Source: Parashewanella spongiae
Lineage (GTDB): Bacteria > Pseudomonadota > Gammaproteobacteria > Enterobacterales > Shewanellaceae
Direction of reading: 5' to 3'
Length of the DNA stretch: 64,000 nt
NCBI RefSeq assembly: GCF_004358345.1
Contig: NZ_CP037952.1
Coordinates: forward strand, 2,232,001-2,296,000
Of the stretch, positions 1 through 64,000 are shown piece after piece. The notes below the pieces were generated by a model, which was not told the origin of the DNA, searched no databases, and was given only the letters and a program-made list of their open reading frames with translations. A program made the position numbers and the translations under genes. Each line of letters starts with the position of its first letter. The stretch's first letter is position 1.

Positions 1-66
1 TTATTCAAATAATAGAAAAAGAGTTTATAGGCGTCATTTGTCTTTTCCTAGTTACAAACGATTGAA

Positions 67-415
67 ATACCAATTACAGTAATTAATCTCTCACTCAGCA
101 AGAGGTAAAGGGTTTCAGTGCAAGGCACAAGCTCGAAGTACTATATTCCCTACGGCCGCCATACAAAACTGGCGTTCAACGCACTTAGTGCTTTTGTCGG
201 GATAATTCAAGTGCTTGTAACGCAGTAATGGAACCCTTTAGTCTTGCCCTTCGGGAGCTTATATGTGCTCAAATTACTTCTCAAAATTGTGTTGACGTAG
301 CAATGTAATAACGACAGTTTTGTATGTCGGTAACGACTATGCCTTCATCAATTTCGATTGCACTTTGAGTACATACATAGCTCTGAGTTGAGCATTTAAT
401 TACTGTAATTGGTAT
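67..415. repeat. MITE-like inverted-repeat element, family A, copy 1
   Basis: The element is bounded by inverted termini: ATACCAATTACAGTAATTAA at the left and its reverse complement at the right. It has no ORF of its own. The interior contains a palindromic-looking stretch around GGCCGCCATACAAAACTGG. A second full copy (9537-10112) and a right-end fragment (1930-1975) share the same termini and internal words. The family is non-autonomous; no transposase using these ends is visible in the window. It lies about 170 bp upstream of cheV. Confidence 0.75.
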
Positions 416-586
416 AATGAGGTAGTAGCTGTTCTATAGGGTATGTTTAATCCTTTTAGTAAATTATCATAAAAGAATCAGTATATTCAAAGTGTTCATG
501 AGTATACGAAATTATAATGGTCCCCAGCTCAAGGGAGCGTTGCACAAATATAATGAGCGACAAACTTACGGGAAATGAGATAAAGC

Positions 587-1534
587 ATGACAAGAGTACT
601 TGATAGCGTTGATCAGCGAACAAAATTAGTGGGAAAAAATCGATTAGAGTTGTTGTTGTTTAAAATTAATGCAACTCAATTATTTGCGATAAATGTGTTC
701 AAAGTGAAAGAAGTTGTAAAACTGCCACACCTCAATGTAATGCCTGGTAGCCATCCGCATATTAGTGGCATTGCAAATATTCGTGGTGTTTCTATTCCAG
801 TTATCGATTTACGTAAGGCTATCGGCTTTTCACATTTCGCAACAGATGAGCATGCAAATTTAATAATTACCGAATATAACCGAACAGTGCAGGGCTTTTT
901 AGTAGGCAAAGTTGAACATATTATTAATATGACTTGGGGCGATATCTTACCGCCACCAAAAACTGTGGGTAAGAATACATATCTAACAGCAATAACACGT
1001 ATCGAGCACGAAGGGGCAAACAAATTAGTTTCTATTATTGATGTAGAAAAAGTGCTCGCCGAAATAATTGATTATGATGTTCGATTATCTGATGGCGTTT
1101 TAGATGAAAGTTTACTGGCTGAAATGGTTGGCCGTAAGCTCTTGATTGTTGATGATTCAAGCACTGCGCGCCGGCAAGTATCCGATACTTTGAGCCCATT
1201 AGGTATCGAAGTCATAGAAGCATCGGATGGGTTGCAAGCGTTAAAAATGTTACAAAATTGGCGTGACCAAGGTATTAATGTGGCCAGCGAATTACTTTTG
1301 ATGATCACCGACGCTGAAATGCCTGAAATGGATGGTTATAAACTATCCCATGAAATACGAAGTGATAATAAACTGTCAGATTTATATATTGTTTTAAACA
1401 CTTCGTTGAGTGGTGATTTTAATAATGCAATGGCAGAAAAAGTTGGTTGTAATAAATTTATTTCAAAATTTCAGCCTGATGTTTTAGTTGATACAGTACA
1501 AGAGAGACTGCGTGAAATATTAGTTGATAAATAA
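587..1534 (+). CDS. cheV: Chemotaxis protein CheV (CheW domain plus receiver domain)
   Basis: CheV couples chemoreceptors to the CheA kinase and is tuned by phosphorylation of its own receiver domain. Residues about 15-165 form a CheW-like scaffold, recognisable from GIANIRGVSIPVIDL. Residues about 182-310 form a response-regulator receiver with the acidic pair in LLIVDDSS, the phosphoacceptor Asp in MITDAEMPEMDGY, a conserved Ser/Thr in NTSLS and the Lys in ISKFQ. The length of 315 residues is normal for CheV. The gene stands alone, with a MITE upstream and a weak hairpin after it. The protein is cytoplasmic and sits at the chemoreceptor array. Confidence 0.93.
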   Translation: MTRVLDSVDQRTKLVGKNRLELLLFKINATQLFAINVFKVKEVVKLPHLNVMPGSHPHISGIANIRGVSIPVIDLRKAIGFSHFATDEHANLIITEYNRTVQGFLVGKVEHIINMTWGDILPPPKTVGKNTYLTAITRIEHEGANKLVSIIDVEKVLAEIIDYDVRLSDGVLDESLLAEMVGRKLLIVDDSSTARRQVSDTLSPLGIEVIEASDGLQALKMLQNWRDQGINVASELLLMITDAEMPEMDGYKLSHEIRSDNKLSDLYIVLNTSLSGDFNNAMAEKVGCNKFISKFQPDVLVDTVQERLREILVDK

Positions 1535-1549
1535 TTAAACTTTTATCCG

Positions 1550-1579
1550 ACCTTTATATTGATGATTCAGTATAAAGGT
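1550..1579 (+). terminator. Possible terminator hairpin after cheV
   Basis: Inverted repeat ACCTTTATA / TATAAAGGT with a 12-nt loop, 15 bp after the cheV stop. It lacks a clear T-tract, so termination is uncertain. Confidence 0.35.
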
Positions 1580-1618
1580 TAATTAAGAAAAGTTTGAATT
1601 TAATTAATCTGAGGTAAA

Positions 1619-1912
1619 CCCCCAGCTCTTTTGGGGAGACTCGCATAGATTCCACCTTTACGACGGTATCGCTATCTTCTTAGCTCGACCAAAAGCTAGA
1701 AGGTAGTACCTATGCGAGATTATAAGAGTTTGTCTCATACTAGATGGGATTGTAAATACCATGTCGTTTTTATTCCAAAGAGAAGACAAAAACTGATTTT
1801 TGGTGCAATCAGAAAACACCTCGGTGATGTATTTCATAACTTAGCAGCTCAAAAAGGAATTGTAATAGAAGAAGGGCACTTGATGATTGATCATGTTCAA
1901 ATGTTGGGCTGA
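1619..1912 (+). mobile_element. Truncated IS200-type insertion sequence (left part only)
   Basis: The left end carries the typical IS200 subterminal hairpin, CCCCAGCTCTTTTGGGG, followed by the leader and the start of tnpA. The right part is missing: the homology stops near 1912 and is followed within 20 bp by the right end of a family-A MITE (1930-1975). The transposon is therefore dead in cis. Confidence 0.8.
1712..1912 (+). pseudogene. tnpA: IS200 transposase TnpA, N-terminal fragment
   Basis: The first ~64 residues match the HUH single-strand transposase of IS200 (SLSHTRWDCKYHVVFIPKRR, then HLMIDHV). The family is normally ~140-150 residues. The HUH-like HLMIDHVQM region is barely reached and the catalytic Tyr is absent. 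The ORF ends where IS200 homology ends, so this is a remnant. Confidence 0.85.
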
Positions 1913-1929
1913 ACACCCTGTACTTTTAA

Positions 1930-1975
1930 CACATACATAGCTCTGAGTTGGGTATTTAATTACTGTAATTGGTAT
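1930..1975. repeat. Right-end fragment of MITE family A
   Basis: Shares ACATACATAGCTCTGAGTTG and the terminal inverted repeat ending in TGTAATTGGTAT with the family A copies at 67-415 and 9537-10112. Only ~46 bp remain, and it abuts the truncated IS200. Confidence 0.7.
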
Positions 1976-2181
1976 TAAACTTAATCTCAATCAATAAGCT
2001 ACTCGTTTTATTAAGTTAAGTTTCTGTAAATTTAACTTAATAAACATGTAATCCACTTTTCATACTTTAACTTTTCTAGATGCTAAATTTAAAACTTGAA
2101 TAAACAATATCTTAACTGGAAGTTTAAGGTGTGAAATCATACCTGGTTGTTATTTTACCAATTTTAAATTCGGAGTATCTA

Positions 2182-5103
2182 ATGGCTTTAGAAACAGTAG
2201 ATAGGGGCGATCTTAAAGTACACCTTGAGGACATTGAATTAAAAGATATCGTGACTCAAAATATAGTACAACAAACGCTATGCCCAGAAGCAGATGCTCT
2301 AGTTAAAATAGCTAAAGACAAATGGCCTAACAACGAAAATGTAAAAGAAAGGCTTATAACATTTGCTGAAAACTGCTGTGAGGTTGGTGAGCATCATTTT
2401 GAAACCAGCAAAGAAATTTTATACTCCACACACCAAGTACAGCTAAAAGAGTTGACTGACTTTTTAAATGACAGAACGAAGCCAAATTATCTGAAAGAAA
2501 AAATCATTCTTAAATTACCATCAAGTAAAGAAGATTTTGATTTTAAATTATGCGGCATTTCAAAAGCGTTACGCACACTTCACATCGACGAAGGTTCAAA
2601 AGAGTTCGTCGATGAGGTAACTCAAAAAGCAGTGGTACGAGGTTTTGGTTTATATGTGGAATATACAGGCGACACAACACCAGAAGAAACAGATTATAAC
2701 CAAATTGCGACAAAACTAGGGATCAAACTTGGAGCCACTGAACGTGGCGAACCTGAAGGGAACCAACGAACAAGATTTGTATTATCAAGGATGAGTGAAC
2801 ATTACCTTTGTTTACGCCTAGCTAGAGAGTTAATTCAAATGTTAAGTATTAACTCTGAAGATGAAGTAGCATTAAAGCAATTAACATTATTAACAGGTAA
2901 CGCTGATTATAAGACTCATTTATTGAGTGCAGATAAGCATCAGCATGGTCGACATGCTCAGATCCCTCAATTAGCGCAATATATTTTTGCTCACACAACT
3001 CGTGCTAAATTAAGTGAACCAATTATAGTAGGTACTTTCAATATAATCGGTAATCCAGCCCGATATAATATTGAAACGAGTAATTTTCAACATTTCGATG
3101 TTGTGTCAGAAAGTGGAAAGCGTACAGAAATAACTTTAAAAGAGTATCAAGCCTGCAATTCGGCAATGCATCCTCATATTAAAGATGCATTGTTAAGAAA
3201 TGCGGCTTTAAATACAAAAAGTTTAATCAACTGTGTTGAATTTGCACGTCAAAACGAGCTTTTTGTTCCTTCAGTGTCGAGAGATGAAACAAATAAGATT
3301 GAGATGAAAAAAGAGTGTCTAAATCGGATATCTGAGTTAGCCACCTCGACGGCACTAGATGAATGGTTAAGCACCTTAACTGAACGTGATTGTCAAACTC
3401 TTAGATCCGTGGAAAAGTTGATAGATGTTTCAGAGCTTAAAGCAAAATGCTTTGTGAGGCTTAGTGAATTGAAAGGTTTGTGGACAGATGACAATTCAAT
3501 GCTATCCCCTGCAGTGTTAGTTCACATGCCAAGCGAGATATTACAAACAGCGCTAAGCGACAAAATGAAACAAACACTCCTTTGTCAGCATTGCTATTTG
3601 AAGAAAACTCAAGTGCGAGCGTCTTCAATAAGTATAGAACTAGTCAAAAAGTTGCTGGAATTAGACTTTGATCATAACTGCAAAGATTCAGGTCAATATC
3701 ATCCAATATTAATCGTTTGTTCAGGCGGTAATTTGGATATGCTAAAAGTGCTTTATGAGTATAGCAATGATAATTTCGAAAAAAATCCTTGGAGTGGTAC
3801 TGGGTATAATGGTGCTAATTTTGCGGCTCTTAAGGGGCATGTTGATATTCTAAAATACATTTTCTCTAGGCGCGCAGGTCCGGTGATTACTCAGGAAAAT
3901 ATGAATGGACAGACGGTAATGTACTTCGCTGTCCAATGCACAAATACAGCGTGTATGGAGTATTTGTTATCACAGCCAAGTCTAGACGTTAATGGTCTAG
4001 ATACCCCTTCTCAATACTTTCTCAACTATATTGAACACAATGGTACAAAAGAAGCCATGTTAGTGGCCTTAAAAGCTGATCACTGGAAAAACCATTTTGC
4101 TTTTAGGGCTTACTCTCAAAAGTATATGAGGGCTAACTCTGATAATACAGTAGCGGTTAAACGTAAAACCTATGCTCAGTTAACGCTTAAAGAAGTTACA
4201 GAACTCAGCCTTTACGATAAACGCAAATGCCTTGTCGAATATTGTAGAACAGGTAATACTGAAGGAGTGAAAGTACTTCTCAATACGGGTATGTCGGCCG
4301 AATTCTTTATTTCTGACACTTTAAAACAAACCCCTTTAGTTTTAGCTGCTTCACTTGGCCATTTAGATGTTGTTAAGGAATTGAATTCTCAAAGTACTGA
4401 TTCAGAGGATAATCGTGAATGGGCTATTTTCCTTGCTTGTGTTGAAGGCCATCATGAAGTTGTTAAGCATTTGGCATCATTTTACGACAGTGAAGGTATT
4501 AAGGGAGTAATTAGCAGTGTCAGAGCATTGGATGGCATGGGCTTGCCGCACATTGTCGCTAACGAAGGACATGTTGAGACGATGAAAGTCCTTGTGCAAC
4601 GAGATCCTAGTTTACTGAGTAGAGCTGTAAAATTTAAACCTGATATCGACAGAGGAAAAGGGAACTTAGCACTTGAAGGTGACACACCTCTTATTGTGGC
4701 AAGCCGTGCTGGTCATGTTGAAATGGTTGAATACTTGATGGCTTTTACGGACTATGGTTCAAGCTTTAAGAACTGTGAAAATGGTCAAAATGCTTTACAT
4801 GCGGCGGTTCGAGCAAATAAGCCTGAAGTTGTTCAAGCATTGTTTGATATCATGCCTGATGAATACATAAAAGCAGTTGAAAGCATTAAGGGTGGTCAAT
4901 CTATTTTTGATTATGTAAGAGTTAATCAAAAATCTGCAGGGCTAAAAGGCTCACTTGAGTTTTATAAACAAGATTACTCTGAAATGCGTGCAGTTTTTGA
5001 TAAACGTCGGCAAGTTGAACTTACTGAATTTAGTAAAACATTCAAAGAAAAACAGGAAGCAGCGGGTGTACATGGAGATGGTGAAAGTTTTGAATTTCTT
5101 TAA
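2182..5103 (+). CDS. Large ankyrin-repeat protein of unknown function
   Basis: The start is taken at ATG 2182 because a CGGAG ribosome site lies 6 nt upstream; an earlier in-frame GTG at 2131 lacks one. This gives ~973 residues. The first ~480 residues match nothing I recognise. Roughly residues 490-640 and 700-910 contain ankyrin repeats, for example GANFAALKGHVDILKYIF, TPLVLAASLGHLDVVKEL and TPLIVASRAGHVEMVEYL. There is no signal peptide or membrane segment, so it is probably cytoplasmic or exported without a classical signal. Ankyrin proteins mediate protein contacts, and in host-associated bacteria some are effectors; nothing nearby shows that role here. It ends before a long terminator hairpin. 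Confidence 0.85.
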   Translation: MALETVDRGDLKVHLEDIELKDIVTQNIVQQTLCPEADALVKIAKDKWPNNENVKERLITFAENCCEVGEHHFETSKEILYSTHQVQLKELTDFLNDRTKPNYLKEKIILKLPSSKEDFDFKLCGISKALRTLHIDEGSKEFVDEVTQKAVVRGFGLYVEYTGDTTPEETDYNQIATKLGIKLGATERGEPEGNQRTRFVLSRMSEHYLCLRLARELIQMLSINSEDEVALKQLTLLTGNADYKTHLLSADKHQHGRHAQIPQLAQYIFAHTTRAKLSEPIIVGTFNIIGNPARYNIETSNFQHFDVVSESGKRTEITLKEYQACNSAMHPHIKDALLRNAALNTKSLINCVEFARQNELFVPSVSRDETNKIEMKKECLNRISELATSTALDEWLSTLTERDCQTLRSVEKLIDVSELKAKCFVRLSELKGLWTDDNSMLSPAVLVHMPSEILQTALSDKMKQTLLCQHCYLKKTQVRASSISIELVKKLLELDFDHNCKDSGQYHPILIVCSGGNLDMLKVLYEYSNDNFEKNPWSGTGYNGANFAALKGHVDILKYIFSRRAGPVITQENMNGQTVMYFAVQCTNTACMEYLLSQPSLDVNGLDTPSQYFLNYIEHNGTKEAMLVALKADHWKNHFAFRAYSQKYMRANSDNTVAVKRKTYAQLTLKEVTELSLYDKRKCLVEYCRTGNTEGVKVLLNTGMSAEFFISDTLKQTPLVLAASLGHLDVVKELNSQSTDSEDNREWAIFLACVEGHHEVVKHLASFYDSEGIKGVISSVRALDGMGLPHIVANEGHVETMKVLVQRDPSLLSRAVKFKPDIDRGKGNLALEGDTPLIVASRAGHVEMVEYLMAFTDYGSSFKNCENGQNALHAAVRANKPEVVQALFDIMPDEYIKAVESIKGGQSIFDYVRVNQKSAGLKGSLEFYKQDYSEMRAVFDKRRQVELTEFSKTFKEKQEAAGVHGDGESFEFL

Positions 5104-5157
5104 TCATTCAGTGATGAGTATTTAACGGTTTGATTAAATCAAATTTTCAAATTATGC

Positions 5158-5193
5158 CTAGCCTCTTATTTGTATAAACAAATAAGAGGCTAG
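5158..5193 (+). terminator. Long terminator-like hairpin after the ankyrin gene
   Basis: Perfect 15-bp stem CTAGCCTCTTATTTG / CAAATAAGAGGCTAG with a 6-nt loop, 54 bp after the stop. The CTAG at its 3' base is also the target duplication of the next MITE, so the insertion separated the stem from whatever followed it. Confidence 0.6.
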
Positions 5194-5453
5194 GGGCTGT
5201 TTATCTTTTAGGATTAAATTTTGTGCTATTTGAGCGTTTATCTGTTCAAGGCGTAAGCAGTGAAGCTTAGTCATCTAAGTAAACGGGTTACAACACAGAA
5301 CAGTGAACGCTCAAAAGCATCTAAGACAGCGTAAATTGGTCATTTCTACTGCGTTTATCGCTTGCTTATTTGGAATACCAAACCGCACAAGCTCTGTCTT
5401 GATAAAGCGACCAATTTATCGCTGCAAAAATAATCACGAAAGATAAACAGCCC
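5194..5453. repeat. MITE-like element, family C, copy 1 (CTAG target duplication)
   Basis: A 260-bp element with termini GGGCTGTTTATCTTT / AAAGATAAACAGCCC, flanked by CTAG on both sides (5190-5193 and 5454-5457). No ORF. Its right half, reversed, matches the left half of copy 2 at 17624 (CGTGATT-TTTTTGCAGCGATAAATTGGT). The CTAG duplication and GGG...CCC ends resemble IS5-group elements, which target YTAR, but that parentage is inference. Confidence 0.75.
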
Positions 5454-5511
5454 CTAGAAATAATAATATTTAAAACGGACGCCTGAGAACTTTAAGAGGA
5501 TAAGTTTTAAA

Positions 5512-6165
5512 TTAATGCTCAAGTGAAAAAGGTGAATAAACGGGTGGTTTTACCCAATTAATACCAATCACACCAGAACCTAAACGTCCTCCATGAGGGC
5601 CATATTTTAAGTTACCATTTTCATCAACAACTCTTTTTATCTCTTGATCATCTTTAATGCTAATTGAGAATTTTATGTTGCCTGAAAATGTACGAGCTGA
5701 GTTTTCTTGTTTTCTAAATGCGCATCCACCGTCATAATAATTATACTGATAATTGGCGCTTTTAGCCGCTCCTTCATCATACGCCATAGCGCATGCTGCG
5801 ATAGGTGAGCTCTTAACAGGGTTTATAGTAACTGAGCTTAGTTCATTCATAGCTAATGAAACGACAAAACCATTTTCATAAACCTTCCCATCTTTTTTAT
5901 ATGGGATGTTTTCAAAATTATATTGATAGTAAATAGTATCATCAGCGTAAGAGAAATTATGGTCATCTGCACTTTCACTTTTCACTAATGTGATGTCACA
6001 AAGATCGTACCCAAGGACGAGTTGGTATGGGTCATCAACTGTACCGCTTCCTTTTTTAAGAGGTGTACCAGGGTCACCTAAACACGGGTTAGCAGCATAT
6101 GCGAATGGCGTAGCAATGGTAAAAAATAGTAATAATAAACTTTTTAAATTGAAAATTGATTTCAT
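5512..6165 (-). CDS. Secreted hypothetical protein
   Basis: I do not recognise this family. Starting from ATG 6165, preceded by AAGGTG at a good distance, the ~217-residue protein begins with a Sec signal peptide (LKSLLLLFFTIATPFAYA, cleaved near AYA-ANPC). The mature part is rich in Asp, Ser and Tyr and contains Cys residues at NPCLGDPG, YDLCDIT, AACAMAY and GGCAFR that could form disulphides, and it looks like a beta-rich periplasmic or outer-surface domain. It stands alone between a MITE and a DUF2750 gene on the same strand. Confidence 0.7.
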   Translation of the reverse strand: MKSIFNLKSLLLLFFTIATPFAYAANPCLGDPGTPLKKGSGTVDDPYQLVLGYDLCDITLVKSESADDHNFSYADDTIYYQYNFENIPYKKDGKVYENGFVVSLAMNELSSVTINPVKSSPIAACAMAYDEGAAKSANYQYNYYDGGCAFRKQENSARTFSGNIKFSISIKDDQEIKRVVDENGNLKYGPHGGRLGSGVIGINWVKPPVYSPFSLEH

Positions 6166-6385
6166 GGACTTCACCTTAGTTATTAATACTTACTTAGAGT
6201 ACTGAATTTGAATGTGTATCCAGCAAGGTAGATGACTATGAATGGCGTGATAAAGTCTTTTTAAGTATATTGATATACTTATTTGAAATAAAAAAAGATA
6301 TATTTTATATGTGACTGAAAAGTAAGTGATTTAACGGTAAGGCTGAAGTTTTAAAATCAACAACTTTACCGTATATTAATTCGAA

Positions 6386-6757
6386 TTAATTTTCTTCGGC
6401 TTCAGCCTCTATTTCAACGAAGTGTTTTGCAAGTTCAATTGGATCAATCTCAGTATGATCATTATTGTGCATCCAATCTAAACCTACCATAACGTCATCA
6501 TCATTGAGATCACTGACCCAAAACTCTAAGAATTCAGTTACAGTAATTGCCGCTGGTTTGTAGTCTTCCCATTCGTCAATGCAATGTTGTTTTGCTAATT
6601 TCTCACTCGACCAAATAGGCATTGTATCTGTGTCTTCGAAATTTGGGGAGTCACAGACAACCCAACCTTCACCGGTTTCGTCCTGTAATGCCCAAAGCTT
6701 CTGGCTTTCTTCGATACTTGCGACGAAAGTGGTCAGTGTTGGTGTGATCTCTGTCAT
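6386..6757 (-). CDS. DUF2750 family protein
   Basis: A 123-residue acidic protein resembling the DUF2750 family: LWALQDETGEGWVVCDS, then MPIWSSEKLAKQHCIDEW and the closing VMVGLDWM segment. The function is unknown. It is cytoplasmic, with no signal or membrane segment. It is divergent from the transglycosylase gene, sharing a ~90-bp intergenic region. A second, broken member of the same family lies at 51478. Confidence 0.75.
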   Translation of the reverse strand: MTEITPTLTTFVASIEESQKLWALQDETGEGWVVCDSPNFEDTDTMPIWSSEKLAKQHCIDEWEDYKPAAITVTEFLEFWVSDLNDDDVMVGLDWMHNNDHTEIDPIELAKHFVEIEAEAEEN

Positions 6758-6847
6758 AGTGTATTCTCATGGAAATTAATGTTCGCAGACATTATACCTT
6801 ATCGTTATGATAATGTAGATGTAGGTTGTGATGGAGTTTTGCTGTTA

Positions 6848-8038
6848 ATGAAAAAAATACAATTATTAGGGTTACTCTTTTTTTTCAGTGTCTCAAGTAG
6901 TTATGCTGCAGAGAACGATTTTCAATCATGTGTAGCCAATTTAACTAAAAAGGCTAAAGCCGAAGGTATTTCTAACAAAACCATCGAAGAAACACTAGCT
7001 ATAGTAAAGCCTAAGCCACAGGTTATTAAGCTGGATAAAAAGCAGCCTGAGTTTTCAAGTACTTTTGCTGATTATTTCAATAAGCGTGTTACTGATTGGA
7101 GGATTAATAAAGGTAAAATATTGTGGAAAACCCACCATGAATTGTTAAAAGAATTAACGGTAAAATATGGTGTTCCAGGACAATACATATTGGCTTTTTG
7201 GGGGCTTGAAACCAACTATGGCTCTTACAAAGGGAACTTACCTGTAATTGACTCATTAGTTACCCTTGCATGTGATCCACGTCGAGCAAAGTTCTTTTCT
7301 AAAGAGCTTATCCAAGCGCTTAAAATTAAACAACGATATGGGTTCGCCTACAAAGACATGAAAGGTTCTTGGGCAGGTGCAATGGGGCATACTCAGTTTA
7401 TGCCCAGCACGTACGCAAAGTATGCCATTGATGCAGATAAAGACGGAAAACCTGACTTATGGAATAGCTCAACAGATGCCCTGACTTCTGCAGCCTATTT
7501 CTTGAATCAATTAGGTTGGAAGAGAGCTGAGCGATGGGGGCGAGAAATTAAGCTGCCAAAAGAATTTGATTATACCTTAGTGGGGGCTCAACAAAAAATG
7601 CCTTTGAACCACTGGAAACTTAACGGCGTGATGAAAGCCGATGGCAGTCAATTAGCTGTGGCCGATATGAGCGCTGCTGTATACCTGCCTGCTGGTCATA
7701 CAGGCCCAGCTTTTCTTGGGTACAATAACTTCAAAACCATCATGCGTTGGAATAATAGTGAATTTTACGCTATTGCAGTAGGGCACTTAGCGGATCGTAT
7801 TGTTGGTGCGCCGCCACTCAGTGTCGCACCACCTGTCAATCAACGATTAAAGCGTTCAATGATAAAAGAGTTACAACAAAAGTTAGCCAATCAAGGCTAT
7901 GATGTTGGGGAACCAGATGGAATTTTGGGCAATAAAACATCTAACGCCCTGCAAGCGTTTCAAAAATCCAAAGGCTTGATTGCTGATGGTTTTCCTGATG
8001 CAACTACATTTGAATCTATTGGTATTAAAAAGGAATAA
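6848..8038 (+). CDS. MltB-family lytic murein transglycosylase with peptidoglycan-binding domain
   Basis: Cleaves the glycan strands of peptidoglycan with 1,6-anhydro product formation in the periplasm. The start at ATG 6848 follows GGAG and gives a clean signal peptide (LLGLLFFFSVSSSYA). The SLT_2/MltB catalytic domain spans about residues 25-320, with the catalytic Glu in FWGLETNYGSYKG and the family motifs GAMGHTQFMPSTY and DLWNSSTDALTSAAYFL. The C-terminal ~60 residues form a PG_binding_1 domain (ELQQKLANQGYDVGEPDG). There is no lipobox Cys at the cleavage site, so it is predicted soluble. It ends 2 bp before the WYL regulator gene and is probably cotranscribed with it. Confidence 0.9.
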   Translation: MKKIQLLGLLFFFSVSSSYAAENDFQSCVANLTKKAKAEGISNKTIEETLAIVKPKPQVIKLDKKQPEFSSTFADYFNKRVTDWRINKGKILWKTHHELLKELTVKYGVPGQYILAFWGLETNYGSYKGNLPVIDSLVTLACDPRRAKFFSKELIQALKIKQRYGFAYKDMKGSWAGAMGHTQFMPSTYAKYAIDADKDGKPDLWNSSTDALTSAAYFLNQLGWKRAERWGREIKLPKEFDYTLVGAQQKMPLNHWKLNGVMKADGSQLAVADMSAAVYLPAGHTGPAFLGYNNFKTIMRWNNSEFYAIAVGHLADRIVGAPPLSVAPPVNQRLKRSMIKELQQKLANQGYDVGEPDGILGNKTSNALQAFQKSKGLIADGFPDATTFESIGIKKE

Positions 8039-8040
8039 AG

Positions 8041-8913
8041 ATGGCGGAATTAACTCTGGATGAGTTGAGTTTTGAACAAAAGCAGCGATTAGCATTTATA
8101 GATTTTAGTCTCCAATATTTTGGTCATATATCGGTACAGGATTTAGTTTCAAAATTTGCCGCTGGCTTAGCAGCGACGAATCAAGATTTTCACATATACC
8201 GTTGCTTAGCAAAAGATAATATGCAGTTGAACCAGCAATCTCATCAATATTTTCGTTTGCCTAGCTTTGCTGCGCTGTTTAACCACGATGCTGGATCAGT
8301 CTTGCATGGTTTAGCCAAAGGTTTTGGTGATGGCTTGTCTCAATCGGTGGCGCCAAGTCAAGTGTGTTTTGATGCGATTAGTCTTATTCATCCGGATACA
8401 AATGTAATTGCGACCATTATGAGAGCAATTCAGCACCAAAAAGCAATCCGCGTGACTTATGTGTCTACCTCTTCAGGTGAAAGTCAGCGTGAAATTGTAC
8501 CTCATGCATTAGTGAATAATGGGCAACGCTGGCATATAAGAGGTTATGATCGCGTTCACAAACGTTTTGCTGACTTCGTAATAACTCGAATTAAAAATAT
8601 TAATGGTAGTGACTCTGAAGTAAAAACTGAAGAAAGATCAGATGCCGATTTAAATTGGCAAAAAATGGTGTTATTGAAACTCATTCCGCATCCGTCATTA
8701 ACATACCCAGAAGCGATTGAACTTGATTATCAGATGAAAGATGGTGAGCTTGTTATTCATTCCCGCTCAGCCTTAGCCGGTTATCTGTTAAGACAATGGA
8801 GTGTGGACTGTTCTAAATCACATCATTTTAATAGCGGTGTTTGTCAATTGGCACTCAAAAATCACAACATATTGCAAGATATCGAACACACGAGCATAGC
8901 TCCAGGAGCCTGA
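8041..8913 (+). CDS. WYL-domain HTH regulator of the CapW/BrxR type
   Basis: The 290-residue layout is that of CapW/BrxR regulators: an N-terminal winged helix (FEQKQRLAFIDFSLQYFGHI), a WYL domain around residues 130-200 (IRVTYVSTSSGE, PHALVNNGQRWHIRGYD, RFADFVITRI) and a C-terminal WCX-like domain. Characterised members repress CBASS, BREX and other defence operons and respond to DNA damage or a nucleic-acid ligand. No defence genes are adjacent here. The gene is 2 bp behind an MltB-type transglycosylase and upstream of slyD, so the target is unknown. Family assignment is firm to the WYL level; the CapW/BrxR subtype is from overall layout and N-terminal resemblance. Confidence 0.82.
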   Translation: MAELTLDELSFEQKQRLAFIDFSLQYFGHISVQDLVSKFAAGLAATNQDFHIYRCLAKDNMQLNQQSHQYFRLPSFAALFNHDAGSVLHGLAKGFGDGLSQSVAPSQVCFDAISLIHPDTNVIATIMRAIQHQKAIRVTYVSTSSGESQREIVPHALVNNGQRWHIRGYDRVHKRFADFVITRIKNINGSDSEVKTEERSDADLNWQKMVLLKLIPHPSLTYPEAIELDYQMKDGELVIHSRSALAGYLLRQWSVDCSKSHHFNSGVCQLALKNHNILQDIEHTSIAPGA

Positions 8914-8988
8914 TTATGGGTATAAAGATTGGAATTCGGACGTGGCTTTGTTAATCTGCGGCTCAAAATATAGAGACTAGGAATGATA

Positions 8989-9471
8989 ATGGCGATTGCT
9001 GACGATCAAGTTGTAAATTTTAATTACACGCTTCGTGATGAACAAGGCGAAAAAATAGAAGCTAATGACAAAAACGAGCCATTGGCTTATCTTCATGGTC
9101 ACAATAATATGATGCCAGGTATTGAAAAGTCAATCAGCGAGCATAGTGTTGGTGACTCGTTCACAGTGACACTTCCAGCATCTGAAACATATGGTGAGCG
9201 TCTAGAAGATGCAGAGCAACGGGTTTCTGTAAAACATCTTGTTGGTGCCAAAGTTTGGAAAGCTGGAATGCCAGCATTGGTCAACACAGATCAAGGTCAG
9301 CGCCAAGTTACGGTAGTTAAAGTGGGTAAGTTTATGGCAACAATTGATACTAACCATCCGTTGGCCGGTCGTGAATTAACTTTTGATATCGAAATTGTTG
9401 ACAGTCGCGAAGCTACAGCTGAAGAAATTGCTCATGGACACGTACATGGTAAAGGCGGACATCAACATTAA
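8989..9471 (+). CDS. slyD: SlyD-like FKBP-type peptidyl-prolyl isomerase
   Basis: A cytoplasmic prolyl isomerase/chaperone with an inserted flap domain. ATG 8989 is preferred over ATG 8983 because AGGA lies 6 nt upstream of it. The sequence shows the FKBP halves (VVNFNYTLRDEQGE, PLAYLHGHNNMMPGIE) around the insert-in-flap, LAGRELTFDIEIV, and a His-rich tail (HGHVHGKGGHQH) like the metal-binding tail of SlyD. 160 residues is usual. A short hairpin follows. Confidence 0.92.
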   Translation: MAIADDQVVNFNYTLRDEQGEKIEANDKNEPLAYLHGHNNMMPGIEKSISEHSVGDSFTVTLPASETYGERLEDAEQRVSVKHLVGAKVWKAGMPALVNTDQGQRQVTVVKVGKFMATIDTNHPLAGRELTFDIEIVDSREATAEEIAHGHVHGKGGHQH

Positions 9472-9490
9472 TTTTAATGATTAAAACATG

Positions 9491-9516
9491 AGTAGCATCT
9501 GAGTAGGTGCTATTTT
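9491..9516 (+). terminator. Terminator after slyD
   Basis: Stem TAGCATC / GGTGCTA followed by a T-run (TATTTTTAT), 20 bp downstream of the slyD stop. Confidence 0.6.
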
Positions 9517-9536
9517 TATCTTGTTTTCTCTGATTT

Positions 9537-10112
9537 ATACCAATTACAGTAATTAATCTCTCATTCAGCAAGAGCCAAAGGGTTTCAGTGCAAGGCACAA
9601 GCTCGAAGTACTAAGGGACGTGGCGGAAGAATGTATACCAATTTTATCGTCACTCCTGCGAACGCAGGAGTCCAGAGTCTTTGGTTAATTTGGGCACAAG
9701 TCGCTGGATACCTGCGTTCGCAGGTATGACAAATTAAGCGTTGAAATTTAAATTGGTATTATTTGAACTGCGACATCCCTAATTACCTGTCGATAAGTTC
9801 TTTGATAATTATTGTGCTCAGGATTAGTGCTATACAAGACGCAATGTAGGGCGCATAGCCGTAGCTATGTAACCGAAATTGCAACACCGTAGAGTGCTGA
9901 AACTGGGCACTAGAAAATCTTAAGAAACTTATGATCAGGTACTTATATCCCCTAACGGCCGCCATACAAAGCTGGCGTTCAACGCACTTCGTGCTTTTGT
10001 CGGGATAATTCAAGTGCTTGTAACGCAGTAATGGAACCCTTTAGCCAATTTCGATTGCACTTTGAGCACATACATAGCTCTGAGTTGAGCATTTAATTAC
10101 TGTAATTGATAT
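9537..10112. repeat. MITE-like element, family A, copy 2 (interrupted)
   Basis: Same termini as copy 1 (ATACCAATTACAGTAATTAA at the left and near-complement TTAATTACTGTAATTGATAT at the right). It contains shared blocks such as AGGGTTTCAGTGCAAGGCAC and TGGCGTTCAACGCACTT. It is longer because a 165-bp family B MITE sits inside it at 9615-9779, and it has an additional internal segment missing from copy 1. It fills most of the ~720 bp between slyD and the prohibitin gene; no gene is seen there. Confidence 0.75.
9615..9779. repeat. MITE family B, copy 1 (165 bp, TAA target duplication)
   Basis: Starts GGGACGTGGCGG and ends CGACATCCC, flanked by TAA at 9612-9614 and 9780-9782. It is identical to the reverse complement of 26110-26274 except for one base by my reading. 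It encloses two hairpins (CCTGCGAACGCAGG and CCTGCGTTCGCAGG) of the palindromic repeat family seen elsewhere in the window. The TWA duplication resembles the IS1031 branch of IS5 elements; no partner transposase is visible. Confidence 0.85.
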
Positions 10113-10195
10113 TACTTCTCCTAAATAATCCATCTTTGTTGTCAAAATGTAGATAGCTGGTAAAGTAATCCCACCAAAAAGAAAGGGAAGAATAA

Positions 10196-11080
10196 ATGGC
10201 TATCACGGATAAATTTTCAAGCAAACAAATTTTTAAATTTTTACCGATTGTTGCAATTATTATTGCAGGTATTAATGCATACTACACGGTAAATGAAGGA
10301 CACGTTGGGGTAATTAAACGGTTTGGAGAAGCGAAAGATCAACAGCCTCCAGGTTTGCACTTTAAGATCCCATTTATTGAAACCGTCGAAATGATTGAAG
10401 TGCGCACACGTAAAAATGCAGAAAAAATGGCATCAAGCACTAAAGAACAAATGCCTGTTACCATAGAAGTTTCGGTTAACTGGACAGTAGAAAAAGAAGC
10501 GGCTCTCGATCTCTTTAAGCGTTATGGTGGTTTAAGCCAATTTGAACAACGTATTCTAGATCCTCGTTTTAGAAGTGCAACTAAAGATACCATTCCACAA
10601 TTCGAGGCTGAGCAATTGATCCAAGATCGAGCGTCAGCAATTCAAGGTATAGAACGACGATTAACCGAAGAAATGGCTGGTTTTCCAGTTATCGTTGATA
10701 ACATCCAGATTGAAAATATCATCTTACCTGCGAAATACATCAGTTCGATTGAAATAAAACAAACGGAAAAAAACCTTGCAGCAGCTGAAGAGCATAAATT
10801 AGAACGTCAACGTTTTAAAGCTATGCAAGCAGTCAATACAGCAGATGCAGAAGCACAAAGTATTTTAAAGGTCGCTGAAGCCGATGCTCAAGCTATTTTG
10901 CTAAAAGGCAGAGCCGAAGCACAAGCTATTGAGGCGAAAGCCAAAGCACTTAAGAATAATCCACTTATCGTTAAGCTTACAGAAGCGCAAGCATGGGATG
11001 GGAAGTTGCCAGCAACAATGCTAGGCAGCGGTACAATGCCAATTATGGATTTGCGCAACTCACAAGAAAAAGGAAACTAA
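10196..11080 (+). CDS. Prohibitin-family (SPFH/Band 7) membrane protein
   Basis: A membrane-anchored scaffold of the SPFH superfamily. One N-terminal transmembrane helix (FLPIVAIIIAGINAYYTV) is followed by the Band 7 domain (VGVIKRFGEAKDQQPPGLHF, residues ~30-190). A coiled coil rich in Ala and Glu follows (about 190-260: AEAQSILKVAEADAQAI), used for oligomerisation in relatives. The length of 294 matches prohibitin-like bacterial proteins. The RBS AAGGGAAG precedes the start. The next gene, an esterase, starts 3 bp after the stop, so the two are very probably one transcript. Confidence 0.9.
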   Translation: MAITDKFSSKQIFKFLPIVAIIIAGINAYYTVNEGHVGVIKRFGEAKDQQPPGLHFKIPFIETVEMIEVRTRKNAEKMASSTKEQMPVTIEVSVNWTVEKEAALDLFKRYGGLSQFEQRILDPRFRSATKDTIPQFEAEQLIQDRASAIQGIERRLTEEMAGFPVIVDNIQIENIILPAKYISSIEIKQTEKNLAAAEEHKLERQRFKAMQAVNTADAEAQSILKVAEADAQAILLKGRAEAQAIEAKAKALKNNPLIVKLTEAQAWDGKLPATMLGSGTMPIMDLRNSQEKGN

Positions 11081-11083
11081 AAA

Positions 11084-11758
11084 ATGTCACTAGACTCCAA
11101 TGAAGCCATTGTTGTTGAACCTGATACAAAAGCAACAGCATGTGTTATTTGGTTACATGGACTCGGCGATTCTGGCGCAGGTTTTGCGCCAGTTGTTCCA
11201 ATGTTAGGTTTACCACAAGATCACTCAGTCCGTTTTATTTTTCCACACGCACCAGAGCAGCCTGTAACTATCAACGGCGGAGCTGTTATGCGTTCGTGGT
11301 ATGACATAAAAAGCATGAACTTACTCGAAAGGGCAGATCTGGACGGTGTGAAACAGTCTGAATTAAAAGTAAAACGTTTTATTGAATCTCAAATGGACTC
11401 AGGGATTCAATCAGAAAACATCATCTTGGCAGGTTTTAGCCAAGGTGGGGTGCTGAGCTTGTTTACAGGTTTACGTCTTCCATACAAATTAGCGGGCATC
11501 ATGGCGCTATCATGTTACTTGCCAGCTGGAGATAAATTGCCAGAAGGTATAAATGAAGTAAATAAAGATACACCAGTTTTACAGCATCATGGACAGCAAG
11601 ATCCAGTAGTTCCTGTAGATGCAGGGAAAATGGCGAACACGGCATTAATTAATGCTGGTTATTTAGCCGAGTGGAAATCGTACCCGATGCCGCACAGTGT
11701 TTTACCTCAACAATTGGCTGAAATTGGTCAATGGTTAAGCAAACAGCTTAATGTTTAA
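11084..11758 (+). CDS. Carboxylesterase/phospholipase, acyl-protein thioesterase-like alpha/beta hydrolase
   Basis: A cytoplasmic serine hydrolase of the Abhydrolase_2 family. Visible features are the oxyanion region IWLHGLGDSGAGF, the nucleophile elbow GFSQGG (Ser ~118), the acid in HHGQQDPVVPV and the catalytic His in MPHSVLP. 224 residues is standard. RBS AAGGA lies in the tail of the prohibitin gene, pointing to cotranscription. Relatives hydrolyse short-chain esters or acyl thioesters; the substrate cannot be told from sequence. Confidence 0.9.
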   Translation: MSLDSNEAIVVEPDTKATACVIWLHGLGDSGAGFAPVVPMLGLPQDHSVRFIFPHAPEQPVTINGGAVMRSWYDIKSMNLLERADLDGVKQSELKVKRFIESQMDSGIQSENIILAGFSQGGVLSLFTGLRLPYKLAGIMALSCYLPAGDKLPEGINEVNKDTPVLQHHGQQDPVVPVDAGKMANTALINAGYLAEWKSYPMPHSVLPQQLAEIGQWLSKQLNV

Positions 11759-12121
11759 AATGATATCTACAGCATAGAGAAAAATTATAAATATTGGTCA
11801 CTGTTTGTTTTATAAAATAATTAACTACGGTTGTTAATTTGTTTTTTAATTAATAAATTTAGGTGTTTAAGTTAAATATTTGCTTGAACACTTTTTAAAT
11901 AGATGGTGTTTAGTTAAATATTAAATTACTTGTTTAAAATTAAAGACAGTAAGGTGTTAGTTATTTTAATAAAAATAATAACTTAGTTCACACTTCTTAC
12001 TTTTTATTGTCACAATTTAATGACTCTTGTTGTTATTATGCGCCCCAATGAATCGATATGACTTCATATAAATAAAAGCTAAAGAATAATTTTAGCGATA
12101 TAAAATCAAGGGGTTGATAAA
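11759..12121. other. AT-rich intergenic region upstream of the nucleotidase gene
   Basis: About 360 bp of very AT-rich DNA without an ORF. It must carry the promoter of the following gene; TATTAT near 12035 could be a -10 element but I cannot pair it with a good -35. No repeat is seen. Confidence 0.4.
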
Positions 12122-14050
12122 ATGAGTAATGCATTAATTAAAGGCTTAGTTGCTACCGCAGTTTTAGCCGCGTTAACTGGTTGTGGAAGTGATAACAAAT
12201 CAACAACAGAACCTACACCAGTGCCGCCTATCGATACAAGATTTGATATGACAATCGCACATATCAATGATGTCCATTCTAATTTTGATGCACATGATTT
12301 CGATTTCACTGCTCAAGTCGATGAAGCCGACTTTAAAGTGAGAACTCAAGCTGGCGGTTATCCTAGAATCACTAAAAAACTCAAAGATCTACGAGCTACT
12401 GCTGAAAATAATGAACAGCCATTTCTAGCGTTATTAGGCGGAGACGCTTTCCAAGGCTCCCTATACTTTAGTTTACTAAAAGGTGAAGGTAACGCTCGAT
12501 TATTGAATGAAATGAAACTTGATGGCATGGCTATCGGTAACCATGAATTTGATTTAGGCAATGGGCCATTAATTGACTTTATTGAAAAAGCTAACTTCCC
12601 ATTACTAGCTGCAAACATGGACACCAGTAATGATGCAGATATGGACGCACTAGATAATTTAATGCCATATATCATTAAAGAGTTTGATGGCGTTAAAGTT
12701 GGTGTATTCGGACTTGTTTTAGAAGACCTAGAGACGATTTCTTCACCTGGTGAAAATTTAATTTTCAATAAAGAAATTGAGTCTGCACAAGCGACAGTTG
12801 ATTCTCTTGCAGAACAAGGCGTTAATAAAATAGTTATGGTGAGCCACATCGGAGTGGATCGAGATGTTAAAGTAGCCGAAGGGGTTAATGGTATCGATGT
12901 AATCGTGGGTGGCCATTCTCATTCTCTACTAGGCGATTTTACGAATATTGGACGTGGTAGCTCTAATGTTGCTTATGCACAAATGGTTACTAATCCAAAC
13001 GGTAATACGAAGACTTGCATAGTTCAAGCAGGTCAATATGCAGAAGCAGTTGGCAAAGTTGATGTCTCATTCTCAAATGGTGAAGTGGACACATGTGCTG
13101 GTGGGAATACACTTCTTATAAACGATGAGTTCAAGCACAAATATGATGGAAAAAAACGTACTCCATTAACCGAGGATGACCAAAGTAAAACCGTTAATTT
13201 TGTCGCTGCTCAATCAAACATTGAGATAGCAGATGAATCTAACATTGTCAGAGCTATTATTGATGAGGACTTTAAACCACTTCTAAATGAGTTTGAAAGT
13301 GAAGTGGTTGGCACGATTAATGATGCAAATGATGAGCAAAACCAATTAGATCATGTCCGTATACCAGGAAAGCGCAGAGATGGAGCATCTTTAGCTGAAA
13401 CAGGTTCCGAAGCAGGAGCTCATGTAGCAGCATCAATGGTTTGGAAACTGAACAATCATAATTTTAATGTTGATATGGCAATTACAAATACTGGTGGTGT
13501 TCGTGATCATATTAAAGAAGATAATGAAAATGGTATTAGCATTGGTTATGTTGTAGGTAGCTTACTGTATTTTAATAATAAACTATCAGTGGTTACGCTC
13601 AATGGTCAGAGTGTTAAAAAGCTTCTTGAAACAACAATTGATTATGGTATTAATACTTCCGATGGTGCTTTCCCAACTTTCGCAAATATTCAATTTACTT
13701 ATAATGGTAAAGCTGTAAAAGGTGAGCGTATTGAAAGCCTGCAAGTTTGTCCTGGTGGCGTAGCTGCAAATATGTGTGCCGATATTGATGTTTCGCAAAA
13801 TTACCGCATTGCAACTAATGAATATGTAGCGACAGGTAAAGATGGATATACTGTATTTGCTGAAGATAAAATTGGTGAAGTAGAAAACGCTGGCTTTATT
13901 GATAATGAAGTAATGGTTGAGTACATTAAGGACGTGAAAGTACTTGAAGAAATTCCAACAGGCCTTAACTTTATTGCTCCTGATTTTAAAGAAGATGGTA
14001 AGCCTTTTATCATTGACTCTCCGCTAATTAAGCCAGAAGATAACCAATAA
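12122..14050 (+). CDS. UshA-like 5'-nucleotidase / UDP-sugar hydrolase lipoprotein
   Basis: A metallophosphoesterase that releases phosphate from extracellular nucleotides or nucleotide sugars. The lipobox LAALTGCGS (Cys ~22) predicts a lipid anchor in the envelope. N-terminal catalytic-domain motifs are HINDVHSNFD, GGDAFQGS, GNHEFD, SHIG and GGHSHS. The C-terminal 5_nucleotid_C domain shows NTGGVRDHIK and a nucleotide-binding region near the end. 642 residues is somewhat longer than E. coli UshA (550). A second paralogue follows at 14342, separated by a terminator. Confidence 0.9.
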   Translation: MSNALIKGLVATAVLAALTGCGSDNKSTTEPTPVPPIDTRFDMTIAHINDVHSNFDAHDFDFTAQVDEADFKVRTQAGGYPRITKKLKDLRATAENNEQPFLALLGGDAFQGSLYFSLLKGEGNARLLNEMKLDGMAIGNHEFDLGNGPLIDFIEKANFPLLAANMDTSNDADMDALDNLMPYIIKEFDGVKVGVFGLVLEDLETISSPGENLIFNKEIESAQATVDSLAEQGVNKIVMVSHIGVDRDVKVAEGVNGIDVIVGGHSHSLLGDFTNIGRGSSNVAYAQMVTNPNGNTKTCIVQAGQYAEAVGKVDVSFSNGEVDTCAGGNTLLINDEFKHKYDGKKRTPLTEDDQSKTVNFVAAQSNIEIADESNIVRAIIDEDFKPLLNEFESEVVGTINDANDEQNQLDHVRIPGKRRDGASLAETGSEAGAHVAASMVWKLNNHNFNVDMAITNTGGVRDHIKEDNENGISIGYVVGSLLYFNNKLSVVTLNGQSVKKLLETTIDYGINTSDGAFPTFANIQFTYNGKAVKGERIESLQVCPGGVAANMCADIDVSQNYRIATNEYVATGKDGYTVFAEDKIGEVENAGFIDNEVMVEYIKDVKVLEEIPTGLNFIAPDFKEDGKPFIIDSPLIKPEDNQ

Positions 14051-14070
14051 AAAATAAATTTTTGAATTTT

Positions 14071-14096
14071 AGGCCGCTATTTTGCGGCCTTTTTTT
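14071..14096 (+). terminator. Rho-independent terminator
   Basis: Stem AGGCCGC / GCGGCCT with loop TATTTT and a seven-T tract, 20 bp after the nucleotidase stop. Confidence 0.92.
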
Positions 14097-14341
14097 ACAG
14101 CGATTAAAAATAATAAAATGTGACCAATGCAACACTTTTGATGGTATTTACTGTCACTGAATTTTTATAGCTTTTATATTGTTCACTTCTTTCTCAACAA
14201 ATACTTTTCTGTTTTCAATTCAATAGTTCTAATCTCTCATGCTGGACTGCATGGAGGTTACATTTCAATTAACATCAAACGTCAAGGCTGACCCAATTAG
14301 GTTAACTCTAGGGTTAACTATGTCTAGTTGTGAGGTTAAAA

Positions 14342-16111
14342 ATGAAAAATACATTCTCGAAAGGCATTGTTGTATCAGCAATAATGATCGCTCTATCTGG
14401 TTGTGGTGGTAGCAGTAATAGATCAACTCTAACAAATCCAGCAACATGCGCAGATGCTGGAGACGCATGCGTAAAATTCACCATAATGCATACAAATGAT
14501 AATCACGGACGTTTTTGGGAGAACAGCGATGGTGAGTACGGGATGGCTGCTCGAAAAGCATTAATAGATAGCATACGAACAGAAGTGAGACAAAATGGAG
14601 GTGAAACTCTTTTGCTTTCAGGTGGTGACATTAATACAGGTATACCAGAATCGGATCTTCAAGACGCGGAGCCAGATTTCGTGGGCATGAACGCCATAGG
14701 TTATAATGCAATGGCGGTTGGGAACCATGAATTTGACAATGCATTAACTGTTGTGGAGAAACAACGTGAATGGGCTAACTTCCCAATGCTATCTGCCAAT
14801 ATTTATAAAACCGAAAACGACACTCTAGTGAGGTACTTCGATCCTTATAAAGTGTTTACAATCGGTTCCTTACGTATAGCTGTAGTTGGTTTAACAACAG
14901 AAGATACAGAGACAATTGGTAATCCACAGTTTATTGGAGATCTGACATTCACGAAACCCACGGATGAAATTAAGAAAGTTATTAGTGAAATTAAAGCTAA
15001 TGATGAAGCAGATCTTATTTTTGCTGTAACGCATATGGGGCATTACGCTGATGCTGCGTTTGGGAGTAATGCACCTGGTGATGTGAGCATGGCTCGAGAG
15101 CTTCCTGAAGGTGATCTAGCAGCAATTATTGGCGGACACTCACAGGTTGCTGTGTGTATGGAATCAGGCACTAATACATATGCAAACTTTAAAGCAGGAG
15201 ACGCCTGTACACCAGATCAACAAAATGGCACCTACATTATGCAGGCCAGAGATTGGGGAAAATTTGTTGGTCGTGCTGATTTTGAATACTTCAATGGAAA
15301 ATTAAACCTAGCAAGCTATAAACTGATCCCTGTCAATTTGAAAGAAGAAGATTCAAATGGAAATTTGGTAACAATCGGTAATGCCCTAACTCCAAATATA
15401 ACTTTGCGTGATACATTAAAAGTGTTTCAAGATAAAATACAACCAACACTCGAAAAAGAAATAGCTAATATTTCTGAAAAGCTAGAGGGCGACAGAAAGG
15501 TTGTTAGAAATCAACAGACTAACCTTGGCCATTTTATTGCCGCAGCTCAAAAAAGTTCTCTTGATGATGTTGATTTTGCGATATTAAATTCAGGAGGTGT
15601 AAGAGCATCTATTAAACCTGGAGTTGTAAAAGTGAGAAATGCTTATATAGTTCAGCCTTTTAATAATAGTGTGAACAAAGTAACTATGACAGGAAGCGAT
15701 ATTGCAAGATATTTAGGTAGTGTTGCAACTATAAAAGTTGGTTCAGGGGGGTATGCCCAAATAATAAATGTAAATATGTCTGTTAACTGCGACAAACCAA
15801 CAGAGCCTGCGATCATAAACTCTATCGGTGGAGAGACATTTTCACCTACAGAAAAATATTCTTTTACAATCCCAAGCTTTAGTGTTGCTGGTGGTGATAA
15901 ATACCCAAATTTAAGAGCAGATGATAATAACTTTCAGGATGCAGAAATTTTTGTTGGCAAACTTGATGTGGACGTATTAAGGCAGTTTCTTGAATCTGAA
16001 TCGGCTAAAGACTCTGAAAACGGAATTATAGACCTTTCACCTTTTGAGCCAAATATTGAAGATATTACTTATGAAGGTTCTAATAATGTAAATGGGTGTG
16101 AAACACAATAA
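14342..16111 (+). CDS. Second 5'-nucleotidase-family lipoprotein
   Basis: ATG 14342 follows GAGG at 6 nt and is preferred over GTG 14330. The lipobox (IALSGCGG) predicts an envelope lipoprotein of ~589 residues. Metallophosphoesterase motifs are HTNDNHGRF, GGDINTGIPES, GNHEFDN, THMGH and GGHSQV; the C-terminal domain has NSGGVRASIKPG and an SVAGGDKYP segment. It has the same fold as the preceding gene but is clearly diverged, so this is probably an old duplication with different substrate preference. The upstream region holds a possible half Pho-type site (ACTGTCAC), too weak to call. Confidence 0.88.
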   Translation: MKNTFSKGIVVSAIMIALSGCGGSSNRSTLTNPATCADAGDACVKFTIMHTNDNHGRFWENSDGEYGMAARKALIDSIRTEVRQNGGETLLLSGGDINTGIPESDLQDAEPDFVGMNAIGYNAMAVGNHEFDNALTVVEKQREWANFPMLSANIYKTENDTLVRYFDPYKVFTIGSLRIAVVGLTTEDTETIGNPQFIGDLTFTKPTDEIKKVISEIKANDEADLIFAVTHMGHYADAAFGSNAPGDVSMARELPEGDLAAIIGGHSQVAVCMESGTNTYANFKAGDACTPDQQNGTYIMQARDWGKFVGRADFEYFNGKLNLASYKLIPVNLKEEDSNGNLVTIGNALTPNITLRDTLKVFQDKIQPTLEKEIANISEKLEGDRKVVRNQQTNLGHFIAAAQKSSLDDVDFAILNSGGVRASIKPGVVKVRNAYIVQPFNNSVNKVTMTGSDIARYLGSVATIKVGSGGYAQIINVNMSVNCDKPTEPAIINSIGGETFSPTEKYSFTIPSFSVAGGDKYPNLRADDNNFQDAEIFVGKLDVDVLRQFLESESAKDSENGIIDLSPFEPNIEDITYEGSNNVNGCETQ

Positions 16112-16124
16112 CGTTAGTCTATGA

Positions 16125-16157
16125 AAACTAAAGCCAATCACGAGGTTGGCTTTAGTT
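16125..16157. terminator. Bidirectional terminator between convergent genes
   Basis: Stem AAACTAAAGCCAA / TTGGCTTTAGTTT around a short loop. A/T-rich flanks on both sides fit termination of the nucleotidase (+) and the MFS transporter (-). Confidence 0.8.
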
Positions 16158-16200
16158 TCAAATGTTTATTGTTGAACCTTAGTCTTTCAAGCATAAATGA

Positions 16201-17394
16201 TTACTTACAACTTTTCATGTACAGCAAAACTCCAACTCCGACAACAGTAACTAACATCAATCCTGAAAACGGAACTGCAGTACCAGTATAAAGGAGGGCA
16301 AGTACAGGGCCTGCTAGTGCGCCACAACCAAAGCGTAAAGTGCCTATTACTGCAGTTGCAGTTCCTGTTTCTTTCTTGAATTTCATTAATACAATCGCAT
16401 CACAGCTTACAGACATGACGCCTAAGCTTGCCATAAGTGGCATGAGAAAAATCATGGTAAATTCATAACTGAGCGATAATATATTTACAGAAACTAAACC
16501 TGTAGCTGAAATGATTGCAATAACAGTTGCAGCATACAGCATGCGTTTCGCTCCGAATTTAGTGACTAACCTTGAGTTAATAATGTTTGCCGTCATCAAG
16601 GAACCAACATTTAAGCTAAAAATGACTGCAAAAAGGGTGCGATTTACCCCAAAAACTTCCATAAATACAAAAGCAGAAGCAGTGAGGTAACTGAAAAAAG
16701 CAAAGGAAGTTAATACGCCACTGGCTATGTATAATTTAACGCCTTCTTTCGTAAAAACGACAGAATATGCACCTAAAAATGATTTCTCAGTTCTTACGTT
16801 TTTATCTTTATCACTGGGCAATTTTAATTGAAAAATAACCATGAAAAGCATAAGTGCACTGTAAATAGAAAGAAATCTAAATATCCATTGCCATTGTGAA
16901 ATACCCAAAATAAGCGTGCCAACTGCTGGTGCAATTAAGGGCGCTATCATCATGATTAAACTTACATATGACATACCTTTTGCTGTATTTTCTTTATAAA
17001 CTTCCTTTATATATCCAGGAACTACGACAGTGGCTGCCGCACCTATAAGCGCTTGTAAAAAACGTAGAATAAAGAAACTGTTTATGTCACTTGAATAGCT
17101 AATCAATAGGCTGACTATTGAAAACCCTGTTAAGCCTAATATAACAAGAGGTCTGCGCCCAAACTTATCGGCTAAATACCCAAAAATAAGCATACCTAAG
17201 GCATAACCAGCTAAATATGTGCTTAAAGATTGCTGAACAACGGTCACCTCTGACGAAAACGTTTCAGCTATGTCTGTGAGAGCAGGCAGATACATATCAA
17301 TTGCTAGAGGTGTAATGGCGACTATGGCAGCAAGCATCGGGATTAAAACAAGCTTTGAAATGTTTTTGGGTGATAAACCTGAAGAAGAACTCAT
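16201..17394 (-). CDS. Bcr/CflA-type MFS drug transporter
   Basis: A proton-driven inner-membrane exporter with twelve predicted helices over ~397 residues. The N-terminal hallmark PLAIDMYLPAL of the Bcr/CflA family and the loop motif GYLADKFGRRPLVILG (MFS motif A) are present. The start is placed at ATG 17394, preceded by AGAGG; an upstream ATG at 17427 lacks such a site. Relatives export bicyclomycin, chloramphenicol or sulphonamides; the substrate here is unknown. It converges with the second nucleotidase and shares its terminator. Confidence 0.88.
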   Translation of the reverse strand: MSSSSGLSPKNISKLVLIPMLAAIVAITPLAIDMYLPALTDIAETFSSEVTVVQQSLSTYLAGYALGMLIFGYLADKFGRRPLVILGLTGFSIVSLLISYSSDINSFFILRFLQALIGAAATVVVPGYIKEVYKENTAKGMSYVSLIMMIAPLIAPAVGTLILGISQWQWIFRFLSIYSALMLFMVIFQLKLPSDKDKNVRTEKSFLGAYSVVFTKEGVKLYIASGVLTSFAFFSYLTASAFVFMEVFGVNRTLFAVIFSLNVGSLMTANIINSRLVTKFGAKRMLYAATVIAIISATGLVSVNILSLSYEFTMIFLMPLMASLGVMSVSCDAIVLMKFKKETGTATAVIGTLRFGCGALAGPVLALLYTGTAVPFSGLMLVTVVGVGVLLYMKSCK

Positions 17395-17623
17395 TGATAC
17401 CTCTAAAAATGACAACGTTATCTGCAATTTTTAAGTTGCGGATAGGCTTTTTGAAATCGAAATATGCTTGGGTTATCAACTGTGACAACCAAGGCAAAAA
17501 TGTTAGGAATTCAATCCATTAGAAAACTTAAACGATGATAAAATCGTAGGAGAGTTGTTTTTAAAAAATATTGATTGAAACTGGCTCAGTCACTTCTATG
17601 TCTACATTTTTATGAAGATATTA

Positions 17624-17937
17624 GGGTCTGTTGATCTTTCGTGATTGTTTTTGCAGCGATAAATTGGTTATTTTATGCAAGGCAGAGTTTGTGAGGTTTG
17701 GTTATTATCGACATACAAAACTGTCGTTACTTCGTTTCCAAATAAGAAAACGATAACGCAGCACCTTTGATTTAGAAAGAGCGACCAATTTACGCTCTCT
17801 CTTTTTTCGATGCTTTTGAGCATTCACTGTTCTGTGTTGTGACCAGCTCACTTAGATGGCTAAGCATCACTGCTCACGCCTTGAACAGATAAATGCTCAA
17901 ATACCACAAAATTTAATCCCGAAAGATCAACAGACCC
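17624..17937. repeat. MITE-like element, family C, copy 2
   Basis: A 314-bp element with termini GGGTCTGTTGATCTTTC / GAAAGATCAACAGACCC and no ORF. The left half matches the reversed right half of copy 1. The flanks are TTAG and CTAG when two terminal bases are assigned to the target, i.e. one mismatch from a YTAR duplication. It occupies most of the 617 bp between the MFS gene and the next minus-strand gene. Confidence 0.75.
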
Positions 17938-18010
17938 TAGGTAAGAAATATTAAATCAATTTTACTCTTTTTAAACAAACTAGTCATGTAAATTTACGCT
18001 AAGAAAGGAA

Positions 18011-18259
18011 TTATTTATCTCGATGAGATTCAACAATTATCGAAAATGGCAGTTTAGAAAGAAAATAATAATAACCTACTGCACCGAAACAAAAGCCAAG
18101 GACTGACCACAAGATTCTTTGATTTGTTGGTACATTAACCGGAGATATCACAGGTTTTAATGCAAAAATAACATGAACGGTCACTAAAAAGATGACTAAA
18201 CATGTAATGAGAGTACTAATATTAAAATCGAACACAGGATATTCCTTATCTAGTTTCAA
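18011..18259 (-). CDS. Small two-helix membrane protein
   Basis: 82 residues with hydrophobic segments ISTLITCLVIFLVTVHVIFA and LWSVLGFCFGAVGYYYFL. The second helix resembles PLDc_N-type anchors but the match is weak. It lies 25 bp downstream of the GST gene on the same strand and may be cotranscribed. Function unknown. Confidence 0.6.
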   Translation of the reverse strand: MKLDKEYPVFDFNISTLITCLVIFLVTVHVIFALKPVISPVNVPTNQRILWSVLGFCFGAVGYYYFLSKLPFSIIVESHRDK

Positions 18260-18283
18260 TTATGGAATTATTATATTGCCTTA

Positions 18284-18952
18284 TCAGTTATCTAATTTAC
18301 CTAATTGGTATTCTTGTTCCATCAATAACCAAGGTTGATACTTTATCATAGCTCTTGAGAATATTTCACTTTTTAACCAGTATGACAACCATTTTTTCAA
18401 ATTATGATATTCAGATCCATCAAACCACGATTTATCGACATAAGCAAACTGCCTAATAAATGGGAAGATAGCGATATCGATGAAACTCGCGTCAACGTCG
18501 AGTAAAAAGTCTTTATCTTGAAGTAAAAACTCAAGTTCTTGTAAGAATATCTCAGCTTGCTGTCGATAGTATTTTTGAGAATGCTCGGGTTGTCTATCAA
18601 AATATTTGTATTTATCGAGCCACTTTTTAAAATAATTATCGTTGGTATTAATTAATTGCTGTGTTTTGTGCTCGCTGTAGGAATTTTTGCGCGGCAAAAT
18701 ATTCGAGGGGTCTTTAGCATTTAACGCCCACAGCATAATGTCGATACTTTCATCAATAACTTTTGTGCCGTCTTTTTGCTTAACGGTCAACACAGGCACA
18801 GTGCCTTTAGGAGAATGTCTTAACAATATCTCAGGTTTATTTTTTAATTCTATTTCTCGTAAAGCTACTGGAGTTTGAGAATATAAAATACCTAAGCGTG
18901 CGCGGATGGCATAAGGGCAGCGGCGGAAAGAGTATAATGTCGCTGTATTCAT
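18284..18952 (-). CDS. Glutathione S-transferase family protein
   Basis: A 222-residue cytoplasmic protein. The N-terminal thioredoxin-fold domain contains RRCPYAIRARLGI (the CPY active-site region of GrxB/GST-like proteins) and the cis-Pro and substrate segment GTVPVLTV...VIDES. The C-terminal all-helical domain runs from ~90 to 215. It lies upstream of the small membrane protein and downstream of ppx, all on the minus strand. Substrate unknown. Confidence 0.85.
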   Translation of the reverse strand: MNTATLYSFRRCPYAIRARLGILYSQTPVALREIELKNKPEILLRHSPKGTVPVLTVKQKDGTKVIDESIDIMLWALNAKDPSNILPRKNSYSEHKTQQLINTNDNYFKKWLDKYKYFDRQPEHSQKYYRQQAEIFLQELEFLLQDKDFLLDVDASFIDIAIFPFIRQFAYVDKSWFDGSEYHNLKKWLSYWLKSEIFSRAMIKYQPWLLMEQEYQLGKLDN

Positions 18953-18997
18953 TATTGATAAGCTACTTAGAGGTTATTTTGTCGCTGGAGTATATTG

Positions 18998-20485
18998 TTA
19001 GTGCAATACTAATTCAACTCCAATAGCTGCTAGTTTCTTCTGCTCCCGCTGTAGATCCTTTATCAACAAGCGGCTGTGTTTAGTTGTTTGGGGTAGCGAT
19101 AAAATGATTTTATCGTCTTCTGCATGTACATGGTTAAAGTCAAATTGAGTACCGATTCGGCCAAGATTAAACAAAACTGCGAGCCGTAGAAGAGTGATTA
19201 AATAGGCTATCGATCTATTCATCGAAGTGGGGAGGTGCTTAATTGCTACTGGATGTAACTTTTTTCTGTGATGAGTGATGAGTATAGATAAATGATGTTG
19301 AAGGGATTCGCTAAAACCAGGTAAGTCACTATTGCTGATGATATAACCACCATGCTTGTGGTGGGATTTAGAGTTAATGTGAATACCTATTTCATGAACA
19401 TTAGCTGCAAAGGATAATAAGCGAGCATGTTGGCGAATATGCCATTTTTCAGCAACATGTTCGAAAAGCTCCATTGCGGTTTGTCTTACACTTTCAGCAT
19501 GCTGTATATCGACATGATACAATTTTGCAATGCTATTGATTGTACGTTGTTGAATATCTTGGTATTGACCGATCTTTGCCAATTCGTATAAAACGCCTTC
19601 ACGCAATGCACCTTGAGCGTATTGGAGCTCGTCGACTGATAAACGTCTAAAGAAACTAATCAAAATGGAAAGGCCAGCAGGAATTAAAGCCGTTCTTCTT
19701 TCATCGATATTTTCAAAAGTAAGGTTTTTAACATTCTCAGCTTTAATTAATTCGTTTTTTAAATATTTTAACCGCTTTAAAGTAATAAGGTTATCGGCAA
19801 AAGTCTCGTTAATGGCAGCTGCTATCGCTTTAACAGAGCCGGAACTTCCTAAAGCCAGTTGCCAATTTCCTGCAAAATACTCTTTTGATAATGTAGCGAA
19901 TTGTTTATCTGCGGCGGCCATTGCACCTTTAAAATTTTCTTTCTTTAAACTCCCATCGATAAAAAAACGCTCATTGTAACTGACGCAACCACAACGAAGG
20001 CTTGATAAACGAATCGGTTGTGTTTGTTTACCTATAATCACTTCTGTTGAACCGCCACCAATATCAATAACGACATTCAAATCAGATAACACTTGGTTTT
20101 GAGCAATACCACTATAAATTAATCGTGCTTCTTCGTGGCCAGATATGATTTCAATCGGATAGGGCATGACCTCTAGCGCCGCATCAATAAAAACATGTGT
20201 ATTATTTGCGATGCGAAGAGTATGTGTAGCAACTGGCCGAACTTGGGCTTGTGATAAATTAGAAAATCTTTGCATAAAGTCTTTTAAACAGTCGATGCCT
20301 CGACTAATGCTTTCTTGGCTCATTTCCCCTTTTTCGTTTAACCCTAAAGCCAATTGAACAGGTTGTTTTTCTTTATGGAGAATTTGTAAGCTACCGTCTT
20401 GCTCTCTGGCAATCACTAGATGAAAACTATTCGAACCCATATCAATTGCGACGAAATGTTTATGGGTAAGCAATATTGAGGTCAT
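18998..20485 (-). CDS. ppx: Exopolyphosphatase (Ppx/GppA family)
   Basis: Removes terminal phosphates from inorganic polyphosphate (or the 5' phosphate of pppGpp). The N-terminal ASKHA domains show AIDMGSNSFHLVIA, VIDIGGGSTEVIIG and GSSGSVKAI. The C-terminal ~190 residues form an HD-type domain (ANVHEIGIHINS). 495 residues is close to E. coli Ppx (513). ATG 20485 is preceded by AAGGA. The gene starts 30 bp after ppk1, the usual ppk-ppx operon; Ppx versus GppA is decided by this context. Confidence 0.93.
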   Translation of the reverse strand: MTSILLTHKHFVAIDMGSNSFHLVIAREQDGSLQILHKEKQPVQLALGLNEKGEMSQESISRGIDCLKDFMQRFSNLSQAQVRPVATHTLRIANNTHVFIDAALEVMPYPIEIISGHEEARLIYSGIAQNQVLSDLNVVIDIGGGSTEVIIGKQTQPIRLSSLRCGCVSYNERFFIDGSLKKENFKGAMAAADKQFATLSKEYFAGNWQLALGSSGSVKAIAAAINETFADNLITLKRLKYLKNELIKAENVKNLTFENIDERRTALIPAGLSILISFFRRLSVDELQYAQGALREGVLYELAKIGQYQDIQQRTINSIAKLYHVDIQHAESVRQTAMELFEHVAEKWHIRQHARLLSFAANVHEIGIHINSKSHHKHGGYIISNSDLPGFSESLQHHLSILITHHRKKLHPVAIKHLPTSMNRSIAYLITLLRLAVLFNLGRIGTQFDFNHVHAEDDKIILSLPQTTKHSRLLIKDLQREQKKLAAIGVELVLH

Positions 20486-20515
20486 GAATGTCCTTACAAA
20501 AGTAGACGGAAGAAT

Positions 20516-22627
20516 TTATTTATTCTGGCTTGTTAATTGAGTTTGTTCAAATTCTTTGGCAAGTTGGTTTTCTAAATTAACAAAATACTGAAAAATGGCC
20601 TCTTGCGAACGAATTTTCTTCTTGTTGCCCCTTCTTTTATAAGGATTAGATTGCTCAGCATTGATAATACGAGCTTTAGTGTTATCGCTGAAATGAATAT
20701 TTAAAATATCGATTATGATCTTTTTAAGCTTTAGATCATAAATAGGTGTACCGACTTCCACTCGGTTATCAATATTTCTTGTCATCCAGTCTGCAGAACA
20801 TAAGTATACTTTTTGCTCTCCGCCAGCATGAAACAACATCAACCTTGAGTGTTCAAGATAGCGATCAACAATACTGATGACTTCAATGTTCTCACTCACA
20901 TTGGGTATTTTGGTAACTAGAGAACACATCCCCCTAATTAACAATTTAATTTTTACCCCAGCTTTAGAAGCTTGATACAATTTTTTGATTAAGGATTTAT
21001 CAACCAGATTATTTAATTTTAATATTATCTGCGCTTTTTTATTCTGTGTTGCTTCATAAATTTCGGCGTCAATAAATTGCTCTAATCGGCGGCGAGAGTT
21101 ATAAGGTGATACGATTAAATGCTTAAATTGATATTGGCGATATGGGTGCTGAATTAAGTCAAATAGTTTTTGAGTCTCATTCGAAATTTCCTCATTCGCG
21201 GTGAATAAAGACATATCGGTATACACTTTCGCAGTTCGTTCATTAAAATTACCTGTGCCGATATGGCTATAGAGTTTTATTGCATCGTTTTCTTTTCTTC
21301 CTATAACACACAGTTTTGAATGAACTTTTAAATTTGGAATTCCATGATGTACCGTTACGCCAGCAGCCATCAGGACCTTTGTCCATTCAATGTTGGCCTC
21401 TTCGTCAAAGCGAGCGCGAAGTTCAAGGATTACGGTCACTCGTTTGCCATTACGTACAGCATCAATTAATGACTCAATCACACGAGATTTTTTTGCAACG
21501 CGATATAAAGTGATATTAATAAACTTCACGGCAGGATCGTATGCCGCTTGTCTAATAAGTTCAGTGAAATGAGAGAATTTATAAAATGGATAGTTTAGTA
21601 AAATATCACCATAAGAAATAGCATCAAACGCATTATTAAATCTAGTGAAGTTTGTGCAATCCAGCGAGAGCATTTTTTCAAATTCAAGATATTTTCGACT
21701 TGGATTGGGAAAGTCCATAAAGTCTTTAAAACTGTGATAGCGACCACCAGGAATTAAAAATTCAGATGAGCGAATCTTTAATTGGGATTTGAGCATCTGT
21801 AAAGTGTGTTCGGGCATTTCTCTGTCATAAACCAATCTAACTGGCTCAGCGGTTAAGCGCTTTTTTAGCCCTTTCGTCATTTTTTCTAGCTGGGTATGTT
21901 CTAATTCATCGGTGATATCAAAGTCAGCATCGCGGGTGAGTTTCATTGAATGTACGTCGATTTCATCGTAGTCAAAAAATGGATTGAATAGCTCATCAGC
22001 ACAGAAACGGATGATGTTATCAAGCAAAATAAGCCGTTTTGTTGTTTTAGAATCTTCGGACGGAAGCTGAACAAAGCGAGGAACATTTTTAGTAGGTACT
22101 TCGATAAGTGCGTATTGTTTACGCTTATCTTTATATAAACAGACAGATAAATAGGTAATGCCATCAGAAATGTTTTTGGTTAGCTCTCTATTCTTACTAA
22201 CAATAATAGGCGCGATGTGTCTTTTTAAGTGGTTTCGAAAATATTTTCTTATCCACGATTGGTGGAAGTCTGATAACTGTTGTTCGTTGACCAAAAATAT
22301 ATTACGTCTTATCAATTCACGCATGAGTTCGTTATAAGTGTTATCAAAACTCTCTTGTAATGACAGTACCTTAGATTGGATTTGTGTCATGAGAGAAAGC
22401 TTGCAACTGTCTTTATCAGTCTCTATTGATTCAATTAAAATCGCACGTCTCACAGCGGCAACTCTGACACGGAAAAATTCGTCCATATTGCTTGAAAAGA
22501 TACCAAGAAATCTAACACGTTCTACAAGAGGGACATTCGGATCGAAGGCTTCTTGTAGTACGCGCTCATTGAAAGATAACCAAGAAAGCTCTTTGGCAAT
22601 AAACAGACTATGATTTGTTCGAGACAC
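20516..22627 (-). CDS. ppk1: Polyphosphate kinase 1
   Basis: Reversibly polymerises the ATP gamma-phosphate into polyphosphate. The 703-residue protein starts at a GTG preceded by AGGAG. The four PPK1 domains are recognisable: the N domain (FIAKELSWLSFNERVLQEA), the head domain, and C1/C2 catalytic domains with VHSKLCVIGR (phosphorylated His), YSHIGTGNFNE and a second His region LEHSRLMLFHAGGEQKVYL. It is the first gene of the ppk1-ppx operon, with a candidate Pho box ~100 bp upstream. It is usually membrane-associated though lacking transmembrane helices. Confidence 0.96.
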   Translation of the reverse strand: MSRTNHSLFIAKELSWLSFNERVLQEAFDPNVPLVERVRFLGIFSSNMDEFFRVRVAAVRRAILIESIETDKDSCKLSLMTQIQSKVLSLQESFDNTYNELMRELIRRNIFLVNEQQLSDFHQSWIRKYFRNHLKRHIAPIIVSKNRELTKNISDGITYLSVCLYKDKRKQYALIEVPTKNVPRFVQLPSEDSKTTKRLILLDNIIRFCADELFNPFFDYDEIDVHSMKLTRDADFDITDELEHTQLEKMTKGLKKRLTAEPVRLVYDREMPEHTLQMLKSQLKIRSSEFLIPGGRYHSFKDFMDFPNPSRKYLEFEKMLSLDCTNFTRFNNAFDAISYGDILLNYPFYKFSHFTELIRQAAYDPAVKFINITLYRVAKKSRVIESLIDAVRNGKRVTVILELRARFDEEANIEWTKVLMAAGVTVHHGIPNLKVHSKLCVIGRKENDAIKLYSHIGTGNFNERTAKVYTDMSLFTANEEISNETQKLFDLIQHPYRQYQFKHLIVSPYNSRRRLEQFIDAEIYEATQNKKAQIILKLNNLVDKSLIKKLYQASKAGVKIKLLIRGMCSLVTKIPNVSENIEVISIVDRYLEHSRLMLFHAGGEQKVYLCSADWMTRNIDNRVEVGTPIYDLKLKKIIIDILNIHFSDNTKARIINAEQSNPYKRRGNKKKIRSQEAIFQYFVNLENQLAKEFEQTQLTSQNK

Positions 22628-22725
22628 TGCAATAACTCCTTTAACAGAGCATCATAACGCATAAAATGATGTATGTTTTTCTTATGATTATTTAATAATT
22701 ATCTTTAAAATCTTAAGTTTATACT

Positions 22726-22743
22726 ATTACATTCACATGACAA
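22726..22743 (-). promoter_or_regulatory. Candidate Pho box and promoter of ppk1-ppx
   Basis: On the minus strand the site reads TTGTCAT-GTGA-ATGTAAT, matching the PhoB direct-repeat pattern CTGTCAT-n4-CTGTCAT at 6/7 and 5/7 positions. A -10-like TAAGAT begins 10 nt downstream of the second half-site, the spacing typical of PhoB-activated promoters. It lies ~100 bp before the ppk1 start. Regulation of polyphosphate synthesis by phosphate starvation would fit, but the match is imperfect. Confidence 0.5.
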
Positions 22744-22866
22744 TTGTGACTCTTTTGTTACCTTTTGAGTTGGTTTTTGGCGATTAGATTTCTTAAAAAT
22801 CTAGAAGTCTAAATTTAAAAGGCTCTAAAGTATTGCATAGCCTAAATGATGCTTAGAGATCAACAA

Positions 22867-22985
22867 CCCCGCCGCAAGCAGCGGGGTATAATTTTACAGT
22901 ATCGTCACTCCAGCGAAGGCTGGAGTCTAGCGCCTTTGCTTTTTTCTAGAAAAGTCACTGGATACCAGCCTTCGCCGATATGATA
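22867..22985. repeat. Intergenic hairpin and palindromic repeat (ppk1-MCP gap)
   Basis: A hairpin CCCCGC / GCGGGG with loop CGCAAGCA (22867-22886) is followed at 22904-22985 by the double-hairpin palindromic repeat that starts GTCACTCCAGCGAAGG and has a second hairpin GATACCAGCCTTCGCC. It is the same family as the repeats inside MITE B and in virB9 and virB5, although the last arm is degenerate. The rest of the ~780-bp gap (22628-23409) is AT-rich and must hold the MCP promoter; I see no gene there. Confidence 0.7.
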
Positions 22986-23409
22986 ACAAAAGTATCTCAT
23001 TGGTTACTTCGCCCCAAGGGGCGGGGAATTAAACCCACAGAGATTAAAACTCTATCCTTGAGGCTCCCTATGCGTCACCATTAGAATTAAGTTATGCAAT
23101 TGCTTATTTTAACAATGTTAAATTAACAGCTTTAAAGTAATTACTTAAATTTAATTTTTTATTAAAAAGTGCATAACATTATATATTTGCTGCGTTTAAT
23201 GCATATTTAGCATTTTGATTTGATATTTTTTTAGCCAAATTAACTTTTCATGATCGAAGTCAATATTACAATTGTTTTGAGTGAATATTGAACACTGTTG
23301 ACAGTAATGAACGTTTACTCATTCTAGTTTTCACATTATTTTATCGCATCTTATTTTGTATCAAAAAAATGTTAGTAGAAAGCCTGCTAGCGTGAACGAG
23401 GAAAACCTG

Positions 23410-25404
23410 ATGCGGTTGCGTTGGATTGAAAGTTTAGGTATTACAAAAAAGCTTGCGTTGTTAATTTTGCCATTGTTTTTTGGGTGTTTGGCTTATTCAG
23501 GAATCCTTATACAAAATAAAATTAGTGCAAATCAAAATCTAACAGAAGTTCTAAATTTAACTAAACTTGCTGAAAACAACAGTAACTTGGTACATGAGCT
23601 ACAGAAAGAACGTGGCATGAGTGCTGGTTTTTTGGGTTCAAATGGTCGATCATTTCAAAACGAAATTGGCGGTCAACGTCGTGCTGTCGATCAAAAAGTC
23701 CAAGCTTTAAAACGCACTATCGCAGAGCTTAAATTTGATAGAATCATATCATCTCAGTTAAACCGAATCATTAATCAATTAGCTGAGCTACCCAGAAAGA
23801 GAAGTCAAATAGACAGCTTATCGATTACAGTCGGCAAACAGGTTGAATTTTATTCTTCGATAAATGAGCTGTTACTGTCAGTTATCGATAAATCGGTCAT
23901 GCAGTCTAAAGATCATGATATTTCAGTTAAGGTGGCCGCGTTCAGTTCATACCTACAATTAAAAGAGCTGGCAGGAATAGAGCGAGCGGTACTTTCTTCA
24001 ATGTTTGGGAACAATGAGTTTTCTGAAGACAAATTTGTTAAATTCGTGAGTTTATTATCAAAACAAGAAAGTTATCAAGAACGTTTTTTAGCGCTCTCTA
24101 ATTCAGAAAATATTGGGCAATATCAAACTATTTTGCGTTCAAAAACCCACGCAGACTTACAAACATTTCGCGAGTTGGTACTCAACCGTAGTCTAATTGA
24201 CATATCTTCACAATCTCCTGAAGTATGGTTTAGCGTAGCCACCTCAAGAATCGATTTATTGAGACAATTTGAAAAAAAGCTAACAGATGAAATCACCTGG
24301 CTGACACAGGCAAAATTAGCTAAATCAAATAGGTTGTTAGTTATACACCTGATAACCCTAGTTGTATTAGTTTTGTTAATTGCGAGCTGTAGTTTTGCCA
24401 TCGCGAAATATCTTCAAAGAACCATTAAGGCGATCAGTGACAAAGTCATGTATGCAGGGCAAAGATTAGATCTTACCGTAAGAATAAATCACGAAAGTGA
24501 TGATGAATTTGGCGAACTATCAAAATCATTTAATGGCATGATGGATGAATTTGAGCAAGTCATTAATAATGCAAAAAACAGTGCTGAAACTATCTCAGAA
24601 GTTGTCGACTTATTATCAAGTAGTAGCAAACAAATGCAATCGGATGTTGATACAGGAACGTTAGAAGCAGAGCAAGTTGCATCAGCAATGACAGAAATGA
24701 GTGCAACCGTTAGTCAAATTGCAGGTAACGCAGCAGACGCCTCTAAAGCATCAAATGAAGCTAATCAAGAAGCACGTGAAGGTAATATTGAAGTAGAGCA
24801 AACAGATCGCTCAATAAAGGAGCTTGCTGAAGAAATGAAAGTTGCGTCCAATACGATAAATAGTCTTGATAAAGAAATTAACAGCATTGTTGGTGTACTT
24901 GATGTGATTTCAGGCATTGCGGAACAAACTAATTTATTGGCATTAAATGCTGCGATTGAAGCAGCAAGAGCTGGAGAATCAGGGAGAGGTTTCGCCGTAG
25001 TTGCAGATGAGGTTAGGGGACTAGCACAACGAGCAAAATCATCAACCACGGATATTAAGAGTATGACTGAGAGGCTTCAAATAGGTGCAGAGGACGCCGT
25101 TCAAGCCATGACACGAGGCTTAATCAAAGCTGACGAAAGCGTTAAAGACGTACAAAATGTAGGGCAAGATTTAAAGAAAATAGCTGAATTTGTCGGTGTG
25201 ATTGATAACATGAATATACAAATCGCAACAGCAACACATCAACAATCATCAGTTACTGAAGACGTTAATTCAAACGCGATTAAGATAAATGAGCTCTATC
25301 AAAGTTCGCAATCTATTACCCGCGAGATTAATGAGTTAAATATTCATTTATCTAAAGCAACTCACATGCTTACAGAGCGTGTAAATCAATTTACAGTTTC
25401 TTAA
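23410..25404 (+). CDS. Methyl-accepting chemotaxis protein with NIT-type sensor domain
   Basis: An inner-membrane chemoreceptor signalling to CheA/CheW. ATG 23410 follows ACGAGG at 8 nt and gives ~664 residues. A first helix ([19 protein letters not shown]) is followed by a periplasmic ~240-residue helical domain with [12 protein letters not shown], characteristic of NIT (nitrate/nitrite-sensing) domains. A second helix ([19 protein letters not shown]) comes next, then HAMP and the signalling domain with the hairpin tip [20 protein letters not shown]. Ligand unknown; NIT assignment is from the motif. It ends ~130 bp before the tRNA-Ser. Confidence 0.9.
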
Positions 25405-25533
25405 TGTAAAACAATGAACAGCTTTTGTTCGGTTAAATGCAAAAGGCCTAATTTCGCTTGACCGTACAAGGGCTTTTGCGTAGAGTACGCCCTTGTTAAC
25501 TCAAGCATAAAAGCTGTTGGTTAATAAAAATCT

Positions 25534-25623
25534 GGTGAGCTGGCTGAGTGGCTGAAGGCGCACGCCTGGAAAGTGTGTTTAGGTTAATCCCTAACGAGAG
25601 TTCGAATCTCTCGCTCACCGCCA
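25534..25623 (+). tRNA. tRNA-Ser (GGA)
   Basis: 90-nt class II tRNA. Acceptor GGTGAGC pairs with GCTCACC, discriminator G, encoded CCA. Anticodon stem CACGC/GTGTG encloses loop CTGGAAA, giving anticodon GGA. It has a long variable arm and T-loop TTCGAATC. It is the likely integration site of the island to the right. Confidence 0.96.
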
Positions 25624-25636
25624 AATTTCATAATTT

Positions 25637-25660
25637 AGACGACCTAGGACGTCTTTTTTA
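25637..25660 (+). terminator. Terminator after tRNA-Ser
   Basis: Stem AGACG / CGTCT around ACCTAGGA followed by a T-run, 14 bp after the tRNA 3' end. Confidence 0.65.
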
Positions 25661-25738
25661 TTGCCTATAATTTATTAATATCAATTACTTATTATCTACT
25701 ATCTTCCATTGCTTTCCAGTAAAGTCCGGCGTTTGCAT

Positions 25739-25927
25739 GTATGACAAAGTGTATGATTTAATCGTAGGTAATGAATTCGTCATACACTTATTCTGCATTC
25801 AATTTGAATCTATAACTTAGTTTCTTTGTCAGTGTTTCCATTGTATAACTTAATGATTTTAAATAATTTAACTTGGTAAGTGTATGACGAAAAAAACAAG
25901 GCAGAATTAATAGATTTAAGTCATACA
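25739..25927. promoter_or_regulatory. Cluster of arm-type integrase sites beside the tRNA
   Basis: The word GTGTATGAC (or its complement) occurs about five times between the tRNA and the integrase: near 25739, 25749, 25778, 25877 and 25920. Two of them form a perfect 13-bp inverted pair, CGTCATACACTTA at 25778-25790 and TAAGTGTATGACG at 25877-25889. Such clusters flank att sites of P4-type elements as arm sites for integrase and excisionase. This role is inference; the direct observation is the repeated word. Confidence 0.55.
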
Positions 25928-25940
25928 TTTTGAGGTGCAA

Positions 25941-27341
25941 ATGGGCGTTTTAAATAAACTTACTGTAAAAGGTATTGCATCATTGAAAGCAGCCGAAAGT
26001 GCCATACGTAAATCGGATGGTGGCGGTTTATACGTTCTAGTTAAACCCAATCAAACGAAATTTTGGGAGTTTAGGTATACCAAACCATCAACAAAGAAAA
26101 AAACCTTTAGGGATGTCGCAGTTCAAATAATACCACTTTAAATTTCAACGCTTAATTTGTCATACCTGCGAACGCAGGTATCCAGCGACTTGTGCCCAAA
26201 TTAACCAAAGACTCTGGACTCCTGCGTTCGCAGGAGTGACGATAAAATTGGTATACATTCTTCCGCCACGTCCCTTATTGGACTTGGTCCTCATTCTGAT
26301 GTGACTCTTGCTCAAGCAAGGGAAAAAGCAACGCGCTATCGCCAAAAACTTAGTGAGGGTATTGATCCTCAACTTTATATGGCAGAAACAAAACGTAAAC
26401 TATTCGAAGAGCAAGTGAACACATTTAGAGCTGTTGCTGAACTTTGGGTTGCCACTAAAAAAGGGGCATTAAAAGCACGAACCATTTCTGATAATTGGCA
26501 GAAGCTTGAAAAATACATAATGCCAACTCTTGGCGAAGTACCAATTAAAAGTATCACAGCACCTATTGCAATAGCTGCACTTCGACCTACCGAGCAAAGA
26601 GGGCGGTTAGAAGTCGTTAAACGTTGCTCCCAGTTAATGAATGAAATATTGAACTTTGCAGTGAACAGTGGATTGGTTCATGCAAACCCGCTGACAGGAA
26701 TTCGCTCAGTATTTCAAAAGCCAATTGTTACACATCTTAGAGCGCTGCAGCCTCATGAGAACAAAGTGTTATTGCAAGCACTGGCTTATGCTAATGTTTA
26801 TTTGATCACCAGGTGTCTTATTGAATGGCAATTGCATACCATGGTGAGACCTGCTGAAGCGTCGGGTGCAAAATGGAGTGAAATTGATATCGAGAAAGGT
26901 ATATGGATTATTCCAGTTGAACGAATGAAGATGAAGAAAGAACATCGAGTGCCTTTAACAAAGCAAGCTTTAGCAATATTAGAAATGGTAAAGCCATTAA
27001 GTGGTCGTTCTGAATTTGTTTTTCCATCAACCAAGAAATATCGCAAATCGACTGATCCGGAAACCATAAACAGAGCGTTAGGAAGGATGGGATTAAAGGA
27101 CAGAACTACAGCACACGGTTTGAGGTCGTTAGCCAGTACCACACTTAACGAGAAAGGTTTTAATCCTGATGTGATCGAAGCGGCTTTAGCCCATAGTGAT
27201 AAAAACACGATTAGATCTGCATATAATCGAACTACTTATTTCGAACAAAGAGTGAAAATGATGCAATGGTGGAGTGATCACATTAGTGCGTCTGCAGTAG
27301 GATCGTATCAAGTTATCGATTGTGATTTTTTAAAATCATAA
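25941..27341 (+). pseudogene. int: P4-type tyrosine integrase, disrupted by a MITE
   Basis: Catalyses site-specific integration at a tRNA gene. It starts at ATG 25941 behind TGAGG. The N-terminal DUF4102-like arm-binding domain (DGGGLYVLVKPNQTKFWEFRY) is cut after KKTF by a 165-bp MITE plus a TTA duplication. The 168-bp insertion keeps the frame but brings in a stop at 26139. Removing it restores KKTF-IGLGPHSDVTLAQAR. The catalytic domain after 26301 is intact: the Arg in MVRPAEASG, HGLRS, the His in LAHSD and the Tyr in NRTTYFEQR. The restored protein would be ~410 residues. The C-terminal fragment alone lacks the arm-binding domain, so the element is probably immobile without help. Confidence 0.92.
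26110..26274. repeat. MITE family B, copy 2, inside the integrase gene (TTA target duplication)
   Basis: 165 bp, flanked by TTA at 26107-26109 and 26275-26277. It is the reverse complement of 9615-9779 with one mismatch by my reading. The near identity implies both copies are recent or the family is still being mobilised by a transposase elsewhere. Confidence 0.9.
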
Positions 27342-27418
27342 AGCGTTTTCTGGCATAGTTTCTTATTGATTTATAGCTAATTTTTGGACAAGAATGAGTT
27401 TTACGGAGTTATTTTCTT

Positions 27419-28177
27419 TTAAGTGATATTTTCTTCATCAAACATAAATTTTACAAATTTTTTACATTTTGATTCTACAGTCTCTACTGAATTTGTATTA
27501 TGTGTTCGAAACATTTTATCCCAATCAGTAATAACGATCTCTTTCGTTACAGTTACAAGAAAATCAGTTCGATCTTTCAAGAAAATATTAAACCCTTCTC
27601 TTTTAAGCTCTAGACTCAAATCAATTAAACCTTCTATTGCTTGTTGATTGGTTAAATCTTTTCTTAATAGAGCTTGATCTAATGTGGAACCAACAACAAA
27701 ATCATAAATTACTGCAAAATAAAATTTACCTTTCGCAGAAGCAATTCTAACCGCTCCATATACATTCGAAAGATGAGTACAGCGATTTAAGGCCAGTCTA
27801 TTCGAGCCATGATAATTTCTCCGACATGTTTTGAAGCTATTTTCATGAACTTTAATTGCATAAGCTCTTTGGCTTGTTTTATGAACAACTTTTAAAATTA
27901 TCGAATCTTTTGTCCATCTTGCATACTTTAAAATCGTACAATTGAAATCACAAAGTCTGTCGAAACTTTTTAGTAAGTCTGTTTCGGATACAAGATTGAT
28001 ACTTCCGCAATCCCAGTTTTCCAAAACGAATTTTTCTAACTGCACAAAATGGTCATCAGCTTTTGCTATTTCACCCTCAAGATTAACAGCTTTTATTGTA
28101 GTTTTATGAGATACATCTATTTCTTTTGGCAAATGAAAATGATCTGGTGTGGCTGTGAAGCTAGATACTTGGCTCAT
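27419..28177 (-). CDS. Hypothetical protein, possibly kinase-like
   Basis: About 252 residues from ATG 28177; an earlier TTG at 28219 is possible. I do not recognise a family. Segments such as SIILKVVHKTSQRAYAIKVHE, FAVIYDFVVGSTLDQAL and IVITDWDKM are reminiscent of the N-lobe Lys, the hinge and a metal-binding Asp region of kinase-like folds such as lipopolysaccharide kinases, but HxDxxxxN is not clear. It is soluble, without a signal peptide. It lies alone just inside the island, convergent with the integrase. Confidence 0.55.
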   Translation of the reverse strand: MSQVSSFTATPDHFHLPKEIDVSHKTTIKAVNLEGEIAKADDHFVQLEKFVLENWDCGSINLVSETDLLKSFDRLCDFNCTILKYARWTKDSIILKVVHKTSQRAYAIKVHENSFKTCRRNYHGSNRLALNRCTHLSNVYGAVRIASAKGKFYFAVIYDFVVGSTLDQALLRKDLTNQQAIEGLIDLSLELKREGFNIFLKDRTDFLVTVTKEIVITDWDKMFRTHNTNSVETVESKCKKFVKFMFDEENIT

Positions 28178-28366
28178 GTAAACATCCAATGAAACAGTTT
28201 CATGCTTGGCTCGATTCAATGGAGCCAGTTGAACGGGGTGGTGTGATAATACTTATCGTCACTGTACTTTTGATATATATGCTGGGATTAGGTGTAAAGG
28301 TAGGTCAGTTTTTTGGTCAATTTTTGCTATGACGTTCGTCACCGACAATTCAACTGTATTATCATT

Positions 28367-28678
28367 TTAAACCAACGATTTCAAAATCTCTAATGCTTCA
28401 GCGGTGCTTTTACATCGCTGAATTTGTTTGAGTAGCGCGTCATGATTGACCGCAGCTTTATCTCCATTTTCGTATTCAATTAAGTAATTATCATCCATAA
28501 GTGATGTGATGCGAGGCTGCTCTCGATTTTGATTGAGTACTTTCATGAGGGCAATAAGCTCGGCATCTTTACCTGCAAATTTAGAGGCATCAGCTTCAAT
28601 AATCGGGATGTCTATTGAGTCGTATACTGAATAGTTGTGTAATCGCTGCTGCCAAATTTTTGATGCTTTTATATGCAA
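28367..28678 (-). CDS. Small hypothetical protein
   Basis: About 104 residues if started at TTG 28678, which has AAGGT 7 nt upstream. The open frame runs back to 28789, but that part overlaps the start of the divergent dehydrogenase gene and looks like its shadow. The C-terminus (HDALLKQIQRCKSTAEALEI) is helical. No family recognised. It is divergent from the SDR gene. Confidence 0.5.
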   Translation of the reverse strand: MHIKASKIWQQRLHNYSVYDSIDIPIIEADASKFAGKDAELIALMKVLNQNREQPRITSLMDDNYLIEYENGDKAAVNHDALLKQIQRCKSTAEALEILKSLV

Positions 28679-28726
28679 TGTGCTACCTTGTTGATAAATA
28701 TCCGTAATCCTCAACGAGTCATTAAT

Positions 28727-29425
28727 ATGAAAGCAATTGTTACTGGCCATGCGAGTGGCATAGGTCTTTATACGGTTAAACAATTTCATCAGCTTGGCTA
28801 CGAGGTTTATGGTTTAGATATTAAGGTTAATAACATCTTACCGAATGAAATTAAACAAAAAAGATGTGATCTCAGGTATGAACCTGAAGTGAAAGAAGTG
28901 TTTAAGTCCATTCCAAACTTTGATGTTGCAGTTAACTGCGCAGGTGTTGCGGGACTTCGTAAACCATTAGCAGAGTTTTCGTTATCTGAATATCAAGATT
29001 CCTTTAATGACGTATTCTCACCACTGTTCAATGCGTTGACCCATGAAATCAATCTCGTAAAAGATGACATGTCTAAGCGCAGACGAATTATTAACATTGC
29101 CAGTATTACAGCAGACTTTGGCGCAAAGAACATGGCGGTATACAGCGCGGCCAAAGCCGCCATTGTAAACCTCACCAAGGTGGCTGCCGTCGAACATGCA
29201 CCTCATCTGTTCGTAAATTCTATATCTCCAGCGAGTATCGACACGCCAATGCTAAGAAATAAGCACAACGAAAAACTACCCGATTACAGACAAAGCTATC
29301 TTACTGGAGATTGTGGGCAAGAGAAGGATGTGTTTTCAGTTATTGAAATGCTGCTCAAAAATGACTTTATGACGGGACAAAATGTGAAGTTGGATGGTGG
29401 GTATTCTTCTGTTTTTAAATTGTAA
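28727..29425 (+). CDS. Short-chain dehydrogenase/reductase
   Basis: A 232-residue NAD(P)-dependent oxidoreductase of the classical SDR type. Starting at ATG 28727 places the cofactor motif TGHASGIG right at the N-terminus. NCAGVAG (NAG variant), the catalytic Ser in NIASITADFG and YSAAKAA with catalytic Tyr and Lys are all present. DGGYSSV closes the fold. The acidic residue after beta-2 (YGLDIK) suggests NAD preference. Substrate unknown; it stands alone in the island. Confidence 0.85.
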   Translation: MKAIVTGHASGIGLYTVKQFHQLGYEVYGLDIKVNNILPNEIKQKRCDLRYEPEVKEVFKSIPNFDVAVNCAGVAGLRKPLAEFSLSEYQDSFNDVFSPLFNALTHEINLVKDDMSKRRRIINIASITADFGAKNMAVYSAAKAAIVNLTKVAAVEHAPHLFVNSISPASIDTPMLRNKHNEKLPDYRQSYLTGDCGQEKDVFSVIEMLLKNDFMTGQNVKLDGGYSSVFKL

Positions 29426-29618
29426 AAAAAACAGAAAAACAGCTAGTATTATTAAATCTTTTATATACAAAGTTAGCTTTGCTTCACTTCGAAATTGTTA
29501 GTAGTGTATTTATAAAAGATTGTTCATAGCCTAATTAGAAGTAGGCTTTGTGAGCAATAAAAGTTCAATAAAAGTTGTATTCATGAGCAGGATGCCTAAA
29601 TTGATGTAGGTGAATAGC

Positions 29619-30602
29619 ATGAAAGCGAAAATATTCTTATTAATTAGTATTATTTCAATAGGCACGTCGTATGCTAACGATGAGCTGTTGTCAGATCCAA
29701 ATCTTTGTCCAAGTTTAACAGCGACTAATAGGGCACAAATAACTACATATACAGGTAGTTGGCCTAACTGCAAACATCTTATTGATCACCTTACTATTCG
29801 GGATGTTAATTATGATAAAAGTAATACATCAAGCTATTTGATAAAAGATTTTGATAAAATTGAAGAAATTGATAATTTAATTATCAGTTCTACTGCCAAA
29901 AACTACGCAGATCTATCTCTGTTTTTCTTTAGCTCATTAAAAAAAATCAATTCTGATATTACTCTAGATAATATAAGCATTAGCAGTGGCTTCCAAAACC
30001 TGACTTCAATCGAAAACATGACTTTAAAAAATGGTAACAATGCGAAATTCCCACTAGTTGAAAAAATAAATAATTTGTCAATATTTGGCGAAGAAAATAA
30101 TATAATTTACGGTTTTGAGAGTTTTACTACCCTTAAAGAGGTTGATGGTGAATTGAAGATTTCAAACTTACTAATAAAAGATCTTTCCGGATTACCAAAA
30201 TTAAAGTCTGTAAACAATTTCATCATAAAAAATAACCCATGGCTTGCTGAGCTTAATCTTCCTTCAATCAGAACTATCAATTATTTATCCATAGAAAACA
30301 ATTCGTTTTTTCAAGATTTAAAATCATTAAGTAAAAGTGAAGTTGGCACTTTACGCCTAATAAACCTTCAAAACTTATATTCACTTAATGGAATCCCTTA
30401 TCACCTTGATAAGCTGATTATTGACAACGTTCCTCTCAACGATGTGTCAGCACTAGAAGGGGTAAATATTGATATAAATAAGCCGCTTGAAATTTCTTTG
30501 ATAAATGCCACTGGATCAGAGGATTATCTTTGTGAACTTCTAGAACCTGTCATTGAAAAAAATCAGAATATTAGCGCTCCACAATGTGATTTTAATCATT
30601 AA
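29619..30602 (+). CDS. Secreted leucine-rich / receptor-L-domain-like protein
   Basis: About 327 residues with a signal peptide (KIFLLISIISIGTSYA). The start is ATG 29619 behind TAGGTG. The mature part contains repeated hydrophobic ladder segments (LTSIENMTLKNGN, FTTLKEVDGELKISNL, LPKLKSVNNFIIKNN, LPSIRTINYLSIENN) spaced ~23-25 residues, as in leucine-rich or receptor L-domain solenoids. Four Cys near the ends may form caps. Likely periplasmic or surface-located. Function unknown. Confidence 0.7.
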   Translation: MKAKIFLLISIISIGTSYANDELLSDPNLCPSLTATNRAQITTYTGSWPNCKHLIDHLTIRDVNYDKSNTSSYLIKDFDKIEEIDNLIISSTAKNYADLSLFFFSSLKKINSDITLDNISISSGFQNLTSIENMTLKNGNNAKFPLVEKINNLSIFGEENNIIYGFESFTTLKEVDGELKISNLLIKDLSGLPKLKSVNNFIIKNNPWLAELNLPSIRTINYLSIENNSFFQDLKSLSKSEVGTLRLINLQNLYSLNGIPYHLDKLIIDNVPLNDVSALEGVNIDINKPLEISLINATGSEDYLCELLEPVIEKNQNISAPQCDFNH

Positions 30603-30625
30603 GTTAAAGCAAGTTGAAATAAAAA

Positions 30626-31267
30626 TTACAGAGGAAATGGAGTTTTCTCAGATGCATTTCTGTTAATACCCACCGAAATAATCCCCGATAAAATCAAGGT
30701 AGCAAACACTTTGTAGCCGACAATAAACGCAATAGATAAAAACTGGCTAGAATTAAGATGATTTTGATACATCATCACTGGGACAGATAAAAAGCTTACC
30801 GAGCACTCGGCAGCTAAACAGGCAATAAAGAAGCAAAAGAACGGATGCATTTTACCACTCATCACGCTAAACAGTTTGAAGTTAATGGTGTTGCTGAGCC
30901 AGACAAAGAAAAACGTCATCAGCATAATTGTCGGGATCTCATCGTAAACACTCAAGTAATCTTGCCGTTCACCAATATGACTAAGAAGCCAAGCTATCAT
31001 CACCAAAGTTAAATCACCTAAAAAGCCATATCTCACGGCAGTATTGGCGAACAGTACGCCATAACGGTACTGCATCATGTTAGAAATACTAAAAGTAACA
31101 GGAAAGAACAATAAGCCTACAGAAAAGTGCAGTTCATGCTCAAAGATGAGAATGGATTTGTAATCGAAAAAGAAAAATGTGGTTGAAGTGAGGAAAACAG
31201 TAAAGGCAATAGGGTAGATAAATATCCAATGGTCTTTTTGAGTATTGCCGAAAAGCCTAGTCAGCAT
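30626..31267 (-). CDS. VUT-family (YhhQ-like) membrane protein, copy 1
   Basis: A polytopic membrane protein of ~213 residues with 5-6 helices, resembling the vitamin-uptake/queuosine-precursor transporter (VUT, YhhQ) family: FPVTFSISNMMQYRYGVLFA and a later FVWLSNTINFKLF segment. The start is set at ATG 31267 because it overlaps the stop of the upstream repressor gene by 11 nt, so translation is probably coupled. The family relation is moderate; a paralogue lies at 32903. Why a regulator of a mobile element is coupled to a transporter is unknown. Confidence 0.65.
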   Translation of the reverse strand: MLTRLFGNTQKDHWIFIYPIAFTVFLTSTTFFFFDYKSILIFEHELHFSVGLLFFPVTFSISNMMQYRYGVLFANTAVRYGFLGDLTLVMIAWLLSHIGERQDYLSVYDEIPTIMLMTFFFVWLSNTINFKLFSVMSGKMHPFFCFFIACLAAECSVSFLSVPVMMYQNHLNSSQFLSIAFIVGYKVFATLILSGIISVGINRNASEKTPFPL

Positions 31268-31922
31268 AATTGACGTAGCCGGGTGACAGAGTAAGCAAAA
31301 TTGGAAACAAATGCTCGTCATCCTTGATAGTGATTTCGTTACCATCATTTAAAATTGCATTGTTCCTATCGACTAATTTTACAATTTGAATTACGCGGCC
31401 AAGGTGCAAGCAAAACTGACCTTGTTTGACCATCGCCGTAGTGTTTACAAATAGGATGTCAGTTGTCGAAATGAAAGGCTCAAAGCTAATGCGCTCGGCT
31501 TGGAAGCAATAAGTTTTTCGGTAATCTTGAATGTGGTTCAGTATATTTTTGCTGAGATTGATGACATTTCTTTGCTGTACGGGCAAAGGCACTTTCTCAG
31601 TCACGCCATAAAGCTCTTCAAGTTTTAATACAGGAACCAGAAAATATTCGTGTTGTTCATCATATTTGGTGAGTGGGATATTAAATTCAGCTTCATTAAA
31701 AAGGTGGTCATCGTCGACACCAAACTTATCTGCAATACCTAATCTTTTGCCTTTTGAGGGCATTTTGTTGTTAAAAAGCCAATTGCGAACGGTAGATTCT
31801 TTCTCTCCGCTAACTTGCGCCATACAAGCTGTTTTATTTTTCTCTTTAGGCAGAAAGCTTTGTGACAGAGAAATCGCTTTTTTTAAAAAGGCTTCATTAT
31901 TCAAAAGTGTGATCCTGTTCAA
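31257..31922 (-). CDS. CI/SetR-like HTH repressor with S24-type C-terminal domain
   Basis: About 215-221 residues. The N-terminal ~75 residues form a helix-turn-helix (VSGEKESTVRNWLFNNKMPS, KRLGIADKFGVDDDHLF). The C-terminal ~110 residues resemble the LexA/CI peptidase-like fold (FISTTDILFVNTTAMVKQGQ). The start is TTG 31922 or, with a better AGGA spacing, TTG 31904. It is divergent from an FlhDC-like pair across a palindrome-rich 150-bp region, the arrangement of SetR and SetCD in SXT-type elements. A role as master repressor of the element is inferred from this context. Confidence 0.7.
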   Translation of the reverse strand: MNRITLLNNEAFLKKAISLSQSFLPKEKNKTACMAQVSGEKESTVRNWLFNNKMPSKGKRLGIADKFGVDDDHLFNEAEFNIPLTKYDEQHEYFLVPVLKLEELYGVTEKVPLPVQQRNVINLSKNILNHIQDYRKTYCFQAERISFEPFISTTDILFVNTTAMVKQGQFCLHLGRVIQIVKLVDRNNAILNDGNEITIKDDEHLFPILLTLSPGYVNYAD

Positions 31923-31983
31923 ACTTTGCTAAAGTTTCTTTTGTTAAATAGAAATTAAAGTTTAGGCTTAATTTCTATTTAAC
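31921..31983. promoter_or_regulatory. Putative divergent operator: two perfect palindromes
   Basis: AAACTTT-GCT-AAAGTTT at 31921-31937 overlaps the repressor start. GTTAAATAGAAATTAA at 31943-31958 is repeated exactly inverted at 31968-31983 (9-nt spacer), a perfect 16-bp dyad. Both lie between the repressor gene and the flhD-like gene and are natural candidates for repressor binding. The larger dyad could alternatively form an RNA hairpin in the 5' leader. Confidence 0.6.
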
Positions 31984-32074
31984 ACCAGAGAAATTCAACT
32001 AACTTCAATTTAAAAACACACGGACGACTATCAGCAAATCTTGGAGATGATCAATATTTGATAGGAGCACGAAC

Positions 32075-32380
32075 ATGTTTATTGATAACCCGTTTTACCA
32101 GTTGAACCTTTGCTACCTCTCTACATTAAAAGAAATGGCGCTCAGAGAGCCTAAATCAGCTCAATTCACTTTTGGTTTATCAGCCAGTTTGATAAATACC
32201 ATAGCAAAGTGCAGCTTTCCGCAGCTTGAACAAATAGCTAAAAAGAATACCATATGCTTTAAACTCTCAGGTAGCGAGCAATTCTTTTACAAAATACTAC
32301 TGCAACCTGATGATGATATTTCTCGTTTGTCTTTTATTGTTTCTGAACACACCGACAATGAGCAAAACGAGCATGAATAA
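32075..32380 (+). CDS. FlhD-like transcriptional activator subunit (SetD/AcaD type)
   Basis: 101 residues preceded by TAGGAG. The core NPFYQLNLCYLSTLKEMALREPKSAQFTFGL aligns by eye with FlhD (INLSYLLLAQRL...DKASAMFRLGI), followed by a FlhD-like INTIAKCSFPQLEQIAKKN segment. In SXT/R391 and IncA/C elements FlhD-like SetD or AcaD pairs with a FlhC-like partner to activate transfer genes. Its stop overlaps the start of the FlhC-like gene by 8 nt, so the two are translationally coupled. No flagellar genes are nearby, which favours the mobile-element role. Confidence 0.75.
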   Translation: MFIDNPFYQLNLCYLSTLKEMALREPKSAQFTFGLSASLINTIAKCSFPQLEQIAKKNTICFKLSGSEQFFYKILLQPDDDISRLSFIVSEHTDNEQNEHE

Positions 32381-32906
32381 ACTTCAACACAGTGAGCAAA
32401 CGATAAGAGCCGCTACCTTCGTTGAATACGGAGTGAGAACGAGCATTATTGTCAAGGAAACTGGGCTATCCCATAAATACGTCAGAGCATTAGCTAAAGA
32501 GATCACAGGAAAATCTCCCATATCAGGTCAGTTAGCTGAAGTAACAAGATTAATTAAAACGAAAAAGTCGCTTATGCTCAGTACCTTGTTGCTTTCAATT
32601 CATCGAAAGCTACACACTCAATCGTTATTCAAGCCAGGCAGTGAAGGATGTTTTTTAGAGCAGGTGATCCAAGCTTACGAGCATCTCGAAATTCAAGTGG
32701 ACAATTTAGAAACATTCAGTATAAATGCAACTCCGCAGCTTATTACCATAAACGAGGCGTGGGTGTTACTGCGCTCTTATCTGAATTATGAAATTCAGCT
32801 CTCTGTGTGTACCTGTGGTTGCTTAAAGCTTCATGTTATTGGCCAAAAGAAGCAAGCCTGTCCTTTTTGTTTTTACCTGCAGCAATCAAGTAAGTCATAT
32901 CACTAA
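32373..32906 (+). CDS. FlhC-like transcriptional activator subunit (SetC/AcaC type)
   Basis: 177 residues from ATG 32373 (FlhC is ~190). Residues ~14-60 (GVRTSIIVKETGLSHKYVRA) match the FlhC helix-turn-helix; the middle has INEAWVLLRSY, like FlhC's TRAW segment. The C-terminus carries the Zn-binding cysteines as CTCG...CPFC. It forms a predicted heteromer with the upstream FlhD-like protein. Expected targets would be the T4SS and mobility operons, now decayed. The stop overlaps the stop of the convergent VUT gene. Confidence 0.78.
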   Translation: MNKLQHSEQTIRAATFVEYGVRTSIIVKETGLSHKYVRALAKEITGKSPISGQLAEVTRLIKTKKSLMLSTLLLSIHRKLHTQSLFKPGSEGCFLEQVIQAYEHLEIQVDNLETFSINATPQLITINEAWVLLRSYLNYEIQLSVCTCGCLKLHVIGQKKQACPFCFYLQQSSKSYH

Positions 32907-33607
32907 AATCTAAACGGATTAAAATTAGTATTTACATCAAAAACATCGATTTTGTAGTGTTCTTTTAAATGCTTCACAAGCATCCATGCTGGCATGATAA
33001 AAAATAGACTATAAGCCATTTTTACCGTCCAGCCTGAAAACATCATCCAAGCTAATTGTGAATGAGTCATCTTGCCATAAAACGCTAAAAAATCTACGAT
33101 GATACTTAATATCGCTTGTCCAATCGCCGTAGTACAAAAGCTTCTTAGGGCAAAAAATTGACCTGAAACTTTAATTTTCCATTTTGAAAGAATGTAGAGG
33201 TTAAGAAACTCACCAAAAAAGAAACCTGCCATGCCAGAAATAACGTAACGAAGAGTAGGGCTAAATACAGTGTCATAAGCGGCGGCGTGTTGAAAAAACT
33301 CAGGGTGAGGAGATTTAAGGCTAAGTACAGCAAAGCTTGAGAAAAGCAGCTTTGAAATCATGCCAACCCAAATAAACATGCGAGCAACGCTAAAACCGTA
33401 TACTTCGCCGACCACATCGCAAATAATAAATGTGATAGGGAAAACGAAAATACCACCGGGTAACGTCATACCAAATACCGTGATGAAAAAGTTGGCAAAA
33501 CAAACGGTTAGGCATAGCAATAAAACATAAGCAGACATTAATAACGAGAGAATATTAACCTTTACTTGAGGGGTTATTTTTTCTTCTGGGATTGACTGCT
33601 GCCACAT
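32903..33607 (-). CDS. VUT-family queuosine-precursor-transporter-like protein, copy 2
   Basis: 234 residues with six predicted helices and the YhhQ/VUT signature region FPITFIICDVVGEVYGFSVAR, stronger than in copy 1, plus FFFGEFLNLYILSKWK. Relatives import queuosine precursors (queuine, preQ0/preQ1). The start ATG 33607 lies inside the end of the upstream gene (34-nt overlap) with an AGG site. It is the last gene of a three-gene minus-strand operon (methyltransferase, 153-residue protein, VUT). No queuosine synthesis gene is adjacent. Confidence 0.8.
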   Translation of the reverse strand: MWQQSIPEEKITPQVKVNILSLLMSAYVLLLCLTVCFANFFITVFGMTLPGGIFVFPITFIICDVVGEVYGFSVARMFIWVGMISKLLFSSFAVLSLKSPHPEFFQHAAAYDTVFSPTLRYVISGMAGFFFGEFLNLYILSKWKIKVSGQFFALRSFCTTAIGQAILSIIVDFLAFYGKMTHSQLAWMMFSGWTVKMAYSLFFIMPAWMLVKHLKEHYKIDVFDVNTNFNPFRF

Positions 33608-34035
33608 ATAAAACCTATTTTAAGTAATTCTTCGCGTTTAAATTGATTGATGATGTCAGGTCTTAAGCACAATTCTTCGTAAGTCATTTTTATTGACTGT
33701 GAATTTTTTTTGTCTCTGATATCAAAATAAACTTGCTTAGGATCAGCGAGTTCAATATCAATCAATTCGAATTTATCTTGCATATGGCAAAACATTGAAT
33801 ATAAGGACAAACTGCGAGCATCTTGTACAGATAAACCAGCAAGAAGCTCATCGTCAGCCACTGCTTTTTCAAGCTTTTTCTTAAACACCATATGAGAGAA
33901 TCGCAGACCAATTAAGGCGTACTTTTCACTACCTTGGTGTTTAATTTCGATTAATCGATAAGTGGTTTGATAGTCAGATTTGAAATCTTGCCAAAGGTTT
34001 TTAAATTTATCGAAAAAACCATTGTTTTCAGACAT
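33574..34035 (-). CDS. Hypothetical protein in the methyltransferase-VUT operon
   Basis: 153 residues, soluble, with mixed alpha/beta character (YRLIEIKHQGSEKYALIGLR, FELIDIELADPKQVYFDI). No family recognised. It overlaps the upstream methyltransferase stop by one base and the downstream VUT start by 34 nt, so it is clearly cotranslated with both. The context suggests a shared pathway. Confidence 0.65.
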   Translation of the reverse strand: MSENNGFFDKFKNLWQDFKSDYQTTYRLIEIKHQGSEKYALIGLRFSHMVFKKKLEKAVADDELLAGLSVQDARSLSLYSMFCHMQDKFELIDIELADPKQVYFDIRDKKNSQSIKMTYEELCLRPDIINQFKREELLKIGFICGSSQSQKKK

Positions 34036-34748
34036 TACTTTGGCCTCCGACCTATAATACCTACACTTTCCCTTCCATCTAATAAAAGACTTTCAGGGAA
34101 TTGACCCGCTCTGTTGATGTAATCGACTTCAACAATCTCAAAGCCAACATCTTGAAATAGTTGAGTCAAAGTATCGGTATCAAGCCAATGGACAAATTCA
34201 GGCAAATTATCAGACCAAGTGTTTTCCCAGCTTTTCGGATCAGTAATTTCACCGGGGTAAACTTTGCCTTCGGCTTTACGTTTTTCATATTCAGGAATAA
34301 AGGTGCGCCAGTTAGTAAGGAAAGTCGTTTCGCAAACCACATACAACTCACCACCAGGCTCCAGCCAGTCGTAAACTTCTTTGAGGGATGATTTAATATC
34401 TTTACCCTTAAAGAAGTGCAGCACTCGGCAGATAAGTATTTTTCGAAATGAATTGGCGGCAAAATTTAAGCCGGATGGAAATTTTGCTGCAATGGTTTTT
34501 AGCATGGTGAACCCTCTATCTTTAGCCGTTTGTTCAAGTTCACTGAGGTGACGTTCGTCCATATCATTCGCAACCACTGAAGCTCCATTTTCTAATGCTT
34601 TTAGTGTGGTGTATCCAAAAGCAGCACCAATTTCTAAAAATTGGCCATCAGCATATTGAGTAAATTTTTTAGAAAATGGATCAATATTAACCGTGGCATA
34701 TCCTTGTTGGTTAAGGGTAGGAACAAATAACTGATTATCACTGCTCAC
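34035..34748 (-). CDS. Class I SAM-dependent methyltransferase
   Basis: 237 residues. The SAM-binding motif I reads FLEIGAAFGYTTLKAL, the acidic motif II VVANDMDERHL, and the later strand ILICRVLHFFKG precedes LEPGGELYVVCET, which is the post-III segment. A tryptophan-rich insert (TDPKSWENTWSDNLPEFVHW) is unusual. The substrate is unknown. It is the first gene of the three-gene operon ending in a VUT transporter. Confidence 0.82.
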   Translation of the reverse strand: MSSDNQLFVPTLNQQGYATVNIDPFSKKFTQYADGQFLEIGAAFGYTTLKALENGASVVANDMDERHLSELEQTAKDRGFTMLKTIAAKFPSGLNFAANSFRKILICRVLHFFKGKDIKSSLKEVYDWLEPGGELYVVCETTFLTNWRTFIPEYEKRKAEGKVYPGEITDPKSWENTWSDNLPEFVHWLDTDTLTQLFQDVGFEIVEVDYINRAGQFPESLLLDGRESVGIIGRRPK

Positions 34749-34933
34749 AGGTTAAATCTCCTTGAGTCGTACATAAAACGAACTGCGTAAGATTTACTTA
34801 AACGATTACAGGATAATAAAGCAAGTTAACTATGGGCTGATTAATTTTTGGTTAGTCAGTATTCAGATAAAAAATTAAATTTTGTCAGCGCAGTTATGAC
34901 GTGTAGCTTATTGTCATATTAGGGAAAAATTTA

Positions 34934-35407
34934 GTGTTGCAGGGAACTCTCACCAATATGAACTATGGAAAACCATTACTATTTTTCGTTGCTTTCCTCG
35001 CTTTTGGTGTTGTCATCGCTCATATGTCTTGCATTTATTTAGGCGAGCAGTGTTATTCGGCACAAATGGCGCCTCAAATACTAATTGAATCGGCGAAAGC
35101 CGGCACATTAGTAGCGCCTGTTGCCACAATCATCGTGTCGTTCATGTTTTTTATTGTTGGTTTGTATGCGCTTTCTTCTGCACGAGTTATCACAAATTTA
35201 CCATTCCTTAACGCTGCTGTTATTACCATCTCAGTATTGTGTATTATTCGTGGTATTTTGCCGCTCCAACTTTGGCTGCGAAAACCTGAGTTGATGCCCT
35301 TGGATGGGTTAATCGTTGGGATTATTTGGTTGGTCAGTGGGGTAATATTTTTTGCAGGGCACCGAAAAGTTAAAAAAGAATTAAAGAGGTCACATTTAAA
35401 TGAATAG
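34934..35407 (+). CDS. Four-helix membrane protein
   Basis: 157 residues from GTG 34934 (AGGGA 8 nt upstream), or 149 from ATG 34958. Four hydrophobic helices (LLFFVAFLAFGVVIA, VAPVATIIVSFMFFIVGLYAL, AVITISVLCIIRGIL, LIVGIIWLVSGVIFFAG) end in a basic C-terminus (HRKVKKELKRS). It resembles small uncharacterised proteobacterial inner-membrane proteins. Function unknown. Confidence 0.7.
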   Translation: MLQGTLTNMNYGKPLLFFVAFLAFGVVIAHMSCIYLGEQCYSAQMAPQILIESAKAGTLVAPVATIIVSFMFFIVGLYALSSARVITNLPFLNAAVITISVLCIIRGILPLQLWLRKPELMPLDGLIVGIIWLVSGVIFFAGHRKVKKELKRSHLNE

Positions 35408-35497
35408 TATGATGTTTATGATATTCATGAACTATTCAAGACTTGTACAGCGGTAATCTATTCTAATACTCACTCATTCTTTATAAGTAGACACCTT

Positions 35498-36544
35498 ATG
35501 CCTAAGTCACTTCTTGCACCAATAGAACTTTCCTCGTCAATCGAATTGCAAAACCGAGTTGTCATGGCGCCAATGACTAGAAGGTTTTCTGATAAAAATG
35601 GTTGCCCCGTAGAGCAAGCTATCAACTACTATTCAAAAAGAAGTGATGCAGGATTAATTGTTACCGAAGGTACGCTAATCTCTGAAGACGCTATCGGTTA
35701 CGGCAACATACCTGGTATTTACACAGAAAACCAAATTACAGCATGGGAAAAAGTGACGAAAGCCGTTCACGATAAAGGTGGAAAAATATTTCTACAAATA
35801 TGGCATTGTGGACGAGTTTCGCACTCTCATTTTCATAACGGGAAACTTCCTATTTCATCATCAGAAACGGTGATGACTACAGAATTAGGCAACAGTGGCT
35901 TTCAATGTGAAGCATCTAGGGCGGCGACCTTAACTGAAATTACAGCCCTCATAAAAGATTACGGCCGTGCAGCGGTTAACGCGCGTAAAGCAGGTTTTGA
36001 TGGGGTAGAGATACATGGTGCAAACGGCTACCTTGTAGATCAATTCCTTCATCACTGCACCAACAAGAGAACTGATTCATACGGTGGTTCACATCAAAAG
36101 ATGGCGAAATTCTGCCTTGATGTTGTAAAGGAGTGTGGTGAACAAATTGGCTTTGATAGGGTAGGGTTGAGGCTTTCACCTGCAGGTCACATGGCTGAAA
36201 TTGAGGCACATCCAGATGATAAATTTGTTTTTGCTCACTTATTAGGCGAGCTTAACGCGATGGCATTATGTTATGTCCACACTGGAAATTTTGATGATTC
36301 AGTGGTTTTTACTGAGTTAGATGGGATGACGATGACAGGGTTTATTCGAAAGCATTACAAAGCCAATGTCATTGCTTCAGGTGGTTACGATATTTCGACA
36401 GCTTTAGAATTTTGCGATGAAAATTGTAATAACCTCGTTGCTTTTGGTCGACCATTTCTAGCTAATCCTAATTTGATTACATTAATTCAAACAGAACAAA
36501 AATGGATTGAGTACAATAAACAGATGTTAGAAACATTAGAATAA
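35498..36544 (+). CDS. Old yellow enzyme family NADH:flavin oxidoreductase
   Basis: A 348-residue FMN-dependent ene-reductase (TIM barrel). N-terminal RVVMAPMTRRFSDKNGCP, the active-site region GFDGVEIHGANGYLVDQFLH, TDSYGG and the phosphate-binding VIASGGYDISTALEF / VAFGRPFLANPNL are all present. The HGAN variant of HxxN supports alkene reduction. It is monocistronic in the island, with several related functions possible (enone or nitro-compound reduction). Confidence 0.9.
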   Translation: MPKSLLAPIELSSSIELQNRVVMAPMTRRFSDKNGCPVEQAINYYSKRSDAGLIVTEGTLISEDAIGYGNIPGIYTENQITAWEKVTKAVHDKGGKIFLQIWHCGRVSHSHFHNGKLPISSSETVMTTELGNSGFQCEASRAATLTEITALIKDYGRAAVNARKAGFDGVEIHGANGYLVDQFLHHCTNKRTDSYGGSHQKMAKFCLDVVKECGEQIGFDRVGLRLSPAGHMAEIEAHPDDKFVFAHLLGELNAMALCYVHTGNFDDSVVFTELDGMTMTGFIRKHYKANVIASGGYDISTALEFCDENCNNLVAFGRPFLANPNLITLIQTEQKWIEYNKQMLETLE

Positions 36545-36911
36545 ATGCAAATTCCTGTTCAATTTCGACGCTGAATATTGCGATGCTCATGGTCACTGAA
36601 ATTTGCTTTAAGTAGACTCTTTTTTGCTATTTATGGATGCTTATCTCGTAAAAAAGCCAATTCGAAAAAACGAGGGCTAAAATCTAAAATTTGGATTTTT
36701 TTGGCTAGTGCAGGATTCGCAAAGTGACTGCGTTTAGTGCTAATTTCATCTGCGTTTAGTACTGCTTTTGTTTACGTTTAGTCCCAAAGATAAACATTTC
36801 ACAATATATTTCCCCATTCAACTGATTTCCCCCATTTTAGCTATGGCGCTCTCATCCAAAAAATGAAATAACACTAAATTGATCTTCGGTAACTGATATT
36901 GGGAGTAGGGC
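36545..36911. other. Intergenic region with three 22-bp-spaced iterons
   Basis: A ~370-bp region without an ORF. The word GCGTTTAGT (or ACGTTTAGT) occurs at 36729, 36751 and 36773, exactly 22 bp apart, in the same orientation (TGCGTTTAGTGC, TGCGTTTAGTAC, TACGTTTAGTCC). Two-turn spacing is typical of iterons at replication origins or relaxosome/oriT sites. An AT-rich dyad around 36676-36705 (ATCTAAAATTTGGAT) lies just upstream. The region precedes a DNA-binding-type gene. Confidence 0.55.
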
Positions 36912-37178
36912 ATGAATAGAAATACCGTAAAGACTTTGCTGAGTGATTCGGAGAAACAAAACAGGCAACAGTTTTGCGATGACTGCGGAATAAGCCAATC
37001 GAATATGCTGCGTATGATGATCAATAAAGTGACGCCAGATGCAGGTTGCGATGACGACTTTAAAGAAGTTAAAACTGATCATGTGACTATTCGGTTCACC
37101 AATACATTATTAAAACGTATCTGTCACCAAGCCAAATCAGAAGGCTACCTTTCACAAAGTAATTGGATAAGAGGGTAG
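36912..37178 (+). pseudogene. Mobilisation/DNA-binding protein, C-terminus removed by IS1
   Basis: The 88-residue reading frame runs into the left end of IS1; the last real residues are SNWIRG. The part VTIRFTNTLLKRICHQAKSEG resembles the ribbon-helix-helix/DNA-contact segment of MobC/TraJ-like relaxosome accessory proteins, and DCGISQSNMLRMMINK is a helix-turn-helix-like segment. Its position beside three iterons fits a DNA-binding role at an origin. The assignment is tentative. Confidence 0.5.
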
Positions 37179-37187
37179 TGGGCTAAT

Positions 37188-37607
37188 TTAGTGGTAGGCA
37201 TGAATATCAATCCCAAATTCTACTCGATTGATTAACAAACCTATTACCGTATCGTGCATACTTTCTAACTTTGAAAAACAAATCGTTCTTCGTGCTAATC
37301 TTTTAATCCAAGTTCTAAAATTGAGTTTTTTCCTCTCAATCTTTTGGGTATTAGTTTTTCCTACTTCATGCTGTTCTGGTGGCAAATTTCGCTTATACGC
37401 ACCCCAGTCATCGGTATAATATTTCTTTATGCCTAGTGGCTCGAGCAATGTCTGTAACTCTTTGAAAGCCTCGTCTGTTCTTTTCCCCAAGACATAAGCT
37501 ACAACTGTATTCGTACTATGGTCTATGGCATGCCATAGCCACCTCTGGTTAACCTTTTTACCTACAAATGACCATTGCTCATCGATCTCTGCTTCTTCGC
37601 AGACCAA
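37188..37607 (-). CDS. insB: IS1 InsB' (DDE catalytic part of transposase)
   Basis: 139 codons from an internal ATG. In the -1 frame it is open back to the end of insA. Catalytic-domain landmarks are EIDEQWSFVGKKVNQRWLW (first Asp), YTDDWGAYKR (second Asp) and SKLESMHDTVIGLLINR (Glu). The frame is intact, so the IS may still be active. Confidence 0.88.
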   Translation of the reverse strand: MVCEEAEIDEQWSFVGKKVNQRWLWHAIDHSTNTVVAYVLGKRTDEAFKELQTLLEPLGIKKYYTDDWGAYKRNLPPEQHEVGKTNTQKIERKKLNFRTWIKRLARRTICFSKLESMHDTVIGLLINRVEFGIDIHAYH

Positions 37608-37660
37608 CTCTATATCGATTTCAATGTTTGAGTTGCTATCTCTTTGAGTGTAATTAGGAT

Positions 37661-37999
37661 TTACGTGGACAATGCTCTTTTCTTTTTTTTAATGGCGTTT
37701 ATCACTGTATTCTTGTGTATATTTAACACTCTACCTGTATCCCTTATTCCGCTACCATTAAGTACCATGTCAATGGCTGTTTCTTTTACTCCATCTTCCC
37801 AAGCACGCTTAACATAATGAAGTAAGAATGTTTTTTTCGGGCACTCAGAGTTGGTACATAAATATCTTTGCTGCCCCTTTGGGCTTTTTCCTGCTTTTGA
37901 TATTGAAGTACTTTGACAGTGAGGGCATTGAACATCTACAGAGTGACGCATGATATTCTCTAAAATAAATGAAACTAGAGTGAAACCATGATAGATCAA
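37661..37999 (-). CDS. insA: IS1 InsA (DNA-binding zinc-finger part of transposase)
   Basis: 112-codon frame with an N-terminal zinc ribbon ([18 protein letters not shown], then CTNSECPKK) and a helix-turn-helix ([19 protein letters not shown]). The likely start is the internal ATG giving MRHSVDVQC (37951). InsA alone represses transposition; fused to InsB by -1 frameshifting it forms the transposase. The frameshift run lies at 37682-37690. Confidence 0.88.
37682..37690 (-). promoter_or_regulatory. -1 programmed frameshift site of IS1
   Basis: On the minus strand eight A followed by G lie within the insA codons for NAIKKKK. Slipping back one base continues in an open frame ([15 protein letters not shown]) into InsB'. 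E. coli IS1 uses A6C at the same place. Confidence 0.75.
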
Positions 38000-38021
38000 T
38001 TCACTGCTTCAGCCCACTACC

Positions 38022-39990
38022 AACTTGATTAAGAGCGAAAGCCATCTGCCTATCTACAATAAGCAAGTGGTGTTCATTTTTGATGAATGTCACCGCAGCC
38101 AGTTTGGTGAAGCGCAAAAGAACCTAACAAAAAAAGTTTAAAAAGTATTATCAATTTGGTTTTACGGGCACGCCAATTTTCCCTGACAATGCGCTTGGTG
38201 CAGAGACAACGGGAACGGTATTTGGCCAACAGCTTCACACTTATGTGATCACCGATGCAATTCGTGATGAAAAAGTACTTAAGTTTAAGGTGGACTATAA
38301 CGATGTTCGCCCTAAGTTTAAAAACATTGAAACCGAACAAGACGAAAAGAAACTGAAGGCGGCTGAGATTAAAAAAGCGTTTTTGAATCCTGAACGAATT
38401 CGTGGGATATCTCAGTATATTTTAGATAACTTTAATCAAAAGACGCATCGTGCTTTCATGGGAGCTAAAGGCTTTAATGCTATGTTTGCGGTAAGTAGTG
38501 TGGATGCCGCTAAAGCTTATTATGAAACGTTCTCGAACTTGCAAACAGATGCTAAAAAACCATTAAGAATTGCCACTATCTTCTCTTTTGCAGCCAATGA
38601 AGAGCAAGATGCCATTGGTGATATTGAAGATGAAAGCTTTGAAGTCTCTGCGATGAACAGTTCGGCAAAAGAGTTCTTGAATAAGGCTATTGCTGATTAT
38701 AACGGTATGTTCAAAACGAACTTTGGTGTGGACAGCAATGGTTTTCAGAACTATTACCGTGATCTTGCTCAGCGAGTGAAAAAGCAAGACATCGATTTGC
38801 TTATTGTTGTTGGAATGTTTTTAACGGGGTTTGATGCACCAACACTTAATACGTTATTTGTTGATAAGAACTTACGTTATCACGGATTAATGCAAGCTTA
38901 CTCACGTACAAACCGTATTTATGACGCCACCAAAACCTTTGGCAACATTGTTACTTTCCGAGATTTAGAGCAAGCCACCATTGACTCCATCACACTTTTT
39001 GGTGATAAAAATACCAAAAACGTAGTGCTGGAAAAAAGCTACAAAGAATACATGGAAGGCTTTAACGATAAGGAAGCGAATAAAGCTCGTCGTGGTTTTG
39101 TTGATATTGTTAATGAGCTGCAGGAACGTTTCCCTAACCCTGAAGAAATTGTTAAAGAACAAGACAAGAAGGACTTTGCCAAGTTGTTTGGTGAATACCT
39201 GAGAGCGGAAAACATTCTACAGAACTATGATGAGTTCTCTGCGCTAAAAGCTTCAAAAGATCTTGATACGGATGATGAAAAAGCCGTTGAAGAATTCAAA
39301 GCTAAATACTATTTGAGCGATGATGATATTGCAGAAATGCAACAAGTTGAAATGCCAAGTGAACGAGCTATTCAAGATTATCGTTCCACTTATAATGACA
39401 CCCGTGAATGGTTACGCCGTCAGAAAGAAGGCAATGGTGATGACAAAGGCAAGGGTAAGGGTAAGGGCAAAAATGAGCCAGAAGTCGACTGGGATGACAT
39501 CGTTTTTGAGGTCGATTTACTTAAATCGCAAGAGATTAATTTGGATTACATTCTTGAGTTGATTTTCGTTAACAACAAGAAGAAGAAAAGCAAAGAAGAC
39601 TTAGTTGAAGAAATACGTCGCCTGATCAGAAGTAGCCTTGGAAACCGCGCAAAAGAAAGCTTGATTGTTGATTTTATCAATCAAACAAATTTGGATGAGT
39701 TTGATGATATAGCCAGTATTATCGATGCGTTTTACAAGTTCGCACAAGCCGAGCAAAAACGTGAAGCTGATGACATTATTGATTCTGAACAATTAAATGA
39801 AGAAGCGGCTAAACGCTATATTGCTGTATCACTAAAACGTGAATATGCCAGTGAAAACGGTACTGAGCTGAATTCAGCTTTACCGAAGATGAGCCCGCTT
39901 AATCCGCAGTATAAAACGAAAAAGCACAGTGTTTTTCAGAAGATATCTGTGTTTGTCGAGAAGTTTAAAGGTGTCGGTGGGAAGATCTAG
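38022..39990 (+). pseudogene. hsdR: Type I restriction endonuclease subunit R, 5'-truncated and frameshifted
   Basis: HsdR is the ATP-dependent translocase/nuclease of type I systems. Homology starts directly at the IS1 right end and reads [19 protein letters not shown] (helicase motif II, DECH). It hits a frameshift in a run of seven A at 38128-38134 (six would restore [18 protein letters not shown], motif III region) and continues to 39990. The nuclease domain and Walker A motif are gone and hsdM/hsdS are absent, so restriction is impossible. The later part includes [19 protein letters not shown] and a Lys/Gly-rich linker. The homopolymer indel might be a sequencing error, the truncation is not. 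Confidence 0.9.
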
Positions 39991-40096
39991 TCTGAGCTAC
40001 TACAGCTAATACACTTAAATGTATTCATTCGGCTATATCTGACGCTTCAATTCATGATTAAAGGAAGACAGTTTTATCCACTTTGAATACAAATAA

Positions 40097-40124
40097 GATA
40101 CCCTGCCGCACGCAGCAGGGTATC
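40097..40124. terminator. Hairpin between convergent hsdR remnant and lipoprotein gene
   Basis: Perfect 10-bp stem GATACCCTGC / GCAGGGTATC around CGCACGCA. Similar in loop and stem to the hairpin at 22867-22886. Serves as a likely bidirectional terminator. Confidence 0.6.
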
Positions 40125-40133
40125 AATTTGTGA

Positions 40134-41621
40134 CTATTGAAAGTTAGCTTGGTTCATAAGCTTTAAAATAGGATTATCTGTGATAAAGCAAGATTCTACT
40201 TTTAATGAGTCTACTCTGATTATTACCCCAGGTTCAGTAGACAAAGAGTCTAGATACATTTTCCCAACACCAAAACGATTGTATAGCTCTCTATCTTGAT
40301 CTGGAATATTTGCTAATCCGCTTACCCTCATTTCTATAAATCCATTTTCAAATTTATTGACTATATAACCGTAAACACTTCCCGTAGTTTGATTATCACG
40401 ACAAGAGTTAGAAAAATTGGCATTTGAACAAACTCGATATTTTACGGTTCCTGCATGACAAACTTGGGAACCTTTACCAAATTGTTCTGCTACTCGTTTT
40501 CTTTTTACGTCAACCGAAGCAAGTTTTTTTTGTAGCAATTGTTTAGCTAAGACCAAGCGCTTTTTTTCTTCTATTTCGCGCTTCATATTTTCTTCTCTTC
40601 TTTTCTTGCCTTTGGCAATAGCTATTTGACGTTTTTTTATCAAAGGATCAAGAATCTTTTTATGTTTACGTTGCATTTCAAGCAATTTAACTGAATTCTT
40701 TATAGAATCGTCTCCGATATAAATTCGTTTAATACCATTCAGGTTTCTAAAGTTCATGACTTCATGTTGGCCATTTTTGTTAACAACAATGTTAAGGCCG
40801 TTGATACCAAACGTAGAGGATACATTTAAGGACTCTCTGTGCCTGACAGAAACGGAGTTTAACATTCTATAACGTCCATCTATGAGTAACACACCAATAT
40901 TAGAACCGCTAGCTTCTGGGTAGAAGTCCAGATATGCGACATCTTGAATTGGATAATGGATTGAATTGAATGCACCTCCAAATTCGAGTTCTAAAACGAG
41001 ATTATCTTCTAATGTGCCAAAGTTTAAAAAGTTATATTTTTCTCCATTTTCTAATTCGATAACTCCAGTCACTTTTTGTGTCTTTCTTGACTCGAAGCTG
41101 TCATCAGTTCTCCCGTTTTGCACATTATGTTGATTTGAAAAATATCTTACCCCGAGAGACCAATATTCAGCTCCCGGCGAAAAAACTCTATTAGGAGGGT
41201 TTTTAAATATTCTACTAACCTTTAGACGTCCAGTGGTGGCTTTGTTTGTTGACTTGCAATTCATTATTGTATGTGTTTGAGAATTTGAGTTTATTATTTC
41301 GCCACCATATGTACGACAAAATCGTTCGTAACCATTAATCAGAGCTTGTTGTCCTTTAAGAGCAGATATTTTGCCATCAGGGAATCTTAGTGATGATTTC
41401 CTGTGAGGATCTGTATTTGGATATATCCAATTATTGTACAGTACATACCAATCGTTTCCGTATTTTTGGATTTCGGCATCGCTAAGATAAAGAGCGCTAT
41501 CATTTAATGATTGTGGTATTGGTACTTCTATGTTTGTTCCATTGTCGATTGTTGGTGTAGATAAGCATCCTGTTAAGTTAATGCTCAAAATTAAAACAAA
41601 ATTCACTAAAATTAGTCTCAT
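40134..41621 (-). CDS. Large hypothetical lipoprotein with coiled coil
   Basis: 495 residues. The signal peptide ends in the lipobox INLTGCLS (Cys ~19), so it is a predicted lipoprotein. Residues ~60-320 look beta-rich with repeated LLIDGRY/FRNLNGIKRIYI segments. Residues ~320-395 form a highly charged coiled coil (KKRREENMKREIEEKKRL). The C-terminal ~100 residues contain paired Cys (QVCHAGTVKYRVCSNANF). No family recognised. It is upstream of no gene on its strand and follows two small minus-strand genes. Confidence 0.68.
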   Translation of the reverse strand: MRLILVNFVLILSINLTGCLSTPTIDNGTNIEVPIPQSLNDSALYLSDAEIQKYGNDWYVLYNNWIYPNTDPHRKSSLRFPDGKISALKGQQALINGYERFCRTYGGEIINSNSQTHTIMNCKSTNKATTGRLKVSRIFKNPPNRVFSPGAEYWSLGVRYFSNQHNVQNGRTDDSFESRKTQKVTGVIELENGEKYNFLNFGTLEDNLVLELEFGGAFNSIHYPIQDVAYLDFYPEASGSNIGVLLIDGRYRMLNSVSVRHRESLNVSSTFGINGLNIVVNKNGQHEVMNFRNLNGIKRIYIGDDSIKNSVKLLEMQRKHKKILDPLIKKRQIAIAKGKKRREENMKREIEEKKRLVLAKQLLQKKLASVDVKRKRVAEQFGKGSQVCHAGTVKYRVCSNANFSNSCRDNQTTGSVYGYIVNKFENGFIEMRVSGLANIPDQDRELYNRFGVGKMYLDSLSTEPGVIIRVDSLKVESCFITDNPILKLMNQANFQ

Positions 41622-41665
41622 TTTTATCTCCGTTAAAAATTCAGAAAATTAAATAATTTATGTTT

Positions 41666-41899
41666 TTATTTCTTAAGTGAGAGTAAGGCCAACGAAAATG
41701 AAAGAGCACATTGAATAAGCAGTCCAATTGTTAGTAAATATAAAAGCCATGAATTATCAGTAAGTAAATGAAGCAGTTCTTGGAACTTCAAAAGGGTTGT
41801 ATTAGTCTCTGCAGATACGCTTAATGTTGCTATTGCACAGATAATTATACCTAGTAGCGAGTAAATTCCATTTAGTATAGATAATAGCTTTCCTTGCAT
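41666..41899 (-). CDS. Small two-helix membrane protein
   Basis: 77 residues with helices LLGIIICAIATLSVSAE and LLYLLTIGLLIQCALSFSLA and a Lys end. It lies between the zinc-finger gene and the lipoprotein, all on the minus strand with short gaps, so possibly one transcript. Function unknown. Confidence 0.55.
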   Translation of the reverse strand: MQGKLLSILNGIYSLLGIIICAIATLSVSAETNTTLLKFQELLHLLTDNSWLLYLLTIGLLIQCALSFSLALLSLKK

Positions 41900-41929
41900 T
41901 TTTATTTCCTTTTAAATAAATTAAAATAA

Positions 41930-42493
41930 TTACCGTTCAAATAATGCTAATTCTTCTTTCTTGAGATATTTTCGACTCCAACATGTAGGGAATGTTGAGC
42001 ATCCCCAGAAATAGTACCCTCGACCATCTCTTAGACGCATTTTACTTCCGCATTTTCTACAATCTGGTGTTTGCGCACTTAATGTACTTATTGCTGATGC
42101 AGCAACATGGCTGACATGTTTTTCTTTTGCGCTGGGTAGTTCTTTTCGCTTAGTCGATAATTCTCTTATTTCTTTTAATACCCGCTTAGACACAGCAAGC
42201 CCTTCGGTTTGTTCGACAACGTTATATAAATTAGAGATTGTTTCGTCTACGTCCTCTTGCGTTTGCAGGTATGGGAATTCATCGAGTTCTTCAATAAAAG
42301 TATCGACATTTGAAATTAACTGACCGAGATTCTTTAAATCCAATATTATTTCAGAAGAAAAATCATCTTTGGCGACGTGCCAGTGTTTTCGTAATTGAGT
42401 AAGCAGCACATTGCCATTTTTAACGATGTTACTTTCATTTAACTCTGTTTGAGTGAGCTGCTTGAGCTCTGCTACTGTCTTATCCACATCCAT
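41930..42493 (-). CDS. Hypothetical protein with C-terminal topoisomerase-type zinc finger
   Basis: 187 residues. The N-terminal ~130 are helical and acidic (DFSSEIILDLKNLGQLISNV). The C-terminus holds a C4 zinc ribbon of the type found at the end of DNA topoisomerase I: CRKCGSKMRLRDGRGYYFWG followed by CSTFPTC. Such fingers bind single-stranded DNA. Common among mobile-element accessory genes; the role is not known. Confidence 0.7.
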   Translation of the reverse strand: MDVDKTVAELKQLTQTELNESNIVKNGNVLLTQLRKHWHVAKDDFSSEIILDLKNLGQLISNVDTFIEELDEFPYLQTQEDVDETISNLYNVVEQTEGLAVSKRVLKEIRELSTKRKELPSAKEKHVSHVAASAISTLSAQTPDCRKCGSKMRLRDGRGYYFWGCSTFPTCWSRKYLKKEELALFER

Positions 42494-42659
42494 ATGGCGA
42501 CTCCATTTATATTAAACGGACAAAAGTTAGTTTATATCTGTTATATCAATAAATTAACTTATCACCACATTGATGAAGAAATCAACTTTAGAGTTTGTCT
42601 GATTTAGTCTCGAATAATCGGCATCATTCATAGTTCCAACCAGCGGCAAACGTCGAGTT

Positions 42660-42851
42660 TTAGCATTTCTTATATGCTTCTAGGGCGAATGGCATTTCTA
42701 GTTTGAAACAATCTAGCATTGTGTAATCTTTACAAGGCTCAGCACCAGCTTACAAAAATGAATGTTCGATGTTATTTGCCATTATATATACCAGATCTTC
42801 TAGCGTAGTTGGATCGGTAATTTCTACATTTCGGATAAGTTTCTTTCGCAT
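42660..42851 (-). pseudogene. Short frameshifted gene remnant downstream of ardC
   Basis: ATG 42851 begins MRKKLIRNVEITDPTTLEDL and stops after ~33 codons. Another frame then continues with EPCKDYTMLDCFKLEMPFAL to a stop at 42660. Two plausible protein-like halves in different frames suggest a broken small gene. The start lies 28 bp behind ardC with an AGGG site. The surrounding 42494-42878 gap holds nothing else. Confidence 0.35.
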
Positions 42852-42878
42852 TAATAACCCTTTTGCTTAGGGTTTATG

Positions 42879-43877
42879 TCAATCATGCTCTGCTTGAGCT
42901 TGCGGTTGTGAAATGAGTTGCTTCGATGTTTGGATACTGCTGCTTTCATCAGTTGAAGTTTGAACTTTGGGCTGGACTGTTTGATTTTGATACTCATATT
43001 CCAATACGAATTTGTTAATCTTTTCTGCATCTCTTGATGCCCTTAAAATCTCTTTAGGATCATCTTGCAGCACCTTAATCCAGTGATCGACATAGGCGGC
43101 ATGTTGGCCAAAGTCGTGACCGATTTGAAGTTCGTCGCCGAGCATGAGTGAGCCGATTTCTGCTCGTAATTCTTCTTTGGCGTATGATTCATCACCGAAG
43201 CGACCTGTCATATCTCGGTTAAGTCTGTTTAGGTGTCCTGTGCTGTGGCCAAGTTCGTGAAGTACAGTGGCGTAATATTTATCGTCAGTTGCGAACTGGT
43301 TTCTGGCGGGTAAATGTATGTCATCTGTGGCAGGGCAGTAATAAGCGTTGTTGTATTGGTCGTGATGAATCAGCACGCCTGAGTTTGTTAAGATCTTTTC
43401 AGCTCGTTCGTGTCTTAGCCATTCTGGATGTGTTTTCACTTCGAGCTCTGGCAACCCATCGACTTGTTCAGCGTTAAATACGACAGCAGAAAATACTCTG
43501 GGTTTATCGAGCTTTACATGTTGTTTAATCGGCTTTCCATCGGCACCTAGAATTTTAATACCGTTATTGTCAGTCTTGTCGACAAACTCAGATGTTTTCC
43601 AATATTGTACAATAGTGCCGTGTTGACCTTTTCTGACTTGAGCATCTATTGAGTTAGCTTGTTTATAGGTCATCCATCTTGGATCATCTCGATTTTGCAT
43701 TGCTAACCAAAGGGAATTTGAACCTTTATAGCGTGTGCCACTGAATGGATTGTGAGGTAACCTTGGTACGCCTGATTCCCAAGGCACTTGCCATGGTGCT
43801 GTGCCAGCTTTTAACTGCTCGATGAGTTTATTGGCGATTTGCTCATGATAAGGCGGCTTTTTAGAGTGTTCAGGCAT
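42879..43877 (-). CDS. ardC: ArdC-like antirestriction protein (ssDNA-binding plus zincin domain)
   Basis: ArdC proteins protect incoming single-stranded conjugative DNA from restriction. The N-terminal domain (residues 1-130) shows the family start YHEQIANKLIEQLKAGTAPW and FSGTRYKGSNSLWL. The C-terminal metallopeptidase-like domain carries HELGHSTGHLNRL with an HExxH zinc motif and the downstream Glu in EELRAEIGS. 332 residues is typical. The start follows GAGG in the tail of the preceding broken gene. It is the last intact gene of the minus-strand transfer operon. Confidence 0.9.
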   Translation of the reverse strand: MPEHSKKPPYHEQIANKLIEQLKAGTAPWQVPWESGVPRLPHNPFSGTRYKGSNSLWLAMQNRDDPRWMTYKQANSIDAQVRKGQHGTIVQYWKTSEFVDKTDNNGIKILGADGKPIKQHVKLDKPRVFSAVVFNAEQVDGLPELEVKTHPEWLRHERAEKILTNSGVLIHHDQYNNAYYCPATDDIHLPARNQFATDDKYYATVLHELGHSTGHLNRLNRDMTGRFGDESYAKEELRAEIGSLMLGDELQIGHDFGQHAAYVDHWIKVLQDDPKEILRASRDAEKINKFVLEYEYQNQTVQPKVQTSTDESSSIQTSKQLISQPQAQAEHD

Positions 43878-43880
43878 AGC

Positions 43881-44103
43881 TTAATCCTCATCTTTAGTTG
43901 CAGAAACTGACTCAGCCTCAACTTCTAATTCATTGGCGGGTAATGCTTCGTCTTCTGTCAGTGCATCTTCTTCAAATGCGCCAAGTTCTTCAGCTTCTTT
44001 AGCTGTTAGTTCAACGATATTGCCAGGGATGTTTAGATTGAGTATTAATCAGCTCTTCATCTGGTTGAATATTTTGATTATCAGCTGAGTGATTAGGCTC
44101 CAT
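43881..44103 (-). pseudogene. Acidic fragment gene between virB9 and ardC, possible deletion scar
   Basis: ATG 44103 overlaps the virB9 stop by 11 nt behind GGAGG, exactly where virB10 starts in P-type T4SS operons. It begins MEPNHSADNQNIQPDEELIN and stops after 30 codons. Shifting frame near 44030 opens LNIPGNIVELTAKEAEELGA and a very acidic tail to 43881. The whole is only ~74 codons. I read it as either a frameshifted small gene or the 5' end of virB10 joined to the 3' end of a distant gene by deletion; the second is inference. Confidence 0.45.
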
Positions 44104-45019
44104 GCTTACCTCCCTTTAACTTGCGTTTTATTTTCGGAATGACGGTGGTTTGATATTTCGCTGCAGTTTCAGTGGCAAAGCCTTTATTGAATAAACACAA
44201 GACGGTATTGCCTCGGCGTAACACAAGCTGCTTAACCACTCGCTGAACAACAAGGGTGTTTGGGAAGTGCGGATTGATGTGCGAGTTCACTATGCTTTCA
44301 CTGTTATCAGTCGCGACGGTATACACTGTTGGTAAATCTTGTTTTTGGCTAAATGTAAGGTAGGTAAAACGGCCATCATCAAAGGCTTGCATCGGCAAAA
44401 TAGATTCATCGCCTTTGTAGAAATAATTTTGATTTTTGACTTGAGGTTTTGCGGTTGAACTTAGTTGTTTTTGTAATTGCTGCTTTTCTTCTTTAAGCAA
44501 CTGCTGCTGTTTGTTTCCATTAGGATATTGAAACTGCACCGCAAACATCATGTCGTTAGGATGTGGGTGAGCACCGTTTTTAGACCAATGCGCCGATAAT
44601 TCGAAGTTGTAAACATGTTTGCTGGTCAGTACCGTCATGTTGGTAATGGCTAGTTCAGCTTTGGGTTTGATGAAGATGTGATTATCGACTGGCGTTACTG
44701 ACCACGCATCAGCATCCCCCATAGCGATTTGTTTGATTGATTCTGTAGCATCAAAGGCAATGTCAGTGGAAAAGCCATAATGACCAATCAACTTAACCAC
44801 TTGTTGCTGGTTGTAATTGATGTGTTTAACACGGCTATCGAAGTGACCACCATGCGGTGTTTCTAATGCAAAGGTATTTTGACTAATCAGCACAAACATC
44901 GTCATACCTGCGAAGGCAGGTATCCAGCGTCTTACTTTATCAAGTGAAAACAAAGGCACTAGACTCCCGCATTCGCGAGAGTGACGAAGTTGATGATGAC
45001 TGCTGAAAAAAAAATTCAT
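44093..45019 (-). CDS. virB9: VirB9-family T4SS outer-membrane core protein with repeat-encoded insert
   Basis: VirB9 forms the outer-membrane core complex with VirB7 and VirB10. ATG 45019 follows GGAGGTGATTGAT. The N-terminus is MNFFFSSHHQ, then ~28 residues encoded by an inserted palindromic repeat (LRHSRECGSLVPLF...IPAFAGMT), then the rest of the signal sequence (MFVLISQNTFA). The mature protein starts LETPHGGHFDSRVKHINYN. The typical VirB9 strands DADAWSVTPVDNHIFIKP and HVYNFELSAHW are present. The insertion keeps the frame; whether export still works is open. Confidence 0.88.
   Translation of the reverse strand: MNFFFSSHHQLRHSRECGSLVPLFSLDKVRRWIPAFAGMTMFVLISQNTFALETPHGGHFDSRVKHINYNQQQVVKLIGHYGFSTDIAFDATESIKQIAMGDADAWSVTPVDNHIFIKPKAELAITNMTVLTSKHVYNFELSAHWSKNGAHPHPNDMMFAVQFQYPNGNKQQQLLKEEKQQLQKQLSSTAKPQVKNQNYFYKGDESILPMQAFDDGRFTYLTFSQKQDLPTVYTVATDNSESIVNSHINPHFPNTLVVQRVVKQLVLRRGNTVLCLFNKGFATETAAKYQTTVIPKIKRKLKGGKHGA
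44901..44985. repeat. Palindromic repeat inserted in frame in virB9
   Basis: Double-hairpin repeat: GTCATACCTGCGAAGGCAGG / TATCC, a spacer, and GACTCCCGCATTCGCGAGAG ending GTGAC. Same family as the repeats in MITE B, at 22904 and at 47846. It lies wholly within the signal-peptide-coding part of virB9. Confidence 0.85.
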
Positions 45020-45020
45020 A

Positions 45021-45746
45021 TCAATCACCTCCAGTAGCTTGATCATTACGGTAACTCACCACCTGAAAACCGAGTGGATTTAGTCTTCTGTCTTCCAGCT
45101 TCATTGGCGAATTTCGATAAACAAAAGTGATGGTGGCGACCCAATGTGTGAGAGGATGGTTTTCACCAATTCGCTTGATCTGTTTGTTGTATCGTACAAG
45201 TGCTGTGGTTCGCTTTTCGCCATTGACATCATCATGAGCAATAAAGCTGATGGCATTAATATGAATGTTTACTTGAGCATTCTGGCCGAATTCATTCACT
45301 GGCGCTTTTGAGTTTGACTTAGGATCAGTTAATAAGGCGTAGTCTTGTTGAATAAGCTCGGCCGACATTAAGCCGACTAATGTTCGATCATAACTGCGCG
45401 TTTCCCATTGATAACTTTCTCGATGACGCAGATATTGTCCTAGCCAATATTTATCCATCAACTCTTGAGCTTGCAGCTTGATTTCACCATGACTGGCCAA
45501 TGTCGATATCACATCAACTAAGCCAGTATTGTTATCCACTCGAACTACGAAGGGCTCAATGGTTTTTAGTGGCAGCAAACACACTAAACCAATGCCTTGC
45601 AGCACCGCGATAAGCGTGAACAAGATGCAGCAACGCCAAGCACGCTTTTCAGATTGTTTGATGCGCAGACTGATATCCGCATCCCAGCCTCTGGCTTCAG
45701 CGAAGTATTGATCTGCGAGTTGTTTTTGAGTGAGCGCGTCAGTCAT
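45021..45746 (-). CDS. virB8: VirB8-family T4SS assembly protein
   Basis: A bitopic inner-membrane protein that nucleates the T4SS. ATG 45746 (MTDALTQKQLADQYFAEARG) overlaps the virB7 stop. One helix (CCILFTLIAVLQGIGLVCLL, residues ~38-57) precedes the periplasmic VirB8 domain with WLGQYLRHRESYQWETRSYD and TALVRYNKQI. About 241 residues is normal. It ends 1 bp before the start of virB9. Confidence 0.9.
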   Translation of the reverse strand: MTDALTQKQLADQYFAEARGWDADISLRIKQSEKRAWRCCILFTLIAVLQGIGLVCLLPLKTIEPFVVRVDNNTGLVDVISTLASHGEIKLQAQELMDKYWLGQYLRHRESYQWETRSYDRTLVGLMSAELIQQDYALLTDPKSNSKAPVNEFGQNAQVNIHINAISFIAHDDVNGEKRTTALVRYNKQIKRIGENHPLTHWVATITFVYRNSPMKLEDRRLNPLGFQVVSYRNDQATGGD

Positions 45747-45906
45747 GCTTATTCTCATTTTTTGTTGCAACAGATGAGTGATTTACAGAATTCAAACCTC
45801 TGCCGTTATCTTTACAATGTGGCGGTTTAGGTACACTGCTACAGTGACTTAGATTAAGAACAAGCAGTAAGCTAGTAATCAGTTTCAACAAGTTCTTTTT
45901 CATCAT
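45739..45906 (-). CDS. virB7: VirB7-like small lipoprotein
   Basis: A 55-residue gene. ATG 45906 overlaps the virB6 stop as ATGA and the stop overlaps the virB8 start. The lipobox SLLLVLNLSHC gives a lipid-modified Cys at about residue 22, followed by Pro-rich SSVPKPPHC. The position between virB6 and virB8 and the size fit VirB7, which stabilises VirB9. Sequence conservation of VirB7 is too low for more. Confidence 0.75.
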   Translation of the reverse strand: MMKKNLLKLITSLLLVLNLSHCSSVPKPPHCKDNGRGLNSVNHSSVATKNENKHD

Positions 45907-46916
45907 TCCGACCTTCCTGAGATAGTGTTACCACCAAATCGTTTTTGATAAGCGTGATAGCTCGCACCAACAGGTCTCAATGGACTGGCTAATGCTTGAC
46001 CTGCATAGTTCATATCACGGCGAACATTACGATATTGGTTGCGTAGTGTTGTTGGTCGCATTGAATGCAAACTGCTGGCAATTGCGCCATTGGCGGCAAT
46101 GGCTACGCCACCACCGAGCGCTGAGGCCATGGCGGGTATTTGTTTCATCACAAGAATGCAGAGCGCCAACACGATACACAGCATCGAGCTGTCACTTAAG
46201 GTGCTGATGGTGGAATGGTTATGAGCGATTTGCTCAAGATAACTGGTTGCAACCGAAGTCATTAGCTGACCAGAAGCAACACCAAGTAAAAGGATAAAAC
46301 CAAAGTTGAGCACCATGCCAAGCCAGCTTTCAAAGAATCGTTGTGTAGCCTGAAACAGCAAAAGCACAAAGAAAGCCGGACCGATGGCCAGAAGAATGCT
46401 GACCATGACTTTACTCAGTAAAATGAAGAACGCGACGATGAGTGTGAGACAACTGCCAATCAGCAACACTGCGATAGCAAGGAAATACATACCAAAGTTG
46501 CCATCCATCACGCCACCTTGTCGCCAAGCATTATCTGCAAGGGTAAAAATTTGACTGAATAGATGATCTAACAGTGTCGCTGCGTCTTGAGAATGACCGC
46601 CTGAAATCACAGAGGCGAGCAGTTGTGGTGTTTCACTTAAAAATCGGACGACGGTCTGATTGTAACGGCCGACAGTTAAACCAAGGGTTAAAATAAAGCC
46701 TATCCGTAGTATCCGATAATAGCCTTCTTGCAATGGCTGTTCACTGCGACCAAATATTAATGAATAGCCCCAAATGGCAACCCAGATAATCATCATGCTA
46801 GTAAATACGGGTACCAGAAATTCAATCATCCGCGCAGAGCCTTGCTGAACATAGTTGTTCAACGATTTATCAACCATGTGGAAGATGCTTTGGTAAAGAT
46901 TACTGGTGGCAGCCAT
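45903..46916 (-). CDS. virB6: VirB6/TrbL-family T4SS inner-membrane channel protein
   Basis: 337 residues with about six hydrophobic helices (VFTSMMIIWVAIWGYSLIF, FLAIAVLLIGSCLTLIVAFF, ILLAIGPAFFVLLLFQATQ, MLCIVLALCILVMKQIPA). The GPAFFVLLLF and conserved Trp in FFESWLGMVLNF are typical. The C-terminus is basic and cytoplasmic. RBS AAGGA. It lies between eexN and virB7. Confidence 0.9.
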   Translation of the reverse strand: MAATSNLYQSIFHMVDKSLNNYVQQGSARMIEFLVPVFTSMMIIWVAIWGYSLIFGRSEQPLQEGYYRILRIGFILTLGLTVGRYNQTVVRFLSETPQLLASVISGGHSQDAATLLDHLFSQIFTLADNAWRQGGVMDGNFGMYFLAIAVLLIGSCLTLIVAFFILLSKVMVSILLAIGPAFFVLLLFQATQRFFESWLGMVLNFGFILLLGVASGQLMTSVATSYLEQIAHNHSTISTLSDSSMLCIVLALCILVMKQIPAMASALGGGVAIAANGAIASSLHSMRPTTLRNQYRNVRRDMNYAGQALASPLRPVGASYHAYQKRFGGNTISGRSE

Positions 46917-46940
46917 AGCGCTAATCCTTCTTTATTAGCC

Positions 46941-47189
46941 TTAATGCCAATCAATCGGATGCAGCTCACCAGCACTTCGCTGGTTTGCTGCACGCAAGGC
47001 GTTAATACAGTTAGGTTGTTTGTGGTATTTGGCTGGATTATTGCTACACATTTGTAGGGTGCCATCGAGTTCTTGATTGTGTTTTAGAAACCAGCTGACA
47101 GTATGGACTGATTCAGTGGATGCTTTGTCAAAGCACGCGGTTAACGCTAATGAGCTGAACGCGATTATGGTTAGATATTGAATTTTCAT
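46941..47189 (-). CDS. eexN: EexN-type entry-exclusion lipoprotein
   Basis: 82 residues with lipobox SSLALTAC (Cys ~19). The following VHTVSWFLKHNQELDGTLQM...CSNNPAKYHKQPNCINAL matches the EexN pattern (TVDWY...C..NP......NC.NA), known from IncN/IncP-like systems where it blocks redundant transfer into cells that already carry the element. RBS AGAGG. It sits between virB5 and virB6, the usual place. Its last residues (SAGELHPIDWH) resemble the last residues of VirB5 (SAGELQPINWK). Confidence 0.8.
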   Translation of the reverse strand: MKIQYLTIIAFSSLALTACFDKASTESVHTVSWFLKHNQELDGTLQMCSNNPAKYHKQPNCINALRAANQRSAGELHPIDWH

Positions 47190-47227
47190 GAATACCTCTA
47201 CTTATCAATATCCGTCCTTGGTAAGTT

Positions 47228-47953
47228 CTACTTCCAATTAATAGGTTGCAATTCTCCAGCTGATTCCACCGCCATTTGGGTGATCCGCTGCTTCGATAAT
47301 GCTTCACTGGCCTTGGCTTGCGCACTTAACAGTTGTAACTTGGCTTGTTCGTTAGCCAACATGACGCCTTCAGCATCAATGCGAGCTTGTAAGTCTTGAA
47401 TGTCTTTTTGCTGTGGAGCATTATCGATGCGGCGAATGAGTCCCATTAGGTCGTTATATCTGGATTTAGTCTGCTGAAGTGATACTTGAGTTTGGCCAAA
47501 CCAGCGGCCACGATAGTGATTTACATCATCGAAGAGTCCAGCAATATCGCCGCCGAGTTTGAGTGTTTGGCTGTTGTGCAGCCCTTGCTGTTTAAGCGTG
47601 AGGTTTGGGTCGACTTTGACGCTAATGTCATAAACAGAGTCAATGGCGCCAGACATATGGCGAACACCGTTAATACTGCTCAGTTGTCGATTGGCCGTAT
47701 CAAGTTGACGTTTTAGCGTATCGATTTCAGTGAGTAGATGTTTCACTTGCACGATGTTCTGCTGCAAATTGGCCACATCAATCACTGGAAATGCATGACT
47801 ACTGAGTGGCACAAAGAGCATGATGATCATCAATCGTTTTAGTCTGTCATACCAACGAAAGTTGGTATCCAGTGCCTTTTTTCTAGTTAAAACAAAGCCG
47901 CTAGACTCCAGCTTAAAACATGCTGGAGTGACGGATATAAGCTGACTCTGCAT
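47228..47953 (-). CDS. virB5: VirB5-family minor pilin protein with repeat-encoded insert
   Basis: A periplasmic/pilus-tip T4SS component. ATG 47953 follows a strong GAGGTGGGAA site inside the virB4 end. The first residues MQSQLIS are followed by ~30 residues encoded by a palindromic repeat (VTPACFKLESSGF...), then the native signal core RLKRLMIIMLFVPLSSHA. The mature chain has the VirB5 helical heptads (VKHLLTEIDTLKRQLDTANR, LLSAQAKASEALSKQRI). 241 residues including the insert. An internal ATG at 47830 would give a normal signal peptide without the insert. Confidence 0.85.
   Translation of the reverse strand: MQSQLISVTPACFKLESSGFVLTRKKALDTNFRWYDRLKRLMIIMLFVPLSSHAFPVIDVANLQQNIVQVKHLLTEIDTLKRQLDTANRQLSSINGVRHMSGAIDSVYDISVKVDPNLTLKQQGLHNSQTLKLGGDIAGLFDDVNHYRGRWFGQTQVSLQQTKSRYNDLMGLIRRIDNAPQQKDIQDLQARIDAEGVMLANEQAKLQLLSAQAKASEALSKQRITQMAVESAGELQPINWK
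47846..47932. repeat. Palindromic repeat across the virB4 end and virB5 start
   Basis: Double hairpin: GTCATACCAACGAAAGTTGG / TATCC at one side, GACTCCAGCTT...TGCTGGAGTGAC at the other, with a ~30-nt spacer. It supplies the in-frame insert of virB5 and the last ~15 codons and stop of virB4 in another frame. Confidence 0.85.
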
Positions 47954-50339
47954 TTCCCACCTCGCTTATCTGCCAAGGCATCATAGTAAAGCGGCAACCA
48001 GTCCTCTGGATTGCTGCCGACTTCCTCGACCAAATCATGCACCAGTTTTACTTTGTCGGTAGTGCCTGAAATCACCGCAAGCTCATCGTCAAAGCCGCTT
48101 AAATCCAGCCCTGTTACTAAGCTTTCATGACCTTGTTTAACGATAAATTGTCGTGAGTTAGGTTGTAATTCAGTGTTAATGATTTCAAATTCTCGTTCGG
48201 TGAGGTTTAAGCCATCAATGTAATCTTCACGTTTGGCTTTAGGATTGGGCATCAAAATGAAAGTGGCGCATTGCTCAATTAAGGTGTGAGCAATTGGAGA
48301 GTTGAGTACATCTTTCGCTGACTGGGTGGCATACACCATAATGCCATTTTGTTTTCGAATGACTTTTTGTTTGTTTTGGGCTAAATCTTCAAAAAACTCA
48401 TCAGCCAGTAGTTTCCAAAATTCATCCATGATGATTTGCAGACGTCTTCCATCAATCAACTTTTCGATGCGATGAAACAAATACATGACAATGGGCGTTC
48501 TAACTTCTTCGCAGTCTAAAAAATCAGTCACATCGAAAGCCATCAGTTTTTGATTGCTGACATCCAGTTGGTCGATTTTGTTATCAAGTATCCATGCTAA
48601 TTCGCCTCCATCGCACCACTTTTGTAATCGAGCATGGCAGCCATCACTTTCAACCGGATCGAGAAACTCCAAGCAGCGGCTTAAGCGTCTAAATGGTCTT
48701 TCTAAACTCATGACGCCGTTTACTGCAGCAGCGAGTTCTTGCTGCTGATTATGTTTGAGTTCACCATCACAAAGTTTTGTAATTAATGCCGTTAAAAACA
48801 AACGATTTTCTGGTGTGTTCTCGATATGAAATGGATTAAAGCCTGTAGGTTTGCCCATTTGCAATGGCAGATACAATCCAGCACAAGCTCGAACGTATAT
48901 CTCTAACCCTCTGTCTTTATCAAACACGATTTGTGTTGGAGCGTATTTTTTACTCTGTGAAATTAGAAACCCTTGCAGCACGGTTTTACCTGAGCCTGAT
49001 GCACCAATTATCAAAGTATTCCCCAAAGCGCGATGCTCGTCCTTAAGCGGGACATCCTTATTGGAGGCATTACTTGCCACATGGTCACACAACACTTTGG
49101 GTGAGTTGCTCTGCTGGTGAGCTTTTAGCGTTATTCGTTTTGGCCGGATGGATAATTGTGTAAGCTGCAAAACCCTGCAAAGTTACGCGATGATATTGGT
49201 GAAGGTCTTGGCCTGTATCTGCTGTTTGATGGCAGTTGCGACCAAAAGGCGGCCGCCATTGCCCAGTCTTCACGAATAGGAATAATCGCGCTGTCTGCTA
49301 ACTCTGACTTTAATGATGAAAGGTTTTGGTCGAGTTGCGATAATGAGCTTGCCATAACCGTTAACACTAAATGATGTTCACCATACACAATGCGACCTGA
49401 TGTTAAGTCATCAAGACCATCACCAATGGCATGTACCTGTGAATGAGCTAGGTCTCCTGTGCTCTGCAAGCGGTTTTGCTGCCGGAGCAATAATTCTGTT
49501 GCTACAGGTTTGGATAAAAACTGAAAGCTTTGAGTTAGCACTAATTCAAATGGAGTTGATAACAATGCATTAAGCAAACCCGCTTCCGTGTTTTCTGGAT
49601 ATTCCGAAATCCCCAAACATGCACCAAAACGGGTTTGCGTAATACCTTTCAATGCAAACGTATCACCGCCAAATAATGGCCTGACTCGGCTAATGATTTT
49701 TGAAATGTCGGCTTTGGGGATAATGCGAGGCTGCCATTCACCATTAACAAGATAATCCAAGAAAGTCAGCACTTCAGAATAGAAATGGTCGTTTTTAAAA
49801 TAGATGTCTAATCGCTTGGGTTGATAAGCGCTTAGTGACGCCATAACTGTATCAACAATACTGTCTAACGCTTTAAGCGCTTTAACTTGCTTGTCGATTA
49901 ATTGCGTATGCTTAGCGCTTCGGCTCAACCAGCTTAATTTATTGTTTTCTCCAGTGGTATACACCACCGTTAGATAAAGTTCATTCACCATCAACTGACT
50001 TTGACAGACTTTTTTGGCGTATTTTTCGTTTAGCTTACGGTCAAACTCACAATCAAACGTCCCTTCCGGAAATACTTTATGCTCACGACGAATAATATGA
50101 GTCCAGAGGCAAGCGTTAGGGCTGCTAATATTTCGCAGCAACAAGTTGAATTGCTCTTTCCAAAGATTGATTTGCTCTGCATCTAAGGTTTCGTGTGGCA
50201 CACCTTTAAGCTTTATGACTTGCAGTAAATCACCATTGTGAGTATTCACAGTATGCTCATCAATATGAGTTTGAAATGGAATGAACTCAGCAACCGTATT
50301 TTCACGCTGCCATTCATGAGTTACAGCCTCTGCTGTCAT
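47887..50339 (-). pseudogene. virB4: VirB4 T4SS ATPase, frameshifted
   Basis: VirB4 powers pilus assembly. The N-terminal half (50339-49131) ends NFAGFCSLHNYPSGQNE-stop; the C-terminal half continues in the -1 frame, with overlap around 49131-49170. Catalytic landmarks in the second half are Walker A GASGSGKT, Walker B RLQIIMDEFWKLL and the ATQSAKDVL motif. Both halves are otherwise full length, so a single-base change split the gene. The site (CCAAAACG) is not a canonical slippery heptamer, so programmed shifting is unlikely. The last ~15 codons are repeat-derived. The start overlaps virB3 (ATGA). Confidence 0.88.
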
Positions 50340-50668
50340 GCGAGTTTCCTCTTTTTTATAATGGTTCTTTCACTAGCTCTTGTATTTGCAAATGGGCTGG
50401 CAGTAGCTGTACCAAAATGACGCCAACCTAACGATTTAGCTTTGGTTGAAAGCCATAATTGAATGAGTCGAAATTGTCTTGGGTCGCGTAAGCAAAGGCT
50501 ATACATGCCAATGTGAACAGGAATATAAAGCAGTAATGTGAGCGGATTTTTAGTGGCTATCATCACCATAGCGACTAAGCCGCCAGCGACAATAATGCCA
50601 TCTAAAGTCACGCCCCATTTCATCGCTGGACGAGTGGCCGCAACAAATAACGGATCTTGGTTATTCAT
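50336..50668 (-). CDS. virB3: VirB3-family T4SS protein
   Basis: 110 residues from ATG 50668 (GAGG upstream); an in-frame start at 50683 is less likely. PLFVAATRPAMKWGVTLDGI and RDPRQFRLIQLWLSTKAKS are typical VirB3 segments around two helices. An inner-membrane protein working with VirB4. It starts 11 bp after virB2 and ends overlapping virB4. Confidence 0.88.
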   Translation of the reverse strand: MNNQDPLFVAATRPAMKWGVTLDGIIVAGGLVAMVMIATKNPLTLLLYIPVHIGMYSLCLRDPRQFRLIQLWLSTKAKSLGWRHFGTATASPFANTRASERTIIKKRKLA

Positions 50669-50679
50669 AGTCAATATCC

Positions 50680-51054
50680 TCAAGAAACTGCAGAGATAAT
50701 GAGATCAACAATGGTTGCACCACCGAACACCAATACGATGCCAGCAATGTATTTGCCGCAGGTCTCGCCAGTAATTCTCCTGAACCAGGCTAGATAGCCT
50801 AAGATTGCAATTCCGATAATTGCAGCACTGCGAGCAATGCCATTGGTGAGCAAGTCCATCACCCAATCCACACCTTCAGTAATCGGGTTAGCAAACGCCA
50901 GTTCAGGCACAAAGAACAAAATGAGCAGTAAAAAAAGACGGGCAAACATCGCCCGAGAAGGTGGTTGTGGAAACTGTGCTGATTGAATGTTGAGTCGTGA
51001 GTTTACTTTTATCTTTGCACTCCAATCTCTTAACTGAGTTGAGCATAAAGACAC
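50680..51054 (-). CDS. virB2: VirB2-family major pilin precursor
   Basis: 124 residues from GTG 51054, which has AGGGA in front; a shorter start at 50949 is possible. A long basic leader precedes the signal core (LFLLLILFFVPELAFA). The mature pilin has two hydrophobic helices (GIARSAAIIGIAILGYLAWF, GIVLVFGGATIVDLIISAV). It is the first gene of the transfer operon; the ~250 bp upstream (to 51302) must contain its promoter. Confidence 0.85.
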   Translation of the reverse strand: MSLCSTQLRDWSAKIKVNSRLNIQSAQFPQPPSRAMFARLFLLLILFFVPELAFANPITEGVDWVMDLLTNGIARSAAIIGIAILGYLAWFRRITGETCGKYIAGIVLVFGGATIVDLIISAVS

Positions 51055-51302
51055 TTAACATCCCTGATAGCATCAAGCTGAATAAGTCGATTTCAGGATG
51101 CTTGCACCAAGACAAGAGACTGTAAATACTTAAAAGTAAAAATAATTTCAAATGTTGAAGAGAGTGTAAATATGTTGAATGTAGGAAAGTTTTAACTATA
51201 AGTTATCCATACAAACGAGCGTATTTTACAGTGGTCTTACCTTAATACTTCTGTTAATGTCAGGTTAAATAATAAGTTCGAATTTTTACATGGAGGTTTC
51301 GA

Positions 51303-51464
51303 ATGGGTATTTTAGAAAGCATTTTGGTTTTGTTAGGGCTAGTACCATCAATAGATCTTGCTGAGTCAATGTCACAGTCAAAAACGCTAACCATGATGGT
51401 TATTGTAGGTATTTGCTTTTTTAGTGGTTTCGCTTTTTTCTTGTACAAAATGGCAAATTTATAA
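51303..51464 (+). CDS. Small single-helix membrane protein
   Basis: 53 residues (MGILESILVLLGLVPSIDLA...) preceded by a strong GGAGG at 7 nt. One clear transmembrane helix, MMVIVGICFFSGFAFFLYKM. No family recognised. It is divergent from virB2 and just upstream of a broken DUF2750 gene. Confidence 0.55.
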   Translation: MGILESILVLLGLVPSIDLAESMSQSKTLTMMVIVGICFFSGFAFFLYKMANL

Positions 51465-51477
51465 TTGGCGCAACGTT

Positions 51478-51881
51478 ATGGATAATAAGAGAATTCACCC
51501 AAAAAAATAGAAAAATTACTTCAACTATCAACCGTTAAAAGATATGAATTTTTCATTCGTTATTGTGCTGACTTTGAAAATGTTTGGGGATTAAGTTCTG
51601 GAGCCGATAATTGGATTATTTACAATAAAGCGAATGGCGATGAAGTTTTTCCATTATGGCCGCATCTTGATTTAGCAAAGACCTGCTGTTACGACGAGCA
51701 CCTTGAAATGGGAGCAACTCCGCAATCAATAAGCTTGGAAGTTTTTATTGCAGAGTGTATTCCCGACATGAATTCACATGGCGTTAAATTTGTAATTTTC
51801 AGTAACTCAGAAGGAGAGGGCGTTATTGTGGATGGGTTAAAGGCTGAACTTGAATATAAAGCGCGTGCGGTGTGGGAATAA
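51478..51881 (+). pseudogene. DUF2750 family protein, frameshifted in a poly-A run
   Basis: ATG 51478 reads MDNKRIHPKK then stop. If the run of seven A at 51501-51507 had one more A, the frame would continue IEKLLQLSTVKRYEFFIRYC, with the DUF2750 landmarks VWGLSSGADNWIIYN, FPLWPHLDLAKTCC and GVIVDGLKAELEYKA, to a stop at 51881 (~134 residues). One missing base is the only defect seen; a sequencing error or phase-variable tract is possible. It is a paralogue of 6386-6757. Confidence 0.7.
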
Positions 51882-51954
51882 TGGATCACATTGAACGCTT
51901 AACTCCCATGATAGATTGGTTTTGGTTCACTAAAAGAAGTAACGAGTTAATTTA

Positions 51955-52164
51955 ATGAATCCATTTGTAATTAGTCGAATTAATACATCTGCTGGTATTT
52001 TTAGAATTTCAGGCAGAATTGTCCGTAATGAAACCACTGCTGATGTAATCGTTATTAATGAACTAGAAATTATGGGTACTGATGGATGGTTTGAATTGAA
52101 CATAGAAAAATCACAAGAAATAATTGATCAAATACTGCCAGAGATCAAGGCGCATTTATCTTAG
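51955..52164 (+). CDS. Small hypothetical protein
   Basis: 69 residues (INTSAGIFRISGRIVRNETT...), beta-rich with a helical tail (SQEIIDQILPEIKAHL). No family recognised. It is followed 10 bp later by the GFA-family gene on the same strand. Confidence 0.5.
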   Translation: MNPFVISRINTSAGIFRISGRIVRNETTADVIVINELEIMGTDGWFELNIEKSQEIIDQILPEIKAHLS

Positions 52165-52174
52165 AGGAATAAAT

Positions 52175-52585
52175 ATGTACGAAGGAAGTTGTCTTTGCGG
52201 TAATGTGAAATTCGAAATTCATACAGAAATAACCGATATTATTCACTGTCATTGTTCTTTATGCCGTAAGTCCAGTGGTACAGCCTACGCGACCAATGGT
52301 TTTGTTAATGCTGATAAATTTAACCTTGTGCAAGGTAAGAACCAGATAAATTTTTTTGAATTACGGCCTGGAAAGAAGCGGCATTTTTGTTTGAACTGTG
52401 CATCTCCAATCTTTAGCTCTAATGATTCTGATGTATCCAGAATTCGCATAAGATTAGGTGTCATAGACTCTCCGATCATGGAACGACCGCTCTCCCATAA
52501 TTTTGTAACTTCAAAAGCTTGTTGGGATAACCTTGATGACCAGTTGCCACGATACGAAGGATTAGAGCCAAGTCGATCAAAGTAA
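52175..52585 (+). CDS. GFA/CENP-V family zinc protein
   Basis: 136 residues from ATG 52175 (AGAGGAATAA upstream). The zinc ligands typical of the glutathione-dependent formaldehyde-activating (GFA) fold are visible: YEGSCLCGNVKFEI, CHCSLCRKSSGTAY and the later CLNCASPIF. The real substrates of most members are unknown. It is cytoplasmic. Confidence 0.85.
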   Translation: MYEGSCLCGNVKFEIHTEITDIIHCHCSLCRKSSGTAYATNGFVNADKFNLVQGKNQINFFELRPGKKRHFCLNCASPIFSSNDSDVSRIRIRLGVIDSPIMERPLSHNFVTSKACWDNLDDQLPRYEGLEPSRSK

Positions 52586-52646
52586 CCAAATTAATGATCG
52601 AACTTTAGGCTTTCTATGAAAATCAAAAGAATCACTTTAAGCATAT

Positions 52647-53438
52647 ATGACTAATAAAATTGTAGATTTATCAATTCAAGATGGCATAGCATTCGTGACG
52701 CTTAATCGTGCTGAAAAACATAATGCGCTAAATATGGATATGTTTTCTGCGATAGATAATGTTATCAAAACGGTCAGTAAAAATAAAAGTATTAGAGTGG
52801 TTATTGTTTCAGGTATGGGTGAAAGCTTTTGTTCCGGTTTAGACATTAAATCCGTTCTTTCAGACCGAAAAAGTGCCATTAAATTACTTTGGAAGTGGAT
52901 GCCTGGCAATGCCAACTTAGCGCAAAGAGTAAGTGTTGGTTGGAGACGATTAAATGTACCTGTCATCATGGCATTACATGGAAAGTGCTGGGGTGGAGGA
53001 CTGCAAATTGCGCTAGGTGCAGATTTTAGAATAGCCTCACCAGACTGCTCTCTTTCAATAATGGAAGCTCGATGGGGCTTGATCCCTGATATGGGCGGTA
53101 CAGTCTCTTTAACTGAATGCATGTCATGTGATCAGGCAATGAAACTGTCAATGACTGCTGAACCAATTGATGCACGATCAGCATTATCAGTAGGGCTCAT
53201 TACTGAAATATCTGAAAAACCTCTTGAATCTGCATCAGAATTAGCGAAAAAGCTGATTGAACGTTCGCCTGATACTAATCGAACGATCAAAAAAATGTAT
53301 CAAAATAGTTGGGGCTCAAATATTCGCAGAATGCTGGCTAAGGAAACTTGGAATCAATTGAAAATTCTAGTAGGTAAGAACCAGCGAATTACTGTAAAGC
53401 GAGAAAGGGGGGATGACAAAGCCAAGTATAAACTGTAG
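52647..53438 (+). CDS. Enoyl-CoA hydratase/isomerase family (crotonase) protein
   Basis: 263 residues. The crotonase fold shows FVTLNRAEKHNALNMDMF, the oxyanion-hole segments SGLDIKSVL and LHGKCWGGGLQIALGADFRI, and the acidic position in MEARWGLIPDMGG. The catalytic Glu pair is only partly conserved, so isomerase or another acyl-CoA reaction is possible. A basic tail (KRERGDDKAKYK) is extra. It is monocistronic; pathway unknown. Confidence 0.87.
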   Translation: MTNKIVDLSIQDGIAFVTLNRAEKHNALNMDMFSAIDNVIKTVSKNKSIRVVIVSGMGESFCSGLDIKSVLSDRKSAIKLLWKWMPGNANLAQRVSVGWRRLNVPVIMALHGKCWGGGLQIALGADFRIASPDCSLSIMEARWGLIPDMGGTVSLTECMSCDQAMKLSMTAEPIDARSALSVGLITEISEKPLESASELAKKLIERSPDTNRTIKKMYQNSWGSNIRRMLAKETWNQLKILVGKNQRITVKRERGDDKAKYKL

Positions 53439-53587
53439 AAAAAACAGTCAAAACAGACGTTAAAAGTTAGTGATGATTGTCAGAATACATTTTTCATTCC
53501 TAGATAGATTCAAAGAATTTAACTACTAGCTCTTTCGTTTATAAAGGTCTAAAATAAGTACTGATTTTAGACCTTTATTGGTGATAT

Positions 53588-53839
53588 ATGAGACAAATTT
53601 TAGCTGATTGTTCAGCAAGTATTTCTGAACTTAAACAAAATCCAACAGCATTGCTAAACGAAGCTGATGGTTCAGCAATTGCAATTTTAAATCATAACAA
53701 ACCTACGGCTTACTTAGTACCTGCTGAAACTTACGAGTATCTTATGGATGCTTTGGATGACGTTGAACTTGGTGAAATTGTCAAAGAAAGGCGAGCTGAT
53801 TTAACCCAGGCAGTAGAAGTAGATATTAATGACTTATAA
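53588..53839 (+). CDS. relB: RelB/Phd-type antitoxin
   Basis: 83 residues. SASISELKQNPTALLNEADG and AIAILNHNKPTAYLVPAETY are diagnostic of the Phd/YefM-RelB antitoxin family (DNA-binding N-terminus, toxin-neutralising C-terminus EIVKERRADLTQAVEVDI). The gene overlaps the toxin gene by 11 nt. The pair usually autoregulates; a short inverted repeat (TCTAAAATAAG...TTTTAGACC) lies just before it. Confidence 0.9.
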   Translation: MRQILADCSASISELKQNPTALLNEADGSAIAILNHNKPTAYLVPAETYEYLMDALDDVELGEIVKERRADLTQAVEVDINDL

Positions 53840-54113
53840 GTTAAAGTTTCTTCCTGCCGCACAAAAAGAGTGGGGTAAGTTGGGCGCTCCAATACAAAAA
53901 CAGTTTAAGAAAAAGCTCATAGAGCGATTAGAAAATCCGCATGTACCAGCAGCAAAACTCAAAGGCTATGAATCAGTTTATAAAATTAAACTCAGAACCG
54001 CAGGTTATCGACTGGCGTATGAAGTCATTGATGACGAAATTGTGGTCTATGTTCTGGCCGTTGGCAAGCGAGATAAGAATCAAGTTTATAAAAAGCTAGC
54101 TTCCCGCTGTTAG
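53829..54113 (+). CDS. relE: RelE-type mRNA interferase toxin
   Basis: 94 residues. YKLKFLPAAQKEWGKLGAPI, AAKLKGYESVYKIKLRTAGY-RLAYEV and VYVLAVGKRDKNQVYK are typical of RelE (ribosome-dependent mRNA cleavage), including the basic catalytic residues. It is preceded by its cognate antitoxin. The following ~300 bp (54114-54424) hold no gene or repeat that I can support. Confidence 0.92.
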   Translation: MTYKLKFLPAAQKEWGKLGAPIQKQFKKKLIERLENPHVPAAKLKGYESVYKIKLRTAGYRLAYEVIDDEIVVYVLAVGKRDKNQVYKKLASRC

Positions 54114-54424
54114 TGCTAGAGTAGGAGAGAGGTTTACCTCTAATGGCACTAGTATAGAAATATTTTTACCGAACGAAACACGTTTCTGGACAGAAATACG
54201 CTAGCCGACCAAGTTGGCAAGGGAGGAGCAAAACCAATTTACGCTCAATTTAATTATTTTTTTGAGTCTGAGATACAACTATGAGCTATGAAACGGCTCC
54301 CCTGTACGGTGGATATTTTTTTGTTATACATTTATAGAATGCCTTAAAGCTGAATATTTTTGTATTTATCATTTCAGTGCGTTATTTCTTAGCTTGTTAA
54401 TTCACTCACTTATTGAGTAATGTG

Positions 54425-57400
54425 ATGACGACAGTGCGCACTCCTGCTGAGCAACAATCAATATATAGATTCATGCTCAAAAGCCTCCAAGAATACCCAA
54501 GCGAAGCCATATCCTATCTTAACTTTGAGGTTTCAAGGTTTGATGATAATGAAGAGTTACAACAGGGTTATCAAAGGTTAAGCAAAACCAATAGACAAAA
54601 GCTGTATGATTTTTTCAACAATAAATCATCGTCGACTCGCTTTAACTCTCGTACACAAGATGCTCATTATTGTAAGAAGCCAAGTAATGCTTGCCGACGT
54701 TTTGCAACTGAGCCCCGATCCATTACTCCAAAATCGAGCATTCAGTATCCCAAGCAAATACAGCAACCACTTTCCTCCCCTGATCCCTTTTTTACTCAAA
54801 CCAGTGGGCTTATTCATTCTTGGAAACTTAAACAGAGAAGCAAAAATCAACTGGGTATTGAGTTAAATGCATTAATTGGTGGTTGCACTAAACTTTCTCA
54901 GCTTATTGAAATCATTCACAGCCTAAATAACGATAAACTGGTCATGGAAACATCATGGAACATAAGATTAATCCATAAATTGTTACACAAAGCCGCCGAG
55001 TTTTCTGACAGCCGTTCATCTAATTTCGACGGCGTTTTTAATGACATAACACGATTTAAATCGTCCTATGAAGCGAAAACATGCATCCTATTACTGAAAT
55101 TAATTAAGTTAAATCTAAATTTTTCAGATGGTAAAAGATTGGTGCTAGGCAATGCAGCTGAAGCCAGCTTAATGCTGCAATGGGGCATCAAGCCTAATGT
55201 TGCCATTTACAATGCTTTTATCACGGTATGCGCTAAAACTGGCCAGTTTGATAGTGCTTGGCACCTAGTGTGTGGTGATAAGCCCGTGATGGCACCTCAT
55301 TTGCTATTAAAAGCCAATCAAATCACCTGCATGAATTTGCTGACGGCCTGCGCTGAAACGGAGCGTTATGCCGAAGCCAAATCATTGGTGTTGGCCGATG
55401 ACAATGGCGATACAGATACAGCCAGCTTAATGCAACAATGGGGCATCAAGCCTGATGTTGCCGTATACAGCGCCTTTATCAAGGTATGCGCTAAAACAGG
55501 CCAGTTTGATAGTGCTTGGCTATTGGTGTGTGGTGATAAGCCCGTGATGGCACCTCATCTACCACTAAAGGCAGATTCAATCACCTGTCTGAATTTGCTG
55601 GCTGCCTGCGCTGAAGCGGGGCATTATGCAGAAGCCAAGTCATTGGTGTTAGGCGATGACGATACAGATACAGCCAGCTTGATACAACAATGGGGCATCA
55701 AGCCTAATGTTGCTGTTTACAGCGCCTTTATCACGGTATGCGCTAAAACTGGCCAGTTTGATAGTGCTTGGCAACTGGTGTGTGGTAATAAGCCCGTGAT
55801 GGCACCTCATCTACCACTAAAGGTAGATTCAATCACCTGCACGAATTTACTGACGGCCTGCGCTGAATCGAGGCGTTATGCAGAAGCCAAATCATTGGTA
55901 TTGGGCGATGGCAATACAGCTACAGACAGCTTAATGGAGCAGTGGGACATCAAGCCTAATGTTGCCATTTACAATGCCTTTATCACGGTATGCGCTAAAA
56001 CTGGCCAGTTTGATAATGCTTGGCAACTGGTATGTGGTGATAAGCCCGTGATGGCACCTCATTGGTCATTAAAAGCCGATCAAATCACCTGCATGAATTT
56101 GCTGGCTGCCTGCGCTGAGAATGGACGTTATGCCGAAGCCAAATCATTGGTGTTGGGTGATAGTGATACAGCCAGCTTAATGCAACAATGGGGCATCAAA
56201 CCTAATGTTGCCATTTACAATGCCTTTATCACGGTATGTGCTAAAACGGGTCAGTTTGATAGCGCTTGGCGACTGACGTGTGGTAATAAGCCAGTGATGG
56301 CACCTCATTTGTCATTAAAAGCCAATCTAATCACCTGCATGAATTTGCTGGCTGCCTGCGCTGAAGCGGAGCGTTATGCAGAAGCCAAATCATTGGTGTT
56401 GGGCGATACAGCTAAAGCAACAGCCAGTTTAATGCAGCAATGGGGCATCAAGCCTGATGTCGCCATTTACAATTCCTTTATCACGGTATGTGCTAAAACT
56501 GGCCAGCTTGATAGCGCTTGGCAACTGGTGTGTGGTGACGAGCCTATAATGGCACCTCATTGGCCATTAAAAGCCAATCAAATCACCTGCATAAATTTGC
56601 TGACGGCCTGCGCTGAAACGGGGCGTTATACAGAAGCCAAATCATTGGTGTTGGGTGATGGCGACACAACTACAGCCAGCTTAATGCAACAATGGGGCAT
56701 CAAGCCTGATATTGCCATTTACAGCGCCTTTATCACGGTGTGCGCTAAAACTGGCCAGTTTGATAGTGCTTGGCAACTGGTGTGTGGTGATAAGCCCGTG
56801 ATGGCACCTCATCTACCACTAAAGGCAGATTCAATCACCTGCATGAATTTGCTGACGGCCTGCGCTGAAACGGGGCGTTTTACCGAAGCCAAGTCATTGG
56901 TGTTGGGCGATGGTGCTACAGCTACAGCCAGCTTAATGCAGCAGTGGGGCATCAACCCTGATGTTGCCATTTACAGTGCCTTTATCACGGTATGCGCTAA
57001 AACGGGTCAGTTTGATAGAGCTTGGCAACTGGTGTGTGGTGATAAGCCCGTGATGGCACCTCATCTACCATTAAAGGCAGATTCAATCACCTGCATGAAT
57101 TTGCTGGCTGCCTGCGCTGAAGCGGGACGTTATGCAGAAGCCAAATCATTGGTATTGGGCGATGGCGATACAGCCAGCTTAATGCAACAATGGGGCATCA
57201 AGGCTGATGTTGCCACTTACAATGCCTTTATCACGGTATGCGCTAAAACGGGCCTGTTTGATAGTGCTTGGCAACTGGTGTGTGGTGATAAGCCCGTGAT
57301 GGCACCTCATTTGCCATTAATAGCCAATCGAATCACCTGCCTGAATTTACTGACGGCCTGCGCTGAAGCGGGGCGTTATGCCGAAGCCAAATCATTAGTG

Positions 57401-57961
57401 TTGGGCGATGGCGATGGCGATGGCGATACAGCTACAGCCAGCTTAATGAAACAATGGGACATCAAGCCTGATGTTGCCATTTACAATGCCTTTATTAAAG
57501 TATGTATTAAGGCTAAGGAGTTAGGCACTGGAATATGGTATTTAGAAGAAATAATAAACAGGTGTAACATGAGTACTCTTTCACAAATACATGCTCAACT
57601 TGCGCCACTTGAAAAAGATAATTTCGCAAGCATGATTGATAAAGGGATAACACAAGGAATATATAAAAAAAATGTTGGCTTAATGAATCATTGTATCGAT
57701 TTGCATATGGATAAAATCTTCGAAGGAGATTCAGGTGATGGTACACATATTCGAGGTGTTCCATTAGCTTTCGCAAAACTATTATTTTGTTACCACAAAC
57801 AAAACAATGAACCCAACATAACATCGATCATAACTGGATACCATGGCAATAATACGTTAAAAAATGGAATGATAAGTTTTCTCAAAGATGAATTTGGACT
57901 TGAGTTTATCGAGGATGAATTCAACTCAGGAATGATAGTATTGAGCAAGTCTGCCCATTAA
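54425..57961 (+). CDS. Giant pentatricopeptide-repeat (PPR) protein with Smr-like C-terminus
   Basis: About 1,178 residues. Residues 1-245 are a low-similarity lead-in. From ~250 to ~1040 there are 19 alternating PPR-like motifs: ten of type A (GIKPDVAIYNAFITVCAKTG then QFDSAWQLV) and nine of type B (ITCMNLLAACAEAGRYAEAK then SLVLGD). Each A+B unit is ~78-86 residues (~240-255 bp) and repeats are nearly identical. The PPR hallmarks (G-x-x-P-D, then V-x-x-Y-N, A/C-x-x-G, A) are clear. Residues ~1090-1175 resemble an Smr domain (IDLHMDKIF, then SIITGYHGNN, then SGMIVL). PPR proteins bind RNA base by base; Smr domains are often nucleases. The start could also be GTG 54422 or TTG 54413. The DNA is more GC-rich than its surroundings. 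TPR is the main alternative for the fold. Confidence 0.85.
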   Translation: MTTVRTPAEQQSIYRFMLKSLQEYPSEAISYLNFEVSRFDDNEELQQGYQRLSKTNRQKLYDFFNNKSSSTRFNSRTQDAHYCKKPSNACRRFATEPRSITPKSSIQYPKQIQQPLSSPDPFFTQTSGLIHSWKLKQRSKNQLGIELNALIGGCTKLSQLIEIIHSLNNDKLVMETSWNIRLIHKLLHKAAEFSDSRSSNFDGVFNDITRFKSSYEAKTCILLLKLIKLNLNFSDGKRLVLGNAAEASLMLQWGIKPNVAIYNAFITVCAKTGQFDSAWHLVCGDKPVMAPHLLLKANQITCMNLLTACAETERYAEAKSLVLADDNGDTDTASLMQQWGIKPDVAVYSAFIKVCAKTGQFDSAWLLVCGDKPVMAPHLPLKADSITCLNLLAACAEAGHYAEAKSLVLGDDDTDTASLIQQWGIKPNVAVYSAFITVCAKTGQFDSAWQLVCGNKPVMAPHLPLKVDSITCTNLLTACAESRRYAEAKSLVLGDGNTATDSLMEQWDIKPNVAIYNAFITVCAKTGQFDNAWQLVCGDKPVMAPHWSLKADQITCMNLLAACAENGRYAEAKSLVLGDSDTASLMQQWGIKPNVAIYNAFITVCAKTGQFDSAWRLTCGNKPVMAPHLSLKANLITCMNLLAACAEAERYAEAKSLVLGDTAKATASLMQQWGIKPDVAIYNSFITVCAKTGQLDSAWQLVCGDEPIMAPHWPLKANQITCINLLTACAETGRYTEAKSLVLGDGDTTTASLMQQWGIKPDIAIYSAFITVCAKTGQFDSAWQLVCGDKPVMAPHLPLKADSITCMNLLTACAETGRFTEAKSLVLGDGATATASLMQQWGINPDVAIYSAFITVCAKTGQFDRAWQLVCGDKPVMAPHLPLKADSITCMNLLAACAEAGRYAEAKSLVLGDGDTASLMQQWGIKADVATYNAFITVCAKTGLFDSAWQLVCGDKPVMAPHLPLIANRITCLNLLTACAEAGRYAEAKSLVLGDGDGDGDTATASLMKQWDIKPDVAIYNAFIKVCIKAKELGTGIWYLEEIINRCNMSTLSQIHAQLAPLEKDNFASMIDKGITQGIYKKNVGLMNHCIDLHMDKIFEGDSGDGTHIRGVPLAFAKLLFCYHKQNNEPNITSIITGYHGNNTLKNGMISFLKDEFGLEFIEDEFNSGMIVLSKSAH

Positions 57962-58148
57962 CTGTAGTTGCTTGCATTTATAAATCGGTTTGCTCGCATT
58001 TATCCGTCATTTTCTGCTCACAATAAATGACTTTATAAAAACGAGCTTGCTCACAATAATCGCTTTTATCAAATTAGTTGCTCAGATTAAGTGATTTAAT
58101 AAAGCTATGTTGCTCACTTTAAATGATTCTATAAATGAACCAATTTAA
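57962..58148. repeat. Six degenerate ~32-nt tandem repeats directly after the PPR gene
   Basis: Units begin with TTGCTCAC or a close variant and contain a TAAATGATTTTATAAA-like core: near 57966 (TTGCTTGCATTTATAAA), 57988, 58014, 58047, 58079 and 58111. Spacing is 22-34 nt. There is no ORF. They start within a few bases of the PPR stop codon, so they would lie in its mRNA 3' region. Other possibilities are a transposon end with multiple transposase sites (TGT at 57963 could be a terminus). The rest of 58149-58370 is AT-rich with one short GC-rich hairpin near 58325-58356. Confidence 0.65.
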
Positions 58149-58370
58149 ATGAGATACAAATTAAATAATATCATATGGTTGACTCGTTTTTGGACATAAA
58201 TGAGTTTCGGTTTCAATTCGTAATCAATAGATTGCATTAGAAAAAGTATCTCTAAAACCAAATTACTAACATCAAATTGATAAAAGCCACAGCTAGCCCT
58301 AAAAATTCAACTTAGGGCTTGTGTAACAGCGCTGCGCACAACGAGGGTTATGGTAAATAAAGGACTATAA

Positions 58371-59270
58371 TTAGTTAACTAACGCAGGGAATTTATTTGA
58401 TATTATTAATTTTTTAAGGGATTTTCTATCAAAGACCTCAGGGAACAAAAAATCACAATAACTATCACCAAATTCGTTAATATGCTCTATCACTAGAGAC
58501 TGAGCTTGTTGTGATAAAAGATATTGTTCAGGCAGCTTATTTATTTTTTTCAAATGCAATTTTGACATGTTAAATATAGATTCTGGTGCTGGATTTATCA
58601 CATTTAAATTAAGTTTTTTATTTTCTCTTCTTAATCCCCAATAATTAAAACATTGAGATTTTCTATGACTGTTATACTCATCTCTCCATGTTAAAGCTAA
58701 AGGTTTACGTTCGAAAGCTGATTTTATAGCTGAACTAAAATGGTTTAATTCATGAATTATTGTGCCTAGCTTTATGGATAAAGACTTCTTGTCTAGTGAT
58801 AAATCTATAGGTAAGTACAAAGTTTTTGATTTTTCTCCCAAAGTATAAACATATCTAAAATAATCGTAATGGCCTTCATTTTGAAGTAAAACTATTTCTT
58901 TATATGGCAATTCAATAGATTGGATGGCTAAATATAAAAGTAAAAATTCTTTTTGAGGAAGGGTAATGTTTTCGTTTAAAACACCAACTTTTAACTCTAA
59001 GTTTAAAGCAGCGTTTAACTCAATTTCATGAAAGCCTATCATCTTATGATTCAAACCGTCTTCGTCTAATATTTTTATCTTACCTTCACTTCTTTTTTTT
59101 CCTTTAAGCCATAATTCAATTGTTTCGTTTTCTCTGTTAGTTACAACGCTTCCATTTATTTTATCATTTGCCACTTTTTCAATGAAGTAAGGCAAACTTG
59201 AGGAATTTGAACATGAAGCGGTTAAAACACAGGCGATAATTGTTAATATTATTCTCAATCTAAAACCCAA
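58371..59270 (-). CDS. Hypothetical lipoprotein with HExxH motif
   Basis: 299 residues. The signal peptide ends in the lipobox CVLTASCSNS (Cys ~20). A metal-binding HExxH motif occurs as LGTIIHELNHFSSA (~residue 170), with a basic Cys-containing stretch after it. This suggests a zincin-type lipoprotein peptidase, but no family is recognised and the third ligand is not evident. It is alone on its strand, between the PPR-linked repeats and an ISAs1 element. Confidence 0.65.
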   Translation of the reverse strand: MGFRLRIILTIIACVLTASCSNSSSLPYFIEKVANDKINGSVVTNRENETIELWLKGKKRSEGKIKILDEDGLNHKMIGFHEIELNAALNLELKVGVLNENITLPQKEFLLLYLAIQSIELPYKEIVLLQNEGHYDYFRYVYTLGEKSKTLYLPIDLSLDKKSLSIKLGTIIHELNHFSSAIKSAFERKPLALTWRDEYNSHRKSQCFNYWGLRRENKKLNLNVINPAPESIFNMSKLHLKKINKLPEQYLLSQQAQSLVIEHINEFGDSYCDFLFPEVFDRKSLKKLIISNKFPALVN

Positions 59271-59343
59271 TATTTATTTTTAAACTTCAATAATATCTTA
59301 TAATAAACAATTTGATAACAAATTTATTAAGAGCATATTTAGC

Positions 59344-60583
59344 CAGGGCGGGATCGCGCTTTAGGTCTTGAAAAAAATAATTAAAGAAATTTTGAACTTT
59401 CCTCTATAACGATGATCAGATCGACAAATGAATACTGATTTGAGCCTGATTATGGACGTAATGAAAGAGATTGAGCAAATTGAAGACCATCGTGTAGAAG
59501 CCAATAAAGAGTATGATTTAGCGGATATTATTTTTCTTACTATTGCCGCAGTGCTTTGCGGTGCGACAGGGTGGAAAGCCATCAACATTTTTGGGGAAGC
59601 TCAATTAGATTGGTTAAGACAATACCGTCCATTTAGTAACGGTATCCCGACAAGACATTCAATTGGAAGAATAATTAGAGGTGTTAAAGCCGAAAGTATG
59701 ATGTCTTGCTTTATTAACTTTTCCAACACATTACGGGAACGAGATGGTAAAGAGCATATCAGCTTTGATGGTAAAGTGGCTTGTGGTTCTAAGCACGGGG
59801 ATAACGTAGCAGCGCTTCAACTAATGACGGCAATGGTTGTGGATAATGGACTGATAATACGTCAAAAAGAAACGTCGACTAAAACGAACGAAATCCCTGT
59901 AATGCAATCCATGCTAAAACACATGGACATTGAAAATGCAGTTATTACCGCTGACGCCATGCACTGCCAGAAAGAAACTACAGCCTTAATACGTGAGGGA
60001 AAAGGTGATTACGTTCTTCAAGTGAAAAAGAATCAAGGTAAATTACTTGCTGAAATTGAAGCTTATTTTCATAAGTGCTATAGAGATACACCAGAGCTTT
60101 TAAAAAAGAATCACTTTACAGAATTAGACGGTGAGCACGGACGAATTAATGAAAGACATTATCGCCTTTTGCCAATTACAAATTGGTTTGACGAAACAGC
60201 TAAATTTGTAGGCAGTCATGCCGTTGTTGAAGTCACTCGAATGCGAGAGCTGAAGAATAAATCAAGTCAAGAAACGTCTTACTACATAACTTCGTTAGCC
60301 AGTGATGTGAAAGATATAGCTAAATATATACGGAAGCATTGGGCAATTGAAAATAGTCAGCATTGGGTTCTCGATGTCACTTTTAAAGAGGATGCCTGTA
60401 AAATTTATGCTGATGATGGTGCAAAAAATTTGGCTATAATCAGAAGAAAGATTTTGAACTTAGTTAAAAGTCACTCTTCAAAAGACAGTGTTGCTGGCAA
60501 GATGCAGAGAGCCTGCTGGGATGCAAAATTTAGGGCTGAGATTTTGTTTGGTGAATATTTCATCAAAGCATAATCCCGCCCTG
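59344..60583 (+). mobile_element. ISAs1-family insertion sequence, complete, with 10-bp target duplication
   Basis: The terminal inverted repeats are CAGGGCGGGAT at 59344-59354 and ATCCCGCCCTG at 60573-60583 (1,240 bp). Direct repeats CATATTTAGC at 59334-59343 and 60584-60593 are identical. The transposase frame is intact. This looks like a recent, possibly active insertion. Confidence 0.95.
59428..60573 (+). CDS. ISAs1-family transposase (H-repeat type)
   Basis: 381 residues, DDE type. The N-terminal DDE_Tnp_1-associated region (IEQIEDHRVEANKEYDLADI, FLTIAAVLCGATGW) is followed by the catalytic domain with HISFDGKVACGSK (first Asp), VITADAMHCQKET (second Asp) and KHWAIENSQHWVLDVTFKED (Glu). 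The stop lies inside the right inverted repeat, as usual for this family. The length is normal. Confidence 0.95.
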   Translation: MNTDLSLIMDVMKEIEQIEDHRVEANKEYDLADIIFLTIAAVLCGATGWKAINIFGEAQLDWLRQYRPFSNGIPTRHSIGRIIRGVKAESMMSCFINFSNTLRERDGKEHISFDGKVACGSKHGDNVAALQLMTAMVVDNGLIIRQKETSTKTNEIPVMQSMLKHMDIENAVITADAMHCQKETTALIREGKGDYVLQVKKNQGKLLAEIEAYFHKCYRDTPELLKKNHFTELDGEHGRINERHYRLLPITNWFDETAKFVGSHAVVEVTRMRELKNKSSQETSYYITSLASDVKDIAKYIRKHWAIENSQHWVLDVTFKEDACKIYADDGAKNLAIIRRKILNLVKSHSSKDSVAGKMQRACWDAKFRAEILFGEYFIKA

Positions 60584-60648
60584 CATATTTAGCACATCGA
60601 TAGTAACTAAATAACGTTAAATGCAGTGATAATTATCTACTGCATTTA

Positions 60649-60752
60649 CCATAACGCCTTCTTGCGCGCATGCCGAAAAGCCACTCGACATCCACATAGA
60701 GCGAACGGCTTGAAAGCTGTGCATAACTTGGCGGAAAATGGCTGGTTTAAGT
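60649..60752 (-). other. GC-rich attC-like dyad
   Basis: On the minus strand CCGCCAAG...AAGCCGTTC and GTGGCTTTTCGGCATGCGCG...AAGGCGTTATG can fold into a long imperfect hairpin. The GTGGCTTTTCGGCATGCGC and final GGCGTTATG segments look like the right half of an integron attC site, but the opposite RYYYAAC box is not recognisable. The rest of 60594-60971 holds no gene. Confidence 0.3.
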
Positions 60753-60971
60753 CAGTTAACAAATTGTGATTTTCACTACATCAGCACTTGAAGCAAATTT
60801 ATAGCACGAACCACTATAAAAGTTAATCATTAGGTCTGCTATGTCATAAAATAATCGTTCCAAAGAATATGATTTTTAACGAGTAAACATTAGAAATAGT
60901 ATCGCAATGAATGTTCGTTTCCAGCACACAATGGGCAAAACCGTGCCAGCAACAACAGTAGGCCTTTTACC

Positions 60972-62138
60972 TCAAAAAGATTGCGTTCGATACTTTCCTT
61001 TCTGCATCCAGTTGTGCCAATCTCTCTCTAGCCCTTTAATACCTCTCGGGTACTTCTTGAAAAACTGTTTGATGTTCGATGTTGCGCAACGTGTTTGAGC
61101 AAGATGCTGAAATATGTTTTTTATGAGTTTTTTACCTTTAGGTGTACTCATTAAAAAATGAACAAATGAGTGTGAGGCCGAATACATTATTGATTGGTTT
61201 TTGCCACTCCAATGCTGGTTGGTACCGTTTAACAAGGTAGAGAGCGAAATGCGCTTTACTGATGCATCATTTTTCCAGTCGAGAGGTGATATTTTTGCTG
61301 CCAAGCCCATTATTTTAACAGTTTCAAAGTATTCGGCTAACCCTTCGTTCAACCAACGGGGTGTTGAGCCAAATAAGCCAGAGTTGATCACATGAGCTGA
61401 TTCATGAAGTGCAGTTTGCTTTGCTTGCTCAGCATTTTTATACCAAACCATGGCTAAATTATGTTTACCGCTGTAAAAGCCTTGACTAGCGCCTAATCCT
61501 GGTGCCTTTTTGTGTTGAATGGCTTGGTACGCTCGTTTTGAGTGTGAAAATTGGAGATTTACATTGACGGGCTTAATGTATTTTTTATCAATGTAACTGC
61601 TGATTATTTCATAAATTTTCTTAATACCAACAGTGATGTCACGCTTGAAATTAATAGGCAGAGTTTTTTTGCTTACAATGGATAATTCAAATGGCTTTAG
61701 CTCAATGCGGTATTGTTCGTGGACTTGAGATTTTCCATTGCTGCCATATAACGTATCAGAAAAATGGGTCACACCATTATCGTCTTCCCACGAAAATATG
61801 AGGTTGTTTTTCTGTTTATTTGTACGCTCGGCCATCTGTTTATCAGTGATAACTGCATTAGAGCAGGTGGTATTATGAAGCTCATTTACATATTCGGGTT
61901 GGATGTTAGGTTTGATTAAAGCAGGGCGGTCATGGGTGTTGCCAGCTGCTTTATTGCTCGCAGAACCACTGGATTTTGATTGTGGGTTATCGTCGCTTTC
62001 TTCAAAAAAATTGACCACATTTTTTAACCAATGGGTGATGTAATTGTTGAGCCACTTGCCTTGGTAGTGGTCGACCCAAAGAGCAATAATAAATACTGAA
62101 ATTACAAATAAAAGATAGCGACTGAATTTACGTTCCAT
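60972..62138 (-). CDS. Membrane-anchored zincin-type peptidase-like protein with DUF4124-like segment
   Basis: About 388 residues from ATG 62138. One N-terminal helix (YLLFVISVFIIALWVDHYQ) anchors it. A short DUF4124-like segment (LIFSWEDDNGVTHFSDTLYG) follows near residue 125. The C-terminal half carries TALHESAHVINSGLFGSTPR-WLNEGLAEYFE, i.e. HExxH plus a downstream Glu as in gluzincin-type peptidase MA domains. The predicted location is the periplasm. The substrate is unknown. It is divergent from the cold-shock gene. Confidence 0.78.
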   Translation of the reverse strand: MERKFSRYLLFVISVFIIALWVDHYQGKWLNNYITHWLKNVVNFFEESDDNPQSKSSGSASNKAAGNTHDRPALIKPNIQPEYVNELHNTTCSNAVITDKQMAERTNKQKNNLIFSWEDDNGVTHFSDTLYGSNGKSQVHEQYRIELKPFELSIVSKKTLPINFKRDITVGIKKIYEIISSYIDKKYIKPVNVNLQFSHSKRAYQAIQHKKAPGLGASQGFYSGKHNLAMVWYKNAEQAKQTALHESAHVINSGLFGSTPRWLNEGLAEYFETVKIMGLAAKISPLDWKNDASVKRISLSTLLNGTNQHWSGKNQSIMYSASHSFVHFLMSTPKGKKLIKNIFQHLAQTRCATSNIKQFFKKYPRGIKGLERDWHNWMQKGKYRTQSF

Positions 62139-62281
62139 GTACTCAATACTGCTTCGATAAAAATGTATGATACTTGAAGTTTGCACAGTGGCGCAATTCT
62201 TTCGTGGGCTTATCAATGAGTTGCGAGTAACATTTGAATTCTGTAGTCTTCATTTTTTTGAAAGTCAGAAGTGAGCTGTTG

Positions 62282-62821
62282 ATGTATCAAGGACAATTAA
62301 AATCATGGAATGATAGACGAGGCTTTGGCTTTATTTCATCAAATGAAGTGAAAAGTGATGTATTTATACATATCTCGTCATTGAAACATATGCAAAGAAG
62401 CCCTAAAAATGGCGATGTAATTTATTTTGATGTTACTAAACAAGATGATGGCAAGTTCAGAGCTACAAACTGCAGGATTCAAGGTGTAGCGTTTAAAAAT
62501 AAACCCACGAATCGCAGACATAAAAATAATAGTCGCTTTCTCTCAAAATTGATCTTGATCGCTGTTGTTCTAGCTGCTGTTTTTATTTATCAGAAATTTA
62601 CATTATCTACAGAGCAAGTTGAAAACAAAAGTTTGACGGCTGAACCCGTTGATACTTGGTTTGAAAAATCACAAAATTTTAGTTGCCAAGGTAAACAACA
62701 TTGTTCAGAAATGACTTCCTGCGAAGAGGCTGAATACTATTTGAGCAACTGCCCAAATACAAAAATTGATGGCGATCATGATGGCACTCCCTGTGAGCGA
62801 CAATGGTGTACAGGATGGTAA
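62282..62821 (+). CDS. Cold-shock domain membrane protein with C-terminal excalibur domain
   Basis: 179 residues from ATG 62282. Residues 1-70 form a cold-shock domain with the RNP1 segment RRGFGFISSNE and RNP2 VFIHISSL. One helix (LILIAVVLAAVFIYQKF) follows, then a C-terminal excalibur-type Cys/Asp motif (CSEMTSCEEAEYYLSNC, DGDHDGTPCERQWC). The nucleic-acid-binding part is cytoplasmic and the calcium-binding-like part outside. Similar CSD-membrane fusions occur in other Gammaproteobacteria; the role is not known. Confidence 0.85.
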   Translation: MYQGQLKSWNDRRGFGFISSNEVKSDVFIHISSLKHMQRSPKNGDVIYFDVTKQDDGKFRATNCRIQGVAFKNKPTNRRHKNNSRFLSKLILIAVVLAAVFIYQKFTLSTEQVENKSLTAEPVDTWFEKSQNFSCQGKQHCSEMTSCEEAEYYLSNCPNTKIDGDHDGTPCERQWCTGW

Positions 62822-62826
62822 TTTGA

Positions 62827-63162
62827 ATGTTGCGGCATAAAAGAACGCTGAAGTTATCAAATGAAGATGTGAAGTTTCAATATAATTGGTTATCAGGTGT
62901 TTTATCTGTAACGCACGATGGAACGACTTTGTATAAAAAAACGCTCTGGAAGCCATACTCAAAAATGAAGCTGGAAATATTGGAAGAGCAATATGTTTTG
63001 AAAGTGCTACTCATACCATTGAGTAGTTTTTTATTATCAAGATCTGGTGAAAATGTAGTGTGTAGCAATCTTTTTCCTAAGCTGCGGCGTTATAGCATCA
63101 TTACTTTTATTGTCAGTATAATTAAGCGACTCGCTCTTTTACTAGCAGCAGGGTTCAGCTAA
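62827..63162 (+). CDS. Hypothetical protein
   Basis: 111 residues starting 5 bp after the cold-shock gene. Beta-rich start (YNWLSGVLSVTHDGTTLYKK) and one hydrophobic C-terminal helix (IITFIVSIIKRLALLLAAGF). No family recognised. The short gap suggests cotranscription with the upstream gene. Confidence 0.5.
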   Translation: MLRHKRTLKLSNEDVKFQYNWLSGVLSVTHDGTTLYKKTLWKPYSKMKLEILEEQYVLKVLLIPLSSFLLSRSGENVVCSNLFPKLRRYSIITFIVSIIKRLALLLAAGFS

Positions 63163-63587
63163 TCCAGCTTTGCATTACTGAAATTAAAAAATCTCTCTCA
63201 TCATTTCGGCATCGGGTAATGTAGGTAATTGAGCTTAAAGCCTTGCTTTAACTATCTGTTTTAAATCAAATGTCATAGTTACCTTCGAAAGGTGATTTTG
63301 GGTAACTAAAAAGGTAATGTCATTGATATATAAGCCTTTTCAATATGAGAATATTACTGTTGCATAAGGTAATTAAATTACTCACAGATTACCCATATAT
63401 TACCTATTTACTGTAATAATAAAGTTGTTATTATTCTGTAGGTTAGTAGTGTTAACTGGCATTAATTACCTTCGTTACCCATTTCCTGAAAACACTAAAA
63501 AAATTTCACAGATTTGAATAGATACAAACATTGACAATCTTTGTATTTATAATTACATTACTAAATGAGAACCAGTAGGAGAAGAAC
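63163..63587. other. Intergenic region with repeated TTACC/GGTAA words
   Basis: No gene is seen in ~425 bp. The word TTACC or GGTAA occurs about ten times in both orientations, and TTACCTTCG twice (near 63282 and 63467). The last part must contain the parD promoter and autoregulatory operator. Confidence 0.4.
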
Positions 63588-63848
63588 ATGCATGTATCAC
63601 TCACTCCTGAGTTAGAGTCTCGGGTAAAGTCTAAAGTTGAAAGTGGTCTGTACAACAACGCGAGCGAAGTTGTTCGTGAAGCACTTCGTTTCATGGATCT
63701 TCATGAAGATTGGATCAACGAACTCAAACTATCAAAGCTACGTGAGCAATTAAAAGTTGGAGTGGAGCAACTTGATGCAGGGCAGGGTATAGCGATTAAC
63801 ACCAAGGCTGAGCTTGATCAATTGTTTGATGAAATCAAAGGTCAGTAA
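63588..63848 (+). CDS. parD: ParD-type antitoxin (ribbon-helix-helix)
   Basis: 86 residues. MHVSLTPELESRVKSKVESG-LYNNASEVVREALRFM is the RHH DNA-binding domain of ParD; the C-terminus (GIAINTKAELDQLFDEIKG) wraps the toxin. RBS AGGAGAAG. The toxin gene starts 5 bp downstream. The complex normally autoregulates. Confidence 0.92.
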   Translation: MHVSLTPELESRVKSKVESGLYNNASEVVREALRFMDLHEDWINELKLSKLREQLKVGVEQLDAGQGIAINTKAELDQLFDEIKGQ

Positions 63849-63853
63849 TACAT

Positions 63854-64000
63854 ATGACTGCATTGAACTTAGTATTATCTCCCATTGCCAAGGTGGACAT
63901 ACAAGATATTTATCGTTATGGATTATTAAATTGGGGCAGCAAGGTTGCTACCGTATACATTGATACCTTGAAATCGCATTTGTATTCACTAACCGAACAG
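63854..64000 (+). CDS. parE: ParE-type toxin, cut by the window end
   Basis: The first 49 codons only (MTALNLVLSPIAKVDIQDIY...). SPIAKVDIQDIYRYGLLNWG matches the start of ParE, a DNA gyrase inhibitor. It lies 5 bp behind its antitoxin. The end is outside the window. Confidence 0.88.
   Translation, partial: MTALNLVLSPIAKVDIQDIYRYGLLNWGSKVATVYIDTLKSHLYSLTEQ

What the first reader, a model, noticed from the sequence alone, without database searches (positions are those of the whole stretch)
54425..57961. A bacterial PPR-SMR protein with 19 nearly identical PPR-like motifs
PPR tracts are a hallmark of eukaryotic organelle RNA metabolism and are rare in bacteria. Here two motif types alternate strictly (ten A, nine B) and are almost identical, with Gly-x-x-Pro-Asp, V-x-x-Y-N and CAKTG/CAEAG landmarks. 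A C-terminal Smr-like domain (IDLH, then TGYHG) follows, the architecture of plant PPR-SMR proteins. The locus is in an accessory region with richer GC than its surroundings. It could be a sequence-specific bacterial RNA-binding protein or nuclease that was acquired or evolved by repeat amplification.
Basis: partly seen in the sequence, partly recalled or inferred. Interest (0 to 1): 0.92.

Follow-up and report, generated by a model that had tools for sequence, protein, structure and literature searches.

The report
Bacterial repertoire of RNA-reading PPR proteins
A marine bacterium carries over forty near-identical copies of a plant-organelle-type RNA-binding protein whose most variable residues include those thought to read RNA letters, so it may hold a ready-made set of proteins each aimed at a different RNA.

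Summary
In detail: window 54425-57961 encodes a 1,178-aa protein with ten A and nine B PPR motifs in strict alternation (Pfam PPR_3 2.2e-54; Foldseek best hits PPR10-RNA and designer PPRs). The C-terminal 'Smr' stays motif-level: Pfam and PDB searches miss it and fold evidence is weak. In 350 A repeats the two PPR-code positions are the most variable of 40 and use almost only N/S and N/D, giving the four combinations NN 104, SD 88, SN 74, ND 70; 43 of 43 predicted codes differ. Best reading: a diversified repertoire of modular RNA-binding, probably RNA-cleaving, proteins, an RNA counterpart of TALE arrays, perhaps exported to act on host RNA. Binding, cleavage and export are untested, and formal tests show no positive selection at the A code codons. 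Outside the genus I found no close relative in the genomes drawn.

The parts
54220..54412 (+). upstream region shared by the paralogues (pairwise homology usually 110-220 bp upstream of the frame; the copied unit starts near here)
54323..54354 (+). 32-bp upstream element, 46 copies in the genome with up to 3 mismatches, 41 exact; 40 stand before the 41 intact close genes, 6 before broken copies; probable promoter region (inference)
54425..57961 (+). PPR protein gene, 1,178 aa from ATG (TTG at 54413 possible)
54425..54616 (+). N-terminal region, helical in a low-confidence model, conserved in the family
55079..55198 (+). degenerate B-like PPR motif before the array
55199..57472 (+). nine A+B units (A 40 aa; B with a variable loop)
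57473..57592 (+). tenth, diverged A motif closing the array
57695..57706 (+). IDLH motif of the Smr-like C-terminal domain
57833..57847 (+). TGYHG motif of the Smr-like C-terminal domain

Best explanation
The window gene is one member of a genus-restricted, massively duplicated family of modular PPR proteins. Each A repeat is built to read one RNA base through residues 5 and last, using N/S x N/D (ND=U, NN=pyrimidine, SN=A, SD=G in the plant code); B repeats (mostly M/L/I, sometimes T, at position 5) look like plant L-type motifs and read less strictly. Duplication as a unit with its upstream region, followed by divergence and probably recombination among copies (inference), has left each gene with a different array and hence a different predicted RNA. 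The conserved C-terminal Smr-like domain most likely cuts or otherwise acts on the bound RNA, as reported for plant SOT1. The most likely place of action (about 0.5) is a eukaryotic host cell, after export, first candidate the type III secretion system. Shown here: the family, its PPR nature, the confinement of variation at the A code positions to code residues, distinct arrays, the shared upstream element, a T3SS secretin gene in the genome. Inferred: RNA binding, base-reading by this code, cleavage, export, host target. The confidence given is for the diversified RNA-binding repertoire, not for export.
For: PPR families and fold. 45 intact genes. A repeats: positions 40 (last) and 5 have the highest residue heterozygosity of 40 (0.529, 0.508; mean 0.142), holding N/D in 339 and N/S in 347 of 350 although other residues are one base change away; all four combinations common. 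B repeats: position 5 ranks 2nd and last 4th-5th of 37 scored columns. 43 of 43 predicted strings distinct. Code from PMC10482289 (passages). P. curva protein L061 has ND x4, SN x2, SD x1 at seven A motifs and T at position 5 in 7 of 7 B motifs; L063, from a distant gammaproteobacterium, also varies at 5 and last. All 41 intact close copies keep [IL][DN]LH and TG[YF]HG, 35 of them exactly IDLH and TGYHG; pN/pS 0.56 over the C-terminal and 0.50 over the N-terminal region in the 31 of 41 copies used. T3SS SctC over cut-off in 5 of 5 genus genomes. Host-directed precedents: RipL (PMC4617103, passages), Legionella longbeachae PPR proteins (PMC2824747, passages), L063 fused to a RickCE/C48 protease domain.
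Against: No formal sign of positive selection at the A code codons (pN over overall pS 0.85 for last, 0.76 for 5, with codon 36 between them at 0.79); in B, codons 1, 14, 5 and 9 (2.0, 1.8, 1.5, 1.3) outrank last (0.83). In A pairs differing by up to 3 nt (142 pairs) neither code position is among the top seven differing residues; in B pairs up to 3 nt (73 pairs) position 5 shares the top, last is not in the top seven. A-last is tightly linked to the next residue B1 (N-Q 143, D-S 138 of 350), so part of that diversity is two old segment types. Most B repeats (293 of 350) do not have a canonical residue at 5. Pfam Smr gives no hit at a PPR locus; hhalign probabilities to Smr are only 5% and 24%; Foldseek of the low-confidence C-terminal model lists no Smr in 50 rows, its best being TYW1 at 6.3e-3. 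P. curva L061 lacks the TG half of the C-terminal domain. No secretion signal was tested. T3SS is genus-wide while the family was found in 2 of 5 genus genomes.
Confidence: 0.7

Rival explanations
1. Same repertoire, but acting inside the bacterium on foreign RNA (phage, plasmid, mobile element): a protein-based, sequence-specific defence.
For: Diversified arrays and a possible RNase-like end fit; transposase and group II intron genes recur around the copies; the window gene sits beside a ParDE-like pair.
Against: No meaningful PADLOC match; copies are dispersed, not in one island; no relative in phages, viral contigs or plasmids to suggest capture or spread. Targets were not tested.
Confidence: 0.2
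2. Endogenous post-transcriptional regulators of the bacterium's own RNAs, one paralogue per target, as in plant organelles.
For: The closest functional model is plant organelle PPR proteins; 40 of 41 intact close copies share one upstream element, so they may be co-expressed.
Against: Forty-one near-identical paralogues with different arrays in one of five genus genomes is unlike a core regulatory system.
Confidence: 0.15
3. A selfish or merely amplified gene family: repeated by recombination and insertion elements, with arrays drifting and no code-level function.
For: Group II introns and transposases around many copies; two chimeras and 8 broken loci; no formal positive selection in A.
Against: 41 intact long ORFs; pN/pS 0.50-0.56 in the two terminal regions; A code positions confined to code residues rather than free drift; no transposase common to the copies was found in the flanks (the widest-spread cluster is in 11 of 45 loci).
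Confidence: 0.12

Closest known systems
Plant PPR-SMR proteins (SOT1, GUN1, pTAC2)
   Same: PPR tract followed by a C-terminal domain with an LDxH-like (IDLH) and a TG-containing motif; [quoted passage not shown]
   Different: Bacterial, dozens of near-identical paralogues, strict two-type repeats (40 and mostly 42-48 aa), TGYHG instead of TGxG, Smr not recognised by Pfam
PLS-class plant PPR editing factors
   Same: Code-following motifs interspersed with L-type motifs carrying M, V or L at position 5 (PMC10482289, passages)
   Different: Two-motif A-B alternation; no DYW or E domain found
Bacterial PPR proteins: RipL of Ralstonia, Llo1404/Llo2643 of Legionella longbeachae
   Same: PPR repeats in host-associated bacteria; RipL is listed as a type III effector (PMC4617103, PMC2824747, passages)
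   Different: One or two proteins are named in the passages read; RipL's five repeats are called degenerate; no repertoire described there
TALE / STAR repeat effectors
   Same: Repeats whose variable pair determines base specificity (PMC11417379, passages); multigene families (recalled)
   Different: DNA, not RNA; no TALE match by sequence; analogy only
PPR protein of gammaproteobacterium G154 (locus L063)
   Same: Near-identical PPR array varying at positions 5 and last, then a weak Smr match
   Different: 34-35-aa single repeat type; extra RickCE/C48 protease domain (1,014 of its 1,052 aa were read)

Membership tests
PPR protein family | Tandem repeats matching PPR profiles | tested here: met
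PPR protein family | Helical-hairpin PPR solenoid rather than another fold | tested here: met
   AF2 repeat region mostly 60-86 pLDDT, helix cores about 80 (whole model 65.7, pTM 0.46; two sequences in the alignment); Foldseek best hits are PPR10-RNA and designer PPRs
PPR protein family | Code residues (N/S/T at 5; N/D/S at last) | tested here: met
   A repeats: 347 of 350 N/S at 5, 342 of 350 N/D/S last. B repeats only partly: T at 5 in 57 of 350, N/D last in 342 of 350
PPR protein family | Single-stranded RNA binding | not testable with these tools
   -
PPR-SMR subfamily | Recognisable Smr domain (PF01713) | tested here: not met
   Own-genome search at E<=1 scored four candidates and listed three, none at a PPR locus; none for 11 aligned members; none in the window protein
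PPR-SMR subfamily | LDxH and TGxG motifs | tested here: inconclusive
   H, T and G invariant in 11 diverse members; in the 41 close genes [IL][DN]LH and TG[YF]HG, the latter one residue longer than TGxG
PPR-SMR subfamily | Smr fold or remote homology | tested here: inconclusive
   hhalign score 19.3 (probability 5%) vs best of 100 shuffles 18.1; vs L063 Smr region 24.2 (24%) vs best of 60 shuffles 16.0; b-a-b-a-b-b model at pLDDT 48.5, no Smr in the 50 Foldseek rows listed
Type III secreted effector | T3SS (SctC) in the genome | tested here: met
   TIGR02516 505 bits, over cut-off 238; other T3SS parts not searched
Type III secreted effector | N-terminal secretion signal / demonstrated export | not tested
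   no classifier on hand
Known anti-phage defence system | Match to a PADLOC model | tested here: not met
   (one weak MTase_II row at 1.9e-4 with no passing stretch)
TALE-like effector | TALE repeat homology | tested here: not met
   Pfam lists PPR families, no TALE repeat; only the logic is alike

The most novel reading that the evidence does not exclude
A natural RNA counterpart of TALEs: a bacterium deploys some forty exported, sequence-specific PPR ribonucleases, each reading a different RNA word through a four-combination N/S x N/D code, to cut chosen host (for example mitochondrial) transcripts, and reprogrammes them by recombining near-identical repeats.
Probability: 0.3. Interest if true: 0.97.

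Novelty: new variant of a known kind. Interest (0 to 1): 0.88.

Why it matters
PPR proteins are thought of as a eukaryotic organelle toolkit, rare in bacteria (PMC2824747 counted 12 bacterial ones in 2010; PMC4029402 calls the motif exclusively eukaryotic; passages). A single bacterial genome with 45 intact ones, whose A repeats are near-clones led in variation by the two code residues, would be a natural experiment on the PPR code, a source of uniform PPR modules for RNA engineering, and, if exported, a candidate for RNA-directed TALE-like effectors.

Tried and rejected
TPR identity: rejected, PPR families and PPR structures lead. Phage, plasmid or viral origin: no relative found. An apparent relative in G298 (L103) lies on a PKD-repeat-like gene (my reading of the sequence), taken as a low-complexity false match. 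Fast switching at code positions in near-identical A pairs: not supported at up to 3 nt; at up to 5 nt only position 5 leads. Shared N-terminal module in other effectors: the ankyrin-like ORF hits L038 and L052 are PPR segments fused to such ORFs, not a shared leader. Matching predicted codes to RNAs was not attempted: too few specified bases for a meaningful test. The PF13041 survey missed the own genome, so it undercounts; PF13812 found 1 of 398, the own genome. The Crambe crambe sponge paper (PMC12166358, passages) did not establish the source of the genome. A C-terminal fold with relatives was not tried, since the tool's text named only window and certain loci as allowed input.
Full report
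Observation. The ORF at 54413-57961 (+) is real; an ATG at 54425 after a GAG ribosome-site-like stretch is the likelier start, giving 1,178 aa. Ten A and nine B motifs alternate strictly, after one degenerate B-like motif; Tandem Repeats Finder sees 9.2 copies of 252 bp at 85%. PPR profiles match overwhelmingly (PF13812 2.2e-54, PF13041 3.6e-50; TIGR00756 1.7e-35), and the best PDB sequences are designer PPR proteins. AlphaFold2, with one relative in the alignment, gives repeating helix pairs, the helix cores at pLDDT about 80 (whole model 65.7, pTM 0.46), and Foldseek's best hits are PPR10 with RNA and designer PPRs. The GC excess (42-48% at 55-58 kb) follows the repeats.

The family. Searching the own genome (one 5.47-Mb contig) with the protein gives 116 matching stretches. 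I fetched the loci around them and reduced them to ORFs. Forty-one ORFs carry the same N-terminus, an alternating array and the same C-terminus (recounted: 596-1,434 aa in the open frame, 143,082 bp, 2.6% of the genome; 3 to 13 A motifs by HMM). One gene at 57% identity (L024) and three at 34-37% (two in L012, one in L026) bring intact genes to 45. Eight further loci are broken or fragments (in L036, L017, L021, L048, L034, L030, L015, L043), and two are chimeras with ankyrin-like ORFs (L038, L052; 'ankyrin-like' is my reading). The genus is Parashewanella: the P. curva record carries the same 894-aa protein as the same-genus genome G004.

Unit of copying. Median pairwise homology reaches about 90-185 bp upstream of the frame, a few pairs up to 798 bp; downstream it is about 100 bp in the commoner of two sequence types, nothing shared in some copies, and over 1,300 bp in a few pairs. 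A 32-bp upstream element occurs 46 times with up to 3 mismatches, 41 exact, none of its backward control; 40 of these stand before 40 of the 41 intact close genes, the other 6 before broken copies. Genes recurring in the flanks include a reverse transcriptase with group II maturase domain (Pfam; cluster in 11 of 45 loci) and several transposase-like clusters (3 to 6 loci each; names are my reading). Rfam finds group II intron parts at gathering level in 6 of the 6 loci I gave it. I found no target-site duplication by eye and no transposase common to the copies; how the unit spread is unknown.

The code. I cut 350 A and 350 B repeats from 43 ORFs (the 41 intact ones, the truncated L036 copy and the L017 fragment). 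The last A of each array and units without clear anchors were dropped, including four double-length gaps; in 17 of 43 ORFs this found fewer A motifs than the HMM, so those predicted strings are partial. A repeats are always 40 aa; B repeats are 42, 44, 46 or 48 aa but for two. In A, the two positions that plant work names as base-reading, 5 and last, rank second and first of 40 in residue heterozygosity (0.508 and 0.529; mean 0.142). They hold N 181, S 166, C 3 and N 178, D 161, C 8, S 3. Joint counts are NN 104, SD 88, SN 74, ND 70, others 14. Under the code printed in PMC10482289 (T/S+N:A, T/S+D:G, N+D:U, N+S:C, N+N:Y; passages) these cover A, G, U and pyrimidine. In B, position 5 holds M 154, L 87, T 57, I 48, V 4 and last holds N 193, D 149, others 8; they rank 2nd and 4th-5th of 37 scored columns (loop columns left out), with columns 14, 1 and 9 as variable. 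The same paper shows L-type plant motifs with MD, VD and LD, so B resembles L-type. All 43 predicted A strings differ.

Independent echoes. In P. curva (L061) seven A motifs read ND x4, SN x2, SD x1 and seven of seven B motifs have T at 5. A distant gammaproteobacterial protein (L063) with 15 scored 34-35-aa repeats has N 6, S 4, A 3, T 1, F 1 at position 5, its third most variable scored column, and N 10, D 5 at last, behind six more variable columns. In the divergent own-genome genes A position 5 is N, G or S and last N, D or T.

Results against a simple story. Per-codon pN at A last and A 5 is 0.85 and 0.76 of overall pS, codon 36 lying between, so there is no formal positive selection; in B, codons 1, 14, 5 and 9 reach 2.0, 1.8, 1.5 and 1.3, last 0.83. 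Among A pairs differing by up to 5 nt (1,033 pairs) position 5 is the top differing residue but last is not in the top seven; with up to 3 nt (142 pairs) neither is. Among B pairs up to 5 nt (387) position 5 leads and last is third; up to 3 nt (73) position 5 shares the top and last is not in the top seven. A-last is linked to the next residue (N-Q 143, D-S 138 of 350), so part of this dimorphism is two old segment types. A5 and A-last are nearly but not fully independent (chi-square p 0.013). The argument for function rests on confinement to code residues, balance, and the free combination of the two positions, not on rate.

C-terminal domain. The 41 close genes carry IDLH 36, LDLH 3, INLH 2 and TGYHG 40, TGFHG 1; across 11 diverse members the H, T and G are invariant. 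But Pfam Smr matches no PPR locus in the genome even at E=1 (four candidates scored), nor any of 11 members, and the PDB profile search lists three unrelated weak rows. Profile alignment to 29 bacterial Smr domains scores 19.3 (probability 5%) against a best of 18.1 in 100 shuffles, and to L063's Smr region 24.2 (24%) against 16.0 in 60; L063's own Smr match is below Pfam's cut-off (19.8 against 25.7 bits). A single-sequence model shows b-a-b-a-b-b at low confidence (48.5); no Smr appears in the 50 Foldseek rows listed, the best being TYW1 at 6.3e-3, and initiation factor 3 C-terminal domain (1tig) among the weak ones. I recall, from no call, that Smr folds resemble IF3-C. I call the domain Smr-like, plausible, unproven. 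[quoted passage not shown]

Distribution. Same-protein search: 2 of 5 genus genomes counting the own one, 0 of 55 genomes outside the genus in that draw; 369 genomes of the class gave the own genome and one match that I take as false. PF13812 was over threshold in 1 of 398 phylum genomes, the own one; PF13041 in 3 of 369 class genomes, but that search scored only the top candidates and missed the own genome, so it undercounts. No match in phages, plasmids or viral contigs. Notes in print: PPR domains are reported in sponge-associated Thaumarchaeota and said there to be unreported in bacterial sponge symbionts (PMC7848895, passages), and in some Legionella (PMC7542358, passage).

Place of action. 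A T3SS secretin (SctC) is over cut-off in 5 of 5 genus genomes; VirB2-, VirB3- and VirB4-like genes lie 3-5 kb upstream of the window gene, so type IV export is also conceivable. RipL is listed as a type III effector with PPRs; L. longbeachae has two PPR proteins among host-type domains; L063 couples PPR and a weak Smr match to a RickCE/C48 protease domain, a host-directed kind of domain by its Pfam name. Together these favour host-directed action (about 0.5), over defence (0.2), own-RNA regulation (0.15) or no function (0.12); export itself is untested.

Literature. Searches of the held library: pentatricopeptide with Endozoicomonas (0 papers); 'bacterial pentatricopeptide repeat' (0); bacterial PPR with Ralstonia/Legionella/transfer terms (4); Parashewanella (12 listed, none about PPR by title); PPR code (8 of 43 listed); PPR-SMR with bacteria (12 of 14 listed); PPR with effector and secretion terms (15 of 23 listed); PPR in bacterial genomes (12 of 487 listed); sponge symbiont terms (15 of 126 listed); pentatricopeptide with Shewanella (4, none on point by title). 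In these listings and the passages I read there was no account of such a repertoire; unlisted papers were not seen. One paper states PPR motifs are exclusively eukaryotic (PMC4029402, passages).

Noticed in passing
window 53588-54113: Phd/YefM-type antitoxin and ParE-type toxin pair directly upstream of the PPR gene (Pfam).
   Followed up: partly
window 49131-51054 (- strand): VirB4/TrbE-, VirB3- and VirB2/TrbC-like type IV secretion genes in a GC-richer stretch (Pfam).
   Followed up: partly
window 59428-60573: DDE transposase downstream of the PPR gene (Pfam PF13808/PF01609).
   Followed up: partly
L063:1-3042 (-): Another gammaproteobacterial genome encodes PPR array + weak Smr + RickCE/C48 protease in one protein.
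   Followed up: partly
L038 (G000:C1:2807337-2810927): A PPR segment lies in frame inside an ankyrin-like ORF; L052 carries a PPR N-terminal scrap at the end of another such ORF.
   Followed up: partly
L011, L018, L046, L047, soon after the PPR stop: Group II intron ends lie 3' of these PPR genes (Rfam; sequences); reverse-transcriptase ORFs in 11 of 45 loci.
   Followed up: partly
L019 (G000:C1:846073-846651, -): A 193-aa stand-alone relative of the Smr-like C-terminal domain.
   Followed up: partly
L021 (G000:C1:1184744-1186021): Fragment 99% identical to the window protein's residues 755-1182: a very recent copy or conversion.
   Followed up: no
window 55199-57472 and copies: B-repeat length changes almost always in steps of two residues (42/44/46/48 aa in 348 of 350), cause unknown.
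   Followed up: no
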